From assembly GCF_015548375.1 (NCBI RefSeq), contig NZ_JADMWW010000014.1, forward strand, positions 1 to 64,000: a DNA stretch of 64,000 bases, written 5' to 3'. The stretch's first letter is position 1, and the number at the start of each line of letters is the position of its first letter. This DNA comes from Collinsella aerofaciens (GTDB taxonomy: Bacteria > Actinomycetota > Coriobacteriia > Coriobacteriales > Coriobacteriaceae). Below, piece after piece: positions 1 through 64,000 of this stretch. The notes beneath the pieces are model-generated. The model was not told the origin of the DNA, did not search any database, and was given only the letters and a program-made list of their open reading frames with translations. The position numbers and the translations under genes were made by a program.

Positions 1-18
1 ACGGTGGCCATTATTCGG

Positions 19-100
19 TGACCGGGATTGGTCAAAATAGTTTGACTATTAGCGGCTAAAATCGCCCGGCGCTAACAGCGCGCGGTAAAGCGGGCGATAA
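19..100. terminator. Inverted repeat at the left edge, possible terminator of an off-window gene
   Basis: The octamers ATCGCCCG and CGGGCGAT bracket a GC-rich loop in the first 100 bases, and no T-run follows. It could end a gene lying to the left or be a leader structure for the TM2 gene that follows. No coding region is visible in bases 1-123. Confidence 0.25.
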
Positions 101-123
101 TCCCCGGCTATGGTAAGAAGGGC

Positions 124-1158
124 ATGGGGTGGATCAAAAATCCGAAGAAGGCTGCTTACAATGCCGTATACAGCAGAACGACCGTCGGAGTTGGGGATGT
201 CGCTCGCGCCGTTGCTAAATCAGGCGCTCGGAGCTCGGCGTCAAGGACGTCCTCAATTACTGTTTCATCGCATGAAATTACACCTTTGGCGAAGCCTGAA
301 CAGAAATCTCTCACTCGAGAGATTACGTCGGTTGACAGGGCAAACAAGGCGCTTTTGCTATGCTTCCTTCTTGGGTGGTCGGGCGCTCATAGGGCGTATG
401 CACGGATGTGGGGTAGCTTCTTTCTATATCTCTTTACCTTTGGCCTTTTTGGATTTGGTTGGCTGTTTGATATTGTGACACTACTGATGAGACGCTCCGA
501 GCTAAGGCGTCTCGGCGACAGTGATCCGACTCAACAGCAAGCGCCATGTTCCGCTGATTCTACATTCGATCGAAATGTCGCCGACTCCGGAAATTGGGAA
601 CAGCGTGGAGATGGGGAGGCTGCGGCTCGGCTAGAGCTTCAACGTAAAAACCGTGCCTATATGGAAGAAAACGGCATCGATGTGGAGATGTTTACCGAGG
701 AAAAGGTCGCGGCGGACGCCTTGCGAACCATTGAGTCGGTATGCCCGTGCATGCTTAGGTTTGGCCGAGGCATGAGCGAAGAGGAGCCAAGCATCAGCTT
801 TTGCTCTCCAACAAAGACGGGGAAAATGCCCAAGAATGTCGTCGAGGCCCGCATTTACCATCAGGACGTGAAGCTATTGATGGATTCCCACGGCTTCGAA
901 TTGCCGGAGTATGGTGACAGCATCAATGTCATGATCAGCTATCTAGCTGATGGGCGCATAAATAAAGTCGATATCCATGGGTTCCATAATGGCAGCTCCG
1001 TTAGTGTCTCCATTCGCAGGCGGAGCGACGATCTTGTTATGACGAGTGCGGGCACCATCGGAGAAACGGGTGCCTGGCAATCGCTGTGTCCTGGGGCAGA
1101 CCCCTCAGCCGGGGATCTGTTCAGGGCCTTGACCAAGGAGGTCGAAAGGATTTACTAG
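124..1158 (+). CDS. TM2-domain membrane protein with uncharacterised C-terminal domain
   Basis: 344 aa. Residues about 73-122 match the TM2 pattern: a hydrophobic helix beginning NKALLLCFLLG, a GAHRAYARMWG turn (compare the family's G-x-H-x-F/Y motif), then a second helix ending in FGWLFDIVTLLM. The first 70 residues are basic and Ser/Thr-rich, without a signal peptide. About 220 residues follow the TM2 pair and are predicted to be cytoplasmic and soluble. This part carries a Cys-rich VCPCMLRFG stretch and a beta-rich tail, and I recognise no family in it. TM2 proteins have no single known biochemical function. The ATG at 124 has AGAAGGG close upstream; an overlapping frame at 110-478 is a shadow. 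It is monocistronic on the plus strand and converges with the carboxypeptidase gene. Function is not assignable beyond the TM2 domain. Confidence 0.7.
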   Translation: MGWIKNPKKAAYNAVYSRTTVGVGDVARAVAKSGARSSASRTSSITVSSHEITPLAKPEQKSLTREITSVDRANKALLLCFLLGWSGAHRAYARMWGSFFLYLFTFGLFGFGWLFDIVTLLMRRSELRRLGDSDPTQQQAPCSADSTFDRNVADSGNWEQRGDGEAAARLELQRKNRAYMEENGIDVEMFTEEKVAADALRTIESVCPCMLRFGRGMSEEEPSISFCSPTKTGKMPKNVVEARIYHQDVKLLMDSHGFELPEYGDSINVMISYLADGRINKVDIHGFHNGSSVSVSIRRRSDDLVMTSAGTIGETGAWQSLCPGADPSAGDLFRALTKEVERIY

Positions 1159-1258
1159 CATGCCCGGCGACCCGTTTTCAAGGTCCGAAAAGACATAGCG
1201 AAGGTAAACGGCTAGCAATGTCGCTTTGGTGATTCTGACGCATTCCGTTTAAGAGGTA

Positions 1259-1289
1259 TTAAAAAAGAGGCGCCCCGTTGGACGCCTCT
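1259..1289 (-). terminator. Intrinsic terminator of the D,D-carboxypeptidase gene
   Basis: Read on the minus strand, a GAGGCG/CGCCTC stem with a short GC loop is followed directly by TTTTTT. It lies 30 bases beyond the stop codon at 1319. Confidence 0.8.
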
Positions 1290-1318
1290 CCAATCGCAAA
1301 TGTAATGTTCCCTCAGCC

Positions 1319-2659
1319 CTACACCTCGGGCGCCTTGGCTACGGTCTCGCTCTCTGCCGTGAGCGGGCGGTTGTCGATGCGGCGGCCCAGGCGGTCGAGC
1401 TTCACAAGGAGCCATTCAATGGGATTCGGCCCCGAGCCTTCCTCGTCGGCAACCAAATCCACGACGGCAATCTTGGTGCCGTCCTGCTTGAGTGTAACGC
1501 TGCCCACCTTGTCGCCCACATGCACCGTGCCCGAAAGATCGTCGTAGCTAACCTTTTCGGTCACCTCGCCGGCAAGAGAAAACACGGTCGCTTGCGCCGT
1601 GGGATCGGCGAGCGTGGCGTCGATTGTCTTATCCGTCCAGTCGGTTTGACTAATGCGCGCCATAAGCGGGTTGCCGTTGACGGTCTTTTCTTGCGTGTTG
1701 GCGATTGCGACCGTCACCTTGTGGTCGTAGTACCAGTTGGCAAGGGTGGCGGTATCGGTAAAGCGCTGATCGGTGGTGGTGGAGTTCAAAATAACGGTGT
1801 AGATCTCGTCGCCGTCGCGGTTGTAGGCGCTCGTAAAGCAATAGCCCGCGTCGTCGGTGGTGCCGGTCTTGCCGCCGATGTTGCCATCTTGGCCCAGCAA
1901 ATAGTTATGCGTGTCCATGGAATGCGAATGGTCGGTGCCGTCGGCGCCCGTGACTTCGATCCAGGAATCCTCGCTCGCTACGACCTCGCGGATCGTGTCG
2001 TTTTTCATGGCCTCCTGCATCATCAGCGCTACGTCGTGTGCGGTTGAGTGCATATTGCCAGCCCACTCATCAAAGTCCAGACCATGCGGGTTTTCAAAAA
2101 GCGTACCGGTGCAGCCGAGCTTCTTAGCGCGCTCGTTCATGGCCTTCACAAATGTGGCCTCGGCGTCTTTGGTCTTAGGGTCGATTTTCTTGCCCACATA
2201 TTCGGCGAGCACGATGGCGGCGTCGTTGCCCGAGGGAATCATCAGGCCGCGCAGTGCCTGCTCCACGGTAAGCTCGTCGCCTTCGAGCAAGCCGGCGGTC
2301 GAATTACCCACAGTGGCTGCGGCGTTGCTCACCGTGACCTTCTCGTCCATCTTGCAATTCTCGACGGTTAGGATTGCGGTCATGACCTTGGTGATCGAGG
2401 CAATCTTGACCTGCTCATCGGCGCCGCGCCCATAGTAGACGGTGCCGTCTTTGCCCATGACGAGGGCATTGGTCGCATCGATATCGGGCAGGTTTTCGGC
2501 CGTGATGCCGCGCGCATCGGCGGTTTTGCCGCAAACATTGTCGGTCGTGAGCACTTGGGCGCCGGCGACGGTGGGCGCGCCAGCGGCAAGGGCGATAGCG
2601 CAGACAAAGCCGGCGGCAAGCTGGGCTGAGCGCTTTGCAAAAGAGGTGAGGGACTTCAC
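1319..2659 (-). CDS. dacA: D-alanyl-D-alanine carboxypeptidase (S11 penicillin-binding protein)
   Basis: This exported peptidase trims the terminal D-Ala from peptidoglycan stem peptides. All three active-site motifs of the S11/PBP5 family are present in order: SITK (SxxK, nucleophile serine), SGN in the segment IPSGNDAAI, and KTGT in GGKTGTTDD. A C-terminal beta domain of about 120 residues follows, as in PBP5. I chose the GTG at 2659 (446 aa) because it begins with a good signal peptide: VKSLTSFAKR, then a 20-residue hydrophobic core ending AGA. A minus-strand TATACT box at 2699-2704 also lies inside the longer alternative from 2770. No strong ribosome binding site decides the start. It is transcribed away from the VanRS-like pair and shares its upstream region, so control by that pair is plausible but inferred. 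Confidence 0.85.
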   Translation of the reverse strand: MKSLTSFAKRSAQLAAGFVCAIALAAGAPTVAGAQVLTTDNVCGKTADARGITAENLPDIDATNALVMGKDGTVYYGRGADEQVKIASITKVMTAILTVENCKMDEKVTVSNAAATVGNSTAGLLEGDELTVEQALRGLMIPSGNDAAIVLAEYVGKKIDPKTKDAEATFVKAMNERAKKLGCTGTLFENPHGLDFDEWAGNMHSTAHDVALMMQEAMKNDTIREVVASEDSWIEVTGADGTDHSHSMDTHNYLLGQDGNIGGKTGTTDDAGYCFTSAYNRDGDEIYTVILNSTTTDQRFTDTATLANWYYDHKVTVAIANTQEKTVNGNPLMARISQTDWTDKTIDATLADPTAQATVFSLAGEVTEKVSYDDLSGTVHVGDKVGSVTLKQDGTKIAVVDLVADEEGSGPNPIEWLLVKLDRLGRRIDNRPLTAESETVAKAPEV

Positions 2660-2698
2660 AGATTTCGCTTTCGACGGGATGGTCTCTTCTGAAACTAG

Positions 2699-2704
2699 AG
2701 TATA
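2699..2704 (-). promoter_or_regulatory. Candidate -10 box of dacA
   Basis: TATACT on the minus strand lies about 40 bases upstream of the chosen GTG start at 2659. No good -35 hexamer is visible. Confidence 0.35.
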
Positions 2705-2856
2705 TCGTTTGCCGGCGTCGGCGATCATCGCGTGCGCGCTTGGCCCACATCCGCACCCGAACGGGCACAAGGGTGCTTAAGGCCGACTTAATCACCCACG
2801 CTTGTTGTGTGTGGCGTGCGTCGCCTCAGGCATAATGGAGCGCGAGAGGAGCACGC

Positions 2857-3552
2857 ATGAACGAGCGCATTTTGGTAGTTGATGACGAGAAGGCCATCGC
2901 CGACTTGGTTGGCATCTACCTTACAAAAGAGGGCTTTGATGTCCAGATTGCCTATAGCGGGGCCGATGCTGCCAAGGCGATTTTGGAGCAGGAGTTCGAT
3001 CTGGCGCTGCTTGATGTCATGCTGCCCGATATCGATGGGTTTGAGCTGCTGCGTACGATCCGTTCCAGCCATACCTATCCCGTGATCATGCTGACGGCGC
3101 GCGATGCCCAGCAAGACAAGATCGGGGGCCTTTCGCTTGGCGCGGACGATTACGTGGTTAAGCCGTTCCGTCCGCTGGAGCTCATCGCGCGCGTGCACGC
3201 TCAGCTTCGCCGCTACACCAGCTACGGTAGCCGTGCACAGGCGGCTGAGTCGCCGACCATTCAGCTCGACGGCTTGGAGATCAACCGCGATGCTCGTTCC
3301 GTAACGGTGGACGGTTCACCGGTACGCCTCACACCCACCGAGTATTCAATCTTGCTGTATCTGGTCGAGCATCGCGGCAGCGTGGTGGCCGTGGAGGACC
3401 TGTTCCGCGCGGTATGGAACGAGGACTTTATGCCCGGCTCCAACAATACGGTGATGGTGCACATTCGCCACTTGCGCGAAAAGATCGGCGACGACGCACA
3501 AAAGCCGCGCTTTATCAAAAACGTCTGGGGCGTCGGCTACATCATCGAATAA
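2857..3552 (+). CDS. OmpR-family response regulator, VanR-like
   Basis: 231 aa. The receiver domain shows the acidic pair D9/D10, phospho-acceptor D53 (LLDVMLPDIDG) and K102 (DDYVVKPF). The C-terminal winged helix spans about 135-231 and ends in the typical KNVWGVGYIIE. Receiver and linker resemble VanR regulators, which respond to cell-wall precursor stress. The start has AGGAG seven bases upstream. The gene is followed after 26 bases by its histidine kinase and is divergent from a D,D-carboxypeptidase gene, a setting like van and other envelope-stress loci. No vanHAX-type genes are present, so it is a VanR-like housekeeping or envelope regulator, not evidence of glycopeptide resistance. Confidence 0.85.
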   Translation: MNERILVVDDEKAIADLVGIYLTKEGFDVQIAYSGADAAKAILEQEFDLALLDVMLPDIDGFELLRTIRSSHTYPVIMLTARDAQQDKIGGLSLGADDYVVKPFRPLELIARVHAQLRRYTSYGSRAQAAESPTIQLDGLEINRDARSVTVDGSPVRLTPTEYSILLYLVEHRGSVVAVEDLFRAVWNEDFMPGSNNTVMVHIRHLREKIGDDAQKPRFIKNVWGVGYIIE

Positions 3553-3578
3553 CGCTTTTCGCTTGTGAGGATCTTGAT

Positions 3579-4817
3579 ATGACAAAAGACGATAGGCAAG
3601 CGTTCGAGGTGCCCGATCGACTCTTTGAATACGTGAGGTCAGTCGTCGACAACCGCGCACTTGCAACGGTGCTGCTCTTTTTGCTGAGCCTGCTGCTGAT
3701 TGGCATCGACAACATCGCCGGAATCTTGACGGTGCTGCTTGCCGGCTTTTTGCTGATCGATCGATTTGAGATCGTGCGCCGCTGCATGGTGATTGGCGGC
3801 GCCGCGTGGGCCATGACGTTGGCGATTGGCGCCATGGCGCTCGGCGGCATCGAAGGGCCGGTGTTGTTCGATGCCGGCTTTGTATTCAACATGCTTGGCT
3901 TTGTGCTGGCGCTTGCCGCGTGCGTGCTGTTCTTGTGCGGCCGCGCCCTGTACTACCAGGGCTACGAGCAGGGCGAGCAGCATGCCGATTGTGTGCTGGC
4001 TGCTCGTATTCAAGATCGCCTGATCGATCACCCCGACACCTGGGACAACATCGACGGCGACTTCTTGGAGGTCGAGGGCGCCCTTAACCGCGTGCGTGAC
4101 CGTGAGCGCAAGGTGCAACAGGCCTTGCGTGACGAATCTCATCGCAAGGACGATCTGGTCACGTACTTGGCACATGACCTACGCACCCCGCTTGCCAGTG
4201 TGGTGGGCTATCTTTCGCTGCTGCAAGAGGCTCCCGAGCTGCCGGTTGAGCAACGTGCGCACTTTACGGGCGTGGCTCTCGACAAAGCGCACCGGCTCGA
4301 TGCGCTCATCGAAGAGTTCTTCGATATCACGCGCTTTGACTTCCACGATATCGTGCTCACGCGCGGCTATGTTGATCTGGGGTTGCTGCTGGCTCAGGTG
4401 GCTGACGAGTTCTATCCCATCCTCAACGAGCAGCATAAGGAAGCCCAAGTTGATATTCGCGAGGACCTGACGGTGCTCGTGGATGGCGACAAGATGGCTC
4501 GCGTGTTCAACAACATCATGAAAAACGCCGTTGCCTATAGCTATGAGGGCTCGACCATCACGATCGAGGCCAGACGCCGGGACGGCGGTGGCGTGCGCGT
4601 GCGCTTTATCAATCAGGGCGATCCCATCCCTGAGGCAAAGCTCAAGGAGATCTTTGAGAAGTTCTATCGCCTGGATGCGGCGCGTGCGACCAATCGCGGC
4701 GGCGCTGGACTGGGGCTTGCCATCGCCAAGGAGATCGTATGCGCGCACGGCGGTACCGTTGCATGTGAATCGACGCCCGAACACACGATATTCACCATCG
4801 AGCTGCCCGCCGCATAG
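3579..4817 (+). CDS. Sensor histidine kinase, VanS-like
   Basis: 412 aa. Four hydrophobic segments lie near 28-42, 46-60, 70-88 and 103-121 with almost no extracytoplasmic loop, so sensing is probably within the membrane. A cytoplasmic linker and then the HisKA box (LAHDLRTPLASVVGYL, phospho-acceptor H199) follow. The N box is NNIMKNAVAYS and the G box GGAGLGLAIAKEIV. The ATG at 3579 follows GTGAGGA; an upstream in-frame extension overlaps the regulator gene and is not homologous. It is the cognate kinase of the upstream regulator by position. The ligand is unknown. Confidence 0.85.
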   Translation: MTKDDRQAFEVPDRLFEYVRSVVDNRALATVLLFLLSLLLIGIDNIAGILTVLLAGFLLIDRFEIVRRCMVIGGAAWAMTLAIGAMALGGIEGPVLFDAGFVFNMLGFVLALAACVLFLCGRALYYQGYEQGEQHADCVLAARIQDRLIDHPDTWDNIDGDFLEVEGALNRVRDRERKVQQALRDESHRKDDLVTYLAHDLRTPLASVVGYLSLLQEAPELPVEQRAHFTGVALDKAHRLDALIEEFFDITRFDFHDIVLTRGYVDLGLLLAQVADEFYPILNEQHKEAQVDIREDLTVLVDGDKMARVFNNIMKNAVAYSYEGSTITIEARRRDGGGVRVRFINQGDPIPEAKLKEIFEKFYRLDAARATNRGGAGLGLAIAKEIVCAHGGTVACESTPEHTIFTIELPAA

Positions 4818-4838
4818 CCAGTGTGCCCTTACAAACAC

Positions 4839-4865
4839 TTGACAATGCGCTCACGTGCATATGAG
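4839..4865 (+). promoter_or_regulatory. Candidate promoter of pstB
   Basis: A consensus TTGACA at 4839-4844 is followed by TATGAG at a short 15-base spacing, 55 bases ahead of the pstB start. Confidence 0.35.
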
Positions 4866-4920
4866 CCGCGATTCCTACTATCGATACTGCTGAATTGATA
4901 TCGATGTGGAGGTATGCGGT

Positions 4921-5796
4921 ATGACGGCTGCTGCGGCTGTGGAGCCCACGGAGCTTGAAGAACTCATGAAAGCGCAGGCCGAGGCCGCGCGCGAGCGCGA
5001 GGTTGGGGATGCGACTCGCCCCACGGCAGAGGATCTTGCCGCCTCGCCGACGCGCATCGATGTCGAGGGCCTCGACCTGTTCTATGGCGACCATCATGCG
5101 CTCAAGGACGTGAATATCAAGATCCGCGACAAGCAGATCACCTCGTTTATCGGCCCTTCGGGCTGCGGCAAGTCAACGCTGCTGCGTTGCTTTAACCGCA
5201 TGAACGATGGCATCAAGGATTGCCGCATCGAGGGCAGGATTGCACTCGACGGTCAGGATATCCTGGGCGATTGCGACATCTGCCGCCTGCGCCAGCGCGT
5301 GGGTATGGTGTTCCAGCGCCCCAACCCGTTTCCCATGAGCATTTACGACAACGTCGCCTATGGCCCTCGCGGCATGGGGGTGCGAGACCGCACCGTGCTC
5401 GACGAGCTGGTTGAGGACTCCCTGCGCCGTGCCGCCCTGTGGGATGAGGTCAAGGACAAGCTCAAAGAGTCGGGTCTGGGTCTTTCGGGCGGCCAGCAGC
5501 AGCGTCTGTGCATCGCCCGCGCACTTGCCGTGCAGCCCGACATTCTGCTGATGGACGAGCCGACCTCGGCACTCGACCCTGTGTCGACGCTGGTGGTGGA
5601 GCAGCTGGCCTGCGAGCTCAAAGAGACCTGCACGCTCGTGGTCGTTACGCACAATATGCAGCAGGCGGCGCGTATCTCCGATTCGGTCGCATTCTTTTTG
5701 CTGGGTGAGCTGGTGGAGCACGCGCCCACCGCGCAACTCTTCAAGAATCCGACCGATCCGCGCACGGCGGATTATTTGACGGGGCGTTTTGGCTGA
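4921..5796 (+). CDS. pstB: Phosphate ABC transporter ATP-binding protein PstB
   Basis: 291 aa. The ATPase shows Walker [10 protein letters not shown] (residues 78-86), signature LSGGQQQRL, Walker [13 protein letters not shown] and a switch histidine in [10 protein letters not shown]. The [18 protein letters not shown] stretch is diagnostic of PstB. An Ala/Glu-rich leader of about 45 residues makes it longer than the usual 250-260 aa. The ATG at 4921 sits eight bases after GGAGG; a GTG at 4906 is less likely. In known systems PstB energises PstSCA for high-affinity phosphate uptake and takes part in signalling to PhoR. Here the usual pstS, pstC, pstA and phoU are absent, and the gene is followed directly by a PhoB/PhoR-like pair. 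Confidence 0.88.
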
Positions 5797-5860
5797 TACC
5801 ATCTAGTAAAGGTACCTTTAGGGTTAAGATGCGGTCATGCCGGCCGCAAAGGGGTTCAAC

Positions 5861-6589
5861 ATGATCTATTACGTCGAGGACGATGACAACATCAGGGATT
5901 TGACGGTCTATGCGCTGCGCAAGCAGGGGATTGAGGCCGAAGGCTTTTCGTGCGACGGTGAGTTTAAGGCTGCCGTGGCGCGACGGGTACCCGATGCCGT
6001 CCTGCTCGACATCATGCTGCCCGATACCGATGGCTTGGCGATTATGCGTCGACTGCGTGCCGATCGCCTGACGGCGACGGTGCCCATCATGATGCTTACC
6101 GCCAAGGATACCGAGCTCGACAAGGTGATGGCGCTCGATGGCGGTGCCGACGATTACCTGACTAAGCCGTTTTCGCTCATGGAGCTCGCCAGCCGCTGCC
6201 GCGCACTGCTGCGTCGCGGCGGCATGGTCAAACAGGCAAGCGATGTGCTCAGCGTGGGCGACATTGTGCTCTCGCCCAGCCATCGTGAGGTGACTGTTGC
6301 CGACGAGTCGCTTAAGCTCACCCTGCGCGAGTTCGACCTGCTCGAGTACCTCATGCGCAAGCCCGGCGTGGTCTTTACCCGCGAGTCGTTGCTGCAGAGC
6401 GTGTGGGGCTGGGACTTCGACGGCGGTTCGCGCACCGTTGACGTGCACGTGCAGACGCTTCGCCAAAAACTGGGCGAGCATGCCAGCGCCATCGAGACCG
6501 TGCGCGGCGTGGGCTACCGCTTGGCCGAGCCTTCTGCCGGTGATGGTGCCGAAGGTGACGACACCGCGGCCACCGCATCGGAGGAGTAA
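5861..6589 (+). CDS. OmpR-family response regulator, PhoB-like
   Basis: 242 aa. The receiver has the DDD acidic patch at residues 7-9, D50 as phospho-acceptor (LLDIMLPDTDG) and the lysine of DDYLTKPFS. A winged helix follows (SVWGWDFDGGSRTVDVHVQTLR), then an acidic Gly/Asp/Glu tail of about 20 residues not needed for the fold. I chose the ATG at 5861 because AAAGGGG lies seven bases upstream; an in-frame ATG at 5837 lacks one. The position between pstB and a PhoR-like kinase makes phosphate-starvation control likely, though this is inferred from context. Confidence 0.83.
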   Translation: MIYYVEDDDNIRDLTVYALRKQGIEAEGFSCDGEFKAAVARRVPDAVLLDIMLPDTDGLAIMRRLRADRLTATVPIMMLTAKDTELDKVMALDGGADDYLTKPFSLMELASRCRALLRRGGMVKQASDVLSVGDIVLSPSHREVTVADESLKLTLREFDLLEYLMRKPGVVFTRESLLQSVWGWDFDGGSRTVDVHVQTLRQKLGEHASAIETVRGVGYRLAEPSAGDGAEGDDTAATASEE

Positions 6590-6592
6590 CCC

Positions 6593-8017
6593 GTGGTCTT
6601 CGCCCCCCAGGGAAAACATACGCTGTCGCACCGCGTTTTTGTGACGATCTTTGTCTGCGCCATGGCGGTTATCGTGGCGTTTACGGTGCTGGGTGCGTTC
6701 TTTGTGCAAAACACCTTGGCGGATGCCACGAGTGCCAATCTGGCGCAGGAAACCGAGCTCATTGCTGCCGCTCTCGACGAACAGCAGGAGCCCATCCCGT
6801 TCTTGCGTAGTCTCGATCGCGAGGACTTGCGCATCACGCTGATTAACAAGGATGGATCGGTTGCCTACGACAACGAGGCGTCGCCTTCCACACTGCCCAA
6901 CCATGGCGATCGCCCCGAGGTCATCGAGGCCTTTGAGAGTGGTTTGGGTTCCGCGGAGCGCGCAAGCTCTACGCTCGACGAGATTATGCTGTATCGCGCC
7001 GTCGCCCTTGATAACGGCCAGGTTGTCCGCTTGGCGCAGGCCCAGCCTGGCGTTGCGGCGATTTTGCTGTCGATGGTGGCGCCGATGCTGCTTATCGCAG
7101 CAGCGGGTGCGGTACTCTCGTTTTTTATGGCGCGCCGCGAGTCCCGTGCCATCATCGCGCCGTTGCAAGAGGTGGATTTGGACCACCCACGCCGTAGCTA
7201 TGAGCACGCCTATGCCGAGATGGTCCCCATGCTTGAGCGTATCGAGTCGCAGCGCCAGGAACTCAAGCGCCAAATGGCGGTGCTAGCGGACAACGACCGT
7301 ATGCGCCGCGAGTTCACGGCGAATATCACCCATGAGCTCAAGACGCCGCTTACGGCGATTTCGGGCTATGCCGAGCTCATCGCAAACGGCATGGTCGAGG
7401 GCGAGGGCGACCTGCGCAACTTTGGCGGTCGCATCTATCGTGAGGCGGGCCGCTTGGCAGCGCTTGTCAACGATATCCTTACGCTGTCTAACTTGGACGA
7501 GGCCGAGCGTGCAGCTGAGGGCGAGGCGGTGCCCATTGGGTCCACGGAGCCTATTGAGCTCTCGCGTGCCATCTACGCGGTCGAGCAGCGTCTTGAACAG
7601 GTCGCCCGTCAGGCGAATGTGACGATAAGTCATGAGACCAAGTCTGTGGTCATCGAGGGCGTGTCGCGCTTGATTGACGAGCTCATCTATAATTTGGCAA
7701 GCAACGCCATCCGCTACAATCGACCCGGCGGTACGGTTACGCTGCAGTGCGGCACCAACGACGAAGGCCATCCGTTCCTTGCGGTCGCCGACACGGGAAT
7801 CGGTATCGCGCCTGAAGAACAGGGCAAGGTATTTGAGCGGTTCTATCGCGTGGACAAGAGCAGGTCCAAGGCACGCGGCGGAACCGGTCTGGGGCTTGCC
7901 ATTGTCAAGCATGCGGCCCTGTATCATCACGCCACGCTCGATCTGTCGAGCGAGTTGGGCGTGGGAACCACCATTACGGTGACGTTTCCCATACAGCAGG
8001 ACGAGCCATTCGCATAG
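6593..8017 (+). CDS. Sensor histidine kinase, PhoR-like
   Basis: 474 aa. TM1 is near 15-38 and TM2 near 155-178, bracketing an extracytoplasmic domain of about 115 residues. A short linker leads to HisKA (ITHELKTPLTAISGYAEL, H247), N box NLASNAIRYN, G1 box DTGIGIAPEEQG and G2 box GGTGLGLAIVKH. The GTG start at 6593 is six bases after GGAGGAG, which overlaps the end of the regulator gene, so the two are translationally linked. Architecture matches PhoR/WalK-type kinases. Confidence 0.83.
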   Translation: MVFAPQGKHTLSHRVFVTIFVCAMAVIVAFTVLGAFFVQNTLADATSANLAQETELIAAALDEQQEPIPFLRSLDREDLRITLINKDGSVAYDNEASPSTLPNHGDRPEVIEAFESGLGSAERASSTLDEIMLYRAVALDNGQVVRLAQAQPGVAAILLSMVAPMLLIAAAGAVLSFFMARRESRAIIAPLQEVDLDHPRRSYEHAYAEMVPMLERIESQRQELKRQMAVLADNDRMRREFTANITHELKTPLTAISGYAELIANGMVEGEGDLRNFGGRIYREAGRLAALVNDILTLSNLDEAERAAEGEAVPIGSTEPIELSRAIYAVEQRLEQVARQANVTISHETKSVVIEGVSRLIDELIYNLASNAIRYNRPGGTVTLQCGTNDEGHPFLAVADTGIGIAPEEQGKVFERFYRVDKSRSKARGGTGLGLAIVKHAALYHHATLDLSSELGVGTTITVTFPIQQDEPFA

Positions 8018-8042
8018 CGATACAACATAGATATTGATGTAG

Positions 8043-8071
8043 ACGCCGCATTTGACTTTCGGGTGCGGCGT
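8043..8071 (+). terminator. Stem-loop after the phoR-like gene
   Basis: An 8-bp stem ACGCCGCA/TGCGGCGT with a 13-base loop is followed by a T-rich but interrupted tract. It is a weak intrinsic terminator candidate. Confidence 0.5.
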
Positions 8072-8212
8072 TGTTGTGCAATTTTACGATTGCTTCCGAC
8101 ATTTTTACAGGAGAGCCTGTTTCTTATGTATAGAGTTTGGTCTCGGTAAAAAGATGCGATAACATACGGACAGTTTTGTCAATCCGAACTGGGGAAATGA
8201 AAGGCAAGCTGC

Positions 8213-8869
8213 ATGACCCTTCTCGAACTGTTCCAGCTGCTGAAGAAGCACCTTCAGCTGGTCATCACCCTTCCGGTGGTCTGCGCGATCGCCATGGGCA
8301 TCGTGTCCTTCGTTGCGATGGACAACACCTATACCGCGACGACGAGCATGTACATTCTCGCCAAGACCGACGATAGCGGTCAGATGAGCTACAACGATCT
8401 CTCGGCGAGTCAGATGCTTTCCAACGATATCGCCACGCTGCTGGATAGCGATAGCGTTAAGAGCGGCGCAGCCAATGAACTGGGCCTCACCGATCTGGAT
8501 GACTACAAGGTGTCTGTTTCCTCCGAGACCACCACGCGTGTCATTACGCTTTCGGTTACCGGCACCGATGCCAAGGAGACGGCTAAGGTCGCAAAGGCCA
8601 TAGCTAGCTCGGTGAGTACGGTCGCTCAGAACGTCGGCGCTGCCCAGAGCATCAACGTTATCGACGAGGCTAAGACCCCCGAAGCCCCCAGCGGCCCCAA
8701 GCGTATGCTGTACGTTGCTGTCGCGTTCCTCGCGGGCATCTTTATCGCAGTTGCCTATGTCGTTTTGGCAGACATGCTCAACACCCGCATCCGCGGTGCC
8801 GAAGAGGCAGAAGAGCTCCTGGGCATTCCCGTTGTTGGCCGAATTCCGGCTATGAAAGGTGGTAAATAG
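8213..8869 (+). CDS. Polysaccharide co-polymerase / tyrosine-kinase adaptor (Wzz-CpsC type)
   Basis: 218 aa. A Wzz-like membrane protein with TM1 near 17-36 and TM2 near 165-185 brackets an extracytoplasmic helical domain. The short cytoplasmic tail (LLGIPVVGRIPAMKGGK) is typical of CpsC/CapA adaptors that activate a separate BY-kinase. The start follows AAAGG by about nine bases. It is the first gene of a three-gene unit with the kinase and the PHP phosphatase. In Gram-positive bacteria this set controls chain length or export of surface polysaccharide, but no glycosyltransferase genes follow here. Confidence 0.8.
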   Translation: MTLLELFQLLKKHLQLVITLPVVCAIAMGIVSFVAMDNTYTATTSMYILAKTDDSGQMSYNDLSASQMLSNDIATLLDSDSVKSGAANELGLTDLDDYKVSVSSETTTRVITLSVTGTDAKETAKVAKAIASSVSTVAQNVGAAQSINVIDEAKTPEAPSGPKRMLYVAVAFLAGIFIAVAYVVLADMLNTRIRGAEEAEELLGIPVVGRIPAMKGGK

Positions 8870-8871
8870 GC

Positions 8872-9609
8872 ATGGCTAAGGCAAAGAACACCGATAAGCT
8901 CGTTGTACAGAATGCCGCCAAGACCCTTCTGGCCAACATCCGCTTTGCGAGCGTGGACGACCCCATTCGCACCATCACCGTTACCTCCTCGATTCCCAAC
9001 GAGGGCAAGTCTACGGTTTCCATTAACCTTGCTCAGGCAATTGCCACGAGTGGCAAGTCCGTGCTCCTGGTTGAGGCCGATATGCGCCGCAGGTCCCTTT
9101 CCGATATGCTCGGCGTTCGTTCGCGCGGCGGACTCTATGCGGTTCTTTCCGAGCAGATCTCCATTGACCAGGCAATTGTCGAGACGGGTCAGAAGAACTT
9201 CTACTTCCTTGATGCCGAGCCGCATATTCCCAATCCTGCCGACATCATCGTCTCTCACCGCTTTGCCAAGCTGGTAAAGGCACTGTCTGCTAAGTTCCAG
9301 TACGTCATCTTCGACGCTCCCCCGGTCGGCACCTTCATCGATGCTGCCGAGATTGCCAGCCTGACCGACGGCACGCTGTTCGTGGTGCGCGAGGACTTCA
9401 CCAAGCGCGAGGAGGCGCTCAACGCCATCGGTCAGCTTAAGAAGTCCGAGAAGGTCAAGCTCATCGGTACCGTTATGAACTACTGCGAGACCGAGACCAG
9501 CGAGTACTACTACTCCTACTACACCAAGGACGGTAAGAAGGTTAAGAAGGGCTCCGACGATCAGGGGACTTCCAAAAAGGGCATCTTCACCAACCGAGCA
9601 AACGTTTAG
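8872..9609 (+). CDS. CpsD-type bacterial tyrosine kinase (BY-kinase)
   Basis: 245 aa. Walker A is SIPNEGKS (40-47), Walker A' is VLLVEAD with the following MRRR (64-73), and Walker B is VIFDAPP (145-151). The autophosphorylated tyrosine cluster YYYSYY is at 212-217, followed by a Lys-rich tail. These features define Gram-positive BY-kinases such as CpsD/CapB. The gene begins two bases after the adaptor stop codon, so the two are co-translated. Cycles of tyrosine phosphorylation and removal by the downstream phosphatase are the expected control logic. Confidence 0.85.
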   Translation: MAKAKNTDKLVVQNAAKTLLANIRFASVDDPIRTITVTSSIPNEGKSTVSINLAQAIATSGKSVLLVEADMRRRSLSDMLGVRSRGGLYAVLSEQISIDQAIVETGQKNFYFLDAEPHIPNPADIIVSHRFAKLVKALSAKFQYVIFDAPPVGTFIDAAEIASLTDGTLFVVREDFTKREEALNAIGQLKKSEKVKLIGTVMNYCETETSEYYYSYYTKDGKKVKKGSDDQGTSKKGIFTNRANV

Positions 9610-9626
9610 TTGATTAAGGCTGACCT

Positions 9627-10277
9627 ATGCGTGACATTCATTGCCATATCTTGCCGGGTGTAGACGACGGCGCCGCCGATCTCGATGAGAGCTTGGCGAT
9701 GCTCGAGGCTGCCAAGCGGGCCGGTGTAACCAGAATCGTTTGCACTCCTCACTGCCGTGATCCCTATTTTGATTACGACAAGATGTGGGATGCCTTTGAG
9801 CTGCTGCGTGATAACGCTGACGGTTTTCCGCTCCAGATGGGCTTCGAGGTCAACCATCGAAAGCTCGTTGAGCTTGGTATCGATGCCGCGGAGCACTTGC
9901 ATTTCGATGGGACCAACGAGTTTCTGCTCGAACTTTCGACGCATGCCGATGCGTATGCGTTTAGAGAGTACGAGAACACGATTTACGATTTGCAGTGCCG
10001 TGGCTACCAGGTGATCATCGCTCATCCTGAGCGCTATCGTGCGGTTCAAAAGGATGTAAGCGTGGCGGAGCGTCTGGTCGATATGGGCTGCAAGCTGCAG
10101 GCTTCGGCGGACTTTATTGCCGGCGGTCGCTTTGGTCGCGAGAAAAAGCCGGCACAGCGCCTGTTCGATCAGAACCTGTACAGCTTCATCGCGAGCGATG
10201 CCCATAACGTGGGTCATTACGACTGCCTGGCGAAGGCTCGCGCGAAGTTTAGCGTACGCGGAGCTCATTTTCGCTAA
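9627..10277 (+). CDS. PHP-family protein-tyrosine phosphatase (CpsB/CapC type)
   Basis: 216 aa. The N-terminal metal motif HCHILPGVDDG and the later IIAHPERY and SDAHN motifs are those of manganese-dependent PHP phosphatases that dephosphorylate CpsD-type kinases. It lies 17 bases after the kinase gene and ends the unit. Length is slightly shorter than the usual 240-255 aa. Confidence 0.85.
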   Translation: MRDIHCHILPGVDDGAADLDESLAMLEAAKRAGVTRIVCTPHCRDPYFDYDKMWDAFELLRDNADGFPLQMGFEVNHRKLVELGIDAAEHLHFDGTNEFLLELSTHADAYAFREYENTIYDLQCRGYQVIIAHPERYRAVQKDVSVAERLVDMGCKLQASADFIAGGRFGREKKPAQRLFDQNLYSFIASDAHNVGHYDCLAKARAKFSVRGAHFR

Positions 10278-10316
10278 AATCTGTCCCTAACGTTCGCATT
10301 GAATGAAAGGGCAGCC

Positions 10317-10817
10317 ATGGATATCCAACTTAAGACGGGATGCTTTGATGACGCGGCGTTGGTGCGCCGCGTCGTTTTTATGGACGAGCAGGGCTACGAG
10401 AATGAGTTCGACGCTATCGACGAGGATCCAAACTGCATTCATGTGACGCTCTATGTAGACGGCGAGCTTGCCGGTTGCTCGCGCGTGTTTCCCGAAGAGC
10501 TTGAGCGCGTGGCTGACGCAGAGGCCCCGGTGTTGCCGGCATGCGACATGGACGAAGGCGTTGCGGCGGGGGAGACCTACATTATGGGGCGCGTCGCCGT
10601 GCTGCCGGCTATGCGTCGTCGCGGACTGGCGAGTGCGATCGTGGAGACCAGTGCTTCGTGTGCACGCGATGCCGGCGCCAAGCTTATTAAGCTGCATGCG
10701 CAGGAATACGTGCTGCCGCTCTATGTAAAGGCGGGCTACACGCAAATTGCCCCGGTAGATTACGAAGACGAGGGCCAGCCCCATGTCTGGATGGCCAAGC
10801 GCGTAGATGGCAGATAG
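10317..10817 (+). CDS. GNAT-family N-acetyltransferase
   Basis: 166 aa. The acetyl-CoA site is visible as GRVAVLPAMRRRGLASAIV (motif A, R-R-G-L pattern), with the C-terminal PLYVKAGYTQI motif B. The N-terminus, with EQGYENEFDAIDED, resembles ElaA/YjcF-type acetyltransferases. Substrate is unknown. The ATG at 10317 lies six bases after GAAAGGG; an upstream TTG at 10299 is unlikely. It stands alone between the cps-type module and htpG. Confidence 0.78.
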   Translation: MDIQLKTGCFDDAALVRRVVFMDEQGYENEFDAIDEDPNCIHVTLYVDGELAGCSRVFPEELERVADAEAPVLPACDMDEGVAAGETYIMGRVAVLPAMRRRGLASAIVETSASCARDAGAKLIKLHAQEYVLPLYVKAGYTQIAPVDYEDEGQPHVWMAKRVDGR

Positions 10818-10927
10818 GGACGTTCCTTTTCTGCCGGCAGCTGGGGACACTCCTTGGCAATTGACGCATTGGAGCGCTCGGACATACAGTTTTTCGATTC
10901 CGTATGTATATATGCGCGCTATTGGGT

Positions 10928-10933
10928 TATAAA
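10928..10933 (+). promoter_or_regulatory. Candidate -10 box of htpG
   Basis: TATAAA sits about 90 bases upstream of the htpG start. No good -35 is seen. A terminator-like hairpin lies between this box and the gene. Confidence 0.35.
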
Positions 10934-10964
10934 ATCTAAGTCTGAACATAGCAGGTCTGCGATG

Positions 10965-10990
10965 CGGCTCGGGCAACCGGGCCGTTTTTG
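10965..10990 (+). terminator. Leader hairpin with T-run ahead of htpG
   Basis: An 8-bp stem CGGCTCGG/CCGGGCCG (one G-U pair) is capped by GCAA and followed by GTTTTTG. It has the full form of an intrinsic terminator but lies in the untranslated leader, 30 bases before the htpG start. It could be an attenuator or end an upstream transcript. Confidence 0.6.
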
Positions 10991-11019
10991 CGGACGGGGG
11001 TAGCGCGAAAGGACTGCAC

Positions 11020-13044
11020 ATGCGTCAATTTAAGACCGAGAGCAAAAAACTGCTCGACCTCATGATCAACTCCATCTACACCAATAAGGAAATCTTCCTG
11101 CGCGAGCTTATCTCTAACGCGAGCGACGCCGTCGACAAGCTCAACTTTAAGAGCCTGCAGGATCCGAGCGTCAAGATCAACCAGGGCGACCTGGCCATTC
11201 GCGTCTCCTTTGATAAAGACGCCCGCACCATTACCATCTCGGATAACGGCATTGGCATGACCGCCGAGGAGCTCGAGCGCAATCTGGGCACCATCGCCCA
11301 TTCCGGCTCCGAGGAGTTTAAGACCGAGAACGCCGAGCAGCAGGGCTCCGATGTCGACATCATCGGCCAGTTTGGCGTGGGCTTCTACTCTGCCTTTATG
11401 GTTGCCAGCCATGTGAAGGTCGTCAGCCGCGCCTATGGCGAGGATGTCGCCCATGTGTGGGAATCCGACGGTCTTGAGGGCTACACCATCGAGGACGGTG
11501 AGCGCGCCGAGCACGGTACCGATGTCATCCTGACGCTGCGCGAGAACGAGAAGCTCGATGCCGACGGCGAGGCCGAGACCTACGATCGCTTCCTGACCGA
11601 GTGGGGTCTCAAGAGCCTGATTCAGCAGTACAGCAACTATGTGCGCTACCCGATTCAGATGATGGTGTCCAAGAGCCGCCAGAAACCCAAGCCCGAGGAC
11701 GCCGGCGACGATTACAAGCCCGAGTACGAGGACTACCAGGAGCTCGAGACCGTCAATTCCATGACACCGATCTGGAAGAAGCGCAGCTCCGATGTCGAGC
11801 AGAAGGACTACGACGAGTTCTACAAGTCCACGTTCCACGACTTTGACGATCCTGCGCGCACCATCAGCTTCCATGCCGAGGGCACGCTCGAGTACGATGC
11901 CCTGCTGTTTGTGCCGGGCCGCGCGCCGTTCGATCTGTACAGCAAGGATTACGAGAAGGGTCTGGCACTCTACAGCTCCAACGTCCTGATCATGGAGAAG
12001 TGCGACGACCTGCTGCCCGACTACTACAACTTTGTCCGCGGCGTCGTGGATTCCGCCGATGTGTCGCTCAACATCTCGCGTGAGACGCTGCAGCAGAACC
12101 GTCAGCTCAAGGCCATCGCCAAGCGTGTGGAAAAGAAGATCACCGCCGACCTTGAGGATATGCGTGACAACGACCGCGAGGCCTACGAGAAGTTCTTTGA
12201 GAACTTTGGCCGCGGTCTTAAGTACGGCATCTACTCGAGCTATGGCATGAAGGCCGATGAGCTCGCCGATCTGTTGCTGTTCTGGTCTGCCAAGGAACAG
12301 AAGATGATTACCCTGGCCGAGTATGCCAAGGGCATGCCCGAGGATCAGAAGGCCATCTACTACGCCGCCGGCGACTCGCGTGAGCGCTTGGCCAAGATGC
12401 CCGTGGTAAAGGGCGTGCTCGACCGCGGCTATGACGTGCTGCTGCTGACGCAGGACGTGGATGAGTTCACCTTCCAGGCTATGCGTGAGTACGTTGCCGC
12501 CGATATGCCCAAGATCTACGAGGACGATGCCGCCCGCGAGGCTGCCGAGAAGGCCGTGGCCGATGGTGCCGAGCCCGCGGTTGAGGATCGTCACCTGGAG
12601 CTCAAGAACGTCGCAACCGGTGATCTTGACCTGGCGACCGAGGACGAGAAAAAGGAGGCCGAGGACGCCACCAAGGAGAACGAGGACCTCTTTAACGCCA
12701 TGAAGGAGGCACTCGGCGACAAGGTCGAGAAGGTTGCCGTCTCTGCGCGCCTGACCGATGCTCCCGCGTGCATCACCACCGAGGGCCCGCTTTCGCTCGA
12801 GATGGAGAAGGTGCTCCAGAAGGGTCCCGAGGGCGCGCCCGACGGTATGCCCAAGAGCCAGCGCGTGCTCGAGCTCAACGCCAAGCACCCGGTCTTTTCC
12901 AAGCTCGTCGCCGCTCAGAAGGCGGGCGACGCCGACAAGATCAAGCAGTACTCCGGTTTGCTCTATGACCAGGCCCTGCTGGTCGAGGGCATCCTCCCCG
13001 AGGATCCCGTAGCCTTCGCGGCGGCTGTTTGCAACTTGATGTAG
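11020..13044 (+). CDS. htpG: Molecular chaperone HtpG (Hsp90)
   Basis: 674 aa, somewhat longer than the 624 aa E. coli protein. N-terminal GHKL ATPase motifs are clear: ELISNASDAVDKL (metal-binding Asn), DNGIGMT, and GQFGVGFYSAFMV in the lid. Middle-domain signatures LPDYYNFVRGVVDSADVSLNISRE and the dimerization C-terminus follow. Hsp90 proteins use ATP to remodel client proteins under stress. The ATG follows AAAGGA by eight bases. An acidic Lys/Glu-rich stretch lies before the C-terminal domain. It is monocistronic. Confidence 0.95.
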   Translation: MRQFKTESKKLLDLMINSIYTNKEIFLRELISNASDAVDKLNFKSLQDPSVKINQGDLAIRVSFDKDARTITISDNGIGMTAEELERNLGTIAHSGSEEFKTENAEQQGSDVDIIGQFGVGFYSAFMVASHVKVVSRAYGEDVAHVWESDGLEGYTIEDGERAEHGTDVILTLRENEKLDADGEAETYDRFLTEWGLKSLIQQYSNYVRYPIQMMVSKSRQKPKPEDAGDDYKPEYEDYQELETVNSMTPIWKKRSSDVEQKDYDEFYKSTFHDFDDPARTISFHAEGTLEYDALLFVPGRAPFDLYSKDYEKGLALYSSNVLIMEKCDDLLPDYYNFVRGVVDSADVSLNISRETLQQNRQLKAIAKRVEKKITADLEDMRDNDREAYEKFFENFGRGLKYGIYSSYGMKADELADLLLFWSAKEQKMITLAEYAKGMPEDQKAIYYAAGDSRERLAKMPVVKGVLDRGYDVLLLTQDVDEFTFQAMREYVAADMPKIYEDDAAREAAEKAVADGAEPAVEDRHLELKNVATGDLDLATEDEKKEAEDATKENEDLFNAMKEALGDKVEKVAVSARLTDAPACITTEGPLSLEMEKVLQKGPEGAPDGMPKSQRVLELNAKHPVFSKLVAAQKAGDADKIKQYSGLLYDQALLVEGILPEDPVAFAAAVCNLM

Positions 13045-13074
13045 TTCGGGGATACGGCACCGTAACTAGATTAG

Positions 13075-13144
13075 AACGAGAGTGGATAATCTCCCACTTT
13101 TGGCTCGAATGCGGGCTTGAAGTGAGAGATTTTCCACTCTCGTT
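13075..13144 (+). repeat. Long imperfect hairpin after htpG
   Basis: AACGAGAGTGGA and TCCACTCTCGTT form the outer stem. CCCACTT and AAGTGAG continue it inward, giving arms of about 25 nt round a 20-nt loop. No T-run follows directly. Compare the other unusually long intergenic hairpins in this window. Confidence 0.6.
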
Positions 13145-13152
13145 TCCTTTTG

Positions 13153-13186
13153 AATGATCCCTCCGTCCCCAAGGGATCATTTATTT
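13153..13186 (+). terminator. Terminator downstream of htpG
   Basis: AATGATCCCT pairs with AGGGATCATT and is followed by TATTT. It is a second stem-loop just after the long hairpin and probably the real transcription end. Confidence 0.65.
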
Positions 13187-13226
13187 GTGCGGGTTGTGGT
13201 TTTGTGACCTGCTGAAATTAAAGATA

Positions 13227-13264
13227 CTGTACAACTGTACGTTAACTTATCTTCGTAGTATATT
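13227..13264 (+). promoter_or_regulatory. Candidate promoter and operator of the yhgE pair
   Basis: The palindrome GTACA-AC-TGTAC at 13229-13240 overlaps the expected -35 position of a TATATT -10 box at 13259-13264. A repressor, commonly of TetR type near YhgE genes, could act here. No such regulator is adjacent. Confidence 0.4.
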
Positions 13265-13320
13265 GCTATCCGCAAAACTCAGCACCATTGTGCCGCGAGG
13301 CACTAAAGCGCCTACGTACA

Positions 13321-16137
13321 ATGGTTGTCGATAGTACGATTCGATTCAACGACAGGATGGATGGTCCAAGCGTGAGTCTCGGCAGCAAACTATCCAACGC
13401 AAAGGTCTCCTTTGCGATCTTTAAGCGCGACATTAAGCGATTGCTTATGAACCCCGTTGCCTTGGTGGTTACCCTGGGCGTGTGTGTCATTCCCTCGCTA
13501 TATGCCTGGTACAACATCGTGGCAAACTGGGATCCGTACGGAAACACCCAGGGCATCAAGATTGCCATCGCCAACAATGACCAAGGAACTCAAAACGACC
13601 TGGTGGGCGAGCTCAATGCGGGCGACAAGGTTGTCGACCAGCTCAAAGAGAACGATCAGCTGGGCTGGACCTTCGTTGACTCGGCGGCCGATGCCAAGGA
13701 GGGCGTCGAGAGCGGTGAGTACTATGCGGCCATCGTAATCCCCAAGAACTTCTCGGATAACCTGGTTTCGATGCTCGATGGCAACTACCATCAGCCCAAG
13801 CTTACGTACTACGTCAATGAGAAGAAGAGCGCTATTGCGCCCAAGGTTACCGACACCGGCGCAAGCACCATCGAGGAGCAGATCAACTCGGAATTTGTCT
13901 CCACGGTGGGCGAGACCGTTGCCAGTATTGCCAAGGATGCCGGAGTCGATTTAAAGGACAAGGCAACCCAGACTCAGGATTCGTTGGCCGGTTCGGTATC
14001 AGAGGCTTCCGATACGTTGGGCGAAGTGCGTGATTCGATTGGCGACATGAATGCCGCCATCGATAAGACGAGTGGTTCCATTGCCTCGGCAGATGCGGCA
14101 CTTGCCGGTCTGCAGGGTCAGGCGCCGTCGCTGACGCAGGCGATCTCCCAGGGCAATGACCTGCTGGGCGAGGCTCGCGCCACGGCGGGCAACTCTGTCG
14201 CCTCGCTCTCCAAGGCGCTCTCGGAAGGCAGCCTTGCGCTCACCAAGACGTCAGTCTCCGCAAACGCTGCGATTGGCAAGCTGACGGGCACGGTCGCATC
14301 TACGACTACCCGTATCGACAACTCGCTTGAGTCTCTCCAAGCGACGATCGACCACAATAAGGCCGTTATCGGGCACTTGGAAATTCTCGTCAATGACACG
14401 TCGACAGGTTCCAAGGAAATTGACGCGCGCATTGTATCGATCATCGATTTGCTCCGCGAGCAGAATGAAAAGCTTCAGAGCATCAAGGACGGTCTGTCTG
14501 CGCAGTCGAGCGCCATGGCGAATGACGCTGCGGCTGTCTCGGGTGCCAGCGACGCTATCAATAATGCAATTCAGACCGGTGCGACCAACCTTGGCCAGGC
14601 TCAGACGGACTTGGGTCAAAACGCGCTGCCGAAGGTCTCGAGCGCACTTGATTCGTTTGCCGCCGTCTCGGGTGATCTGACGGGAATCGTGTCTGGCCTC
14701 ACGCCTACTATTGCAAGTGCGCGCGGTACACTTTCGCAACTCAACGCCACGCTCGGTCAGGCCAAGACCACGCTGTCCCAGACCGATGCCTCGCTTGCCA
14801 AGGTCCAGGACAAGCTCGCAACCGCCGCCAACGACATCGCGGCGCTACAGACCTCCGAGTCCATGGGCGAGCTGGCCGGCCTGATGGGCGTCGACGTCGA
14901 TGATGTTGCAGACTTCATGGCATCTCCGGTCGAGCTGACCTCAAAGTCAATTTACCCGGTCAAGAGCTTTGGTTCGGGCATTGCCCCGTTCTATACCAAT
15001 CTGGCGCTGTGGGTGGGCGGCTACGTGCTTATCGCTATCTACAAGCTCGAGGTCGACCGCGAAGGCATCGGCAGCTTTACCGCGCGTCAGGGCTACTTTG
15101 GCCGCTGGTTGCTCCTGGTGATCCTGGGCGCGTTGCAGGCCATCATCGTTACGGTAGGCGATCTGGTGATCGGCGTGCAGTGCGTCAGCCCGCTGCTGTT
15201 CGTGCTGGGCGGCATCGCCATCTCGTTCACCTACGTCAATATCATCTATGCGCTGTCCACCACGTTTAAGCATATCGGCAAGGCTATCGGCGTCATTCTG
15301 GTTATCGTGCAGATCCCGGGTTCGTCGGGCATGTACCCCATCGAGATGATGCCAGGCTTCTTCCAGTGGCTGCACCCGCTGCTGCCCTTTACCTACGGCA
15401 TCAATCTGCTGCGCGAGACGGTCGGCGGTATGTATTCGTTCAACTACCTGTTTAACCTGTGCATTCTGGGCGTGTTCTTGATCGTGGCGCTCTTTATCGG
15501 CCTGCAGCTGCGTCCGCTGCTGCTCAACCTTAACCTGCTCTTTGATAAACAGCTTTCCACGACCGGTATGATGATTTGCGAGTCCAACGACCTGCCGCGC
15601 CAGCGCTACTCGCTGCGCACGGCTATGCGTGTCATGCTCGATTCCGATTCGTACCGTCGCGAACTGCTCGATCATGCGGTCGCCTTTGAACATCGCTACC
15701 CGTACTACATCAAGGGCGGTTTTGCCGCCGTGGTGGGCGTTCAGGTCCTGCTCTTTGTCCTGTCGACGGTTCTCGATATCGACAATAACGGCAAGATCAT
15801 CCTGCTTGTCATTTGGATCATCTCGGTTATTGCCATCTGCGGCTGGCTTATCAATATCGAATATATCCGCGCGAGCCTCAATACCCAGATGCGCATCTCG
15901 GCGCTTTCGGATGAGGACCTGCGTCGCGAGATGCGCGAACACACGGCCGCCATTCCTGCCGCCCGCCACATGTTTGGCCTCAACGCCAGCGAGCGTGGTG
16001 CCAAGGGCGGCGATCAGTCCACGGGCCGCTTGCCGCATATAGGCTCGCACCATAAATCTCAGGGCAGCGACAGCACAGCCACAAATGATGGAGATACCAC
16101 CGCGCTTGGCAGGCACTCCAAAGGAGGTGAGGCATAA
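13321..16137 (+). CDS. YhgE/Pip family membrane protein, first of a tandem pair
   Basis: 938 aa from the ATG at 13321. The start is uncertain: GTG at 13288, ATG at 13357 and GTG at 13372 are also possible, and none has a clear ribosome binding site. One N-terminal TM helix (ALVVTLGVCVIPSLYAWYNI) leads to the family motif WDPYGNT. An extracytoplasmic region of about 400 residues follows, rich in Ser/Ala/Thr/Asp heptads and likely coiled coil. Five to six C-terminal helices of ABC-2 type come next, and after the last hydrophobic segment a basic Ser/Gly/His-rich tail. YhgE/Pip relatives include the phage receptor Pip of Lactococcus and EsaA of type VII secretion; transport or secretion accessory roles are proposed. 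A stop-start junction couples it to its paralogue. Confidence 0.8.
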   Translation: MVVDSTIRFNDRMDGPSVSLGSKLSNAKVSFAIFKRDIKRLLMNPVALVVTLGVCVIPSLYAWYNIVANWDPYGNTQGIKIAIANNDQGTQNDLVGELNAGDKVVDQLKENDQLGWTFVDSAADAKEGVESGEYYAAIVIPKNFSDNLVSMLDGNYHQPKLTYYVNEKKSAIAPKVTDTGASTIEEQINSEFVSTVGETVASIAKDAGVDLKDKATQTQDSLAGSVSEASDTLGEVRDSIGDMNAAIDKTSGSIASADAALAGLQGQAPSLTQAISQGNDLLGEARATAGNSVASLSKALSEGSLALTKTSVSANAAIGKLTGTVASTTTRIDNSLESLQATIDHNKAVIGHLEILVNDTSTGSKEIDARIVSIIDLLREQNEKLQSIKDGLSAQSSAMANDAAAVSGASDAINNAIQTGATNLGQAQTDLGQNALPKVSSALDSFAAVSGDLTGIVSGLTPTIASARGTLSQLNATLGQAKTTLSQTDASLAKVQDKLATAANDIAALQTSESMGELAGLMGVDVDDVADFMASPVELTSKSIYPVKSFGSGIAPFYTNLALWVGGYVLIAIYKLEVDREGIGSFTARQGYFGRWLLLVILGALQAIIVTVGDLVIGVQCVSPLLFVLGGIAISFTYVNIIYALSTTFKHIGKAIGVILVIVQIPGSSGMYPIEMMPGFFQWLHPLLPFTYGINLLRETVGGMYSFNYLFNLCILGVFLIVALFIGLQLRPLLLNLNLLFDKQLSTTGMMICESNDLPRQRYSLRTAMRVMLDSDSYRRELLDHAVAFEHRYPYYIKGGFAAVVGVQVLLFVLSTVLDIDNNGKIILLVIWIISVIAICGWLINIEYIRASLNTQMRISALSDEDLRREMREHTAAIPAARHMFGLNASERGAKGGDQSTGRLPHIGSHHKSQGSDSTATNDGDTTALGRHSKGGEA

Positions 16138-18327
16138 ATGAAGAACATCCTGCATCTGTTTAAGCGCGATGTCCAAAACGTGTCTCGCTCCGTGATCGGC
16201 TTGATTGTCGTGATGGGCCTCATTATCGTGCCGTGTCTGTACGCGTGGTTTAACATCGCCGGCAGCTGGGATCCGTACGGCAACACCGGCAATCTTAAGA
16301 TCGCCGTAGTCAACACCGATGAGGGTTACGAGAGCGATTTGATCCCCGTCGAGGTTAACGTGGGCGAAAACGTAACCGCCACCCTGCGCGGCAACGAGAA
16401 CTTCGACTGGGTCGTGCTCAACAATCGCGAAAAGGCTATCGAGGGCGTTAAGTCGGGCGCGTACTATGCTGCCGTCGTTATCCCCAAAACGTTTAGCGCT
16501 GACATGATGACGCTTTTCTCGACCGACGTGAAGCACGCCGATATCGAGTTTTACGAGAACCAGAAGGCCAACGCCATTGCCCAGATCGTGACCGAGAAGG
16601 GCTCGAGCGCCGTTCAGGGCCAGGTTAACGAGACCTTTACCAAGACCATCACGACCATCGGTCTTAAGACGGTGTCCAGCCTGCTCGATTACATGAGCAC
16701 CGACCAGGTCAGCAACTTTATCGCCAACCTGTCCTCGACGCTTGGCGATTCGATTGAGGACCTGCGAGACGTTCAGGCAAATGCTTCGTCGCTGGCGGGC
16801 ATTTTGAGCTCCACGTCCGATTCGCTGACGTCGGCGAGCGGCATGCTCAAGCAGACCGGTGCCGTCGATGAGTCGACAAAGCAGCTCATGGAACATGCCA
16901 AAAGCGGCATCGATGATTCCAAAGAAGCGCTTAAGGCGGCAAACGATGCCACCGATGCCGCAATCGATGGAAGTGCGGGTTCGTTCGACAATGTGTCTGC
17001 CGAGCTCGCGAAGGCGTTCGACACCGCAAACCAGCATGTCGACCTTACGGTGTCCCAACTCAACGATGCCGCTGCGGCCCTCAATGCGCGCGCCAAGGAT
17101 ATCGATGCGATGGCCGATCAGCTCCGCAGCCTTGCCGATCAGGTGACTGACGAAAAACTCCAGGACAGCCTCAAGTCTGTGGCAACATCGCTGAGCAGGA
17201 TTGCTGTGGAGTATCGCAACAACGCCAAGGACTTGACGGCCACCGCGAAGTCTCTCTCTGACAGCATGGCAGAGGTCAACAGCACTCGTGCCGAGGTCGA
17301 CCAGGCCATCGCCGATGCCAAGGCGGGTATCTCGGGTGCCAAGTCCGACTATGATTCCACGTTCTCGGTTAAGGCCAAGGAGCTCAAGAAGACGGTTTCG
17401 GGCATTCTGGACTCGCTGAACAGCATCTCGGGCGATCTGGATAGCGCCGTAGATGGCCTGACCGACGCATCCGGTTCGCTGGCAAAGGGCCTCTCCAAGG
17501 CTGCAAAGCTGGTCAACAAGGCTTCCGATCAGCTGGGTGAGGCGTCGGACAAGATCAGTGCGTTTAAGGATGAGCTCGACGGCGCCTTGATGTCGGATGA
17601 CCTCGCTGCGATCAAGACGATGATCGGCAATGACCCCGAGGGTCTGGCCGTGTCGCTTTCCGGCCCCGTCGCGCTCGACCGCAAGCCGGTCTATCCGATC
17701 CGCAACTACGGTTCGGCCATGGCGCCGTTCTACACGATTCTGTCGCTGTGGGTGGGCTCGATCGTGCTGGCGGCCATGATGAAGGTGTCGGTTGACGACG
17801 AACTCATCAACGAGCTGATCCCCGTGCGCCTGCACGAGATCTACCTGGGCCGTTACCTGTTCTTTGGCGGTCTGGCACTGCTGCAGGCGACACTCGTATG
17901 CGCGGGCGACATCCTGTTCTTTGGCATCCAGTGCGACAACCCACTGCAGTTTGTGCTGGCGGGCTGGGTCGCGAGTCTCGTGTTCTCCAATATCGTCTAC
18001 ACGCTTACGGTGTCGTTTGGCGATATCGGCAAGGCTTTGGCCGTCGTGCTGCTGGTCATGCAGGTCGGCGGTTCGGGCGGCACGTTCCCCATCGAGATGA
18101 CCGGCCCCGTGTTCCAGGCGATCTATCCGTTCCTGCCGTTCACCCACGGCATCAACGCCATGCATGCCGCCATGGCCGGTGCGTACCACATGGAGTACTG
18201 GATTGAGCTAGGCATTCTGGCGAGCTATCTGATTCCGTCGCTGGCACTGGGCGTCGTCTTCCGCCGCCCGGTCATCAAAGCCAACGACTGGATCATCGAA
18301 AAACTGGAGTCAACCAAATTGATTTAG
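16138..18327 (+). CDS. YhgE/Pip family membrane protein, second of a tandem pair
   Basis: 729 aa. It begins at the base after the first protein's stop codon, with a textbook AAAGGAGGTGA inside the end of that gene, so the pair is one operon. It has the same plan as its neighbour: an N-terminal helix ending in YAWFNIAGSWDPYGNT, a long Ala/Ser/Asp coiled-coil extracytoplasmic region, then a C-terminal ABC-2-like membrane block from about residue 520. It is shorter than the first protein and lacks the basic tail. Two unequal paralogues made together suggest a heteromeric complex, which is inference. Substrate is unknown. Confidence 0.82.
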   Translation: MKNILHLFKRDVQNVSRSVIGLIVVMGLIIVPCLYAWFNIAGSWDPYGNTGNLKIAVVNTDEGYESDLIPVEVNVGENVTATLRGNENFDWVVLNNREKAIEGVKSGAYYAAVVIPKTFSADMMTLFSTDVKHADIEFYENQKANAIAQIVTEKGSSAVQGQVNETFTKTITTIGLKTVSSLLDYMSTDQVSNFIANLSSTLGDSIEDLRDVQANASSLAGILSSTSDSLTSASGMLKQTGAVDESTKQLMEHAKSGIDDSKEALKAANDATDAAIDGSAGSFDNVSAELAKAFDTANQHVDLTVSQLNDAAAALNARAKDIDAMADQLRSLADQVTDEKLQDSLKSVATSLSRIAVEYRNNAKDLTATAKSLSDSMAEVNSTRAEVDQAIADAKAGISGAKSDYDSTFSVKAKELKKTVSGILDSLNSISGDLDSAVDGLTDASGSLAKGLSKAAKLVNKASDQLGEASDKISAFKDELDGALMSDDLAAIKTMIGNDPEGLAVSLSGPVALDRKPVYPIRNYGSAMAPFYTILSLWVGSIVLAAMMKVSVDDELINELIPVRLHEIYLGRYLFFGGLALLQATLVCAGDILFFGIQCDNPLQFVLAGWVASLVFSNIVYTLTVSFGDIGKALAVVLLVMQVGGSGGTFPIEMTGPVFQAIYPFLPFTHGINAMHAAMAGAYHMEYWIELGILASYLIPSLALGVVFRRPVIKANDWIIEKLESTKLI

Positions 18328-18390
18328 TTCAGCAACGTAAACGCCGTCGGAACATCGAGATCTTCCAACCCGATGCTTTAGCGTAGTGAA

Positions 18391-18420
18391 TTGCACGGGC
18401 TGCTTGGTTGTTGCTACAGT
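18391..18420 (+). promoter_or_regulatory. Candidate promoter of the DMT exporter gene
   Basis: TTGCAC at 18391-18396 and CTACAG at 18414-18419 are separated by 17 bases. The predicted start falls at the base of the following hairpin. Confidence 0.4.
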
Positions 18421-18424
18421 AGCG

Positions 18425-18460
18425 GGGCGTGCCGGGGGTCCGGTGCGCCCTGTTTTTATT
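18425..18460 (+). terminator. Terminator hairpin between yhgE2 and the DMT gene
   Basis: GGGCGTGCCGG pairs with CCGGTGCGCCC through two G-U wobbles and is followed by TGTTTTTATTT. It may end the yhgE operon or act as a leader terminator of the next gene. Confidence 0.7.
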
Positions 18461-18528
18461 TGACCATGAGGCGGCACGCAGCCATACGCGTGCGGACACC
18501 ACGCCCAGATTGAGTGCGAGGATGTTCC

Positions 18529-19512
18529 ATGGCCCAATATGCTGCCAACGAAATCGAAAACTTGCCCGATAGCCCTGTAGCCCGTGAAGACCTGGGCGCG
18601 GGCGGCACCTTCCGCGGCGCCGGCGCACGCTCTCCGCTGTTCTGGAAGGTTCTGCTCCTTTCGGTGGCGGTCATCTGGGGCTACTCCTTTACCACTATGA
18701 AGGACGCGCTCGACACCATTCCGGTGTTCGAGCTGCTCTATGTACGCTTTCTGCCCGCGGCGTTGGTCATGTTTGCCGTCTTCCACAAACGCATCATCGC
18801 GCACCTCAACGCTCGCAACCTGATCGTTGGCCTGAGTATGGGCGTGCTCATGTGGGCGGCCTATGCGTTGCAGACGGTCGGTCTGGCACATACTACGGCG
18901 GGCAAGAATGCTTTTTTGACGGGCACGTATTGCATCGTTGTGCCGTTCGCGAGCTATTTTCTGAGCGGCGAAAAACTCACCCGCTATAACCTGGGCGCGG
19001 CGCTGCTGTGCTTGGCGGGCATTGGCTTGGTGGCGCTCGATAGCGTTGAATTCAACATCGGTGATGTCATTACGCTGGCGGGTGCGGTCTTTTTCGCCAT
19101 CCAGATGGCGGTGACTGCCAAGTACGGTCGCAAAATGGGCATCAACGTCATCACGTTTTGGATGTTTGTGGGCAACGGCGTGCTGAGCCTGGCAACGTCG
19201 CTGCTATTCGAGACCCAAGCGCCTCTGTCCGTGTGGACGCCGAGCTTTATCAGCGCGATGGCGTTTCTCTCGGTTGGTTGCACATGCGCGGCTCTGCTCA
19301 TCCAAAACGTCGGCTTGGCGCATGTCTCGGCCTCGACGGGCTCACTGCTCCTTTCGATGGAGTCGCCTTCGGGCGTGCTGTTCTCGGTGCTGCTGATGGG
19401 GGAGGCGCTCACCTCGCGCCTGCTCGCCGGCTTTGCGCTCATCTTTCTTTCGATTATCTTGAGCGAGACGCATTTCGATTTCTTGCGCCGAAAATCACAC
19501 CCGCAATTGTAA
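18529..19512 (+). CDS. EamA/DMT-superfamily transporter
   Basis: 327 aa. Two EamA repeats of about five helices each form a ten-helix drug/metabolite transporter. The first repeat starts at WKVLLLSVAVIWGYSF and the second at VITLAGAVFFAIQMAV. A hydrophilic N-terminal tail of 40 residues is not family-specific. The ATG at 18529 has GAGGAT upstream; a GTG at 18514 is possible. The substrate cannot be told from sequence; relatives export amino acids or metabolites. Confidence 0.8.
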   Translation: MAQYAANEIENLPDSPVAREDLGAGGTFRGAGARSPLFWKVLLLSVAVIWGYSFTTMKDALDTIPVFELLYVRFLPAALVMFAVFHKRIIAHLNARNLIVGLSMGVLMWAAYALQTVGLAHTTAGKNAFLTGTYCIVVPFASYFLSGEKLTRYNLGAALLCLAGIGLVALDSVEFNIGDVITLAGAVFFAIQMAVTAKYGRKMGINVITFWMFVGNGVLSLATSLLFETQAPLSVWTPSFISAMAFLSVGCTCAALLIQNVGLAHVSASTGSLLLSMESPSGVLFSVLLMGEALTSRLLAGFALIFLSIILSETHFDFLRRKSHPQL

Positions 19513-19523
19513 ACAACTTGTTG

Positions 19524-19551
19524 CGCCGCCCTCCCAGGGCGGCATTTTTAT
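19524..19551 (+). terminator. Terminator of the DMT gene
   Basis: GCCGCCC/GGGCGGC stem with a five-base loop, followed by ATTTTTAT. Confidence 0.8.
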
Positions 19552-19627
19552 GTCATGCCCTTACAGTTGTACCTTGCACTTTACGCTATCAAAGTGCGTG
19601 CTGCAAAAACGTTACTGGAGGGCTTCT

Positions 19628-20920
19628 ATGGCATCAGCTCTGTCCGATTTTCAACCGCAACCAGCGCCCCAGGCCACCGCGGCGGCGCAGGCCGCTATCG
19701 GTGACGGTCTTGTCGCAGAAGCTCAGGCTTTTGCAGACGAGCTCGCTGCATGGCGACACGATCTACACCAGATGCCCGAGCTGGGTAACAATCTTCCGCA
19801 GACGTCTGCCTATATCCAGGCACGTCTGGACGAGATGGACATCCCCCATACCACGCTAGTCGACGGTTCCTGCGTCGTTGGCCTGATCGGTGCCGGTGCG
19901 GCCGCTCAGGGCAATGGCACGTGCAAGGACGAGCAGGCCGGAACGGTCGTCATGCTCCGAGGCGATATGGATGCCCTTCCCGTTGTCGAGGAATCCGGCG
20001 AGCCCTTTGCATCCACCAATGGCTGCATGCATGCTTGCGGTCACGATATGCACGCGACGGCCCTGCTTGGTGCGGCGCGCCTGCTCAAGGCCCGCGAGGC
20101 CGAGCTTGTGGAGGCCAACGCTACCGTCAAGTTGCTGTTCCAGCCGGGCGAGGAGACCTTTGAGGGAGCACGCGCTGCCATCGCCGACGGCTTGCTCGAG
20201 AACCCGCGCCCTCAGGCGGCCTTTGCCATGCATGTCAACAGCCAGTCGCCGCTTGGCCTGGTGCTCTACGGCAGCCCGGCGCTCTCGGGTGTGTACGGTT
20301 TCCGCATCACGCTCCAGGGCAAGGGCGGCCACGGTTCCAGCCCCGAGATCTGCATCGACCCCATCACGGCCGGCGTCCACGTGCACCTGGCGCTCCAGGA
20401 GCTTATCTCCCGCGAGGTGCCGGCGGCCAAGGAAGTCGCACTTACCGTTGGTAAGTTCGCTGGCGGCTTGGCGGCCAACGTCATCCCCGACACCTGCGTG
20501 CTCGAGGGAACGTTGCGCGGCTTCGATGTCGAGCTCATGGCTCACCTTAAGACCCGCATCGCGGAGGTCGTCAACGGCGTTGCCGCAACATATCGTACGC
20601 CGGCAACCATCGAGACGCTTTCGGACGTTCCGCCGCTCGTGCTCGACAGCGATATGACTCAGGCGTCGCTTGGCTACGTGGGCGCAGTGCTGCCCAAGGC
20701 GGCTTTCTTGCCGCTTTTCCATGCCATGGCGAGTGAGGACTTCGCGCTTATCTCGAGCAAGATTCCGAGTGCGTACTTTACCGTGGGCGCGGCCGTAACC
20801 GATACGGACGAACGCTTTGCCCAGCACCATCCCAAGGCACGTTTTAACGATGCCGAGCTTCCTCTCGGCGCCGCGGCCTATGCCGCCGTCGCTTTGGGCT
20901 ATATCGCCGACCACCGGTAG
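19628..20920 (+). CDS. M20 family amidohydrolase (N-acyl amino acid / hippurate hydrolase type)
   Basis: 430 aa. Metal-binding motifs of the M20D group are in order: GDMDALPV, the Cys/His pair in HACGHDMHA, the glutamates of QPGEETFEGA, and HAMASEDFALI near the end. A dimerization lid occurs at about residues 210-320 (GKGGHGSSPE). These enzymes hydrolyse N-acyl amino acids, indole-acetyl-amino acids, hippurate or similar amides in the cytosol. An Ala-rich leader of about 35 residues precedes the domain. The ATG at 19628 follows GGAGGG; longer in-frame starts at 19550 overlap the preceding terminator. The next gene is a carboxylate-type carrier, so an uptake-and-hydrolysis partnership is possible. 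Confidence 0.83.
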   Translation: MASALSDFQPQPAPQATAAAQAAIGDGLVAEAQAFADELAAWRHDLHQMPELGNNLPQTSAYIQARLDEMDIPHTTLVDGSCVVGLIGAGAAAQGNGTCKDEQAGTVVMLRGDMDALPVVEESGEPFASTNGCMHACGHDMHATALLGAARLLKAREAELVEANATVKLLFQPGEETFEGARAAIADGLLENPRPQAAFAMHVNSQSPLGLVLYGSPALSGVYGFRITLQGKGGHGSSPEICIDPITAGVHVHLALQELISREVPAAKEVALTVGKFAGGLAANVIPDTCVLEGTLRGFDVELMAHLKTRIAEVVNGVAATYRTPATIETLSDVPPLVLDSDMTQASLGYVGAVLPKAAFLPLFHAMASEDFALISSKIPSAYFTVGAAVTDTDERFAQHHPKARFNDAELPLGAAAYAAVALGYIADHR

Positions 20921-20929
20921 CACCCAACC

Positions 20930-20995
20930 TTGCCTTTCAAGCCTGCGGGCATGGCCATAAGGCCTATGCCCTTGTCTTTCAAGGCAATCTTGGGC
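20930..20995. repeat. Nested hairpins between the amidohydrolase and the MFS gene
   Basis: TTGCCTTTCAAG and CTTTCAAGGCAA bracket an inner GGGCAT/ATGCCC hairpin. It is probably a terminator-like structure, but no T-run follows. Confidence 0.4.
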
Positions 20996-21041
20996 ACTAC
21001 CGGCGCCCGGCGCAGGCTATTCGTTTTTTAAAAGGAGCGGT

Positions 21042-22346
21042 ATGTCCCAGCAACGCAAATTCTTCCCCGGCTGGCTCGTGGTGACCTCCGGCTTTGTGAT
21101 CATGGCCACGTGCTACACGATTTTCGTCAACTGCATGAGCCTGTTCCAGCCGCTGATCGTCAGCGACCTGGGTATTTCCCTTGCGCAGTACAACGTCTCC
21201 AATGCCATCTCCACCGTGGTGAGTGTCGTGGGTTCGCTCGTTATCGGCCATGTTGCCGATAAGGTGAGTGGCCGCGTATTGGGCTCGCTTACCGTTATCG
21301 CTACCTCGGCGGTGCTTGCCGGCATGAGCTTTGTCGGTGAGCTGTGGCAGGTCTACGTGCTCTTTGCCGTTTCGGGCTGCTTCGCTGTGGCCTCGACCCG
21401 TCTGCTCATTAGCCTTGTGACCGCCAACTGGTTTACCGCTAAACGCGGCCTTGCCATTTCCATCGCACTTTCGGGCTCGGGCTTTGGCGGAGCCATTCTC
21501 TCGCCGATCGTGAGCTCTCTTATCGTGAGTGTGGGCTGGCGCTCTGCGTTCCTGGTACTCGCTGCCGTCTGCATGGTGGCGGCACTGCCCATCACGGCTT
21601 ACTCCTTCCGCACCAAGCCTTCCGAGATCGGCCTTAAGCCGCTCGGCGAGAACCCGGGCGATCCGTCCGTCTCGACGGCTGGCGATAAGGACGAGCACAC
21701 GGCGCCCGAGGTTAGCGTCGGCTGGTCTCGTATCAAGAAGAGCCCGGCGTTTTGGCTGCTCGTCGTCGCCTTCCTCTTTATGGGTCTCGTTAACGGCGCC
21801 ATCTTGCCCAACCAGGTCACCAACATGACGAGTGTTACCGTCAACGGCGCCAAGATCGTCACGGGCGGCCACGATCCCATGTGGGCAGGTACCGTGCTTT
21901 CGGCCTACATGGTCACCGTCGTTATCGCCAAGATTTCGCTCGGTGCGATCTATGACCGCTTTGGTCTGCGCTTTGGCAATATCCTTGGCTCCATTGCGTG
22001 CATTATCGCCTGCGTCGCCCTGTGCTTCCCCGCGACCGATCTTGGTTCCATCGTGGCTGCCGTGAGCTTTGGTATCGGAACGTGCATGGGCACCATCACG
22101 CCTACCATCGCCGCGTCCGAGCAGTTTGGCATGGCCGACCTCGGTAAGGTCACGGGCACCATTACCTCGCTCGAGATGGTCGGCGGCACCGTGGGCGCCA
22201 TTGTCTCGGGCGTGCTGTTCGATGCCACGGGCTCCTTTGCGAGCACCTGGATCGTGTGCCTGGCGTGCTCCGTGGTCATGCTCGTGTTCCTGCTGGCATC
22301 CGAGCCCATCGCCGCCAAGCTGCGCGCGAGCGTGGCGGGGGAGTAG
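21042..22346 (+). CDS. MFS transporter, oxalate:formate antiporter / monocarboxylate-like
   Basis: 434 aa with twelve predicted helices. The N-terminal FFPGWLVVTSGFVIMA and the TANWFTAKRGLAISIALSGSGFGG motif are characteristic of the OxlT/MCT-like group of the major facilitator superfamily, which exchanges small carboxylates. A charged loop of about 40 residues lies between helices 6 and 7. A strong AAAAGGAG site precedes the ATG. The true substrate is unknown; the neighbouring amidohydrolase could supply or use it. Confidence 0.8.
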   Translation: MSQQRKFFPGWLVVTSGFVIMATCYTIFVNCMSLFQPLIVSDLGISLAQYNVSNAISTVVSVVGSLVIGHVADKVSGRVLGSLTVIATSAVLAGMSFVGELWQVYVLFAVSGCFAVASTRLLISLVTANWFTAKRGLAISIALSGSGFGGAILSPIVSSLIVSVGWRSAFLVLAAVCMVAALPITAYSFRTKPSEIGLKPLGENPGDPSVSTAGDKDEHTAPEVSVGWSRIKKSPAFWLLVVAFLFMGLVNGAILPNQVTNMTSVTVNGAKIVTGGHDPMWAGTVLSAYMVTVVIAKISLGAIYDRFGLRFGNILGSIACIIACVALCFPATDLGSIVAAVSFGIGTCMGTITPTIAASEQFGMADLGKVTGTITSLEMVGGTVGAIVSGVLFDATGSFASTWIVCLACSVVMLVFLLASEPIAAKLRASVAGE

Positions 22347-22382
22347 GTAGGCCAAAGCGCATCGCCGCTTGTCCGCTTCGTC

Positions 22383-22444
22383 CGCGGCGGCGCGTCTGGC
22401 CGAACGAGTCCCCATACCCTCGTTCGGTCAGGCGCGCCGCCGCG
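22383..22444. repeat. 26-bp hairpin upstream of hisS
   Basis: Positions 22383-22408 pair with 22419-22444 along the full 26 bases, including two G-U wobbles, round a ten-base loop. No T-run follows on either strand. See findings. Confidence 0.7.
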
Positions 22445-22460
22445 TTGCTGCTTTGTGCCG

Positions 22461-22466
22461 TATAAT
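22461..22466 (+). promoter_or_regulatory. Candidate -10 box of hisS
   Basis: A perfect TATAAT lies 43 bases before the hisS start. The -35 region falls inside the long hairpin and is not consensus. Confidence 0.45.
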
Positions 22467-22508
22467 GTCCACTACCTATGACGCGATACAAAAGAAAGGT
22501 GTTTGCCC

Positions 22509-23822
22509 ATGCAGGCACAGAAGGCGGAGGGAACCCGCGACCTTATCGGCGCCGAGATGCGCGCCTGGCAAAAGATGCAGCAGATTGCGGCCGGCGTGTT
22601 CGAGCCGTTTGGTTTTAAACCCATCGAGACGCCCGCGATCGAGCAGGTTGACGTGTTTGTCCACGGTATCGGCCAGTCGACCGACGTCGTGCGCAAGGAA
22701 ATGTTCCGCGTGTTCAGCGGTGCCAACCTGGAGCGCGTCTTTACCGAGGGCACCGACACCAAACTCAAGCCCAAGCAGCGCCTGGCACTTCGCCCCGAGG
22801 GCACGGCCGGCGTGGTGCGCGCCGTCGTCGAGAACAATCTGGTGCCCCAGGGCTCCACGCCGTTTAAGGCTTACTACGCCGAGGCCATGTTCCGCGGCGA
22901 GCGTCCCCAGAAGGGCCGCCTGCGCCAGTTCCACCAGGTGGGCATCGAGTGGCTCGGCGCTCCCGATCCGGCGGCAGACGCCGAGTGCATCATCATGCTC
23001 ATGGAGTTCTACAAGCGCCTGGGCTTCGATCTTTCCAAGCTTCGTCTGCTCATCAACTCGATGGGTGACGCCCAGTGCCGTCCGGCTTATCGCGAGCAGG
23101 TTAAGCAGTTCATCCTCGATCACGCCGACGAGATGTGCGATGAGTGCCGCGAGCGCGCCGAGCTCAACCCGCTGCGTGCCTTCGACTGCAAGAACGACCA
23201 CTGCCGCGAGATCATGGCCGAGGCTCCGCTGATGGGTGACAACCTGTGCGATGAGTGCCGCGAGCACTACGAGCAGGTCAAGCGCTATCTGGATGCCGCC
23301 GGTATCGAGTATGTCGAGGATCCCACCTTGGTGCGCGGCCTGGACTACTACACCCGTACTGTCTTTGAGGTCGAGGCCCCTGGCGCCGGCGTCGGCTCCA
23401 TCGGCGGCGGCGGCCGCTACGATGGCCTGGTCGAGCTCGAGGGTGGCAAGCCCACGGCGGGCGTCGGCTTTGCTGTCGGTTTTGAGCGCGCCCTGCTGGC
23501 CCTGCAGGCCTTTGGCAGCGATTTGGGTGCCGATGAGGCCCCGTGCGTCTATGTCGCCAACGCCGGCAAGGAGCTGCGTCAGAACGTCTTTGCCATTACG
23601 CAGGAGCTTCGCGCCGCAGGTATCGTGACCGAGGCCGACTATCAGGGTCGTTCGCTCAAGGCCCAGTTTAAGCAAGCCGATAAGGTAGGCGCCAAGCTCA
23701 TCTTGGTCCTGGGTGGCGACGAGCTTGCCGCCGGCAAGGTCAAAGTGCGCGACATGCAGAGCCATGACGAGGTGCTCGCCGATCTGGACAACGTCGTCGA
23801 GGCGGTTCGCGAGCGCCTGTAG
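22509..23822 (+). CDS. hisS: Histidine--tRNA ligase
   Basis: 437 aa. Class II synthetase motifs are present: RDLIGAEM near the N-terminus, motif 2 (FRGERPQKGRLRQFHQVGIEWLG), the histidine A motif LVRGLDYYTRTVFE, and motif 3 (GGGGRYDGLV). A C-terminal anticodon-binding domain starts near residue 340. The enzyme charges tRNA-His in the cytosol. The ATG at 22509 follows GAAAGGT by nine bases; a TTG at 22503 is less likely. I see no T-box leader. Confidence 0.95.
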   Translation: MQAQKAEGTRDLIGAEMRAWQKMQQIAAGVFEPFGFKPIETPAIEQVDVFVHGIGQSTDVVRKEMFRVFSGANLERVFTEGTDTKLKPKQRLALRPEGTAGVVRAVVENNLVPQGSTPFKAYYAEAMFRGERPQKGRLRQFHQVGIEWLGAPDPAADAECIIMLMEFYKRLGFDLSKLRLLINSMGDAQCRPAYREQVKQFILDHADEMCDECRERAELNPLRAFDCKNDHCREIMAEAPLMGDNLCDECREHYEQVKRYLDAAGIEYVEDPTLVRGLDYYTRTVFEVEAPGAGVGSIGGGGRYDGLVELEGGKPTAGVGFAVGFERALLALQAFGSDLGADEAPCVYVANAGKELRQNVFAITQELRAAGIVTEADYQGRSLKAQFKQADKVGAKLILVLGGDELAAGKVKVRDMQSHDEVLADLDNVVEAVRERL

Positions 23823-23879
23823 CGCATCTTTTTGAGCTTCGGGCCTGCTAACGTGCCCTGCTCATGGAGAGCGATTGTT

Positions 23880-23918
23880 ACGGGGGTGTTTCGCTTTTAT
23901 GCGGAATGCCCCCGTTTA
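23880..23918 (+). terminator. Terminator of hisS
   Basis: ACGGGGG/CCCCCGT outer stem with an inner GTTTCGC/GCGGAAT helix, followed by TTTA. Confidence 0.7.
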
Positions 23919-24029
23919 CGTATGCCGCCCACCGAGAAATACGACCATTTAGGGCAAAAACCTTTGCAATGCAGAAAATACTTTTGTGTGGTAAAGCGCA
24001 ATCAGTGTCGAAAGTATTTCTCAAGCGCC

Positions 24030-24035
24030 TATAAT
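24030..24035 (+). promoter_or_regulatory. Candidate -10 box of ppc
   Basis: TATAAT lies 45 bases before the ppc start, with a poor -35 (GTCGAA). Confidence 0.4.
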
Positions 24036-24079
24036 GAATACCGCATGTTACGTGCATAGAAGGAGGAATGGGAGGAAAC

Positions 24080-26893
24080 GTGGCTGAGAACCTAAGCAAC
24101 CAGTCTGTACCCGAAGCCGCGGCGCGCGTCGCTGCCGTGGTCAACCGCCTCGTTAACCGAATCGGCTCGAATGCCGAGTCCAGGGAGCGTCTCGCCGAGA
24201 TCGAGATCCCCGAGGAGCTGCGCGACAATCTGGCGCTGTTCTTGCGCCTGGAGCGCCGTGTGCTTAGCGAGTATGATCCCGAGATCGCGGACCTGTTCGA
24301 CAAGATTTTGACAGCCGAGATTGTGGTCAATGCCGGCAACCCCGGTACCTGCGCTGCCGACGAAGCCGTCGACGAGCAGGGCGTGCCCACCGCCGACGAG
24401 CCCACTGCCGTGGCATTTCGTGAGGTCGTCGATTTGATCGACAGCCTGCCGCTCGATAAGCAGCAGGTCATCGTTCGCGCCTTTACGAGCTTTTTCCATC
24501 TGGCAAACCTGTCGGAGGAGAACTACCGTGTGGCGCAGCTGCGCGAGCGCGAGGCCGGTGCGTCGACCGATACCGAGGTCGATCCTGCCAACGAGCTTAC
24601 CGTTGCCTATCACCAGCTGGTGAATGAGCTGGGTGTCGAGGGTGCCAACGAGCTGCTCGACAAGCTCGAGTTCCACCCTGTCTTTACCGCACATCCCACC
24701 GAGGCCCGTCGTAAGGCCGTCGAGGGCAAGATCCGCCGTATCTCCAACCTGCTGGAGGAGCGTCCGCGTCTGGGCGGCTCCGACCTGGTGGAGAACGAGC
24801 GCCATATGCTGCAGGAGATCGACGCCCTGGTGCGTACGAGTCCCATCGCGCTCAAGAAGCCCACGCCGGTCGAGGAAGCCGATACCATCATCGACATCTT
24901 CGATAACACGCTGTTCGACGTTATCCCCGTTATCTATCGTCGTTTTGACGATTGGGTGCTGGGCGACAAGGCCGGTACTGTGCCGCCGCTGTGCCCGGCG
25001 TTCTTCCATCCCGGCAGCTGGATCGGTTCCGACCGCGACGGTAACCCCAACGTCACCGCCAAGGTGAGCCGTGAGGTCGCCGCCAAGTACTTTACGCACA
25101 TGGTGCTCAAGCTCGAGGACAAGTGCCGCCACATCGGCCGCAACCTCACGCTCGAGGCTACCTACAGCAAGCCGTCGGCCGAGCTCATTAACCTGTGGAA
25201 CCATCAGGTCGAGATGAGCCCTCGTTACACGGCCCGCGCCGAGCTGATCTCCGAGCACGAGCCGCATCGCGCCGTCATGCTCGTCATGGCCGACCGCCTG
25301 AACGCCACCGTCCGTCGTATCACCGACACCATGTACCACAGCGCCGACGAGTTCCTGGATGACCTGCGCGTCGTCCAGCGTTCGCTGGCCGCCTGCGGTG
25401 CCGTCCGTGCTGCCTACGGCCCGGTCCAAACCATCATCTGGCAGGTCGAGTCCTTCGGCTTCCATATGGTCGAGATGGAGTTCCGTCAGCACTCCGTGGT
25501 GCATGCCCGCGCCCTTAAGGATATCCACGAGAACGGTATCCATGGCGACCTGCAGCCCATGACGCGCGAGGTCATCGATACCTTCCGCGCTATCGGCTCC
25601 ATCCAAAAGCGCTACGGCAAGAAGATGGCGCACCGCTACATCATCTCGTTTACCAAGAGCGCTCAGCATGTGGCCGACGTCTTTGAGCTGGCGCACCTGT
25701 CCTTTGCACACGAGGAGGATGTCCCCGAGCTCGACGTGATCCCGTTGTTCGAGCAGCTCGAGGACCTCGAGGGCTGCGTCGACGTGCTCGATCAGATGCT
25801 TACGCTGCCCGTGGTGCAAAAGCGCCTTGCCCAGACCAACCGCCGCATGGAGGTCATGCTGGGCTATTCCGACTCTTCCAAGGATGCCGGTCCTACCACG
25901 GCCATGCTCGCGCTGCACTCCGCGCAGGAGCGCATCGCCAAGTGGGCAGAGAAGAACGATATCGACCTGGTGCTCATGCACGGTCGCGGCGGTGCCGTGG
26001 GCCGTGGCGGCGGCCCGGCCAACAAGGCCGTGCTGGCGCAGCCCAAGGGTTCGGTCAACTGCTTCTTTAAGCTTACCGAGCAGGGCGAAGTCATCTTTGC
26101 CCGTTACGGCAACCGCACGCTGGCTCAGCGCCATGTTGAGTCCGTTGCCGCCGCAACGCTTTTGCAGTCGGCCCCGAGTGTCGAGAAGACCAACACCGAG
26201 ACCACGCAGAAGTTCTGGGATATGGCCGAGAAGCTCAACACTGCAAGCCACGAACGCTATCTGGACCTGCTGAACACCGAGGACTTTACACCGTGGTTCT
26301 CGACCGTGACGCCGCTGACCGAGGTCGGTCTGCTGCCGATCGGCTCGCGTCCCGCCAAGCGCGGTCTGGGCGCCAAGTCGCTCGATGACCTGCGTACCAT
26401 CCCGTGGATCTTCAGCTGGAGCCAGGCGCGCATTAACCTGGCCGCTTGGTACGGTCTGGGCACCGCCTGCGAGCAGCTTGGCGATCTTGACCAGCTCAAG
26501 GCTGCCTACCAGGAGTGGCCGTTCTTCCGCACCTTTATCGACAACATCGAGATGTCGATTGCTAAGACCGATCAGCGCATCGCCAAGATGTATCTGCATC
26601 TGGGCGACCGCCAGGATCTATCCGAGAAGGTCTTCACCGAGATGCAGCTCACTCGTAAGTGGGTCCTTGCCATCGTCGGTGACGAGTGGCCGCTGCAGCG
26701 CCGCCGTGTGCTTGGCTGTGCCGTTCGCGTGCGCAACCCCTACGTCGACGCCCTGTCCATCGCCCAGGTCCGCGCCCTTCGCGAGGTGCGTATGAACCAG
26801 GACGAGATGGCCGAGGAGAAGAAGGCCGAGTACATGAGCCTGATTCTTTCGACTGTGACCGGCGTCTCGGCAGGATTGCAGAACACGGGGTAA
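24080..26893 (+). CDS. ppc: Phosphoenolpyruvate carboxylase
   Basis: 937 aa from the GTG at 24080, chosen because GGGAGGAAAC gives normal spacing. The ATG at 24068 sits only one base after GGAGGA and would add four residues. The catalytic histidine region HPVFTAHPTEARRKAV, the GYSDSSKDAG motif and the mobile loop HGRGGAVGRGGGP mark a full-length bacterial-type enzyme. The C-terminus ends in the conserved QNTG. It adds bicarbonate to PEP to give oxaloacetate, feeding the anaplerotic and reductive (succinate) branches. It is monocistronic and followed by the long hairpin A. Confidence 0.95.
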   Translation: MAENLSNQSVPEAAARVAAVVNRLVNRIGSNAESRERLAEIEIPEELRDNLALFLRLERRVLSEYDPEIADLFDKILTAEIVVNAGNPGTCAADEAVDEQGVPTADEPTAVAFREVVDLIDSLPLDKQQVIVRAFTSFFHLANLSEENYRVAQLREREAGASTDTEVDPANELTVAYHQLVNELGVEGANELLDKLEFHPVFTAHPTEARRKAVEGKIRRISNLLEERPRLGGSDLVENERHMLQEIDALVRTSPIALKKPTPVEEADTIIDIFDNTLFDVIPVIYRRFDDWVLGDKAGTVPPLCPAFFHPGSWIGSDRDGNPNVTAKVSREVAAKYFTHMVLKLEDKCRHIGRNLTLEATYSKPSAELINLWNHQVEMSPRYTARAELISEHEPHRAVMLVMADRLNATVRRITDTMYHSADEFLDDLRVVQRSLAACGAVRAAYGPVQTIIWQVESFGFHMVEMEFRQHSVVHARALKDIHENGIHGDLQPMTREVIDTFRAIGSIQKRYGKKMAHRYIISFTKSAQHVADVFELAHLSFAHEEDVPELDVIPLFEQLEDLEGCVDVLDQMLTLPVVQKRLAQTNRRMEVMLGYSDSSKDAGPTTAMLALHSAQERIAKWAEKNDIDLVLMHGRGGAVGRGGGPANKAVLAQPKGSVNCFFKLTEQGEVIFARYGNRTLAQRHVESVAAATLLQSAPSVEKTNTETTQKFWDMAEKLNTASHERYLDLLNTEDFTPWFSTVTPLTEVGLLPIGSRPAKRGLGAKSLDDLRTIPWIFSWSQARINLAAWYGLGTACEQLGDLDQLKAAYQEWPFFRTFIDNIEMSIAKTDQRIAKMYLHLGDRQDLSEKVFTEMQLTRKWVLAIVGDEWPLQRRRVLGCAVRVRNPYVDALSIAQVRALREVRMNQDEMAEEKKAEYMSLILSTVTGVSAGLQNTG

Positions 26894-26916
26894 TCGATAG
26901 CCCTGTGGCTCTCACC

Positions 26917-27043
26917 GGGACCCGATGGGTTTTTCTCTGAATGCGTCCTCGCACTTGAAGCCCCCTTATCCTGCTCCTTCGGAGCTGTGGATAGGGGGGC
27001 TTCGTGCTGCGGAATGCATTCAGAGGGAAACCCATCGGGCCCC
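26917..27043. repeat. Long structured hairpin A (127 nt)
   Basis: Arms of about 53 nt pair from GGGACCCGATGGG to CCCATCGGGCCCC, with a CTCC-TTC-GGAG apex. An internal module on the left arm (GCGTCCTCGCACTTGAA) and on the right arm (TTCGTGCTGCGGAATGC) is shared with hairpin B at 29854. It directly follows ppc. Confidence 0.75.
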
Positions 27044-27600
27044 TTCGTCCTCGGTCTTCTGGGATTAAAGCTGAAGGGAATAAGGCGCGCTTCGCGCATA
27101 GCGTGGAGTGCGGCGAGGGCTTCTTGCGTCCTGCGGAGTGTGCCTAAAAGTAAACTAATGGCGGGCCCTGCGATGTCCGGTCTTCGGCGGATCAGCCGCT
27201 GGGTGAGGGTGGTGCTTGGGGCGACGTGCAAAAAACGGAGTTTTCAGCAGCCAAAGATTGATGCATAAGGCCATAGCCGGCTTTCGCTGCCTTTGTTGAT
27301 GCTTTTGCACGACGATTGGGCTTTGGCGACGATCATATATGGCTGGTTTCTCGCCGCATGCTATCCAGATGGGTCGAGTCATGAGGACTATCTACCTTTT
27401 GAAAGATTTTTGGCACCAAAATCTTATCCCGCGATGCTGAATACTCGCAAAAATGCACGCTCCGGAGGGTACTACCCAGTTATGGCCAGAAATCCATGCG
27501 CCATCTTATGCAATTAATTAACGAATTTATGCAAAATGGCTTACGTGCGTACGTCTCGGACTAGATGTTTGCCTCGGCGCTGCGTAAATCATCCTGTCTA
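27044..27600. other. Long non-coding stretch upstream of larA
   Basis: This part of the 880-base gap between ppc and larA holds no convincing gene. The segment at 27119-27143 repeats the right-arm motif of hairpins A and B (GCGTCCTGCGGAGTGTGCC) without a visible partner, so it may be a decayed third copy. From about 27300 the DNA is AT-richer than its surroundings. Short frames there lack ribosome binding sites and recognisable sequence. Confidence 0.45.
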
Positions 27601-27616
27601 TAGTGTCTTTGACAGG

Positions 27617-27653
27617 CGGCCGCGGTCCCGTTTGGGATCACGGCCGTTTTGTT
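27617..27653 (+). terminator. Leader terminator-like hairpin before larA
   Basis: CGGCCGCGGTCCC pairs with GGGATCACGGCCG (one mismatch, one G-U pair), loop GTTT, followed by TTTTGTTGT. It lies about 120 bases upstream of the larA start and just after a TATAGT box at 27599. Confidence 0.6.
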
Positions 27654-27772
27654 GTGGGTCAAATATGAACGTTGTGTTAATGAGTCGGTGGACGGTGGAG
27701 TTTTTCGGTGAGCGGCGTATCCTTCCAACGGTTAATCTAGTGTGTCAGTTGAAAGGAAGAGGGCGCTCGACA

Positions 27773-29050
27773 TTGTTTGAATGTGAACTGCCGTTTGACC
27801 ACAAGACGTTGCATTTGGAGCTCGAGGATAAGAACTTCGCGGGTGTGATGGAAGGTCACCAAAACGAGTTTAAGACCACAAAATCGCAGGAAGAGCTGGT
27901 AGAGGAGTCGCTTGCCAACCCTTATGGCTCGCCTTCGCTCGAGGAGCTTTGCGCTGGCAAGAAGGATATTGTCATTATTAGCTCCGACCATACGCGCCCC
28001 GTTCCCTCGCGTGTGACGATGCCTATTCTGCTGCATCACATCCATTCCGCTGCGCCCGAGGCTCGCGTGCGTATTTTGGTTGCTACGGGTATGCATCGTC
28101 CGTCGACGCACGAGGAGCTCGTCAACAAGTACGGCGAGGAAATTGTTGCCAACGAGGAAATCGTTATGCACGTCGCGACTGACGACAGCATGATGAAAAA
28201 GATCGGCACCCTGCCTTCTGGTGGCGAGTGCATCATCAATAAGATTGCCGTCGATTGCGATCTGCTGCTTGCCGAGGGCTTTATTGAGCCGCACTTCTTT
28301 GCTGGTTTCTCCGGCAGCCGCAAGTCCGTCCTGCCTGGCATCGCCAGCTACAAGACCATCATGTACAACCACAACGGCCAGTTTGTGAACGATTCCCATT
28401 CGCGTGCCGGCAACCTGTGCCATAACCACGTGAGCGAGGACATGTTTGCCGCTGCCGAGATGGCTCACCTTGCCTTTGTGCTGAACGTGGTGCTCAACGG
28501 CAAGCACGAGGTCATTGGCTCCTTCGCCGGCGACATCCACAAGGCACACGAGGCTGGCTGCGAGTTCGTAAAGAGCCTTGCCGGCGTTGAGCCCGTCGAG
28601 TGCGAGATTGCCATCACCACCAACGGCGGCTACCCGCTCGACCAGAACATCTACCAGGCCGTGAAGGGCATGTGCTCTGCCGAGGCCACGCTTCCCGAGG
28701 GCGGTGTGATTATCGACGTTGCCGGTTGTGCCGACGGTCACGGTGGCGAGGGCTTCTATCACAACATCGCCGACAACGATCCGGCAGAGTTTGAGCGTGC
28801 CTGCATCGATCGTCCCAAGGACGAGACCCTGCCCGATCAGTGGACGAGCCAGATTTTCGCCCGCATCCTGGCACATCACCCTGTGATCATGGTTACCGAC
28901 CTGTGCGATCACCAGATGATTAAGGATATGCACATGACGCCGGTCAACACCCTCGAGGAGGCGCTCAAGCTCGCCTTTGAGATGAAAGGTGCCGATGCCA
29001 AGGTGGCCGTCATTCCCGATGGCCTGGGCGTTGTCGTCGCTCAGCACTAG
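27773..29050 (+). CDS. larA: Nickel-dependent lactate racemase
   Basis: 425 aa from a TTG start at 27773. The start is supported by homology: counted from it, the nickel-pincer cofactor lysine in GFSGSRKSVLP is K184, and the catalytic histidines fall at H108 (GMHRP), H174 (EPHFF) and H200 (MYNHNG). These are the numbers of the characterised Lactobacillus plantarum enzyme. The purine-rich AGGAAGAGGG lies about 12 bases upstream. Longer ATG starts at 27665 or 27680 would add unmatched residues. The enzyme interconverts D- and L-lactate using a covalently bound pyridinium-3,5-bisthiocarboxylic acid mononucleotide nickel cofactor. It is followed by the lactate channel gene; the cofactor biosynthesis genes larB and larC converge from the right. 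Confidence 0.93.
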   Translation: MFECELPFDHKTLHLELEDKNFAGVMEGHQNEFKTTKSQEELVEESLANPYGSPSLEELCAGKKDIVIISSDHTRPVPSRVTMPILLHHIHSAAPEARVRILVATGMHRPSTHEELVNKYGEEIVANEEIVMHVATDDSMMKKIGTLPSGGECIINKIAVDCDLLLAEGFIEPHFFAGFSGSRKSVLPGIASYKTIMYNHNGQFVNDSHSRAGNLCHNHVSEDMFAAAEMAHLAFVLNVVLNGKHEVIGSFAGDIHKAHEAGCEFVKSLAGVEPVECEIAITTNGGYPLDQNIYQAVKGMCSAEATLPEGGVIIDVAGCADGHGGEGFYHNIADNDPAEFERACIDRPKDETLPDQWTSQIFARILAHHPVIMVTDLCDHQMIKDMHMTPVNTLEEALKLAFEMKGADAKVAVIPDGLGVVVAQH

Positions 29051-29099
29051 CGCGCGGCCTAAACGAATCGTTTATAACCGACAAGAAAGATAAGGTTTT

Positions 29100-29831
29100 A
29101 TGCTTACCAAACTCCTCTGCGAATTCGGCGCAACGGCCCTCATGATCATCTTTGGCGTGGGCGTACACTGCGATACCGTGCTTAAGGGCACCAAGTATCA
29201 GGGCTCCGGCCACATGTTTGCCATCACCACCTGGTCTTTTGGCATCTCGGTCGCTCTGTTTATCTTTGGCGGCGCCGTGTGCATGAACCCCGCCATGGTG
29301 CTTGCCCAGTGCATCGTAGGCCTGGTGCCGTGGAGCAGCTGCATTCCCTTCATGATTGCCGATATGCTCGGCGGCTTTGCGGGCGCCGTGATCGCGTGGT
29401 TGATGTATGCCGATGAGTTCAAGGCTTCCGATGGCGTCGTCGACCCCATTGCCCAGCGCAACATCTTCTCGACCAACCCCACCACCGAGGGTACGAACTA
29501 CGCCCGTAACTTCTTCTGCGAGGCTATCTGCACCTTTGTGTTCATCAGCGCCATCCTCGCTGCCGCTAACCGCGCCGGCGAGAACGTTCTGATGCTCGCC
29601 ATCTGCGTCGGCCTGATCGTTTGGGCCGTTGGCATGGGCATGGGCGGCATCACCGGCTTCGCCATGAACCAGGCTCGTGACCTTGGTCCTCGCATGGCCT
29701 ATCAGGTGCTGCCGATCAAGAACAAGGCTGACAACAACTGGAAGTACGGCCTGCTCGTTCCTGGCATCGCTCCGTTTGTCGGCGCTGCTCTGGCTGCGCT
29801 GTTTGTGCATGGTTTCTTGGGCATGTTCTAG
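29100..29831 (+). CDS. larD: MIP-family channel, LarD-like lactate facilitator
   Basis: 243 aa with six helices and two half-helix loops of the aquaporin/GlpF family. The first loop is the usual NPA (N63-P64-A65). The second reads N190-Q191-A192-R193-D194, that is NQARD where the family has NPARD; the downstream LGPR is kept. The position 49 bases after larA supports the LarD assignment: in Lactobacillus, LarD is an aquaglyceroporin moving lactic acid. A plain glycerol or water facilitator remains possible. Confidence 0.8.
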   Translation: MLTKLLCEFGATALMIIFGVGVHCDTVLKGTKYQGSGHMFAITTWSFGISVALFIFGGAVCMNPAMVLAQCIVGLVPWSSCIPFMIADMLGGFAGAVIAWLMYADEFKASDGVVDPIAQRNIFSTNPTTEGTNYARNFFCEAICTFVFISAILAAANRAGENVLMLAICVGLIVWAVGMGMGGITGFAMNQARDLGPRMAYQVLPIKNKADNNWKYGLLVPGIAPFVGAALAALFVHGFLGMF

Positions 29832-29853
29832 TCTGAGGCTACATAGGTTGTCC

Positions 29854-29978
29854 GCCGTCCGCATGGGGTAACTTCCCAGCGCGTCCTCGGACATGAAAGA
29901 ACCCCCGCTGCGCACTTCGTGCGGCGGGGGTTCTTTCGTCCTGCGGAGTGCGCTGGGAAGTTACCCCATGCGGACGGC
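29854..29978. repeat. Long structured hairpin B (125 nt)
   Basis: Arms of about 54 nt pair from GCCGTCCGCATGGGG to CCCCATGCGGACGGC. The left arm carries GCGTCCTCGGACATGAA and the right arm TTTCGTCCTGCGGAGTGC, with a CGCAC-TTC-GTGCG apex. It sits between the convergent larD and tetR genes and shares its internal module with hairpin A. The following 150 bases to 30134 show nothing else clear. Confidence 0.8.
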
Positions 29979-30134
29979 TGCGGGGTCTTTGCTGCGCTCG
30001 AGCAAGCAACCCAACATATATATCAGAATTTGGATGGGAGGGGCTTGTTGCTGGTGGGGGCGTTGAGGCGCGAGTGACACTTTGGGGTGCGCGGAGCCCT
30101 GGGTTGGGTCGATGATTTGGGATGAGCTTCTTAC

Positions 30135-30674
30135 TTAGGTGAAGAGGGGCTTTATGGCTGAGAGGTAGTCTTTGGCTACGTCGGCTTTATCTGCTTGGAA
30201 ATTGTGCCAGGCCCACCATTGGACCATTCCTACAAAGCTTGAGGCTATGTGGTGTAGTAGGAAGCTTCGGTCCATGGTGCCGGCGGGGCCTGAGGGGTCG
30301 ACGGGCACGGTTTCGGCTGCTCGTGACATGATGGTCTTGCGTAAGCAGTCGGCGAAGACGCGTGAGCCGGCGCCGGCTACCAGTGCCCGTACACCCTGCC
30401 GACGATTCCAGAGGTTGTTGAGGATATGCTCGACCTGTACGAGTGGGTCATCGAGGGGCGTACCGTCATCGTCGAGGGCATGGGTGCAGATATCGCGCAC
30501 GAGCTCAGCGAGCAGGTCATCTTTGCTCTTGAAGAGCCCGTAGAACGTGGCCCGACCTACGTGGGCACGAGCGATGATGTCGCCGACGGTGATCTTGCCG
30601 TAGTCTTTCTCGCACAGGAGCTCGGAGAACGCCGTAACGATGGCAGCGCGGCTTTTTGCCTTGCGGGCATCCAT
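30135..30674 (-). CDS. TetR/AcrR-family transcriptional regulator
   Basis: 179 aa. The N-terminal HTH reads ITVGDIIARAHVGRATFYGLFKSKDDLL, a typical TetR helix-turn-helix with the T-F-Y-x-x-F signature. The C-terminal domain has the SSFVGMVQWWAWHNF pattern of the YxxF/TetR_C group. The ATG at 30674 lies two bases after the larC stop codon, so it is translationally coupled to larC. A longer frame to 30887 merely overlaps larC. It is a likely regulator of the lar genes or of its own operon, by position only; Lactobacillus uses an unrelated LarR. Confidence 0.8.
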   Translation of the reverse strand: MDARKAKSRAAIVTAFSELLCEKDYGKITVGDIIARAHVGRATFYGLFKSKDDLLAELVRDICTHALDDDGTPLDDPLVQVEHILNNLWNRRQGVRALVAGAGSRVFADCLRKTIMSRAAETVPVDPSGPAGTMDRSFLLHHIASSFVGMVQWWAWHNFQADKADVAKDYLSAIKPLFT

Positions 30675-30676
30675 GG

Positions 30677-31573
30677 CTATGCGTCCGCGTGAACGAGCAG
30701 GCAGCGGAGCGTACCGGAGCAACCTTCGTAGGGGCGTTTGCCGGCGCCGTAGCCGACGGCTTCGATGCGGTAGCGTGAGGGCAGTTGGTCGGACGTGCGC
30801 AGCGCGGTGACGATGGCGGCGCCCGTCGGCGTCACGAGCTCGCCGGCGACCGGTGCAGGCGTGAGGGCGATATTGCCCGCCTGGCACAGGTTGACGACAG
30901 CGGGGACGGGAATGGGCATGAGGCCGTGGGCACAGTGGATGGTGCCGTGACCCTCGGAGAGCGACTCGACCACGATGTCCTCAATACCAAGGTCGTCGAG
31001 GCAGATGGCGACAGAGCAGACGTCGACGATGGAGTCGACGGCGCCCACCTCGTGAAACAGGACGGTGTCGGGCGTTTTGCCGTGAGCCTTTGCCTCGGCA
31101 TCAGCGAGTACGGAAAAAATGGCGAGGGCACGACGCTTGGCACCATCGCTTAGCCGTGAGCCATCGATGATGGCGGTGACATCCGCCAAAGAACGGTGGT
31201 GATGGTGGTGGGCGTGATGGTGACCCTCATGGTCATGCTCGTGGCAGTGCTCGTGTTCGTGCTCATCATGGTCATGATGGTGGTGCTCATGCTCGTGCGT
31301 GTGCTCGGCAGCTGCTTCGTTGCCGTAGAGCCAGGCCATATCGTGATCGTGGTTCTCGAGCTCCTCTGCAAGCTGGACGTCGAAATCGCAGGCGTCGATG
31401 CCATGCTTGTTTGCACGCGTGACGGCGATCGAAAAGCCGTCGACCGGCAGCGTGGCGAGCTGTTCGCGCAGGTGTTCCTCGCTGGCGCCCAGGTCGAGCA
31501 GGGCCGCGACGGTCATATCGCCGCTGATGCCCGAGGTGCCGTCGATGATAAGCGTATGCTGATGGTTGGACAT
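30677..31573 (-). CDS. larC: LarC N-terminal part (LarC1), nickel-insertion protein with His-rich insert
   Basis: 298 aa. The N-terminus IIDGTSGISGDMTVAALLDLGA and the FHEVGAVDSIVDV, PVPAVVNL and ELVTPTGAA motifs define LarC, the cyclometallase that inserts nickel into the pincer cofactor. Residues 91-126 hold 22 histidines in 36 positions, a metal-binding insert. The protein stops soon after VGYGAGKRPYEG, close to where LarC1 ends; no LarC2 (CTP-binding) segment follows in any frame, as tetR starts at once. In Lactobacillus, full LarC needs a programmed frameshift into LarC2. Either LarC2 is encoded elsewhere or this LarC works without it. Confidence 0.88.
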   Translation of the reverse strand: MSNHQHTLIIDGTSGISGDMTVAALLDLGASEEHLREQLATLPVDGFSIAVTRANKHGIDACDFDVQLAEELENHDHDMAWLYGNEAAAEHTHEHEHHHHDHDEHEHEHCHEHDHEGHHHAHHHHHRSLADVTAIIDGSRLSDGAKRRALAIFSVLADAEAKAHGKTPDTVLFHEVGAVDSIVDVCSVAICLDDLGIEDIVVESLSEGHGTIHCAHGLMPIPVPAVVNLCQAGNIALTPAPVAGELVTPTGAAIVTALRTSDQLPSRYRIEAVGYGAGKRPYEGCSGTLRCLLVHADA

Positions 31574-31583
31574 GGAATGCTCC

Positions 31584-32366
31584 TTAACGGGCGCGGGGTG
31601 TGCCGGCGCTCAGATGGTTGATAAGACTTGCCTGGTAGGCGGCACCAAAGCCGTTGTCGATATTGACGACCGAAACGCCGCTGGCGCAGGAGTTGAGCAT
31701 GGCGAGTAGCGCGGCTACACCACCAAAGCTCGCGCCGTAACCCACGCTGGTGGGAACGGCGATGACCGGACAGCTCACCAGGCCGCCGACAACGCTCGCC
31801 AGTGCGCCCTCCATGCCGGCAATGGCGATGACCACCTGTGCCTGGGCAAGCTCCTCGGCATGCGCGAGCAGACGGTGCAGGCCGGCGACACCCACGTCGT
31901 AGAGGCGGTCGACCTCGTTGCCATAGAACTCGGCCGTCAATGCGGCTTCCTCGGCGACGGGCAGGTCGCTCGTGCCGGCGCAGGCGACGACGATGCGTCC
32001 GTTGCCGGTAGGGGAGGGCTTGCCTCCCACGAGGGCGAGCTGTGCGTCCGGGACATATCCCAGGTCGATGCCGTTGTCGAGGAGCTCCGAGGTGCGGTCT
32101 GCCTTTTCGGCGTCCAGGCGCGTGACCAGGATGCGCTCCTGGCCGGCATCGTGTAGCGCTTCGATAATGGCGGCAATCTGCTCGGCGGTTTTACCGGCGC
32201 CGTAGACGACCTCGCCGGCTCCCTGGCGCACTCCGCGCGAAAGATCGAGCTGCGCAAAGCCCAGATCGGCGGTTGGCGCCGTCTGGATGCGCGTAAGCGC
32301 GTCGGCAGGGGCGACTGATCCGCCGGCAACATCGCTCAGCAGCTGCTCAAGATCTCGCTTATCCAT
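31584..32366 (-). CDS. larB: LarB, pyridinium-3,5-biscarboxylic acid mononucleotide synthase
   Basis: 260 aa. LarB carboxylates nicotinic acid adenine dinucleotide and hydrolyses its phosphoanhydride, the first step to the nickel-pincer cofactor. The C-terminal half resembles PurE (AIR carboxylase): VACAGTSDLPVAEEA, YDVGVAGLHRLL, AIAGMEGALASVVGGL and PVIAVPTSVGYGASFGG. The ATG at 32366 has AAGGGA seven bases upstream; an in-frame extension to 32399 lacks one. It is the first gene of larB-larC1-tetR on the minus strand. LarE, the sulfur-transferring third enzyme, is not in the window. Confidence 0.92.
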   Translation of the reverse strand: MDKRDLEQLLSDVAGGSVAPADALTRIQTAPTADLGFAQLDLSRGVRQGAGEVVYGAGKTAEQIAAIIEALHDAGQERILVTRLDAEKADRTSELLDNGIDLGYVPDAQLALVGGKPSPTGNGRIVVACAGTSDLPVAEEAALTAEFYGNEVDRLYDVGVAGLHRLLAHAEELAQAQVVIAIAGMEGALASVVGGLVSCPVIAVPTSVGYGASFGGVAALLAMLNSCASGVSVVNIDNGFGAAYQASLINHLSAGTPRAR

Positions 32367-32411
32367 ATATGTTCCCTTCGACGGCGCAAAGTCTAGCACT
32401 CAAAAGGTATT

Positions 32412-32448
32412 TTTCCGAACACTAAGACAAAATTGTTCGGAAACTATA
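32412..32448 (-). promoter_or_regulatory. Inverted-repeat operator and -10 box upstream of larB
   Basis: A perfect 10-bp inverted repeat TTTCCGAACA (32412-32421) / TGTTCGGAAA (32434-32443) has a 12-base spacer. It lies immediately downstream of a minus-strand TATAGT at 32443-32448, hence over the likely transcription start of the larB operon. Confidence 0.5.
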
Positions 32449-32480
32449 GGACAGACTGATTCAATTGTTGGGCGAACTTG

Positions 32481-33116
32481 CTAGTCGCGCAGGATGATGT
32501 CCATGGCGAGCATCAGGTTGCGCTCGTCGATGGCAAACGGGGCGGCTTCGCGCGTCTTGGGCTTGGCGCAAAACGCGATGCCCGTACCCGCGGCCTGAAT
32601 CATGGGGATGTCGTTGGCGCCGTCGCCGATCGCGACGGTGTGGGCCATGTCGACACCGCACTCAACTGCCCAATCCAGCAGCTGGATGAGCTTGGATTCC
32701 TTGGTCACAATGTTTGCCGCCAGCTTGCCGGTGAGCTTGCCGTCCACGACCTCCAGGCGGTTAGCGAGGCAAAAGTCGATGCCCGCGGCGGCCACGATCT
32801 TGTCGGCGACCTCGTGAAAGCCGCCGCTTACCACGCCAACCTTCCAGCCCTTGCTGTGTGCCGAGCGCACAAGCTCCAGCGCGCCGGGGGTAAATGTCAC
32901 GCGCTCAAAGGTGCGCTCGAATACGCTCTCGTCCAGGTCGGCGAGCAGCCCCACGCGCTCCTCGAGCGCCTGCTTAAAGTCGAGCTCGCCGCGCATGGCG
33001 CGTTCGGTGATCTGTGCAACTTGCTCGCCCACGCCGGCCTCCTCGCCCAACAGGTCGATGACTTCTTGGTTGATGAGCGTGGAATCGATATCCATAACGA
33101 GGAGGCGTGCGGTCAT
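32481..33116 (-). CDS. serB: Phosphoserine phosphatase
   Basis: 211 aa HAD-family enzyme. Motif I is VMDIDSTL (nucleophile D9, general acid D11). Motif II is the serine of GVVSGGFHEV, the lysine is in IVTKESK, and motif III is AIGDGANDIPMI. EVIDLLGEEAGVG, with its catalytic glutamate, is typical of SerB. It performs the last step of serine synthesis. The ATG at 33116 follows GAAAGG; a longer start at 33161 has no site. It is read away from aspS and not linked to lar genes by more than proximity. Confidence 0.9.
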   Translation of the reverse strand: MTARLLVMDIDSTLINQEVIDLLGEEAGVGEQVAQITERAMRGELDFKQALEERVGLLADLDESVFERTFERVTFTPGALELVRSAHSKGWKVGVVSGGFHEVADKIVAAAGIDFCLANRLEVVDGKLTGKLAANIVTKESKLIQLLDWAVECGVDMAHTVAIGDGANDIPMIQAAGTGIAFCAKPKTREAAPFAIDERNLMLAMDIILRD

Positions 33117-33372
33117 GACGGGCCTTTCCGAGTGCGGTTGTATTGGGGCACATTGTCGCACGCGGCGCGCCTTGGCGACGGCCAGGCCGCGTCAATTGTT
33201 TCGTCTCCGTCAAGTCTTTGGGCAAGAGCTACTTTTTCGCGGCACATCGACGCGGGTGCGATAAGATAGAACGCCATGTCTGGCTGCGCGGTTTACGCAG
33301 GCTGGGCAAATCTGTACGACGCCGCCCGGAACGACACGGGGCGGCACAGATCCATAAAGGAGGATCACTGGT

Positions 33373-35160
33373 ATGAGCCAGACCCGTCCCATCGATGAGC
33401 ATTCCATGCACACCCGTACCTGCGGCGAGCTTCGCTTCGAGAACGTGGGCGAAGAGGTCACCCTCACCGGTTGGGTGAGCCGTCGCCGCGACCACGGCGG
33501 CCTTATCTTCTGCGACCTTCGCGACCGCGAGGGCATCACGCAGCTCACCTTCGACCCCGAGCACTCCGACGGCGACGCCTTTAAGATTGCCGAGACCATG
33601 CGTCCCGAGTGGCCCATCAAGATCCACGGCGTCGTGCGCGCTCGTGGCGAGGAGACCACCAACACCAAGCTCGCGACCGGCGAGATCGAGGTCCTGACCG
33701 ACCACGCCGAGGTGCTTAACACGTCCGTCACTCCGCCGTTCCAGATCGAGGACGGCATCGAGACGAGCGAGGACACCCGTCTGCGCTATCGCTATCTGGA
33801 CCTCCGTCGTCCCGAGATGATGGCCAACCTCAAGCTGCGCTCCGACTTCACCTTTGCCATTCGCGAGGCGCTGCACAACCGTGAGTTCATGGAGGTCGAG
33901 ACGCCCTCCCTGTTTAAGTCCACGCCCGAGGGCGCTCGCGACTTCATCGTTCCCAGCCGTATTCAGCCGGGTAACTTCTACGCCCTGCCGCAGTCCCCGC
34001 AGCTCCTGAAGCAGCTGCTCATGGTCGGTGGCGTCGAGCGCTACTACCAGGTTGCCAAGTGCTTCCGCGACGAGGACCTGCGTGCCGACCGTCAGCCCGA
34101 GTTCACCCAGGTCGATATCGAGATGTCCTTCGTGGACCAGAACGATGTCATGAGCGCGCTCGAAGAAGTTCTGTCCGATGCCTTCGGCCGCATGGGTGTC
34201 GAGATGCCCACGCCGCTGCGTCGCATGAACTACTGGGAGGCCATGGACACCTATGGCTCCGACAAGCCCGATACCCGCTATGGCATGCACCTGGTCGACC
34301 TGACCGACATCTTTGCCAACTCCAAGTTCAAGGTCTTTGCGACCGCCGCAAACGAGGAGGGTTCTGTCGTCAAGGCCATCAACGCCAAGGGCGCTGGTGC
34401 CTGGGCACGTGCCAAGATCGATAAGCTTGCCGGCGTGGCCTCCACGTTTGGCGCCAAGGGCTTGGCCTGGATTGCCTTCCGCGAGGACGGCTCCATCAAC
34501 AGCCCCATCGTCAAGTTCTTCTCGGACGAGGAGATGGCTGCCCTGCGCGAGCGCATGGACGTCGAGCCCGGCGACCTTGTGATGTTCGCCGCCGGTCCGC
34601 GCCTGCTCTCTGACGAGATCCTGGGCGGCATGCGTTCCCACATGGCCAACGCACTCGAGATCAAGCGTGAGGGCCACGACTTCCTGTGGGTCGTCAACTT
34701 CCCGCTGTTCCACTGGGATGAGGACCGCAAGGCCTACGCTGCCGAGCATCAGCCCTTCACGCTGCCGACCGAGACCGACATCGCCAAGATCGAGGCCGAC
34801 CCGCTGGCGGCCGGTTCTTGCACCTACGACTTTGTCATGGACGGCTTTGAGGCCGGCGGTGGCGGTATGCGTATCCACAACGCCGAGATGCAGATGTCCA
34901 TGCTCAAGCTCCTGGGCTTTACCGAGGAGCGCGCCGAGTCGCAGTTCGGCTTCCTCATGGAGGCCCTCAAGTTTGGTGCGCCCCCGATGGGCGGTTTCGC
35001 TCTGGGCCTGGACCGCGTGTGCATGCTGCTCACCGGTTCCGACTCCATCCGCGACGTCATGGCGTTCCCCAAGACGGCCAGCGGCTCCGACCTCATGTCG
35101 GGCGCCCCGAGTGCCGTTAGTGGCGCCCAGCTCAAGGACGTCAGCCTGCGCCTGATGTAG
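33373..35160 (+). CDS. aspS: Aspartate--tRNA ligase
   Basis: 595 aa. An N-terminal OB-fold anticodon domain (VTLTGWVSRRRDHGGLIFCDLRD) precedes the class II core, with PEMMANLKLRSDF and FYALPQSPQLLKQ. Motif 2 is CFRDEDLRADRQPEFTQVD and motif 3 is GGFALGLDRV. The bacterial GAD insertion lies in the middle. The ATG follows AAAGGAGG. The leader at about 33340 holds a GCCGCCC/GGGGCGGC hairpin without a T-run. It is monocistronic. Confidence 0.95.
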   Translation: MSQTRPIDEHSMHTRTCGELRFENVGEEVTLTGWVSRRRDHGGLIFCDLRDREGITQLTFDPEHSDGDAFKIAETMRPEWPIKIHGVVRARGEETTNTKLATGEIEVLTDHAEVLNTSVTPPFQIEDGIETSEDTRLRYRYLDLRRPEMMANLKLRSDFTFAIREALHNREFMEVETPSLFKSTPEGARDFIVPSRIQPGNFYALPQSPQLLKQLLMVGGVERYYQVAKCFRDEDLRADRQPEFTQVDIEMSFVDQNDVMSALEEVLSDAFGRMGVEMPTPLRRMNYWEAMDTYGSDKPDTRYGMHLVDLTDIFANSKFKVFATAANEEGSVVKAINAKGAGAWARAKIDKLAGVASTFGAKGLAWIAFREDGSINSPIVKFFSDEEMAALRERMDVEPGDLVMFAAGPRLLSDEILGGMRSHMANALEIKREGHDFLWVVNFPLFHWDEDRKAYAAEHQPFTLPTETDIAKIEADPLAAGSCTYDFVMDGFEAGGGGMRIHNAEMQMSMLKLLGFTEERAESQFGFLMEALKFGAPPMGGFALGLDRVCMLLTGSDSIRDVMAFPKTASGSDLMSGAPSAVSGAQLKDVSLRLM

Positions 35161-35183
35161 GCGAGTGGCTACATATTGCCCGC

Positions 35184-35220
35184 AACGAGGGAAGGACGCG
35201 TGCCTTCCCTCGTTTTTTTT
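35184..35220 (+). terminator. Terminator of aspS
   Basis: AACGAGGGAAGG pairs perfectly with CCTTCCCTCGTT across a seven-base loop, followed by eight T. Confidence 0.95.
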
Positions 35221-35294
35221 ATGTCGTGACGTCATGGTTTGGAGGCTTGCCGTCGTGCGCCGGGAAACTACAACCCGGAATCTGCGTCCAGAAG

Positions 35295-35461
35295 GGGTCG
35301 CGCTTTCCCAAAGGGGGTCCTCTGGGAAAGCGCGACCCAGTATTCGGCAAAATAATGGGGCACAGTTTCCGGTTGAGCTGTCTAACGGAAACTGTGCCCC
35401 AGAATGAGCGCTCAAACGGGACAGGCTTTCCGCAACAACTGTTTGGCGGAAAGCCTGCCCC
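35295..35461. repeat. Three regularly spaced hairpins with different 16-bp stems
   Basis: Stem 1 (35295-35338) uses GGGTCGCGCTTTCCCA, stem 2 (35356-35401) TGGGGCACAGTTTCCG, stem 3 (35418-35461) GGGACAGGCTTTCCGC. Stems 1 and 2 are perfect and stem 3 has one mismatch; loops are 12, 14 and 12 nt. Starts are 61 and 62 bases apart. All share the pattern GGG-N-C then TTTCC at the loop side. They lie between the convergent aspS and lacI genes. Bases 35221-35294 before them hold only a small CCGGG/CCCGG hairpin. Confidence 0.85.
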
Positions 35462-35467
35462 AGTTTC

Positions 35468-36484
35468 TTATAGCGAGTCTCTCTGAACGAGCTGCATGTG
35501 CATGACGGTGGTGGTGGGCTCGGCACCCTTGATCATGTCGAGCGCAATGTTGGCGGCCATGTGTCCTTCTTCGCGCAGGGGCTGGCGGACGGTCGTGAGC
35601 GCGGGGACGCAGCGCGCCGCAATCTCGTGATCGTCGAAGCCGACGACAGAAACGTCCGCAGGAACGGATAGGCCTGCCTCGTTGAGTGCGGTGATGACGC
35701 CAGCCGCGATACGGTCCGATCCGCAGAGCACGCCATCGAAAGCAATCTCGCGCGCGAGGATCTGGTGCATGGCCTGATAGCCGTCTCCGCTGTTCCAGCC
35801 GGTATAGATAACGTTTGCGTCTGGGAGGTCTTCGCCCAAGACGGCGCGGTAGCCGCGCAGGCGGTCGACAACAGCGGGGTTGTCTTGCGGTCCCAACACG
35901 GCGACGATATCTTTGCGCCCGCGATCCTTCATGGCGAGTGCCGCAAAATGTCCGCCCTCTTCGTCGTCAGAGTAGACCGTCGAGAACACATCGCGATAGG
36001 GGTGGCCCTCGAGCTGGCCGCACAACACGGTGGGTACGCCCAGCTCGCGCAGCACCTCGAGCAGCTCGCTGCCTTTGTAGGGAGAGACGTCGATCACGGC
36101 GTCGAACGAGCGGCGCTCAAAGTGCTCGCGTGCGCGGTTGCGCTCATGCGTAGAAGACGCCTGCAAGATAACGGGCAGATAGGACGACTCCGACAGTTCC
36201 TCGGTAATGCCGCTCAAAAACTCGCTATAGGTGGGGTCGCTGAAGAGTTCACTCAGAGGCTCGGTCACGAGCACGGCGATGATTTCCGTGCGCCCGACAG
36301 CGAGCGCTCGGCCACGAGCGTTGGGGACAAAATTGACTTCCTTGGCCGCCGCGCGGACGCGCTTTTTGGTTTCCTCGCTAATGCGGGGCGAATCGTTGAG
36401 GGCGCGCGATGCCGTGGAGCGCGACACGCCGGCAGCTGCGGCAACCTCGGCAAGCGTAGGTGCGGTGCGAACTGGTTGTGTCAT
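35468..36484 (-). CDS. LacI-family transcriptional repressor
   Basis: 338 aa. The N-terminal HTH and hinge are clear: TLAEVAAAAGVSRSTASRALNDSPRIS, then VNFVPNARGRALAVGRT. The periplasmic-binding-protein-like ligand domain follows (GVLCGSDRIAAGVITALNEAGLSVPADVSVVGFDD). It is divergent from lacZ, and three LacI-type palindromes lie between the two genes, so it very likely represses the beta-galactosidase operon. The inducer is not determinable; a galactoside is expected. Confidence 0.88.
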   Translation of the reverse strand: MTQPVRTAPTLAEVAAAAGVSRSTASRALNDSPRISEETKKRVRAAAKEVNFVPNARGRALAVGRTEIIAVLVTEPLSELFSDPTYSEFLSGITEELSESSYLPVILQASSTHERNRAREHFERRSFDAVIDVSPYKGSELLEVLRELGVPTVLCGQLEGHPYRDVFSTVYSDDEEGGHFAALAMKDRGRKDIVAVLGPQDNPAVVDRLRGYRAVLGEDLPDANVIYTGWNSGDGYQAMHQILAREIAFDGVLCGSDRIAAGVITALNEAGLSVPADVSVVGFDDHEIAARCVPALTTVRQPLREEGHMAANIALDMIKGAEPTTTVMHMQLVQRDSL

Positions 36485-36544
36485 GGCGTCTCCTGGAAAA
36501 TGCGGTCGATGTTGTCACTGATACGGGCTAGTGCGGATACAGCT

Positions 36545-36550
36545 TACTAT
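36545..36550 (-). promoter_or_regulatory. Candidate -10 box of the lacI-type gene
   Basis: TATAGT on the minus strand lies about 60 bases upstream of the start at 36484, with a weak -35. Confidence 0.3.
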
Positions 36551-36728
36551 AGTGCGCCTGAACAGCGTTCATGATATCCGGTGACCGGTGTCGTTTTGCA
36601 ACCAAGCCGAAATCGAATACGTCTCGTGTGGGTGAGATATCAGCGGGCGTGGAGGTTGCCTACGAGCTTAAGAACGATGTCTTGTGCTGAGTTTCGATAC
36701 TCAGGGTGACATAAGTGTTGCGATTGTA

Positions 36729-36738
36729 CAACCGGTTG
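36729..36738. promoter_or_regulatory. LacI-type operator, copy 1
   Basis: Palindromic core CAACCGGTTG inside TACAACCGGTTGCACAG. It is the most upstream of three copies in the lacI-lacZ gap. Confidence 0.75.
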
Positions 36739-36773
36739 CACAGTTAACCCGGCCAAATCGACCGTTCAGCGGA

Positions 36774-36783
36774 CAACCGGTTG
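36774..36783. promoter_or_regulatory. LacI-type operator, copy 2
   Basis: Core CAACCGGTTG inside GGACAACCGGTTGCACAGTT, 45 bases after copy 1. It overlaps the TTGCAC -35 hexamer of the lacZ promoter. Confidence 0.8.
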
Positions 36784-36810
36784 CACAGTTTTTTGCATCG
36801 CCCGTAAGAT
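36781..36810 (+). promoter_or_regulatory. Candidate lacZ promoter
   Basis: TTGCAC (36781-36786) and TAAGAT (36805-36810) are 18 bases apart. The promoter is bracketed by operator copies 2 and 3. Confidence 0.65.
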
Positions 36811-36815
36811 AAGGA

Positions 36816-36825
36816 CAACCGGTTG
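36816..36825. promoter_or_regulatory. LacI-type operator, copy 3
   Basis: Core CAACCGGTTG inside GGACAACCGGTTGCACAAG, 42 bases after copy 2. It is at or just past the expected transcription start. Confidence 0.8.
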
Positions 36826-36848
36826 CACAAGAATCACTACGATGATGA

Positions 36849-39869
<3,021 letters not shown>

Positions 39870-39872
39870 GTC

Positions 39873-40328
39873 ATGCATGTCTTTAACTCACGTGCCGACT
39901 TCGATGCTCAGATGAAGTCCGTCAAGAAGTGGATGCGTACCGGACAGGCGCTCGATGGTGTTGCCGACCTGCAGCACGACGTGGCTTACTCCATCGGCGA
40001 CTCGTTGGTGTATTGGTGGGTGAACGCCCACGAGGCCGCTACCGCCGATCTGGTCGGTCACCGTCGCTATCATGCCGTGCTCGCCCCGCTCGACGGCGAC
40101 CTGACTGTCGAGGTGGCTTCTAAGGCCGATCTTACCTGTACGCGCGCCTACAGCGATATCGACGATCGTGAGCGCTTTGAGGGAGCGGGGGAGACCGTGA
40201 CGATTCCTGCCGGCGGCGTTGCCGTCGTCGAGATCGACGAGGCCTACCGTGTCGTGGCTGATGCCGCGGATCCCCGCGTCGTGGTACTGCACGTGACGGT
40301 TGAAGGATATTCCTTCCCCAACAAGTAG
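39873..40328 (+). CDS. YhcH/YjgK/YiaL family protein, EbgC-like beta-galactosidase subunit
   Basis: 151 aa. It matches the small cupin-like family that includes EbgC, the beta subunit of evolved beta-galactosidase: HVFNSRADFDAQM at the start, YWWVNAHEAATADLVGHRRYHAVL in the middle, AGGVAVVEIDEAYRV near the end. In the Ebg enzyme this subunit is needed for full activity. The start sits three bases after the lacZ stop codon with AAGGAGG inside lacZ, so the two are co-translated and probably form a complex. Confidence 0.82.
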   Translation: MHVFNSRADFDAQMKSVKKWMRTGQALDGVADLQHDVAYSIGDSLVYWWVNAHEAATADLVGHRRYHAVLAPLDGDLTVEVASKADLTCTRAYSDIDDRERFEGAGETVTIPAGGVAVVEIDEAYRVVADAADPRVVVLHVTVEGYSFPNK

Positions 40329-40362
40329 TATTCGTCCGCCTGGACGTTTGCTTCGCGCCGTT

Positions 40363-40448
40363 AAGGGGGATGGCTTTGTTGACTCCCTTTTCCCCATTCC
40401 CCTTAGCAGGTGCACCGTCCGTGTTTGCACTTGCAGCTCGGACGGGTT
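40363..40448. terminator. Two stem-loops after the lacZ-ebgC operon
   Basis: TAAGGGGGATGG pairs with CCATTCCCCTTA (one G-U pair) in the first, and CCGTCCG with CGGACGG in the second, followed by GTTTA. Probable termination region before the permease gene. Confidence 0.55.
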
Positions 40449-40469
40449 TAGATGACATTTAATAGATGA

Positions 40470-41945
<1,476 letters not shown>

Positions 41946-41992
41946 CGGCTAGGATTAATCTACGGCTGTGGAATAAATCGATTCCCTTTCCT

Positions 41993-42028
41993 AAGGAGGG
42001 GCCTTACGAGGCCCCTCCTTTTGTGTTT
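41993..42028 (+). terminator. Terminator of the permease gene
   Basis: AAGGAGGGGCC/GGCCCCTCCTT, loop TTACGA, followed by TTGTGTTTT. Confidence 0.9.
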
Positions 42029-42049
42029 TGGAGCATGGTTTTGGACCCT

Positions 42050-42269
42050 GTGGTCAAAAAATACCAAATATGAGTACTGTTGCAAAAGAGGTGTCATATT
42101 TTTCGGCCTGCTCTGAGCGAAAATGGGCTCATAATCAATTTATCTAACCCCCTATAGACGCGATTCGATGGCTTCCAAAACATTAAAATCGGCCAAATCG
42201 GCCAATTTGCTCTCAATTCTGCTGCTACTAAATTTGTGACAGTACTCATATTTGCCACTTTTTGTCCAC
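42050..42269. mobile_element. MITE-like element with 37-bp imperfect terminal inverted repeats
   Basis: The left end 42050-42086 and right end 42233-42269 are inverted copies sharing the uninterrupted core CAAATATGAGTACTGT, with about 30 of 37 positions matching. The 146-base interior is AT-rich and has no gene; it includes the tandem GGCCAAATCGGCCAA. Total 220 bp. No clear target duplication is visible. Confidence 0.55.
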
Positions 42270-42366
42270 GGGGTGTCCGAAAGGGTCCTCGACAAGCATC
42301 TAACGCTACAATAACTACCACATGGCTGGGTTTGCCAGCCGAATGTACGATGTCGTGGGAGGGGAC

Positions 42367-42615
42367 ATGGTCGAGTTTACAAAGACGATTAATGATCCGT
42401 TGGGATTACATGCCCGCCCGGTTGCGCTGCTCTATGACATCATTGCCAAGCATCGTTGCGACGTGTCAGTCAGTATCGGCGATCGCCACACGAATGGCCG
42501 CGATGTCATGGGACTCATGGCTCTCTACGGCGAGTGCGGCGAGGACATCATCTTCCGCGTTTCGGGCGTAGACGAGGCTTCCTGCGTTACGTCGATCAGA
42601 AATCTCTCACTCTAA
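42367..42615 (+). CDS. HPr-like phosphocarrier protein with Asp at the regulatory serine position
   Basis: 82 aa from the ATG at 42367, preceded by GGGAGGGG; longer starts at 42322 or 42343 are possible. From this start the active-site histidine in LGLHARP is H15, the canonical number. The second conserved region NGRDVMGLMALYG aligns with the usual N-x-K-S-I-M-G-V-M-S-L, placing D46 where HPr kinase would phosphorylate Ser46. HPr passes phosphate from enzyme I to PTS EIIA proteins. No other PTS gene is nearby. A regulatory rather than transport role is possible. Confidence 0.82.
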   Translation: MVEFTKTINDPLGLHARPVALLYDIIAKHRCDVSVSIGDRHTNGRDVMGLMALYGECGEDIIFRVSGVDEASCVTSIRNLSL

Positions 42616-42707
42616 GCATGATAGGGCGTGGTAAAGGATGGTCCTTTGCCGTGCCCTTTTGTTTCGTATAGGAAACTTTTTCGAAATCTGAATGGGGACC
42701 CTTTCCA

Positions 42708-42761
42708 AAAAGTTAACCACGTGTTAGTTTACTAAAGCGAACATAGGCGTGGTTAACTTTT
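42708..42761. promoter_or_regulatory. 14-bp inverted repeat upstream of feoA, with inner palindrome
   Basis: AAAAGTTAACCACG (42708-42721) and CGTGGTTAACTTTT (42748-42761) are perfect complements. Inside lies TTAGT-TT-ACTAA at 42724-42735, which resembles a metal-regulator half-site pair. It may be an operator or an mRNA leader hairpin of the feo operon. Confidence 0.5.
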
Positions 42762-42803
42762 ACCGCGTCGATGTTGAGGACGAACTGACGTTAGGAGCCA
42801 CTC

Positions 42804-43046
42804 ATGTCTTGCGGACCGCAGATGCCGGCAATGCCGCTTTCGATGGTAAAAGCGGGCGAAACCGTGCGCGTGTCTCGTGTAAAGGGCAATGAGGATATGA
42901 AGCACCACCTCAAGGACCTCGGCTTTGTCGAGGGCAGCGAAATCCACGTGGTGAGCTCGAGTGGCGCCAATATCATCGTCACTGTGCTGGGCGCACGCTT
43001 TGGTATCGATTCCAAGGTTGCCATGCACATCATGACCGTCGGTTAG
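42804..43046 (+). CDS. feoA: FeoA-domain ferrous iron transport accessory protein (first copy)
   Basis: 80 aa, an SH3-like FeoA domain with LSMVKAGETVRVSRVKGNEDMKHHLKDLGFVEGSEIHVV. FeoA proteins bind FeoB and modulate it. The N-terminus MSCGPQMPAMP is an extension not found in the second copy. TTAGGAG precedes the start. It is the first of feoA-feoA-feoB. Confidence 0.88.
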   Translation: MSCGPQMPAMPLSMVKAGETVRVSRVKGNEDMKHHLKDLGFVEGSEIHVVSSSGANIIVTVLGARFGIDSKVAMHIMTVG

Positions 43047-43085
43047 TCTGCAGCATTTCATAAAAACCGAAAGGGGGACAAGAGG

Positions 43086-43307
43086 ATGAAGACGTTGGGT
43101 GACGTTAAGGTGGGCGAGAGCTCCACCATCGTCAAGCTTCACGGTGAGGGTGCGCTTCGCCGCCACCTTATGGACCTGGGGCTCATCAAGGGCACTTCGT
43201 TCAAGGTCGTGAAGGTTGCACCGCTCGGTGATCCGGTCGAGATCAACGTGCGCGGCTACGAGCTTTCCATCCGCAAGGAGGAGGCGGCCGTCGTCGAGGT
43301 CCAATAA
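43086..43307 (+). CDS. feoA: FeoA-domain protein (second copy)
   Basis: 73 aa. GDVKVGESSTIVKLHGEGALRRHLMDLGLIKGTSFKVV and the ending GYELSIRKEEAAVVEV are typical FeoA. It is more canonical in sequence than the first copy and begins 39 bases after it. Two FeoA proteins before one FeoB occur in several anaerobes. Confidence 0.88.
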   Translation: MKTLGDVKVGESSTIVKLHGEGALRRHLMDLGLIKGTSFKVVKVAPLGDPVEINVRGYELSIRKEEAAVVEVQ

Positions 43308-43335
43308 GGGCTCGCGGCGTATGTTTCTGCAGATA

Positions 43336-43355
43336 AAGTTAGGTATTTCTAACTT
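43336..43355. promoter_or_regulatory. Candidate iron-regulator box ahead of feoB
   Basis: AAGTTAG and CTAACTT are inverted round a six-base spacer, resembling DtxR/IdeR-type sites (TTAGG...CCTAA). It lies 76 bases before feoB. Confidence 0.4.
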
Positions 43356-43430
43356 AATGCAGCATTTTTGAAGCACATTATCCAGCCCGTGCGGAGAAAG
43401 CAGCGCGGGCACACAAGGAAGAAGGATTGA

Positions 43431-45758
43431 ATGGCGGATTCTCAGATCCATGTCGCGCTGGCGGGTAACCCCAACTGCGGCAAGACCACGCTTTTCAACC
43501 TGATCACCGGCGCCAACGGCTACGTTGGCAACTGGCCCGGCGTCACGGTTGAGAAAAAGGAGGCCAAGCTCCTAAGCGACAAGAACGTTACCATCACGGA
43601 CCTCCCTGGCATCTACTCGCTTTCCCCCTACAGCCCCGAGGAGCAATGCTCGCGCGATTACCTCATGAGTGGCGAGTCCGATGTTGTCGTCCAGGTTGTC
43701 GACGCCACCAACCTCGAGCGCAACCTGTATCTGGCGCTTCAGGTTATCGAGACCGGCCTGCCCGTGGTCGTTGCCCTCAACATGGCCGACCTGGTCGAGA
43801 AGAACGGCGACAAGATCGACACGGACAAGCTCTCCAAGAAGCTCGGCTGCCCGGTCATGATGATCTCGGCCCTTAAGAACAAGGGTATTAAGGAGTTGTT
43901 CGAGCAGGTCAAGAAGTCCGCTGCTTCCAAGGGCCAGGTGCCGGAGCACAAGTTCGACTCCTCCATCGAGGACGTTCTGGACCACATCGAGAACAACCTT
44001 CCGGCGAGCGTTCCCGCCAACAAGCGCCGCTATTACGCCGTCAAGCTGTTCGAGCGCGACGCGGACGCCTGCAAGCTCATCAACCTCACCAAGGAGAAGG
44101 CCGCTCGCGTGGAGCAGCTGGTCGCCCAGTGCGAGCAGGACTGCGACGACGACGCCGAGTCCATCATCACCGGCGAGCGTTACGGCGTGATTGCCCACAT
44201 CATTGACGAGTGCCTCACCAAGGCTCCGGCAAAGATGAGCACCTCCGAGAAGATCGACCGCGTGGTTACCAACCGTATCCTGGGCCTGCCGATCTTTGTG
44301 GTCATCATGTTCTGCGTGTACTACATCGCCGTTTCTACCTTGGGCGGCACGGTGACCGACTTCACCAACGACCAGCTCTTCGGTACCGACGGTTGGTATG
44401 TGCTCGGCCAGGGTCGCGACGCCTACGACGCGGCCGTCGAGGCTGCGGGTGACAATGCCGACTCGGTCGACCCGGCACAGTACGGCCCCTATGTCCCGGG
44501 TATCACCACCGTGGTGCACGACGCCCTTGTGGCGGGTGGCACCGAGGACGGCGGCCTGGTCGATTCGCTCGTCTGTGACGGTATCGTCGGCGGCCTGGGC
44601 GCCATCTTCGGCTTCGTCCCGCAGATGTTCCTGCTGTTCGTCATGCTGTCCTTCCTGGAGGACTGCGGCTATATGGCCCGCGTCGCCTTCATCATGGACC
44701 GCGTGTTCCGCCGCTTTGGCCTGTCCGGTAAGTCCTTTATCCCCATGCTCGTGTCCTCGGGCTGCGGCGTCCCCGGCGTCATGGCCACCAAGACCATCGA
44801 GAACGAGAAGGACCGCCGCATGACGGTCATGACCACCACGTTCATTCCCTGTGGCGCCAAGCTGCCGATCATCGCCCTGCTCATGGGCTCCATCATCGGC
44901 GATTCTTCCACCACCGCCGCGTGGATCAGCCCGCTCTTCTACTTCTTGGGCGTCTTTGCCGTCATCGCCTCGGGCCTCATGCTCAAGAAGACCAAGCTCT
45001 TCGCCGGTCGCCCGACGCCGTTTGTTATGGAGCTTCCTGCCTACCACTTCCCGGCGATCCGCTCTTGGGCGCTGCACGTGTGGGAGCGCTGCTGGGCCTT
45101 TATCAAGAAGGCCGGCACGGTCATCTTCGCGTCCACCGTCGTGGTTTGGTTCCTCTCCAACTTTGGTAGCTACAACGGTTCCTTTGGTTTCCTGCCTGCG
45201 ATGGACGGCATCCCCGAGGAGTTCATGGACTACTCCGTGCTCGCCATGCTGGGCAACCTGGTCGCTTGGATCTTCGCCCCGCTCGGCTTTAGCACCTGGC
45301 AGGCCACCGCGCTGACTGTCTCTGGCCTCGTCGCCAAGGAGAACGTCGTCGCCACCGCCGGCTCGCTGCTGTCCGTCGCCGACGCGGGCGAGACCGACCC
45401 GAGCCTGTGGACCGCGTTTGCCGGCATGTTCCCCACCATGGGCGCCTGCGTTGCCTTCGGCGCGTTCAACCTGCTGTGCGCTCCGTGCTTTGCCGCTATG
45501 GGTACCATCCGCAACCAGATGGATTCCGGCAAGTGGACCGCGATTGCCCTCGGCTACGAGTGCGCCTTCGCTTGGGTGATCGGCCTGTTCATCAACCAGT
45601 TCTATAACCTGCTTGTCCTTGGGCAGTTTGGCTTCTGGACGGTTGTGGCTATCGTGCTGCTGGTCGCGATGCTCTTCCAGATTTTCCGTCCTATGCCCAA
45701 GCACGCTTGGACCGACGAGGACGAGACCAACACTGCTTCCGCTGCAGTTTCCGCCTAA
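43431..45758 (+). CDS. feoB: Ferrous iron transporter FeoB
   Basis: 775 aa. The N-terminal G domain has G1 GNPNCGKTT, G2 GVTVEKK, G3 DLPGIYSLSPYSPEE and G4 NMAD. A helical linker (about 165-275) and two Gate regions of membrane helices follow, with GCGVPGVMATKTIENEKDRR and TTTFIPCGAKLPII containing the conserved Gate cysteines. It imports Fe(II) across the cytoplasmic membrane, gated by GTP. An extracytoplasmic loop of about 80 residues near 310-390 is longer than in E. coli. The start follows AAGAAGGA. Confidence 0.95.
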   Translation: MADSQIHVALAGNPNCGKTTLFNLITGANGYVGNWPGVTVEKKEAKLLSDKNVTITDLPGIYSLSPYSPEEQCSRDYLMSGESDVVVQVVDATNLERNLYLALQVIETGLPVVVALNMADLVEKNGDKIDTDKLSKKLGCPVMMISALKNKGIKELFEQVKKSAASKGQVPEHKFDSSIEDVLDHIENNLPASVPANKRRYYAVKLFERDADACKLINLTKEKAARVEQLVAQCEQDCDDDAESIITGERYGVIAHIIDECLTKAPAKMSTSEKIDRVVTNRILGLPIFVVIMFCVYYIAVSTLGGTVTDFTNDQLFGTDGWYVLGQGRDAYDAAVEAAGDNADSVDPAQYGPYVPGITTVVHDALVAGGTEDGGLVDSLVCDGIVGGLGAIFGFVPQMFLLFVMLSFLEDCGYMARVAFIMDRVFRRFGLSGKSFIPMLVSSGCGVPGVMATKTIENEKDRRMTVMTTTFIPCGAKLPIIALLMGSIIGDSSTTAAWISPLFYFLGVFAVIASGLMLKKTKLFAGRPTPFVMELPAYHFPAIRSWALHVWERCWAFIKKAGTVIFASTVVVWFLSNFGSYNGSFGFLPAMDGIPEEFMDYSVLAMLGNLVAWIFAPLGFSTWQATALTVSGLVAKENVVATAGSLLSVADAGETDPSLWTAFAGMFPTMGACVAFGAFNLLCAPCFAAMGTIRNQMDSGKWTAIALGYECAFAWVIGLFINQFYNLLVLGQFGFWTVVAIVLLVAMLFQIFRPMPKHAWTDEDETNTASAAVSA

Positions 45759-45787
45759 GTCCGAATAAGGATCAACCCCTTTCCACG

Positions 45788-45820
45788 AGCCCGGGTGTCT
45801 CAGTGACACTCGGGCTTTTT
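45788..45820 (+). terminator. Terminator of the feo operon
   Basis: AGCCCGGGTGTC pairs with GACACTCGGGCT (one mismatch), followed by TTTT. Confidence 0.85.
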
Positions 45821-45962
45821 GACGCAATGGGGGACAGATTGCTTTGCTCCAGAAGTAAGATGTGGCGTTTCCGCAGATAAAACCGACCAAAATAAACCTG
45901 TCCCTATTTGGTAGGTGGAGAATGGGGTAAAGTAAGTGCTGGTTAACTAGAGGAGGCTTGCT

Positions 45963-46163
45963 ATGGCACCTATCGATATTGTTGTACTGGCTGTTATCGG
46001 CGTTGCGTTTGTCGCCGTGTGCGTGCGCATCTACCGCAAGGGCACCTGCGCCGACTGCGCTCAGGGTGGCGTTTGCACGGGGCATTGCTCCAACAAAAAG
46101 ACGTGCGCTGCACTTAAGGGCGTAGACAAAATCGCCGAAGACTTGGGTCGCGGTATCAAATAA
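45963..46163 (+). CDS. FeoB-associated Cys-rich membrane protein
   Basis: 66 aa. One N-terminal helix (IDIVVLAVIGVAFVAVCVRIY) is followed by a Cys cluster, TCADCAQGGVCTGHCSNKKTC. This is the plan of the small Cys-rich FeoB-associated proteins, which may hold iron at the membrane. A strong AGAGGAGG site precedes the ATG. It has its own transcription unit after the feoB terminator; bases 45821-45962 contain a loose GGGACAG/CTGTCCC pair but no gene. Confidence 0.8.
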   Translation: MAPIDIVVLAVIGVAFVAVCVRIYRKGTCADCAQGGVCTGHCSNKKTCAALKGVDKIAEDLGRGIK

Positions 46164-46177
46164 GGTCCGGACATCCA

Positions 46178-46215
46178 AGCGCTCCGCGGGCATCCGTTCG
46201 CGGGGCGCTTTGTGC
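46178..46215 (+). terminator. Stem-loop after the Cys-rich protein gene
   Basis: AAGCGCTCCGCG pairs with CGCGGGGCGCTT (one mismatch), followed by TGTG. A weak T-run makes it a partial terminator. Confidence 0.6.
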
Positions 46216-46265
46216 ATTTGAGGGAGAGTACGGCGAGTCGAAGAGTATTTTTGGGGTATCGTTAA

Positions 46266-46341
46266 ATCAGTTGCGGTGGAATACGGACTGTTTTGGCTGT
46301 CAAAGGCCTTATCTACTCCGTATTCCACCGCAACTTTTTTT
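46266..46341. repeat. 75-bp hairpin repeat, copy 1 (kdp left border)
   Basis: TTGCGGTGGAATACGGA and TCCGTATTCCACCGCAA form a perfect 17-bp stem round a 29-base loop, followed by seven T on the plus strand. An almost identical copy lies at 54675 in the same orientation. The kdpE stop codon is nine bases further on. Confidence 0.9.
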
Positions 46342-46349
46342 GGGATGGG

Positions 46350-47054
46350 CTAGAGACGCTGCATGCGGTACCCGACACCCATGTGCGTCTGAATCATCTT
46401 GGGGTGAGAGGGGTCTGCCTCGATCTTCTTGCGCAGGGTGCGCATGAACACGCGCAGGCTCGCCAGATCGCTGTCCCAGCTCGTGCCCCATATCTCGCGG
46501 GTGATGAAGGTGTGGGTGAGCACCTTGTCGACGTTTTTCGCTAGAAGGACGAGCAATTTGTACTCGGTTGGGGTAAGCGAGAGCTCGCGTCCGTCTTTCG
46601 TCGCGTATCCCGCGGCGTAGTCGATATGCAGCGGACCGTTGTCGAACGTGCTCGCTTCTGTCGACTCGCTTGACGCCATCGAGGAGCGCCTCAAATTCGC
46701 ACGGACGCGCGCGAGCAACTCATCCACAGAAAAGGGCTTGGTGAGGTAGTCGTCTGCCCCTGCGTCAAGTGCTGCAATCTTGTCGGAATCTTCGGTGCGC
46801 GCCGAAATGACGATAATGGGGACTGCCGACCAGCTTCGGATTTTCGTGATGACCTCGATACCGTCAATGTCGGGAAGGCCGAGATCGAGCATGATGAGGC
46901 TGGGGCCGTGCGACACCGCATCCATGATGGCGGCCTGGCCGTCGCAAACCTTGCTCACGACATAGCCGTGGAGGTCAAGCGCGGTCGAAACGAGGTTTTG
47001 AACGGTCAGGTCATCTTCGACCAGGAGAATGCGTGGCTTAGCGGCATTATTCAT
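46350..47054 (-). CDS. kdpE: KdpE response regulator
   Basis: 234 aa OmpR-family regulator. The receiver shows VEDD, LDLGLPDIDG (phospho-Asp) and DDYLTKPFS; the winged helix ends in MIQTHMGVGYRMQRL. The SLTPTEYKLLVLLAKNVDKVLTHTFITREIWG region is typical of KdpE. The ATG at 47054 overlaps the kdpD stop by eight bases (translational coupling); the longer frame to 47234 only overlaps kdpD. It activates kdpFABC under potassium limitation. Confidence 0.92.
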   Translation of the reverse strand: MNNAAKPRILLVEDDLTVQNLVSTALDLHGYVVSKVCDGQAAIMDAVSHGPSLIMLDLGLPDIDGIEVITKIRSWSAVPIIVISARTEDSDKIAALDAGADDYLTKPFSVDELLARVRANLRRSSMASSESTEASTFDNGPLHIDYAAGYATKDGRELSLTPTEYKLLVLLAKNVDKVLTHTFITREIWGTSWDSDLASLRVFMRTLRKKIEADPSHPKMIQTHMGVGYRMQRL

Positions 47055-49782
47055 GAATCTCGATCTCCTCGGCAGGCAGGGTAAAACGGAAGACGGCCCC
47101 ATGGGGGTGGTTGTCGCGAACTTCGATGACGCCGCCATGCGCCTCCACGATGGAGCGGCAGAGCGACAGCCCAAGGCCGATGCTTCGACGCGAATCCACG
47201 GGCCGCGTATTGCTTGAGGTGAAGAAGCGCTCAAAGATATGAGGCTTGTCGCAGTCTGCTACACCCGGCCCATCGTCTGCGACGTCCACCACGATGAACT
47301 CACCCTCGCGACGTGCGCTAATGGTGACAGTCGAGTCCTCGGGCGTGTATTTGAAGGCGTTCATGATGAGATTCGTAAGCACCTGCATGATGAGATGGAC
47401 GTCGATGCGTACCAGCAGGATGTTGTCAGTATGCTCGATGGTGACGGCACGTCCATGCGATGCTTGGGCGACATGGCTGAGAGCGGCCTCGATGACCTCG
47501 TCGATGAGCTCGGATGTTAAGTTGAGGCGAATGGTGCCGTCCTCGACGCGTGTGATGGCGAGGAGGTTCTCCACGGTATCGATAAGCCAGAGGGAGTCGT
47601 CGTAGATGGCATCGGCAAGATCGCAGCGTTGTTCGAGGCTGAGCTTCTCGTCGCTCTTCCGAAGGATTGCCGCAGATCCGGATATAGCCGTGAGGGGTGT
47701 CCTCAAATCGTGGCCGATGGAGCGCAAAAGGTTGGCGCGCAGCTGCTCGTTTTTCGCCAAAACCGCAGCCTCTTCGCGCTCTTGCGCCGCCCGGTCGCTT
47801 TCGAGCGCCAAGGCGCATTCGCCTACGATAGATAGGACGATCGAATGCTCGAAGGCTTCGATCTCGCGCCCCTCCAGGGCGATGCCGATGACACCGAATA
47901 CCTTGTCGCCGGTGCGAACCGCGAGGTAGAGACAGCGCGCCTCAGGCAGGGTCCGCGTGCTTGCGCCCGCGCGCTTGTTGTTGGTGTAGGTCCAGGTTGC
48001 AACGGCGCGCTCGTAGTCGGTGAGCAGCGACGCGGATCGGTTTTCGGTGCCAGCGGACTCATAGAGCGCCTTGTCGAGCGTGCCGTGTTCGGCGGGGTAG
48101 AAGACCACGTCGAGTTTTAGCAGTTTGACGAGTTGGTTCATGGCGACGCGGGCGCACTCCTCCGCGCTATGGGCTTGCTGCAAGAGCTGGTTCGTTTCGA
48201 GGAGTACGCGCGTTTTGAATGCGTTCTCGGCGGATGTACGGGCGTTGTCGGCGATGCGCGCAGTTAACTCGCCAGCGACCATAGCGGTAGCGAACATGAT
48301 GCCGAACGTGACCAGATAGCTTCGGTCGTAGCTGGCGAGCGAAAACAGAGGCGTGACGAAGCAGAAGTTGTAAAGCACTACAGAGAGCACGCTCGATACG
48401 ATCGTGCAGATACGCCCCGTCGTGGTGACGGCGGTCAGCAGGGCCGTGAGGATATAGAGGGATATGATGCTGGAATCGGCAAATCCCAGATGGCGGAAAG
48501 CCGTGCCGATCGCCGTGGCGGCAAGAGAGAGGGCCAGCGTGCGAAGCACGTTTCGGCTGCTGGGCGGCTGCAGGGCGAGCGCATGGCGGCGTCCTTTGGG
48601 TCGGGAGGGCGGAGTCGACTGTTCTGGAATGATGTAAATGTCGAGGTTCGGGGCGAATGTTATGAGCTGTTCTACGAGAGATTTGCGGCCGAAGAGGGCC
48701 TGACGGACGCTGCTGCGCTCGCCCGTGCGCCCCATGACGATCTTCGAAATACCCGACAGGCGCGCGAACTCGGAGATCTGAAACGCGATGTCGTCGCCAT
48801 AGACGGTTTCCATATGTGCTCCGAGCTGCTCGGCTAGGGCGATATTGGCTGTAAGCTTGGCGCGCTCATCATCGCTCATGGCTTGCGTGCGCGGGCTCTC
48901 TACGAACAGGGCGACGAGCTCGCTGCGAAACGCTTTCGCCATGCGTGCGGCGGCACGGACGATGCGGGGATTGGTCGGCGCCGGGGAGACACAGACTAAG
49001 ATACGCTCCCTGGTGTAGTAGTCACGGTTTCCCAGCACGCGTGCGGCGTCCGTGAGGTGGCCGGTGCGATCGGCGCAGCGGCGCAGCGCGATTTCTCGGA
49101 GTGCGGTGAGGTTTTCGACGGTAAAAAAATGCTGTTGCGCTCGGTCGGCTTGTGCGGGACGGTAGACGAGGCCGGCGCGAAGGCGCTCAAGTAGGTCTTC
49201 GGGCTCTATGTCGACGAGCTCGACCTGGTCGGCATCATCGAAGATACGGTCGGGGATTCGTTCGCTCACGACAACGCCGGTGATGGATGCAACCATGTCG
49301 TTTAGGCTCTCGATATGCTGAACGTTCACGGTCGTATAGACGTCGATGCCCGCATGTAGAAGTTCCTCGACGTCTTGATAGCGTTTGTCGTGGCGAGACC
49401 CCGGCGCATTCGTATGGGCGAGCTCGTCGACAAGGATGAGCTGAGGGGCGCGTTCGATAGCCGCATCTAGATCGAACTCGCCGAGCGTAATGCCGTTGTG
49501 CTCGATGAGTTTACAGGGCACGTTCTCAAGCCCTTGTGCAAGATGGGCAGTTGCCGGACGTTCGTGCGGCTCGATGTATCCCGCGACGACGTCGACACCC
49601 CGCCGCTTGGCGGCGTGGGCGGCTTGAAGCATCGCATAGGTTTTGCCTGCGCCAGCAGCGTAGCCAAAGAAAATCTTGAGGTGTCCCCGGCTGGTTCGAG
49701 CGTCATCGGCGACCTCGCCTTTCTCAATTGCCTTGAGGATGAGGTCTGGATTGACGCGAGTGTCCGATGCGACGCGCTGCAT
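47047..49782 (-). CDS. kdpD: KdpD sensor histidine kinase
   Basis: 911 aa. The N-terminal KdpD domain carries Walker A GYAAGAGKT (40-48) and the LVDELAHTNAPGSRHDKRYQDVEELL signature. A USP-like domain (ERILVCVSPAPTNPRIVRAA) comes next, then four close-packed TM helices, a GAF-type domain, and HisKA with H691 (SIGHDLRTPLTAIS) plus the ATPase boxes. It senses potassium and ionic strength. The ATG at 49782 follows GAAAGGC; a longer start at 49878 is unlikely. Divergent from kdpFABC. Confidence 0.93.
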   Translation of the reverse strand: MQRVASDTRVNPDLILKAIEKGEVADDARTSRGHLKIFFGYAAGAGKTYAMLQAAHAAKRRGVDVVAGYIEPHERPATAHLAQGLENVPCKLIEHNGITLGEFDLDAAIERAPQLILVDELAHTNAPGSRHDKRYQDVEELLHAGIDVYTTVNVQHIESLNDMVASITGVVVSERIPDRIFDDADQVELVDIEPEDLLERLRAGLVYRPAQADRAQQHFFTVENLTALREIALRRCADRTGHLTDAARVLGNRDYYTRERILVCVSPAPTNPRIVRAAARMAKAFRSELVALFVESPRTQAMSDDERAKLTANIALAEQLGAHMETVYGDDIAFQISEFARLSGISKIVMGRTGERSSVRQALFGRKSLVEQLITFAPNLDIYIIPEQSTPPSRPKGRRHALALQPPSSRNVLRTLALSLAATAIGTAFRHLGFADSSIISLYILTALLTAVTTTGRICTIVSSVLSVVLYNFCFVTPLFSLASYDRSYLVTFGIMFATAMVAGELTARIADNARTSAENAFKTRVLLETNQLLQQAHSAEECARVAMNQLVKLLKLDVVFYPAEHGTLDKALYESAGTENRSASLLTDYERAVATWTYTNNKRAGASTRTLPEARCLYLAVRTGDKVFGVIGIALEGREIEAFEHSIVLSIVGECALALESDRAAQEREEAAVLAKNEQLRANLLRSIGHDLRTPLTAISGSAAILRKSDEKLSLEQRCDLADAIYDDSLWLIDTVENLLAITRVEDGTIRLNLTSELIDEVIEAALSHVAQASHGRAVTIEHTDNILLVRIDVHLIMQVLTNLIMNAFKYTPEDSTVTISARREGEFIVVDVADDGPGVADCDKPHIFERFFTSSNTRPVDSRRSIGLGLSLCRSIVEAHGGVIEVRDNHPHGAVFRFTLPAEEIEIHE

Positions 49783-49893
49783 AGCGTAGCCTTTCTGAAG
49801 CGTTGTCCATGCGTGCATACGCGGCGAGGACGCCACTGTATGCTCGCGAGGTCGAGTATAGGCGCACTGCAGCCGCAATAGTGCTTTCTACCT

Positions 49894-49911
49894 GCATCTT
49901 TACGGCATCTT
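49894..49911 (+). promoter_or_regulatory. Candidate KdpE binding site
   Basis: Direct repeat GCATCTT-TACG-GCATCTT with an 11-base period, the spacing used by OmpR-family regulators. It lies 116 bases before kdpF in the divergent kdpD-kdpF gap. Confidence 0.45.
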
Positions 49912-50026
49912 AAGGTCGTGAGCCCCGGCCCTCACGCCTCTTTAATCCCTAGAAGCGTTTACTGTCCCCAGACGCTTGCGAGGGTAGGCGTCCGAGACAT
50001 CGGACCGCGCGTGAAAGGGGCGGTAA

Positions 50027-50113
50027 ATGGACATCCTCATTCCCATCATCGGAGTCGTCTGCATTGGACTTCTTATCTATTACATCTACATTCTGATGAG
50101 GAGTGATTCGTAA
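50027..50113 (+). CDS. kdpF: KdpF, small subunit of the potassium-transporting ATPase
   Basis: 28 aa, one hydrophobic helix (ILIPIIGVVCIGLLIYYIYIL) and a short charged tail. The size matches the 29 aa E. coli KdpF, which stabilises the KdpFABC complex. GAAAGGGG precedes the ATG, and kdpA starts four bases after the stop. Confidence 0.88.
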   Translation: MDILIPIIGVVCIGLLIYYIYILMRSDS

Positions 50114-50116
50114 ACT

Positions 50117-51940
50117 ATGGACGCTGCGATTCAGTACATCTTGTACTTTGCCGTGCTCATCGTCCTGGCCGTTCCGCTCGGTCGGTTCATGGCCCATATC
50201 ATGGATGGTGAGCATACGTTCCTGTCGCCTGTGATTGCTCCTGTGGAGCGTGGCGTCTATCGTCTGCTTCGCATCGACGCGGCAGAGCAGATGGGGTGTA
50301 GGCGCTATCTGGCGAGCGTGCTGGTCTTTTCGGGGATCGGCCTCGTGGTTCTTGTGGCACTCCAGACGCTTCAGTCCTTCTTGCCGGGCAATCCCCAGCA
50401 CCTGCCGGGTGTGTCATGGGACCTGTCGTTCAATACGGCTGCTTCCTTCATAACCAACACCAACTGGCAGTCCTACTCCGGTGAGACCACCCTGTCCTAC
50501 CTTGTGCAGTTCATGGGCCTCACCGTGCAGAACTTCGTTTCCGCTGGCACCGGTATCGCGGTCATGTTCGCGCTGATCCGCGGCTTCCGTCAGGTCAAGG
50601 AGCAGGGTTTGGGTTCCTTCTGGGCCGACCTCACCCGCACCGTCCTGTATGTGCTCATTCCACTGAACCTCGTGTTCGGCATCTGCCTGGCTGCCGGTGG
50701 CGTCATCTCCAACTTCCAGCCGGCTCAGAAGGCTGAGCTCGTAGAGCCCGTCGCTGTCCAGCCTAATGCAGACGGCGGCTGGAGCGTCATCGACGGCGCC
50801 CAGATCGAGGGCGACACGGTCAAGGTCGACGGCAAGGTTGTCGAGGGTGCGCGCGTGGTTACCGAGCAGTTCCTGCCCCAGGGTCCCGCGGCTCCTCAGG
50901 TCGCCATCAAGCAGTCCGGCACCAACGGCGGCGGCTTCTTCGGCGTGAACTCCGCCCATCCGTATGAGAACCCCAGTGCCTTCACCAACATCATCGAGAT
51001 GACCAGCCTGCTGCTGGTCCCGGCCGCCTGCTGCTTCACCTTCGGTATCGGCGTCAAGAACACCAAGCAGGGCAAGGCCATCTTCGCGGCGATGCTTATC
51101 CTGCTGGTGGTCTTCACCGGCATCATTGCCGTCAACGAGCATGCGGGCACCCCGCAGCTGGCCGATGGCGGAGCGGTCAATATCGAGATGACCGACGGCC
51201 AGGCCGGCGGCAACATGGAGGGCAAGGAGAGCCGCTTTGGCATCGCCTCCTCTTCCACCTGGTCCGCTTTCACGACGGCTGCTTCCAACGGCTCGGTCAA
51301 CTCCATGCACGACTCCTACACCCCGCTCGGCGGGTTTGTCCAGATGCTCCAGATAGCGCTGGGCGAGGTCGTCTTCGGCGGCGTGGGCTGCGGCCTGTAC
51401 GGCATGATCGGCTTCGCCATCCTCACAGTGTTCATCGCCGGCCTCATGGTCGGACGCACGCCTGAGTTCCTGGGCAAGAAGATCGAGCCGGGCGAGATGC
51501 GCTGGGCAGTTGTCCTGTGCTTGGCAACTCCGTTTGCCATTCTGGTGTGCTCGGCCATCGCCTGCATGGTGCCCGGTCTTGCCGACCAGCTCAACAATGG
51601 TGGCGCGCACGGCTTCTCCGAGGCGCTGTATGCCTTCACCTCATGCGGCGGCAACAACGGCTCGGCGTTTGCAGGCATGAACTGCAACATTCCCTGGATC
51701 AACGTCATGCTCGGCCTCGAGATGCTGTTCGCCCGCTTCATGCCTATCATCGGTACGCTGGCTATCGCCGGCTCGCTGGCCAAGAAGGGCAAGGTCGCCG
51801 AGAGCGCCGGTACCCTGTCTACCACTAACGGCATGTTCGTATTCCTGCTCGTGTTCATCGTTCTGCTGATCGGTGCCCTGAGCTTCTTCCCGGCCCTGGC
51901 GCTTGGCCCCGTTGCCGAGTTCTTCCAGATGATTGCGTAA
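50117..51940 (+). CDS. kdpA: KdpA, potassium-binding and translocating subunit
   Basis: 607 aa, about 50 longer than E. coli KdpA, chiefly in a charged loop near residues 205-260. Four pore signatures are visible: [38 protein letters not shown], the [20 protein letters not shown] region and [14 protein letters not shown]. It belongs to the superfamily of K+ transporters and forms the selectivity filter of the Kdp pump. The gene is directly behind kdpF. Confidence 0.95.
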
Positions 51941-51956
51941 AGGAGGGCGCAGATTT

Positions 51957-54011
51957 ATGACTATGCAAAAAGACATGATGGGCCGCGCGGTCCGCGACTC
52001 GTTTGCCAAGCTGGATCCTCGCGTCCAGATTCAAAACCCGGTCATGTTCCTGGTGTGGCTTTCCGCCGTCATGACCTCCGTCCTGGCCGTCGCTTCCATT
52101 TTCGGCGTGCAGGACGCGGGTGTGCCCACCTACTATGTGGTCGCCATCGCGGTCATCCTGTGGCTTACCGACCTGTTCTCGAACTTCGCCGAGGCGCTTG
52201 CCGAGGGCCGCGGTAAAGCCCAGGCCGATTCCCTGCGTGCGGCCAAGAAGGATGTCGAGGCCCATCGCATCGAGTCCGTTGAGGACAAGGAGCACTTCAC
52301 CGTCGTTCCCGGCACCGAGCTCACGCGCGGCGACCTGGTGATCGTACGCGCCGGCGAGCAGATTCCCGGCGACGGCGACGTCATCGAGGGCGCTGCTTCC
52401 GTTGACGAGTCCGCCATCACCGGCGAGTCCGCCCCCGTGGTCCGCGAGGCCGGCGGCGACCGCTCTGCCGTTACCGGCGGTACCACGGTGCTGTCCGACT
52501 GGATCATCGTCAAGATCTCCAGTGAGCCCGGCCAGAGCTTCCTGGACAAGATGATCGCGATGGTCGAGGGTGCCGCGCGCAAGAAGACCCCTAACGAGAT
52601 CGCTCTGGAGATCTTCCTGGTGGCCCTCTCCATCGTCTTTATCCTGGTCACGCTGGCCCTGTATTGTTACTCCTGCTTCTCGGTCGGTCTTAACGACATG
52701 GACAACCCCACGGCCGTGACCACGCTCGTGGCGCTGCTCGTGTGCCTGGCTCCTACTACCATCGGCGCCCTTCTTTCCGCCATCGGCATCGCCGGCATGA
52801 GCCGTCTGAACGAGGCCAACGTGCTGGCCATGTCCGGCCGCGCCATCGAGGCCGCCGGCGACGTCGACATCCTCATGCTCGACAAGACCGGCACCATCAC
52901 CCTGGGTAACCGCCAAGCCGCCGAGTTCATCCCGGTCGACGGCATCGATCCCGCGGAGCTGGCCGATGCCGCCCAGCTTTCCTCGCTGGCCGACGAGACC
53001 CCCGAAGGCCGTTCCATCGTCGTGCTCGCCAAGGAGCAGTTCGGTCTGCGCGGCCGCACACTCGAGGATAAGGGTATGGAGTTCATCCCCTTCACCGCGG
53101 CGACCCGCATGTCCGGTGTGAACTACGAGGGCAATGAGATTCGCAAGGGCGCTGCCGATTCCGTGCGCACCTATGTGGAGGCAGCCGGCGGCGTGTTCTC
53201 CCAGGAGTGCGACGAGGCCGTCGAGCGCATCGCCAAGGCCGGCGGCACCCCGCTGGTCGTGACCAAGAACTGCCGCGTGCTGGGCGTTGTGTACCTCAAG
53301 GACATCATCAAGTCCGGCGTTAAGGAGAAGTTCGCCGACCTGCGCAAGATGGGCATCAAGACCATCATGGTGACGGGCGACAACCCACTCACCGCCGCGG
53401 CAATCGCCGCCGAGGCCGGCGTTGACGACTTCCTGGCCGAGGCCACCCCTGAGGGCAAGCTCGAGAAGATCCGCGAGTTCCAGCGTGAGGGCCACCTGGT
53501 CGCCATGACCGGCGACGGCACCAACGACGCGCCGGCGCTGGCGCAGGCGGATGTCGCCGTGGCCATGAACACGGGCACCCAGGCTGCCAAGGAGGCCGGC
53601 AACATGGTCGACCTCGACTCCAGCCCCACCAAGCTCATCGAGGTCGTGCGTATCGGCAAGCAGCTGCTCATGACCCGCGGTTCGCTTACGACCTTCTCGG
53701 TCGCCAACGACATGGCGAAGTACTTCGCTATCATCCCGGCCCTGTTCTCGCCGATCTACCCGGGCCTTGGCGCACTCAACATCCTCGGTCTGGCAAGCCC
53801 GCTGTCCGCGGTTCTTTCGGCCATCATCTATAACGCGCTCGTTATCGTCGCGCTGATCCCGGCCGCGCTGAAGGGCGTTAAGTACCGCGAGGTCCCGTCC
53901 GGACAGCTGCTGACCCACAACCTGCTCGTGTGGGGTCTGGGCGGCATCGTTGCCCCGTTCGTATTCATCAAGCTCATCGACATGCTGCTCGCGTTCTGCG
54001 GCATTATGTAA
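51957..54011 (+). CDS. kdpB: KdpB, P-type ATPase subunit
   Basis: 684 aa. The phosphorylation motif is [10 protein letters not shown], the actuator TGES, and the hinge [17 protein letters not shown]. It couples ATP hydrolysis to K+ uptake through KdpA. The ATG at 51957 lies 11 bases after AAAGGAGG; the ATG at 51963 is an alternative. The preceding stop is only 16 bases away. Confidence 0.95.
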
Positions 54012-54023
54012 GTGGAGGTTTGT

Positions 54024-54614
54024 ATGTTCAAAGGTGTTGCATCGCGCGCACTGGGCGTGTTCGCGCTGTTTACCGTTGTCTGCGGCCTGGGCTATACGCT
54101 TGTCGTGACCGGCATTGCCCAGGTTGCGTTCCCGTATCAGGCGAACGGTTCGCTCATTACGGTCGACGGCAAGGTTGTGGGTTCCGAGCTCATCGGCCAG
54201 AACTTCGAGGATGAGGATCACATGTGGGGCCGCATCCAGAACGTGTCAATTTTCGAAGGCGAAGATGGCGAGCTCATGGCGTATGGTGCCCCATCCAACC
54301 TGTCCCCGGCGAGTGAGGAGTATCGGCAGCTTGTGGATGCGCGCGTGAAGAAGATCCGCGCCGCCAACCCCGATGCCGATATGGACGCTGTGCCCGTCGA
54401 CCTGGTGACGTGTTCCGGCTCAGGGCTCGACCCCGAGATCTCTCCCGATGCCGCCGAGTACCAGGTCCCGCGCCTCGCCAAGGCCACGGGCAAAAGTGAG
54501 GACGAGGTGCGCGACATCATTGCCGCGTGCACCAAGGGCCGTTTCCTCGGCGTGTTCGGCGAGCCCACGGTCAACGTGCTCAAGGTGAACCTTATGCTGG
54601 ACGGCGCGCTGTAG
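54024..54614 (+). CDS. kdpC: KdpC, accessory subunit of the potassium-transporting ATPase
   Basis: 196 aa. A single N-terminal helix precedes a periplasm-side domain with the family features GSELIGQNFEDEDHMWGR, NPDADMDAVPVDLVTCSGSGLDPEISPDAAEYQVPRLAKATG and FLGVFGEPTVNVLKVNL. KdpC stabilises the complex and raises ATP affinity. The ATG at 54024 follows GTGGAGG. Last gene of the operon. Confidence 0.94.
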   Translation: MFKGVASRALGVFALFTVVCGLGYTLVVTGIAQVAFPYQANGSLITVDGKVVGSELIGQNFEDEDHMWGRIQNVSIFEGEDGELMAYGAPSNLSPASEEYRQLVDARVKKIRAANPDADMDAVPVDLVTCSGSGLDPEISPDAAEYQVPRLAKATGKSEDEVRDIIAACTKGRFLGVFGEPTVNVLKVNLMLDGAL

Positions 54615-54674
54615 GTGAGGGAGTGGCGGATGAGGGCATGACTGACTATCTGAGCCCTCAAGTCCACCCCGCCC

Positions 54675-54749
54675 ATCAGTTGCGGTGAAATACGGACTGT
54701 TTTGGCTGTCAAAGGCCTTATCTACTCCGTATTCCACCGCAACTTTTTT
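54675..54749. repeat. 75-bp hairpin repeat, copy 2 (kdp right border)
   Basis: Same sequence and orientation as the copy at 46266, differing by one base in the left arm (TTGCGGTGAAATACGGA) and one T in the tail. It acts as the terminator after kdpC, with six T. Confidence 0.9.
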
Positions 54750-54862
54750 GTGAGGGTCGGGATTGAAGGTGGGGAGTGCGAGCGAGTGCGAATGCGGCGG
54801 ATACTGATACGATAAGTACGTTAGCAACTGCCGCCGAGCGGCTCAAACGAAAGGAAGCCTGT

Positions 54863-56812
54863 ATGGAGTCCTCCGCCTATCCGATGCTCTTTAGCCCGAT
54901 CAAGGTCGGTACGACCGAGGTCAAGAACCGCGTCTTTATGCCGCCGGTGTCCACCAACCTGGCCGATCATGGCTATGTGACCGATGACTTGGTCGTTCAT
55001 TACCGTGCCCGTGCCAAGGGCGGTGTTGGCCTCATCATTACCGAGGTCGTGACGGTCGAGCCCACCTATACCTATCTGCCGGGTGACATGTGCTGCTACG
55101 ACGACACGTTTATCCCCGGCTGGGAAAAGCTCGCCGCCGCCGTGCATGAGTATGGCTGCAAGATCATGCCGCAGCTCTTTCACCCCGCCTACATGGCCTT
55201 TAACATTCCGGGCACGCCGCGCCTGATCGCTCCGTCCTTCGTGGGACCGTCCTATGCCCGTGAGGCACCGCGTCCTATCACGGTCGATGAGATTCACGAG
55301 CTCACGCATCAGTTTGGCGACGCTGCCGTGCGTATGCAGAAGGCCGGTGTCGATGGCGTCGAGGTCCATGCGGCGCACGCCCACGGCATGCTCGGCGGTT
55401 TTTTGACTCCGCTCTACAACAAGCGCACCGATGAGTACGGCGGCTCGCTCGACGCCCGCATGCGCTTTTTGCTCGAGGTCATCGCCGAGATTCGCGAGCG
55501 CTGCGGCAAGGACTTTATCATCGACGTCCGTATCTCGGGCGACGAGTACACCGATGGCGGCCTGACCCTCAACGACATGATCTATGTCTCGCGTCGCTTG
55601 GAGAAGGCCGGCGTCGACATGATTCACGTCTCGGGCGGTACCACCATCAAGCGCGGTTCCGCAATTCCCGCCGCCGGTACTCAGCAGGCCTCGCATGCCG
55701 CCTGCTCGCGCGAGATCAAAAAGCACGTCAACATTCCCGTCGCCACCGTCGGACGTATCAACGAGGCCTGGATCGCCGAGGAGCTGATCGAGGACGGCGC
55801 TGCCGACATCTGCATGATGGGCCGCGCCAATCTGTGCGATGCCGAGTTCTGCAATAAGGCCGCTGCCGGCAACGCCGACGATATTCGCCCCTGCATTGGC
55901 TGCCTGCGCTGCCTGAACGGCATTATGTTCGGCAAGCGCATCTCTTGCACCGTTAATCCGGACGTGGAGCGCGACGAAGCTGGCTACGAGCCTGCCGCCG
56001 AGGCCAAGAACGTGCTCGTTGTGGGTGCTGGTCCTGCGGGCATGGAGGCAGCCTACATTGCCGCCAAGCGCGGCCACAACGTGGTGCTCGTGGATAAGCA
56101 GGATGAGCCGGGCGGCGAGATGCGCATCGCAGCCGTTCCGCCGGCAAAGCAGGAGCTCACCCGCGTGATCAAGTATCAGTACCGTCGCCTGGCCGAGGCC
56201 GGCGTGAAGTGCGTATTTGGCACCGAGCTTACTGCCGAGGACATTCAGCGTGACTACGCGGGTTACGAGGTTGTCCTGGCTTATGGCGCCGAGCCTATCG
56301 CTCCGGCCTTTATGCAGGGCTTTAAGCAGGTTATGACGGCTGATGACCTGCTTGGTGGCAAGGCTTTCCCGGGCAAGAAGATCGTCATCGTCGGCGGCGG
56401 CACCGTCGGTTGCGAGACGGCCGACTACCTGGCCCCGCTGGTCAACGACCTGTCGCCGGCCAACCGCGACGTCACCGTCATCGAGATGACCAAGACGCTC
56501 GCCGCCAACGAGGGCGGCGCCGGTCGCGCGGTGCTCATCACGCGCATGCTCTCCAAGGGCGTTCACGTGCTGACCGAGGCCAAGGTGACCGAGATTACCG
56601 AGGATGCCATCAGCTACGAAAAGGACGGCGAGATCCACACCATCGCCGATGCCGATACGCTGGTACTTGCCATGGGCTATCGTCCCAATACCAAGTTGGC
56701 CGACGACCTTGCTGCAGCCGGCGTTACCACCCACGTGTTGGGCGATGCCAACAAGTGCGGCAACATCCGCGACGCCATCGGCGATGGCTACAAGGTTGCT
56801 TGCGAGCTCTAG
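54863..56812 (+). CDS. NADH:flavin oxidoreductase with Fe-S cluster (BaiCD / 2,4-dienoyl-CoA reductase type)
   Basis: 649 aa. An FMN-binding TIM barrel of the old yellow enzyme family (residues about 1-370) has NRVFMPPVSTNLADHG, HAAHAHGMLGGFLTPLYNKRTDEYGG and VATVGRI. A [4Fe-4S] motif CIGCLRCL, closed by SC eleven residues on (CX2CX2CX11C), comes next. An FAD/NAD(P) domain with VLVVGAGPAGMEAA and IVIVGGGTVGCETADYL ends the protein. Such enzymes reduce alpha,beta-unsaturated acids, enones or thioesters; gut relatives act on bile acids, cinnamates and plant compounds. The actual substrate cannot be inferred. The ATG at 54863 follows AAAGGAAG. Confidence 0.85.
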   Translation: MESSAYPMLFSPIKVGTTEVKNRVFMPPVSTNLADHGYVTDDLVVHYRARAKGGVGLIITEVVTVEPTYTYLPGDMCCYDDTFIPGWEKLAAAVHEYGCKIMPQLFHPAYMAFNIPGTPRLIAPSFVGPSYAREAPRPITVDEIHELTHQFGDAAVRMQKAGVDGVEVHAAHAHGMLGGFLTPLYNKRTDEYGGSLDARMRFLLEVIAEIRERCGKDFIIDVRISGDEYTDGGLTLNDMIYVSRRLEKAGVDMIHVSGGTTIKRGSAIPAAGTQQASHAACSREIKKHVNIPVATVGRINEAWIAEELIEDGAADICMMGRANLCDAEFCNKAAAGNADDIRPCIGCLRCLNGIMFGKRISCTVNPDVERDEAGYEPAAEAKNVLVVGAGPAGMEAAYIAAKRGHNVVLVDKQDEPGGEMRIAAVPPAKQELTRVIKYQYRRLAEAGVKCVFGTELTAEDIQRDYAGYEVVLAYGAEPIAPAFMQGFKQVMTADDLLGGKAFPGKKIVIVGGGTVGCETADYLAPLVNDLSPANRDVTVIEMTKTLAANEGGAGRAVLITRMLSKGVHVLTEAKVTEITEDAISYEKDGEIHTIADADTLVLAMGYRPNTKLADDLAAAGVTTHVLGDANKCGNIRDAIGDGYKVACEL

Positions 56813-56843
56813 TCAACCCCTTTGCACCAATCGATTGCAAAAA

Positions 56844-56886
56844 GCGGCGGCTGCCCTGTGTGTTGGGCAGCCGCCGCCTGCGTTTT
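56844..56886. terminator. Terminator of the flavoenzyme gene
   Basis: GCGGCGGCTGCC pairs perfectly with GGCAGCCGCCGC; A-rich before and CTGCGTTTTGC after. It can serve both converging directions. Confidence 0.85.
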
Positions 56887-56911
56887 GCCAAAGAAAGATA
56901 ATTGTCGGGCC

Positions 56912-57283
56912 CTAAATGCCTTTTGCTTCTGCTCCCTCCGCAATCATGTTGCGGTTATACACCAGGTGCAGATACATCGCGTCGTGCACGGCGGTGGGAT
57001 TGCGTGAGGCGATGGCGTCGGCCACATCGCGGTGCGTGCGGATAGTTTCCTCGACGAGCTTTTTGCCGGTCACGTCGATAAAGAGGGGGACGGATGCCTT
57101 GAACACGCCCATCAGGCGGGGAACGACGAGGTTTCCGGAGCTCTCGGCAATGGCATTGTGGAACGCGGTGTCGGCGGCGGAGTAATCCTCACCGGCCTCG
57201 GCCAGGCGCTCGGATTCGTCGCAGAGCTCTTTGATACAGACGACCTGGTCGTTGGCTGCGTGCTCGGCCGCCATGCGTGCTAT
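56912..57283 (-). pseudogene. GntR-family regulator remnant (FCD domain only)
   Basis: Reading from 57283 to the stop at 56912 gives about 123 residues of an FCD ligand domain: IARMAAEHAAND, then YSAADTAFHNAIAESSGN and IRTHRDVADAIASRN, with the metal/ligand Asp-His pattern kept. The winged-helix DNA-binding half is missing. Upstream of 57283 the frame runs through the antisense strand of the gntP remnant. It therefore cannot act as a normal repressor. Parent genes of this family (FadR/UxuR-like) control sugar-acid catabolism. Confidence 0.8.
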
Positions 57284-57452
57284 CTGCGGCGGTGCCACGG
57301 CCCTCTCGCACGTCAACGATGCCGGTTTTTGGATGTGCTTCTCGTTCCTGGAGATTGACGAGAAGACCACCCTCAAGTCCTGGACCGTTATGGAGACTCT
57401 CATCGGCCTTTCGGGTCTTGCCTGCGCCCTGGTGATTTCGTTCTTCGCCTAG
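57279..57452 (+). pseudogene. GntP-family gluconate permease remnant (C-terminus only)
   Basis: The last 57 codons of a GntP permease survive: AICGGATALSHVNDAGFW, then SWTVMETLIGLSGLACALVISFFA and a stop. The HVNDAGFW and KSWTVMET motifs are diagnostic of this carrier family. Everything before residue AIC is missing, and the junction falls on the truncated GntR gene. Confidence 0.8.
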
Positions 57453-57476
57453 TTCGCGTGGCTAAGCATCTTTTGC

Positions 57477-57493
57477 CGAGCGCATCGCTCGGT
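57477..57493. terminator. Small stem-loop between the gntP remnant and the dehydratase
   Basis: CCGAGCG-CAT-CGCTCGG hairpin without a T-run. It probably once followed the permease gene. Confidence 0.35.
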
Positions 57494-57524
57494 ACCCATT
57501 TACACCTGATTCATTAACCAACGA

Positions 57525-57535
57525 TTGGTACAACC
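57525..57535. promoter_or_regulatory. Possible GntR-type operator before the dehydratase
   Basis: TTGGTACAACC is a near-palindrome like those bound by FadR/UxuR-type regulators, 26 bases before the dehydratase start. Its presumed regulator is the truncated neighbour. Confidence 0.3.
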
Positions 57536-57560
57536 GTTCAAATCAAAAGAGGAGAGCATC

Positions 57561-59339
57561 ATGGACGAGAAGACCAAGGCACAGATTCAGCAGGAGGCAG
57601 CCGACCTGGTTGCCAAGCTGCAGCCGCGTTCCGGCAAGTTCCGCACCATCAGCCCCGAGATGGACCCGCTGCGTCTGGGCTCTGGCTGGTCCATCGAGGA
57701 TCTGGACAAGCCGCAGGTCATTATCGAGTCGACGTTCGGCGACTCGCATCCGGGTTCTGCCGGCCTGTTTGAGTTGGTCGAGGAGGTCCGTGCCGGCGTT
57801 GCCGAGGCTGGCGGTCATGGTGCCCGTTACTTCTGCACCGATATCTGCGACGGCGAGGCCCAGGGCCACGACGGCATCAACTACTCGCTGCCCAGTCGCG
57901 ACATGATCGCCAACATGATCGAGATTCATGCCAAGGCCACCCCGTTCGACGCCGGCGTCTTTGTTGCCAGCTGCGATAAGGGCCTGCCTGCGAACCTTAT
58001 GGCCATGGGCCGCATCAACATCCCCTCCATCGTCGTTACCGGCGGTGTCATGGATGCCGGTCCCGATCTGTTGACCCTGGAGCAGCTCGGCGCCATCTCG
58101 GCCCGCTATGAGCGCGGCGAGATTTCCCGCGAGGAGCTCGAGTTTGCCAAGCACAACGCATGCCCCAGCTGCGGCGCCTGCTCCTTTATGGGCACCGCCT
58201 CGACCATGCAGGTTACCGCCGAGGCCCTGGGCCTTATGCTCCCCGGTACCGCCCTGCTGCCCGCAACTAGCTCCGACCTGCGCGAGTTTGCCCGCGAGGC
58301 CGGCCGTCAGTCCGTGTGGCTCTCCGAGCACAACCTGTGCCCGCGCGACATCGTGACCAAGGAGTCCTTCGAGAACCTCATCATGGTCCACGGCGCCATC
58401 TCCGGTTCCACCAACTCGCTGCTGCACATCCCCGCGATTGCCCGCGAGTTTGGCATCGAGATGTCCGCCGACGATTTCGATCGCCTGCACCGTGGCGCCC
58501 ACTACCTGCTCAACGTTCGCCCCGCAGGCGAGTGGCCGGCGCAGTTCTTCTACTATGCAGGCGGCGTGCCGCGCATTATGGAGGAGATCAAGTCGATGCT
58601 CCACCTCGACGTTATGACCGTCACCGGCAAGACTCTCGGCGAGAACCTCGAGGACCTCAAGAACAACGGTTACTACGAGAAGTGCGGTCGTTACCTTGAG
58701 AAGTGGAATCTCAAGCGCGAGGACATCATCCGTCCGTTTGACCAGGCCTTCGGCACCGACGGTTCCATCGCCATCCTCCACGGCAATCTTGCTCCCGAGG
58801 GCGCGGTCGTCAAGCACACCGTCGTTCCGCGCGAGATGTTCCAGGCTACGCTCAAGGCCCGTCCGTTCGACTGCGAGGAGGACGCCATTCACGCCGTCCT
58901 GACGCACGAGGTCAAGCCCGGCGATGCCGTTATCATTCGCTATGAGGGCCCCAAGGGTTCCGGAATGCCCGAGATGTTCTACACCACCGAAGCTATCGTC
59001 AGCGATCCCGAGCTGGGTGCGAGCATTGCCCTTATCACCGATGGCCGCTTCTCCGGCGCCTCCAAGGGCCCGGCTATCGGTCACGTTTCGCCCGAGGCTG
59101 CCGTGGGCGGCCCGATTGCCCTGATCGAGGAGGGCGACCTTATCCAGATCAACATCCCCGAGCGCTCGCTGTCCATCGTGGGCATCGCCGGCAAGGAGAT
59201 GGAGCCGGCCGAGATCGATGCCGTCCTGGCCGAGCGCCGAGCCGCTTGGAAGCCCAAGGCTAATCGCTATACCTCCGGCACGCTCAAGTTCTTTACCGAG
59301 CATGCAGTTTCCGCCATTCAGGGTGGCTACATGGAGTAG
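57561..59339 (+). CDS. IlvD/Edd-family dehydratase, probably sugar-acid dehydratase
   Basis: 592 aa. Fe-S cysteines are in FVASCDKGLPA, and the CPSCGAC motif, FCTDICDGEAQGHDGINYSLPSRD and ALITDGRFSGASKGPAIGHVSPEAA mark the IlvD/Edd family. It removes water from dihydroxy acids to give 2-keto acids. True IlvD, 6-phosphogluconate dehydratase and aldonate dehydratases are hard to separate by eye. The flanking gntR and gntP remnants favour a sugar acid (gluconate, xylonate or galactonate) as substrate. No other branched-chain synthesis gene is near. The ATG at 57561 follows GAGGAGAG. Confidence 0.82.
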   Translation: MDEKTKAQIQQEAADLVAKLQPRSGKFRTISPEMDPLRLGSGWSIEDLDKPQVIIESTFGDSHPGSAGLFELVEEVRAGVAEAGGHGARYFCTDICDGEAQGHDGINYSLPSRDMIANMIEIHAKATPFDAGVFVASCDKGLPANLMAMGRINIPSIVVTGGVMDAGPDLLTLEQLGAISARYERGEISREELEFAKHNACPSCGACSFMGTASTMQVTAEALGLMLPGTALLPATSSDLREFAREAGRQSVWLSEHNLCPRDIVTKESFENLIMVHGAISGSTNSLLHIPAIAREFGIEMSADDFDRLHRGAHYLLNVRPAGEWPAQFFYYAGGVPRIMEEIKSMLHLDVMTVTGKTLGENLEDLKNNGYYEKCGRYLEKWNLKREDIIRPFDQAFGTDGSIAILHGNLAPEGAVVKHTVVPREMFQATLKARPFDCEEDAIHAVLTHEVKPGDAVIIRYEGPKGSGMPEMFYTTEAIVSDPELGASIALITDGRFSGASKGPAIGHVSPEAAVGGPIALIEEGDLIQINIPERSLSIVGIAGKEMEPAEIDAVLAERRAAWKPKANRYTSGTLKFFTEHAVSAIQGGYME

Positions 59340-59465
59340 CGCCCATGCGCATCAAATATCTCCTCTCATAGATGTGCGGCACAAAGAGCCCCGAGCCACG
59401 TCACCGGGGCGCGTTGTTCAGCGCCGCCGGGGCGCTCCACTCAAACGACAAGAGACGTCTTACGC

Positions 59466-59507
59466 AAGCGCCCGCGTCCGTGGATAAAACCACGGGCGTG
59501 GGCGCTT
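59466..59507. terminator. 18-bp hairpin between the dehydratase and the ArsC-like gene
   Basis: AAGCGCCCGCGTCCGTGG pairs with CCACGGGCGTGGGCGCTT along 18 bases including two G-U wobbles, loop ATAAAA. It lies between convergent genes and lacks a T-run. Confidence 0.6.
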
Positions 59508-59526
59508 CACTTTATTCCCAGCCGCT

Positions 59527-59868
59527 TTATTCCCAGCCCTTCCACACGTCAGGCTCGTAGCCAACGGTTGCCTGGCGGCCGTTGCGAACGATGGGCTCAC
59601 GAAGAATCTGCTGGTTATCGAGCACCTTTTCGAACTTCTGGTCGGCAGCAAGATACTGTACGAGCGCAACCGTGTCGGCATCTTTCGCCTTTGGATCGAT
59701 CACAGCGTCGATCCCGCCGACGGCGCGCGCCACGCTTTCGAGCTCGCCTTTGCTCATCCCCTTTTCCTTCAAGTCGATGAACTGGAACTTCACACGACGT
59801 TCCTTGAAATAGCGCTGCGCCTTCTTAGTATCGAAGCTTTTCTTCGTGCCGAATATCTGGATGTTCAT
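59527..59868 (-). CDS. ArsC/Spx-family thioredoxin-fold protein without active-site cysteine
   Basis: 113 aa. The fold pattern of the ArsC/Spx/YffB group is clear: MNIQIFGTKKSFDTKKAQRYFKERRVKFQFIDL, then the LREPIVRNGRQATVGY region. Where true arsenate reductases and Spx have C or CxxC after the first strand, this protein has KKSFDTKK, and no cysteine occurs anywhere. It cannot reduce arsenate by the known mechanism. A role in binding RNA polymerase (as Spx) or another partner is only a guess. Confidence 0.8.
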   Translation of the reverse strand: MNIQIFGTKKSFDTKKAQRYFKERRVKFQFIDLKEKGMSKGELESVARAVGGIDAVIDPKAKDADTVALVQYLAADQKFEKVLDNQQILREPIVRNGRQATVGYEPDVWKGWE

Positions 59869-60388
59869 ACGTACCGCCTTCGCTCAATTCTCGTCCGTCC
59901 ATGATGCGACAAGGGAGCCGAGCAAAAACAGAGCAGGCGGAGATGGAGGAGGACGGCGACCGACCGTCGGCAAGAGTCGGCCGGATCGGACTGGCGCCCA
60001 GCGCGCGCCGGCGACACGCTCGCAGCTGCACACATAGCCGATGTACAAGCTCGCCGCGGCGTTCCCTCGCCCCGCGGTGTGGCGATAGAGAAGCACGCCA
60101 CCCGTCAACGATGGCGCCTCGGTGAAGAAAATCAACGTCTGGGTTACATCCCTTGAAAGGGGCGAAGACGGCTGCTAGAATACCTCCCCGCTATGAAGGA
60201 TTTGACCAAAGCATACATCGCAATTCGGCGGCCCCTGGTATACGGGGCCTCTCCTGTTGTTCCCCAAGTGCGCTCTGAGCAGCCGCTTTCTTCCTGTCGT
60301 ATCTGATGCACGCATAGCACGTGCATGTTATTTCGCCCGTGGGCCGGCGCGCCTTCGGCGAAGAATCGAATAGATACGAAGGAAGCTT
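59869..60388. other. Long intergenic region before the DHA2 exporter
   Basis: No convincing gene was found in these 520 bases. Two palindromes stand out: GGCCCC-TGGTATAC-GGGGCC at 60230-60249, and ATGCACG-CATAGCA-CGTGCAT at 60306-60326. The second is placed 60-80 bases before the exporter start, where an operator would be expected. Confidence 0.45.
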
Positions 60389-61828
60389 ATGTCTGATAAT
60401 TGTACGGTCGCGCCCGCCAATGGGCGCATTACCGGTACCCAGATCCGCATCGTCGCGGTCGTCGTCCTGGGTGCCTTCTTGGCGCTACTGAACCAAACGG
60501 TGATGTCGCCTGCGCTGCCGGTCATCATGTCCGATTTCGCCATCGATGCCTCGACTGCCCAGTGGATCATGTCCATATACCCGCTGGTGAGCGGCATCAT
60601 GGTCCCCGTTTCGGCGTTCCTTATCGACAAGTTCAGCACCCGCGCGCTATTCTTCGGGGCGACGCTGGTGTTCGCGCTGGGCACGCTGCTGTGCGCCGCA
60701 GCCCCTGATTTCCTGTTCCTCATCATCGGTCGCGTGTTGCAAGCGGCGGGCTCAGGCGTGCTCATGCCGCTTGTCTCGGTGGTTCCCATGCTGGTATTCC
60801 CCGTCGAGAAACGAGGAACGGCTATGGGCATGGCGGGCATCGTCATGTCGGCGGGTCCCGCGGTCGGCCCCGTCGTAGGCGGCGCGGTGATCGACACGTA
60901 CGGCTGGCGCACCATGATCGGCGCCATCGTCCCCCTCGCAATTCTCGTGCTGGTGCTGGGCGTGTTCATGCTGAAAAACGTGGGCGAGCTGAAGAACCCC
61001 AAGCTCGACCTGCCCTCGGTCGTCCTCTCCACCATCGCCTTCGGCGGACTTCTCTACGGGTTCTCGAGCGCCTCGTCGATGGGTTGGGGCAACCCCGTGG
61101 TGCTCGGCTCGATCGTCGCGGGTGTCGTGTGCTTGGTGCTGTTCGTCGTACGCCAGGGCAAAATCGAGGACCCGCTGCTTCAACTGGGCACGCTCAAGAC
61201 GCGCGAGTTCCGCGTGGCCGCCATCATCGTCACGCTCATCAACGCCGCTTGCCTGGTCACCAACACGCTGTTGCCGTTGCTGCTGCAAACCTCGCTTGGC
61301 GCTTCGGCCTTCGAAACCGGCATGGCCATGCTTCCCGCCGCGGCGGTGGGCATCATCATCAGCCCTATCTCCGGCGTGGTGTTCGACAAGTTCGGTCCGC
61401 GTGCCATCTCGATCGTCGGCCTGGCCCTCATGACCGGCGCCCTGTTCCTGCTCTCGCTTTCGACGGTAAACACGCCCATCTTGGTGGTTGCGCTGTTCTG
61501 CATGCTGCAGTCCGCCGGCCAGTCGCTCGCGAACATGCCGGTGAACACATGGGGTGTCAATGCCTTGAAAAATGACATGATCGCCCACGGCAACGCCATC
61601 GCGAACACCGGCCGCCAGGTCGCCGGCGGTTTGTGCACGGCGCTCATCATCACGGTCATGACAAGCGTCACCGCGTCGGCCGGCGTCGATGCGAGCATCC
61701 AAGTAGCCACCGCCGTGGGCGCGGGCGTCGCTTACAAGGTGTGCGCGGCAATCGGCCTCGTTTCCCTTATCTGCGCCATATTCAGCGTGCGCACCAAGAA
61801 AACCGCACCGAAAACGAAGGAGGCATAA
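60389..61828 (+). CDS. DHA2-family MFS multidrug exporter (EmrB/QacA type)
   Basis: 479 aa with about fourteen helices. Motif A/D elements include LNQTVMSPALPVIMSDF, STAQWIMSIYPLVSGIMVPVSAF and the motif C GPAVGPVVGGAVIDTYGWR of proton-drug antiporters. It exports drugs, bile-type compounds or other amphiphiles using the proton gradient. GAAGGAAG precedes the start. The CBS-protein gene follows after three bases, forming an operon. Confidence 0.86.
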   Translation: MSDNCTVAPANGRITGTQIRIVAVVVLGAFLALLNQTVMSPALPVIMSDFAIDASTAQWIMSIYPLVSGIMVPVSAFLIDKFSTRALFFGATLVFALGTLLCAAAPDFLFLIIGRVLQAAGSGVLMPLVSVVPMLVFPVEKRGTAMGMAGIVMSAGPAVGPVVGGAVIDTYGWRTMIGAIVPLAILVLVLGVFMLKNVGELKNPKLDLPSVVLSTIAFGGLLYGFSSASSMGWGNPVVLGSIVAGVVCLVLFVVRQGKIEDPLLQLGTLKTREFRVAAIIVTLINAACLVTNTLLPLLLQTSLGASAFETGMAMLPAAAVGIIISPISGVVFDKFGPRAISIVGLALMTGALFLLSLSTVNTPILVVALFCMLQSAGQSLANMPVNTWGVNALKNDMIAHGNAIANTGRQVAGGLCTALIITVMTSVTASAGVDASIQVATAVGAGVAYKVCAAIGLVSLICAIFSVRTKKTAPKTKEA

Positions 61829-61831
61829 GCG

Positions 61832-62338
61832 ATGTCCGAGATTCTGTCCGAGCGCATCCCGCTCGAGCTCGAGGGGACGCCCGTTTCGAGCATCATGATT
61901 GAAGAGCCGTTCACCTGCACGCAGGATTGCACGATTTCCGACGTGGTGCGCATGCTCGCCGAAAACGAGGTGAGCAGCATGCCCGTAATCGATGAGCGCA
62001 ACCAGGTGGTCGGGTTCATCTCCGACGGCGATGTCATGGGAGCCATCGCGCAGCATCGCGCTCACACCATCTTCACGGGCGGCGACGCGTCCATGCTGTA
62101 CTTCGACGATCAGAGCCTTGAGCAGCGCATCGAAGACCTGAAGGATCGCTGCGTCATGGATTTCGCGACGCGCCAGGTAGTGTGTGCCCGTCCCGAGCAG
62201 AGCATCGCCCGCGTCGCCGCGCTGCTGGCGAAGAAGAAGTTCAAGAAGCTTCCTGTGGTTGATGACGAGGGCAAACTCGTGGGGGTCATCCGCCGCTCCG
62301 CCATCACCAAATACATCTTCGGCATCCTTTTCCAATAG
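61832..62338 (+). CDS. Tandem CBS-domain protein
   Basis: 168 aa with two CBS motifs: MIEEPFTCTQDCTISDVVRMLAENEVSSMPVIDERNQVVGFISDGDV and ARPEQSIARVAALLAKKKFKKLPVVDDEGKLVGVIRRSAI. Such pairs bind adenine nucleotides (AMP, ATP, c-di-AMP) and regulate partners. Three bases from the exporter's stop codon, it is co-translated with it; a direct regulatory role on the exporter is possible but unproven. Confidence 0.85.
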   Translation: MSEILSERIPLELEGTPVSSIMIEEPFTCTQDCTISDVVRMLAENEVSSMPVIDERNQVVGFISDGDVMGAIAQHRAHTIFTGGDASMLYFDDQSLEQRIEDLKDRCVMDFATRQVVCARPEQSIARVAALLAKKKFKKLPVVDDEGKLVGVIRRSAITKYIFGILFQ

Positions 62339-62512
62339 GGGCAGGTCGCACTTGAGGCGAACATCTCGAGGCATCGAGCCAGCAACTGGACCAGACAACC
62401 TTGACACGCACGCGCTTTCCCTCGATGCTTCGGTAAGGGGAGCTGCGAAAATCGCAGCACGGGTGATCGGCGCCGCGCCCCCGAAGGCAAAAGCGAACAC
62501 GGGAGCGATACG

Positions 62513-62821
62513 ATGGGAAAAGTCCTGGACGAAGATTTGGTTTATGAGATTCTCTCCGTCGTGGCAGAGATTCCGGCGGGATGCGTCGCCTCGTACGGTC
62601 AGATAGCGCGCCTCATCGGCAGGGAGAAAAACTCTCGCCTGGTCGGAGCGGTGCTGAGCGAGGCGGACCGCTACGGCGATTATCCCTGCCACCGCGTCGT
62701 CAACCACGCGGGACGCCTCGCGCCAAACTTCCCCGACCAGCGAGCACTACTGACGGAGGAAGGAGTCGCCTTCCGAGACAACGGCTGCGTCGACATGAAA
62801 AAGCACCAGTGGAACGAGTAG
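62513..62821 (+). CDS. MGMT-like protein (6-O-methylguanine DNA methyltransferase C-terminal domain)
   Basis: 102 aa, the DNA-binding domain only. IPAGCVASYGQIARLIG is the helix-turn-helix and DYPCHRVVNHAGRL the active site with the acceptor Cys59 retained. Alkyltransferase-like proteins of this length commonly have PWHR instead of PCHR. It may therefore still accept alkyl groups or act as a damage-flagging protein. A TTGACA at 62401 is a possible -35. Bases 62339-62512 hold nothing else clear. Confidence 0.82.
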   Translation: MGKVLDEDLVYEILSVVAEIPAGCVASYGQIARLIGREKNSRLVGAVLSEADRYGDYPCHRVVNHAGRLAPNFPDQRALLTEEGVAFRDNGCVDMKKHQWNE

Positions 62822-63044
62822 CCAGGCAGCGTAGCGTCGAAAGGAGCGACGCCACGGGGAACGACCTGCGCCCCGCCGCCGGACAACCTATGGCAAAGTG
62901 ACACGTCCCACAAAGAGCGGCGCACCAGTACGAGACACGACCGCGACGTAAAAAGACCCTATGATACTCGTAAGCATCTATCTGATTGCCCGCCTCGAGG
63001 TACCCAAAGAACGAGAGATGCCGAAACCCCTAGACAAAGAAAAA
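62822..63044. other. Non-coding stretch before the tRNA remnant
   Basis: No gene with a ribosome binding site and recognisable product is seen. It separates the MGMT-like gene from the tRNA remnant and its terminator. Confidence 0.5.
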
Positions 63045-63072
63045 GGTCGGGAGCTTGTATGCTTCCGACCTG
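63045..63072 (-). terminator. Terminator of the tRNA locus
   Basis: On the minus strand GGTCGGAAGC pairs with GCTCCCGACC (one G-U pair), followed by TTTTT. It sits just beyond the CCA end of the tRNA fragment, as expected for the native gene. Confidence 0.8.
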
Positions 63073-63080
63073 AAGTTTCA

Positions 63081-63125
63081 TGGTCGCGGGGGGCGGATTT
63101 GAACCACCGACCTTCGGGTTATGAG
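63081..63125 (-). other. tRNA-Met(CAU) 3' portion, likely attachment site
   Basis: Minus strand: anticodon loop CTCATAACCC, variable loop, T arm (GGTGG-TTCAAAT-CCGCC), acceptor strand CCCCGCG, A and encoded CCA. The 5' strand of the anticodon stem, D arm and 5' acceptor are absent; upstream sequence does not fold as a tRNA. An intact tRNA is not present in the window. The cut within the anticodon arm and the nearby integrase are typical of an integration junction. Confidence 0.8.
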
Positions 63126-63154
63126 GTCGCTACGACGTTGTTTCATTCAGACAT

Positions 63155-63254
63155 TTCGACCCAAATTGAAGTCAATATAACTCCAGGTCATTTGATGTTT
63201 TCATAGATTTACGAAAGAAAAGTACGCGGAATAATTCGACCCAAATTCGACCCA
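63155..63254. repeat. TTCGACCCAAATT direct repeats beside the att site
   Basis: TTCGACCCAAATT occurs at 63155-63167 and 63235-63247, followed at 63246 by a third partial copy TTCGACCCA. They lie between the tRNA remnant and the integrase gene, where integrase arm-type sites occur. Confidence 0.5.
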
Positions 63255-63281
63255 CAACGAGCTTGAAAGCGGTCAGGCGGA

Positions 63282-63333
63282 GCATTACCCTTGGGGTGTG
63301 ACCCCACGCAGGGCCCACCACCAAGGGTAATGC
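63282..63333. repeat. 13-bp inverted repeat upstream of the integrase
   Basis: GCATTACCCTTGG (63282-63294) pairs perfectly with CCAAGGGTAATGC (63321-63333). A terminator or regulatory hairpin of the mobile element. Confidence 0.5.
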
Positions 63334-63406
63334 CCACCCGCCCCAGCCCTTTGTGCCATTCCGCGCAACCGAGCGCGATTCTCAGGCACTTCAGGCAAGG
63401 AACACG

Positions 63407-64000
63407 ATGAACGACCGACCTCTCGTCATAGGCAAAGGAACGAAGCAACGCCGCGACAAATACACGTGGCGCTACCGTCACAGCCTCGGCAAGGATCCGG
63501 TCACGGGCAAATACCGCTATTCGCCGTGGCAGACCATACATACCACCAAAAGCCGAGAGGTCGACGCCGCACTCGAAGCCTACAAGGCAGAACTCAACAG
63601 CGGCACCTACGTCCAAAAATCGAGGGACACCGTCGGCTCGTACGCAAAAAAGTTCCACGACAACCGCGAAGGAACCATCACGCCGCTCGCCTACTCGACA
63701 TCCTACTCAATCGAGAACCGGACGCGCACATCACATGCGTGATGCTCATGCTCGACACCGACATGAGAAGGGCAGAAGCCCTCGGGATGACGTGGTCCGA
63801 TGTCTCCGTCGAGAACAGAAGCATCCTCATTGAGCAGCAGTTCGCGGCCGATCGAAGCGTTCGCTCGCCCAAAAGCAAGAAAAGCGTGCGGAGGATCTCG
63901 ATAAGCGAGACGCTGACGTCGTATCTCGAATTCTGGAAAAAGGAGCAGGCCCGCGAAATGGAAGCCTTCGGCCTGGAACAAGTCAAAGGCACTCCGCTCG
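63407..64000 (+). pseudogene. Tyrosine recombinase (integrase) with internal deletion and frameshift, cut by window end
   Basis: From the ATG at 63407 (AAGGAA upstream) the frame encodes the N-terminal arm-binding region (YTWRYRHSLGKDPVTGKYRYSPWQ) to about TPLAY near 63693. The remainder of that frame, to 63742, is unrelated. From about 63688, shifted by one frame, the catalytic domain resumes: LLDILLNREPDAHITCVMLMLDTDMRRAEALGMTW with the first catalytic arginine, then ILIEQQFAADRSVRSPKSKKSVRR, running off the window. The core-binding domain of about 100 residues is missing between them. It was the integrase of an element inserted at the tRNA-Met gene and is now inactive. Confidence 0.8.

Follow-up and report, generated by a model that had tools for sequence, protein, structure and literature searches.

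Long palindromic hairpins with a shared internal module lie just past stop codons in Collinsella aerofaciens and other Coriobacteriia and may mark transcript 3' ends

Results

Two long hairpins downstream of ppc and larD

The window analysed here is the whole 64,000-nucleotide stretch of Collinsella aerofaciens DNA at positions 1 to 64,000 of contig NZ_JADMWW010000014.1. Its features discussed below are all on the plus strand:

24068-26893, plus: ppc, phosphoenolpyruvate carboxylase, directly upstream of hairpin A (the open reading frame ends at 26893)
26917-27043, plus: hairpin A, an intact element of the family termed F1 here, at the 3' end of ppc (allele A)
26945-26959, plus: left module of A, GTCCTCGCACTTGAA, a pattern match, aligned in alignment A1
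27001-27017, plus: right module of A, TTCGTGCTGCGGAATGC, a pattern match
27108-27190, plus: allele C remnant, comprising the right half (about 27108-27167) and 3' flank, left half missing
27704-29050, plus: larA, nickel-dependent lactate racemase, downstream of hairpin A (reading frame open from 27536)
29100-29831, plus: larD, lactic acid transporter of the MIP family, directly upstream of hairpin B
29854-29978, plus: hairpin B, an intact F1 element at the 3' end of larD
29883-29897, plus: left module of B, GTCCTCGGACATGAA, a pattern match
29935-29951, plus: right module of B, TTCGTCCTGCGGAGTGC, a pattern match

The products of larA (NF033504.2, E=9.2e-181) and larD (NF043012.1, E=5.7e-126) pass their NCBIfam cut-offs, and that of ppc is a strong match to NF000584.1 (E=1.1e-203, 678.9 bits) yet falls below the curated cut-off of 815. 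Folding and an inverted-repeat search both bear out the hairpins that a first-pass annotation had placed at 26917-27043 and 29854-29978. On the plus strand A folds at -99.1 kcal/mol (z = -11.8) and B at -117.7 kcal/mol (z = -15.4), with none of 200 shuffles equally stable in either case, and both figure among the nine inverted repeats of the whole window, A as repeat I1 (76% over 55-nt arms) and the outer arms of B as repeat I3 (100%, with perfect 29-bp arms at 29854-29882 and 29950-29978). Scores against the covariance model are 71.9 bits for A and 106.7 bits for B. The sequence also agrees with that annotation in the module common to both hairpins, in its change from GCAC/GTGC in A to GGAC/GTCC in B, in the TTC apices and in the lack of a T-run after either hairpin. 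The link of the two hairpins to the lar genes is incidental, because other F1 copies follow unrelated genes.

The hairpins belong to a family

A covariance model search for further copies, as the annotation had proposed, recovered 16 distinct F1 copies in this genome, 15 of them intact and A and B among them (partial or weak matches at C9:50008, C6:37297 and C33:34752 were excluded), and gave matches in 27 of 43 Collinsella genomes, with 12-24 matches each in 21 of the 43. The 16 copies support the proposal that these are related structured RNAs or palindromic DNA elements in which a module is kept as the stems drift; neither of the outcomes that would have refuted it, an absence of further copies or a broken module pairing, arose. 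Nine loci gave no Rfam match at E 0.1, with only sub-threshold miRNA models at hairpin A, and with nothing on it in Rfam or literature searches the F1 family is apparently undescribed.

That these elements are ordinary bidirectional intrinsic terminators, merely long, with a module that is a chance or compositional resemblance, seems to us very improbable. They do lie where a terminator would, and the inner stem of B looks like a bidirectional one (AAAGAACCCCCGC ... GCGGGGGTTCTTT), but the module recurs in the copies found by the model in this genome, a search for the module together with complementary arms returned 109 distinct places and none in mononucleotide-shuffled sequence, and an exact pattern for the mini form of the element matched 34 of 396 genomes against a single match for the reversed control.

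The mini form is present in about eight genera of Coriobacteriia. Those fetched, from seven genera, sit without exception (26/26) 34-63 nt past a stop codon on the same strand; this set is what remained of 30 loci after removal of L262, L265, L266 and L278 (coding or doubtful), and as it repeats genes (grcA from four strains, two L24-like loci, three purine-gene loci) it amounts to about 21 independent cases. Among the exact module matches listed, from 10 genomes, 13 of 42 are found 26-59 nt downstream of a gene from the set of 13 with an element in C. aerofaciens (binomial p ~3e-18, assuming independent matches and equally likely genes), and outside Collinsella 8 of the 35 listed matches follow such genes, namely groEL, PFOR, pta and Fe-ADH (p ~1.5e-10). 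Ten of the 12 matches in genome G311 were listed, so that 42 of 44 matches entered this count. The element is present at orthologous genes in genera besides Collinsella and in a second family of the order. The covariance model, R1, is biased towards the large form and the exact pattern towards the mini form, so neither amounts to a complete census outside Collinsella. In alignment A2 the invariant core is imposed by the search pattern and does not count as evidence for conservation.

Position after genes and exchange with intrinsic terminators

Large copies in this genome and in contigs of the C. aerofaciens clade show the same placement: 89 of 102 follow a same-strand stop codon by 37-64 nt (three further copies of the 105, with no upstream gene called, were left out), and 10 of the 13 exceptions are one locus. 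Two loci, in the FtsE and tRNA-Leu regions, are not behind a same-strand gene. The genes upstream of F1 are mostly those of central-metabolism enzymes and groEL, kinds of gene that are highly expressed in general.

At orthologous genes the element and the classical terminator replace one another. A hairpin followed by a T-tract was found within 130 nt past the stop in 12 of 19 element-free orthologues versus 3 of 20 element-bearing ones, and these three lie inside the palindrome (Fisher p = 0.003; some genes are counted repeatedly, a degenerate PFOR site in genome G012 was counted as element-bearing by a special rule, and the "own" rows for oppF and pfkA come from other strains). Within the single chromosome G002, canonical terminators followed 3 of 26 element genes versus 33 of 120 sampled others, which is not significant (Fisher p = 0.13). 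By eye, some mini forms end in short T-rich stretches (e.g. L275, L263), and these were not counted.

Alleles and remnants at ppc

The first-pass annotation had noted a third right-arm-like copy at 27119-27143. Such a copy is present, but its extent was drawn too short: the segment runs from 27108 to 27190 and is the right half of another allele, allele C, with 83/83 positions matching element L178 over its right half and 3' flank; L178 is intact at ppc in another strain. In the 11 rows compared at this gene, allele C is intact in eight, allele A in two and a third type in one. Right-type modules occur 11 times within 600 nt downstream of the 105 copies, ten times at ppc (seven strains), where the halves alternate, and once at thrB; the same scan gave five left-type matches (four of them A-flank sequence, one apparently coding), and the upstream scan one left-type and one right-type match, with two in the reversed control. 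A position weight matrix search for half elements was not stringent enough for counting, and exact patterns were used instead. The ppc site of C. bouchesdurhonensis is empty with both flanks retained, the only empty site seen, and whether this is the ancestral state or a loss is unsettled.

Such an empty site, right-half remnants downstream of live copies, different alleles at one gene in different strains and the recurrence of one inner hairpin at several genes would suit a mobile palindromic repeat of the REP, ERIC or MITE kind that prefers 3' ends as insertion sites and gains its arms once inserted, when the flanking host sequence is copied by fold-back, and chromosome G002 is rich in other palindromic repeats with conserved arms. 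We nevertheless consider this origin unlikely, though not to be dismissed. The element is found at orthologous genes in other genera and in another family, its orientation is uniform (all mini forms above), and its arms are not common to different loci, unlike those of a transposed unit. None of three candidate sites examined within the C. aerofaciens clade proved cleanly empty (they held other alleles or incomplete alignments), and no dedicated transposase was found. Y1_Tnp genes are present in 37 of 43 Collinsella genomes, including ones without F1 matches (subfamilies not separated), and within 1.5 kb of the two Y1_Tnp genes of this genome there was neither a module pair nor a fold below -85 kcal/mol in any 150-nt window. 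A RAYT/REP (REPtron) link was not supported, since the presence of Y1_Tnp does not track F1 and, in this genome, Y1_Tnp genes do not flank F1 copies. A phage or plasmid origin was likewise set aside: hairpin B had no blastn match in phages, the exact large-form pattern had none in viral contigs, and the plasmid collection yielded a single record, which is a 900-kb replicon of Collinsella.

A shared core between private arms

What the F1 copies have in common is a core, GTCCTCG-...-ATG / TGCGGA-n-TG, plus an inner hairpin; C-GTCC pairs in the consensus structure as well as in most folds of individual copies. The outer arms vary from gene to gene and yet are 97% Watson-Crick paired, and a weak common pattern beside the module persists although the arms differ between loci. 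In ten copies from this genome, 22 of 38 pairs change on both sides, with a covariation score of 0.526 versus 0.228 in shuffles (0/500 as high) and at most 0.164 when the partner is slid; the test used the same ten copies from which the structure was derived. Within single locus groups, 52 arm positions show at least two Watson-Crick pair types, a grouping that admits one-base shifts, so that its count of transversion-type changes is an upper bound. A larger sister family, F2, has 26 copies in one chromosome and near-perfect palindromes with up to 49/49 positions paired.

Unique mismatches in the arms comprise 20 G.U, 22 A.C and 27 others (104 of 105 copies; L102_4515, with a broken left arm, was dropped here though present in an earlier arm tally). 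Were the element to act solely as sense RNA, G.U should outnumber A.C in the arms, and it does not; the near-equality suggests that the arms are kept perfect at the DNA level. Equal rarity of the two mismatches and the near-perfect palindromes, above all those of F2, would also be expected if the element worked as DNA, in the form of a cruciform or a single-strand hairpin recognised by a DNA-binding protein (gyrase, a nucleoid or a replication factor) where busy genes end, and the RNA fold were incidental. E. coli REP/BIME sequences, which bind gyrase, set a precedent. We hold this reading to be improbable on several grounds. Distances fall in a narrow range and the orientation towards one gene is constant; at two convergent gene pairs there are two separate F2 copies apiece; neither replication strand is in excess (7/13 for F1, 14/26 for F2); and 10/10 aligned copies from this genome have a G.U pair in the module, which is strand-asymmetric. 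In folds of the whole element, core and inner hairpin included, G.U pairs are moreover commoner on the sense strand than on the antisense strand (51/27 for mini forms, 43/18 for F1, 88/53 for F2). Whether F1 acts as RNA or as DNA is still open.

Discussion

We lean slightly towards F1 being a 3'-end terminator or mRNA-end hairpin that has replaced intrinsic terminators. What has been observed is where F1 lies, how it is oriented, that it recurs at the same genes in other genera and that it exchanges with terminators at orthologues; termination, 3' protection and factor binding are inferences made without transcript data. In the mRNA, F1 would fold into a very stable rod with the conserved internal-loop module part way up, and would mark and protect the 3' end of transcripts mostly of central metabolism. 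Because it occupies the place of the ordinary terminator, its most likely effects are to halt RNA polymerase, either unaided or through a factor that recognises the module, and to block 3'-to-5' decay. A change in one arm would be copied to the other at the DNA level, so that private arms stay complementary; the copying is probably due to template switching during replication, as inferred from the mismatch pattern.

Like F1, intrinsic terminators are GC-rich hairpins just past the stop codon on the same strand, and an ordinary one stands at that place in the orthologous genes of many relatives. The F1 stem, however, is much longer, contains a conserved internal module and is a nearly perfect DNA palindrome, and no T-tract directly follows A or B. 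Against the terminator reading, this last absence means that termination would not be of the classical kind, and 30 to 49 paired bases are not needed for RNA termination. The non-significant contrast in G002, the lack of a G.U excess in the arms and the two loci that follow no same-strand gene also speak against it.

ERIC and other MITE-like imperfect palindromes are intergenic and about 127 bp long, and ERIC copies share their full-length sequence. F1 is similarly sized, intergenic and palindromic, but its copies share mainly the core and have no common terminal inverted repeat sequence. The CGTC-tagged REP super-family, as described in PMC3733652, consists of 20-40 bp elements with an unpaired tag; according to that paper some of their dimers sit within long palindromes, and CGTC REPs lack a dedicated transposase. 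Both these REPs and F1 are extragenic palindromes, and the left module of F1 is preceded by C, giving CGTC; the CGTC of F1 is paired, however, the elements in the window measure 125-127 bp, and the arms differ between loci. The words Actinobacteria and Collinsella do not occur in the main text of that paper. Template switching, as treated in PMC8794818, explains perfect stems and double substitutions without G.U intermediates in the hairpins of RNA genes, whereas here it is proposed for bacterial 3'-end palindromes.

A broader proposal, which we offer only tentatively and do not expect to hold in full, is that Coriobacteriia possess a second transcript-ending system for much-used genes, in which a conserved internal-loop module in a giant hairpin is read by a dedicated factor, terminators are replaced gene by gene, stems are perfected by template switching, and F2 is the same system with another module.

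If the terminator or mRNA-end reading is true, groEL and core fermentation genes of abundant gut bacteria carry a 3'-end signal that has not been described, and terminator predictors based on T-tracts would miss F1, which would affect operon maps and the engineering of these species. The family also lends itself to asking how long palindromes survive and remain perfect: its orthologous copies, with paired double substitutions and equal numbers of G.U and A.C intermediates in the arms, can separate correction at the DNA level from selection at the RNA level.

A hairpin family with a conserved core and private arms

The first-pass annotation had described two long hairpins, A and B, that share a covarying internal module, and both were found as described, in coordinates and in stable folds; none of 200 shuffles matched the stability of either.

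26917-27043: hairpin A, past ppc, fold -99.1 kcal/mol
29854-29978: hairpin B, past larD, fold -117.7 kcal/mol

In an Rfam scan, no family reached its curated score for hairpin A or B, and nine loci carrying copies of their family (F1) gave no match at E 0.1. Additional F1 copies were first obtained with a DNA search and two patterns, and alignment of ten revealed double changes at 22 of 38 pairs. That the two hairpins belong to a larger family was borne out with a covariance model, which identified 16 distinct copies in the source genome (15 intact, one cut on the right side). Common to the copies, with small variations, are a left core of GTCCTCG, a covarying 3-4 bp helix and (A)TG, and a right core of TGCGGA-n-TG, while the outer arms are locus-specific in sequence yet near-perfect complements of each other. 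Literature searches on palindromes in Collinsella, inverted repeats in C. aerofaciens, terminators in Coriobacteriia and RNA motifs in Coriobacteriaceae listed no such family, a negative limited to those searches.

Two of the source-genome copies lie ~1.9 kb apart (L057 and L063, G000 C11:227614 and 229492), one of them cut, with an IstB-like gene nearby by eye. Convergent F1 pairs ~300 bp apart occur in genomes G002, G006 and G023.

Distribution and position relative to genes

At a threshold of 1e-6, F1 matches were present in 27 of 43 Collinsella genomes and absent from 16, with 12-24 matches in 21 genomes and one to six in six (the two strands of one palindrome being scored separately). A genome scan matched at least 114 stretches, all Collinsella by title among the matches listed. 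C. bouchesdurhonensis and other Collinsella have a mini form, in which the same core carries a short apical hairpin. Its exact pattern matched in 34 of 396 Coriobacteriia genomes and 12 of 153 genera (reversed control, one match); setting aside five genomes with only apparently coding matches left 29 genomes, eight genera and three families, the third family resting on one match whose locus sequence was not inspected.

Of the 102 large copies with an upstream gene called, 89 are located 37-64 nt after a stop codon on the same strand; the 13 exceptions are one locus beside ftsE (ten), a tRNA-Leu locus (two) and a broken copy. For all 26 mini forms fetched (30 loci, with four that are coding or doubtful left out), such a stop precedes by 34-63 nt, and the next gene is co-directional in 18 and convergent in eight. 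We regard the F1 family and its 3'-end position as firm.

Genes upstream of F1 in the source genome are ppc, larD, groEL, pta, fba, asd and those for an ilvE-like aminotransferase, PFOR, a glycyl-radical protein, a GHMP kinase (thrB-like), Fe-ADH, a P-type ATPase and an esterase-like protein; some short names are our own labels, where only a family or no assignment was available. Across ten genomes and seven genera, 13 of the 42 exact matches listed are 26-59 nt past one of 13 genes that have F1 in C. aerofaciens. Outside Collinsella this holds for 8 of 35 among the matches listed: three at groEL (three genomes of another family), two at PFOR and two at pta (another genus), and one at Fe-ADH.

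Apparent allele replacement at ppc

The main rival explanation is that F1 is a mobile repeat with a 3'-end preference. Eleven ppc rows carry allele C (eight), allele A (two) or a third type (one), and several strains have, downstream of the live element, right halves that stem from other alleles; in L151 (4739-5260) a live C is followed by halves A, C and A in turn, and right-half remnants also lie behind the live element at ppc loci L107, L139 and L178. The third right-arm-like copy reported at 27119-27143 is a fossil element half, window 27108-27190 being identical at 83 of 83 positions to the right half of allele C, with its flank, in L178. An exact-motif count over 105 live copies gave 11 right-type modules in the 600 nt downstream, of which ten are at ppc (seven strains) and one is at thrB; upstream there are one left-type and one right-type module, and of five left-type matches downstream, four are an A-flank sequence. 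The pattern at ppc looks as if alleles had been replaced repeatedly, with breakage near the hairpin tip. Such swaps and remnants fit a mobile repeat, but the orientation of F1 and the gene association seen beyond Collinsella speak against it. By eye, another right half seems to be present at the fba site of G002.

Maintenance of arm pairing

Across 104 copies and 25 arm positions, Watson-Crick pairs fill 2526 of 2600 cells, and the unique mismatch events comprise 20 G.U, 22 A.C and 27 others. Paired transversions occur between strains, e.g. CCCCACAATC/GATTGTGGGG versus CCCCAGAATC/GATTCTGGGG. Since selection on the sense RNA only should favor G.U, the near equality of G.U and A.C together with the paired transversions point, on sequence evidence, to a process in which one arm would be copied into the other, and arm-to-arm copying in hairpins is described in PMC8794818. 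Selection on both strands, which would produce such symmetry too, is not ruled out. It counts against arm copying that in whole-element folds, which include the core and inner hairpin, the sense strand has more G.U than the antisense strand, and RNA-level selection may well act on the core.

A sister family and other repeats

The G002 chromosome contains 157 inverted repeats with at least 20 pairs. Strict motif and arms gave 13 F1 copies in this chromosome; 26 copies belong to a sister family of giant palindromes, F2 (e.g. L351, 1186825-1186989), with the core AGTCCTG...TGCGGAAC/T, in longer form AGTCCTG-...-AGCACATTAAGTGCT-...-TGCGGAACT. F2 arms are private like those of F1, with up to 49 of 49 positions paired; of the 26 copies, 15 come after a gene on their own strand, nine lie reversed and two are divergent.

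Several other G002 repeats have conserved arms and resemble ordinary MITE or REP families. Window elements with look-alikes there, all by eye, are:

13075-13144: REP-like palindrome with AGAGTGGATAATCTCCC; in G002 e.g. at 99512
42045-42274: ~230-bp MITE-like element with inverted ends, containing CAAATATGAGTACTG; in G002 at 265423, 1867660 and 2108521
46264-46340: REP-like TTGCGGTG(A/G)AATA...GGACTGTTT-type palindrome; several G002 repeats with conserved arms

Relation to ordinary terminators

In G012, inferred to be C. bouchesdurhonensis, and in G014, an ordinary hairpin-plus-T terminator stands at the end of many of these genes, in contrast to the giant hairpin of C. aerofaciens. By one script rule, such terminators follow 12 of 19 element-free but 3 of 20 element-bearing orthologues (p = 0.003; rows not fully independent), and those three lie inside the palindromes. 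A single genome gave the same direction without significance (3 of 26 element genes versus 33 of 120 sampled genes, p = 0.13). Our best inference, which we would rate about as likely to be right as wrong, is that F1 ends or protects transcripts.
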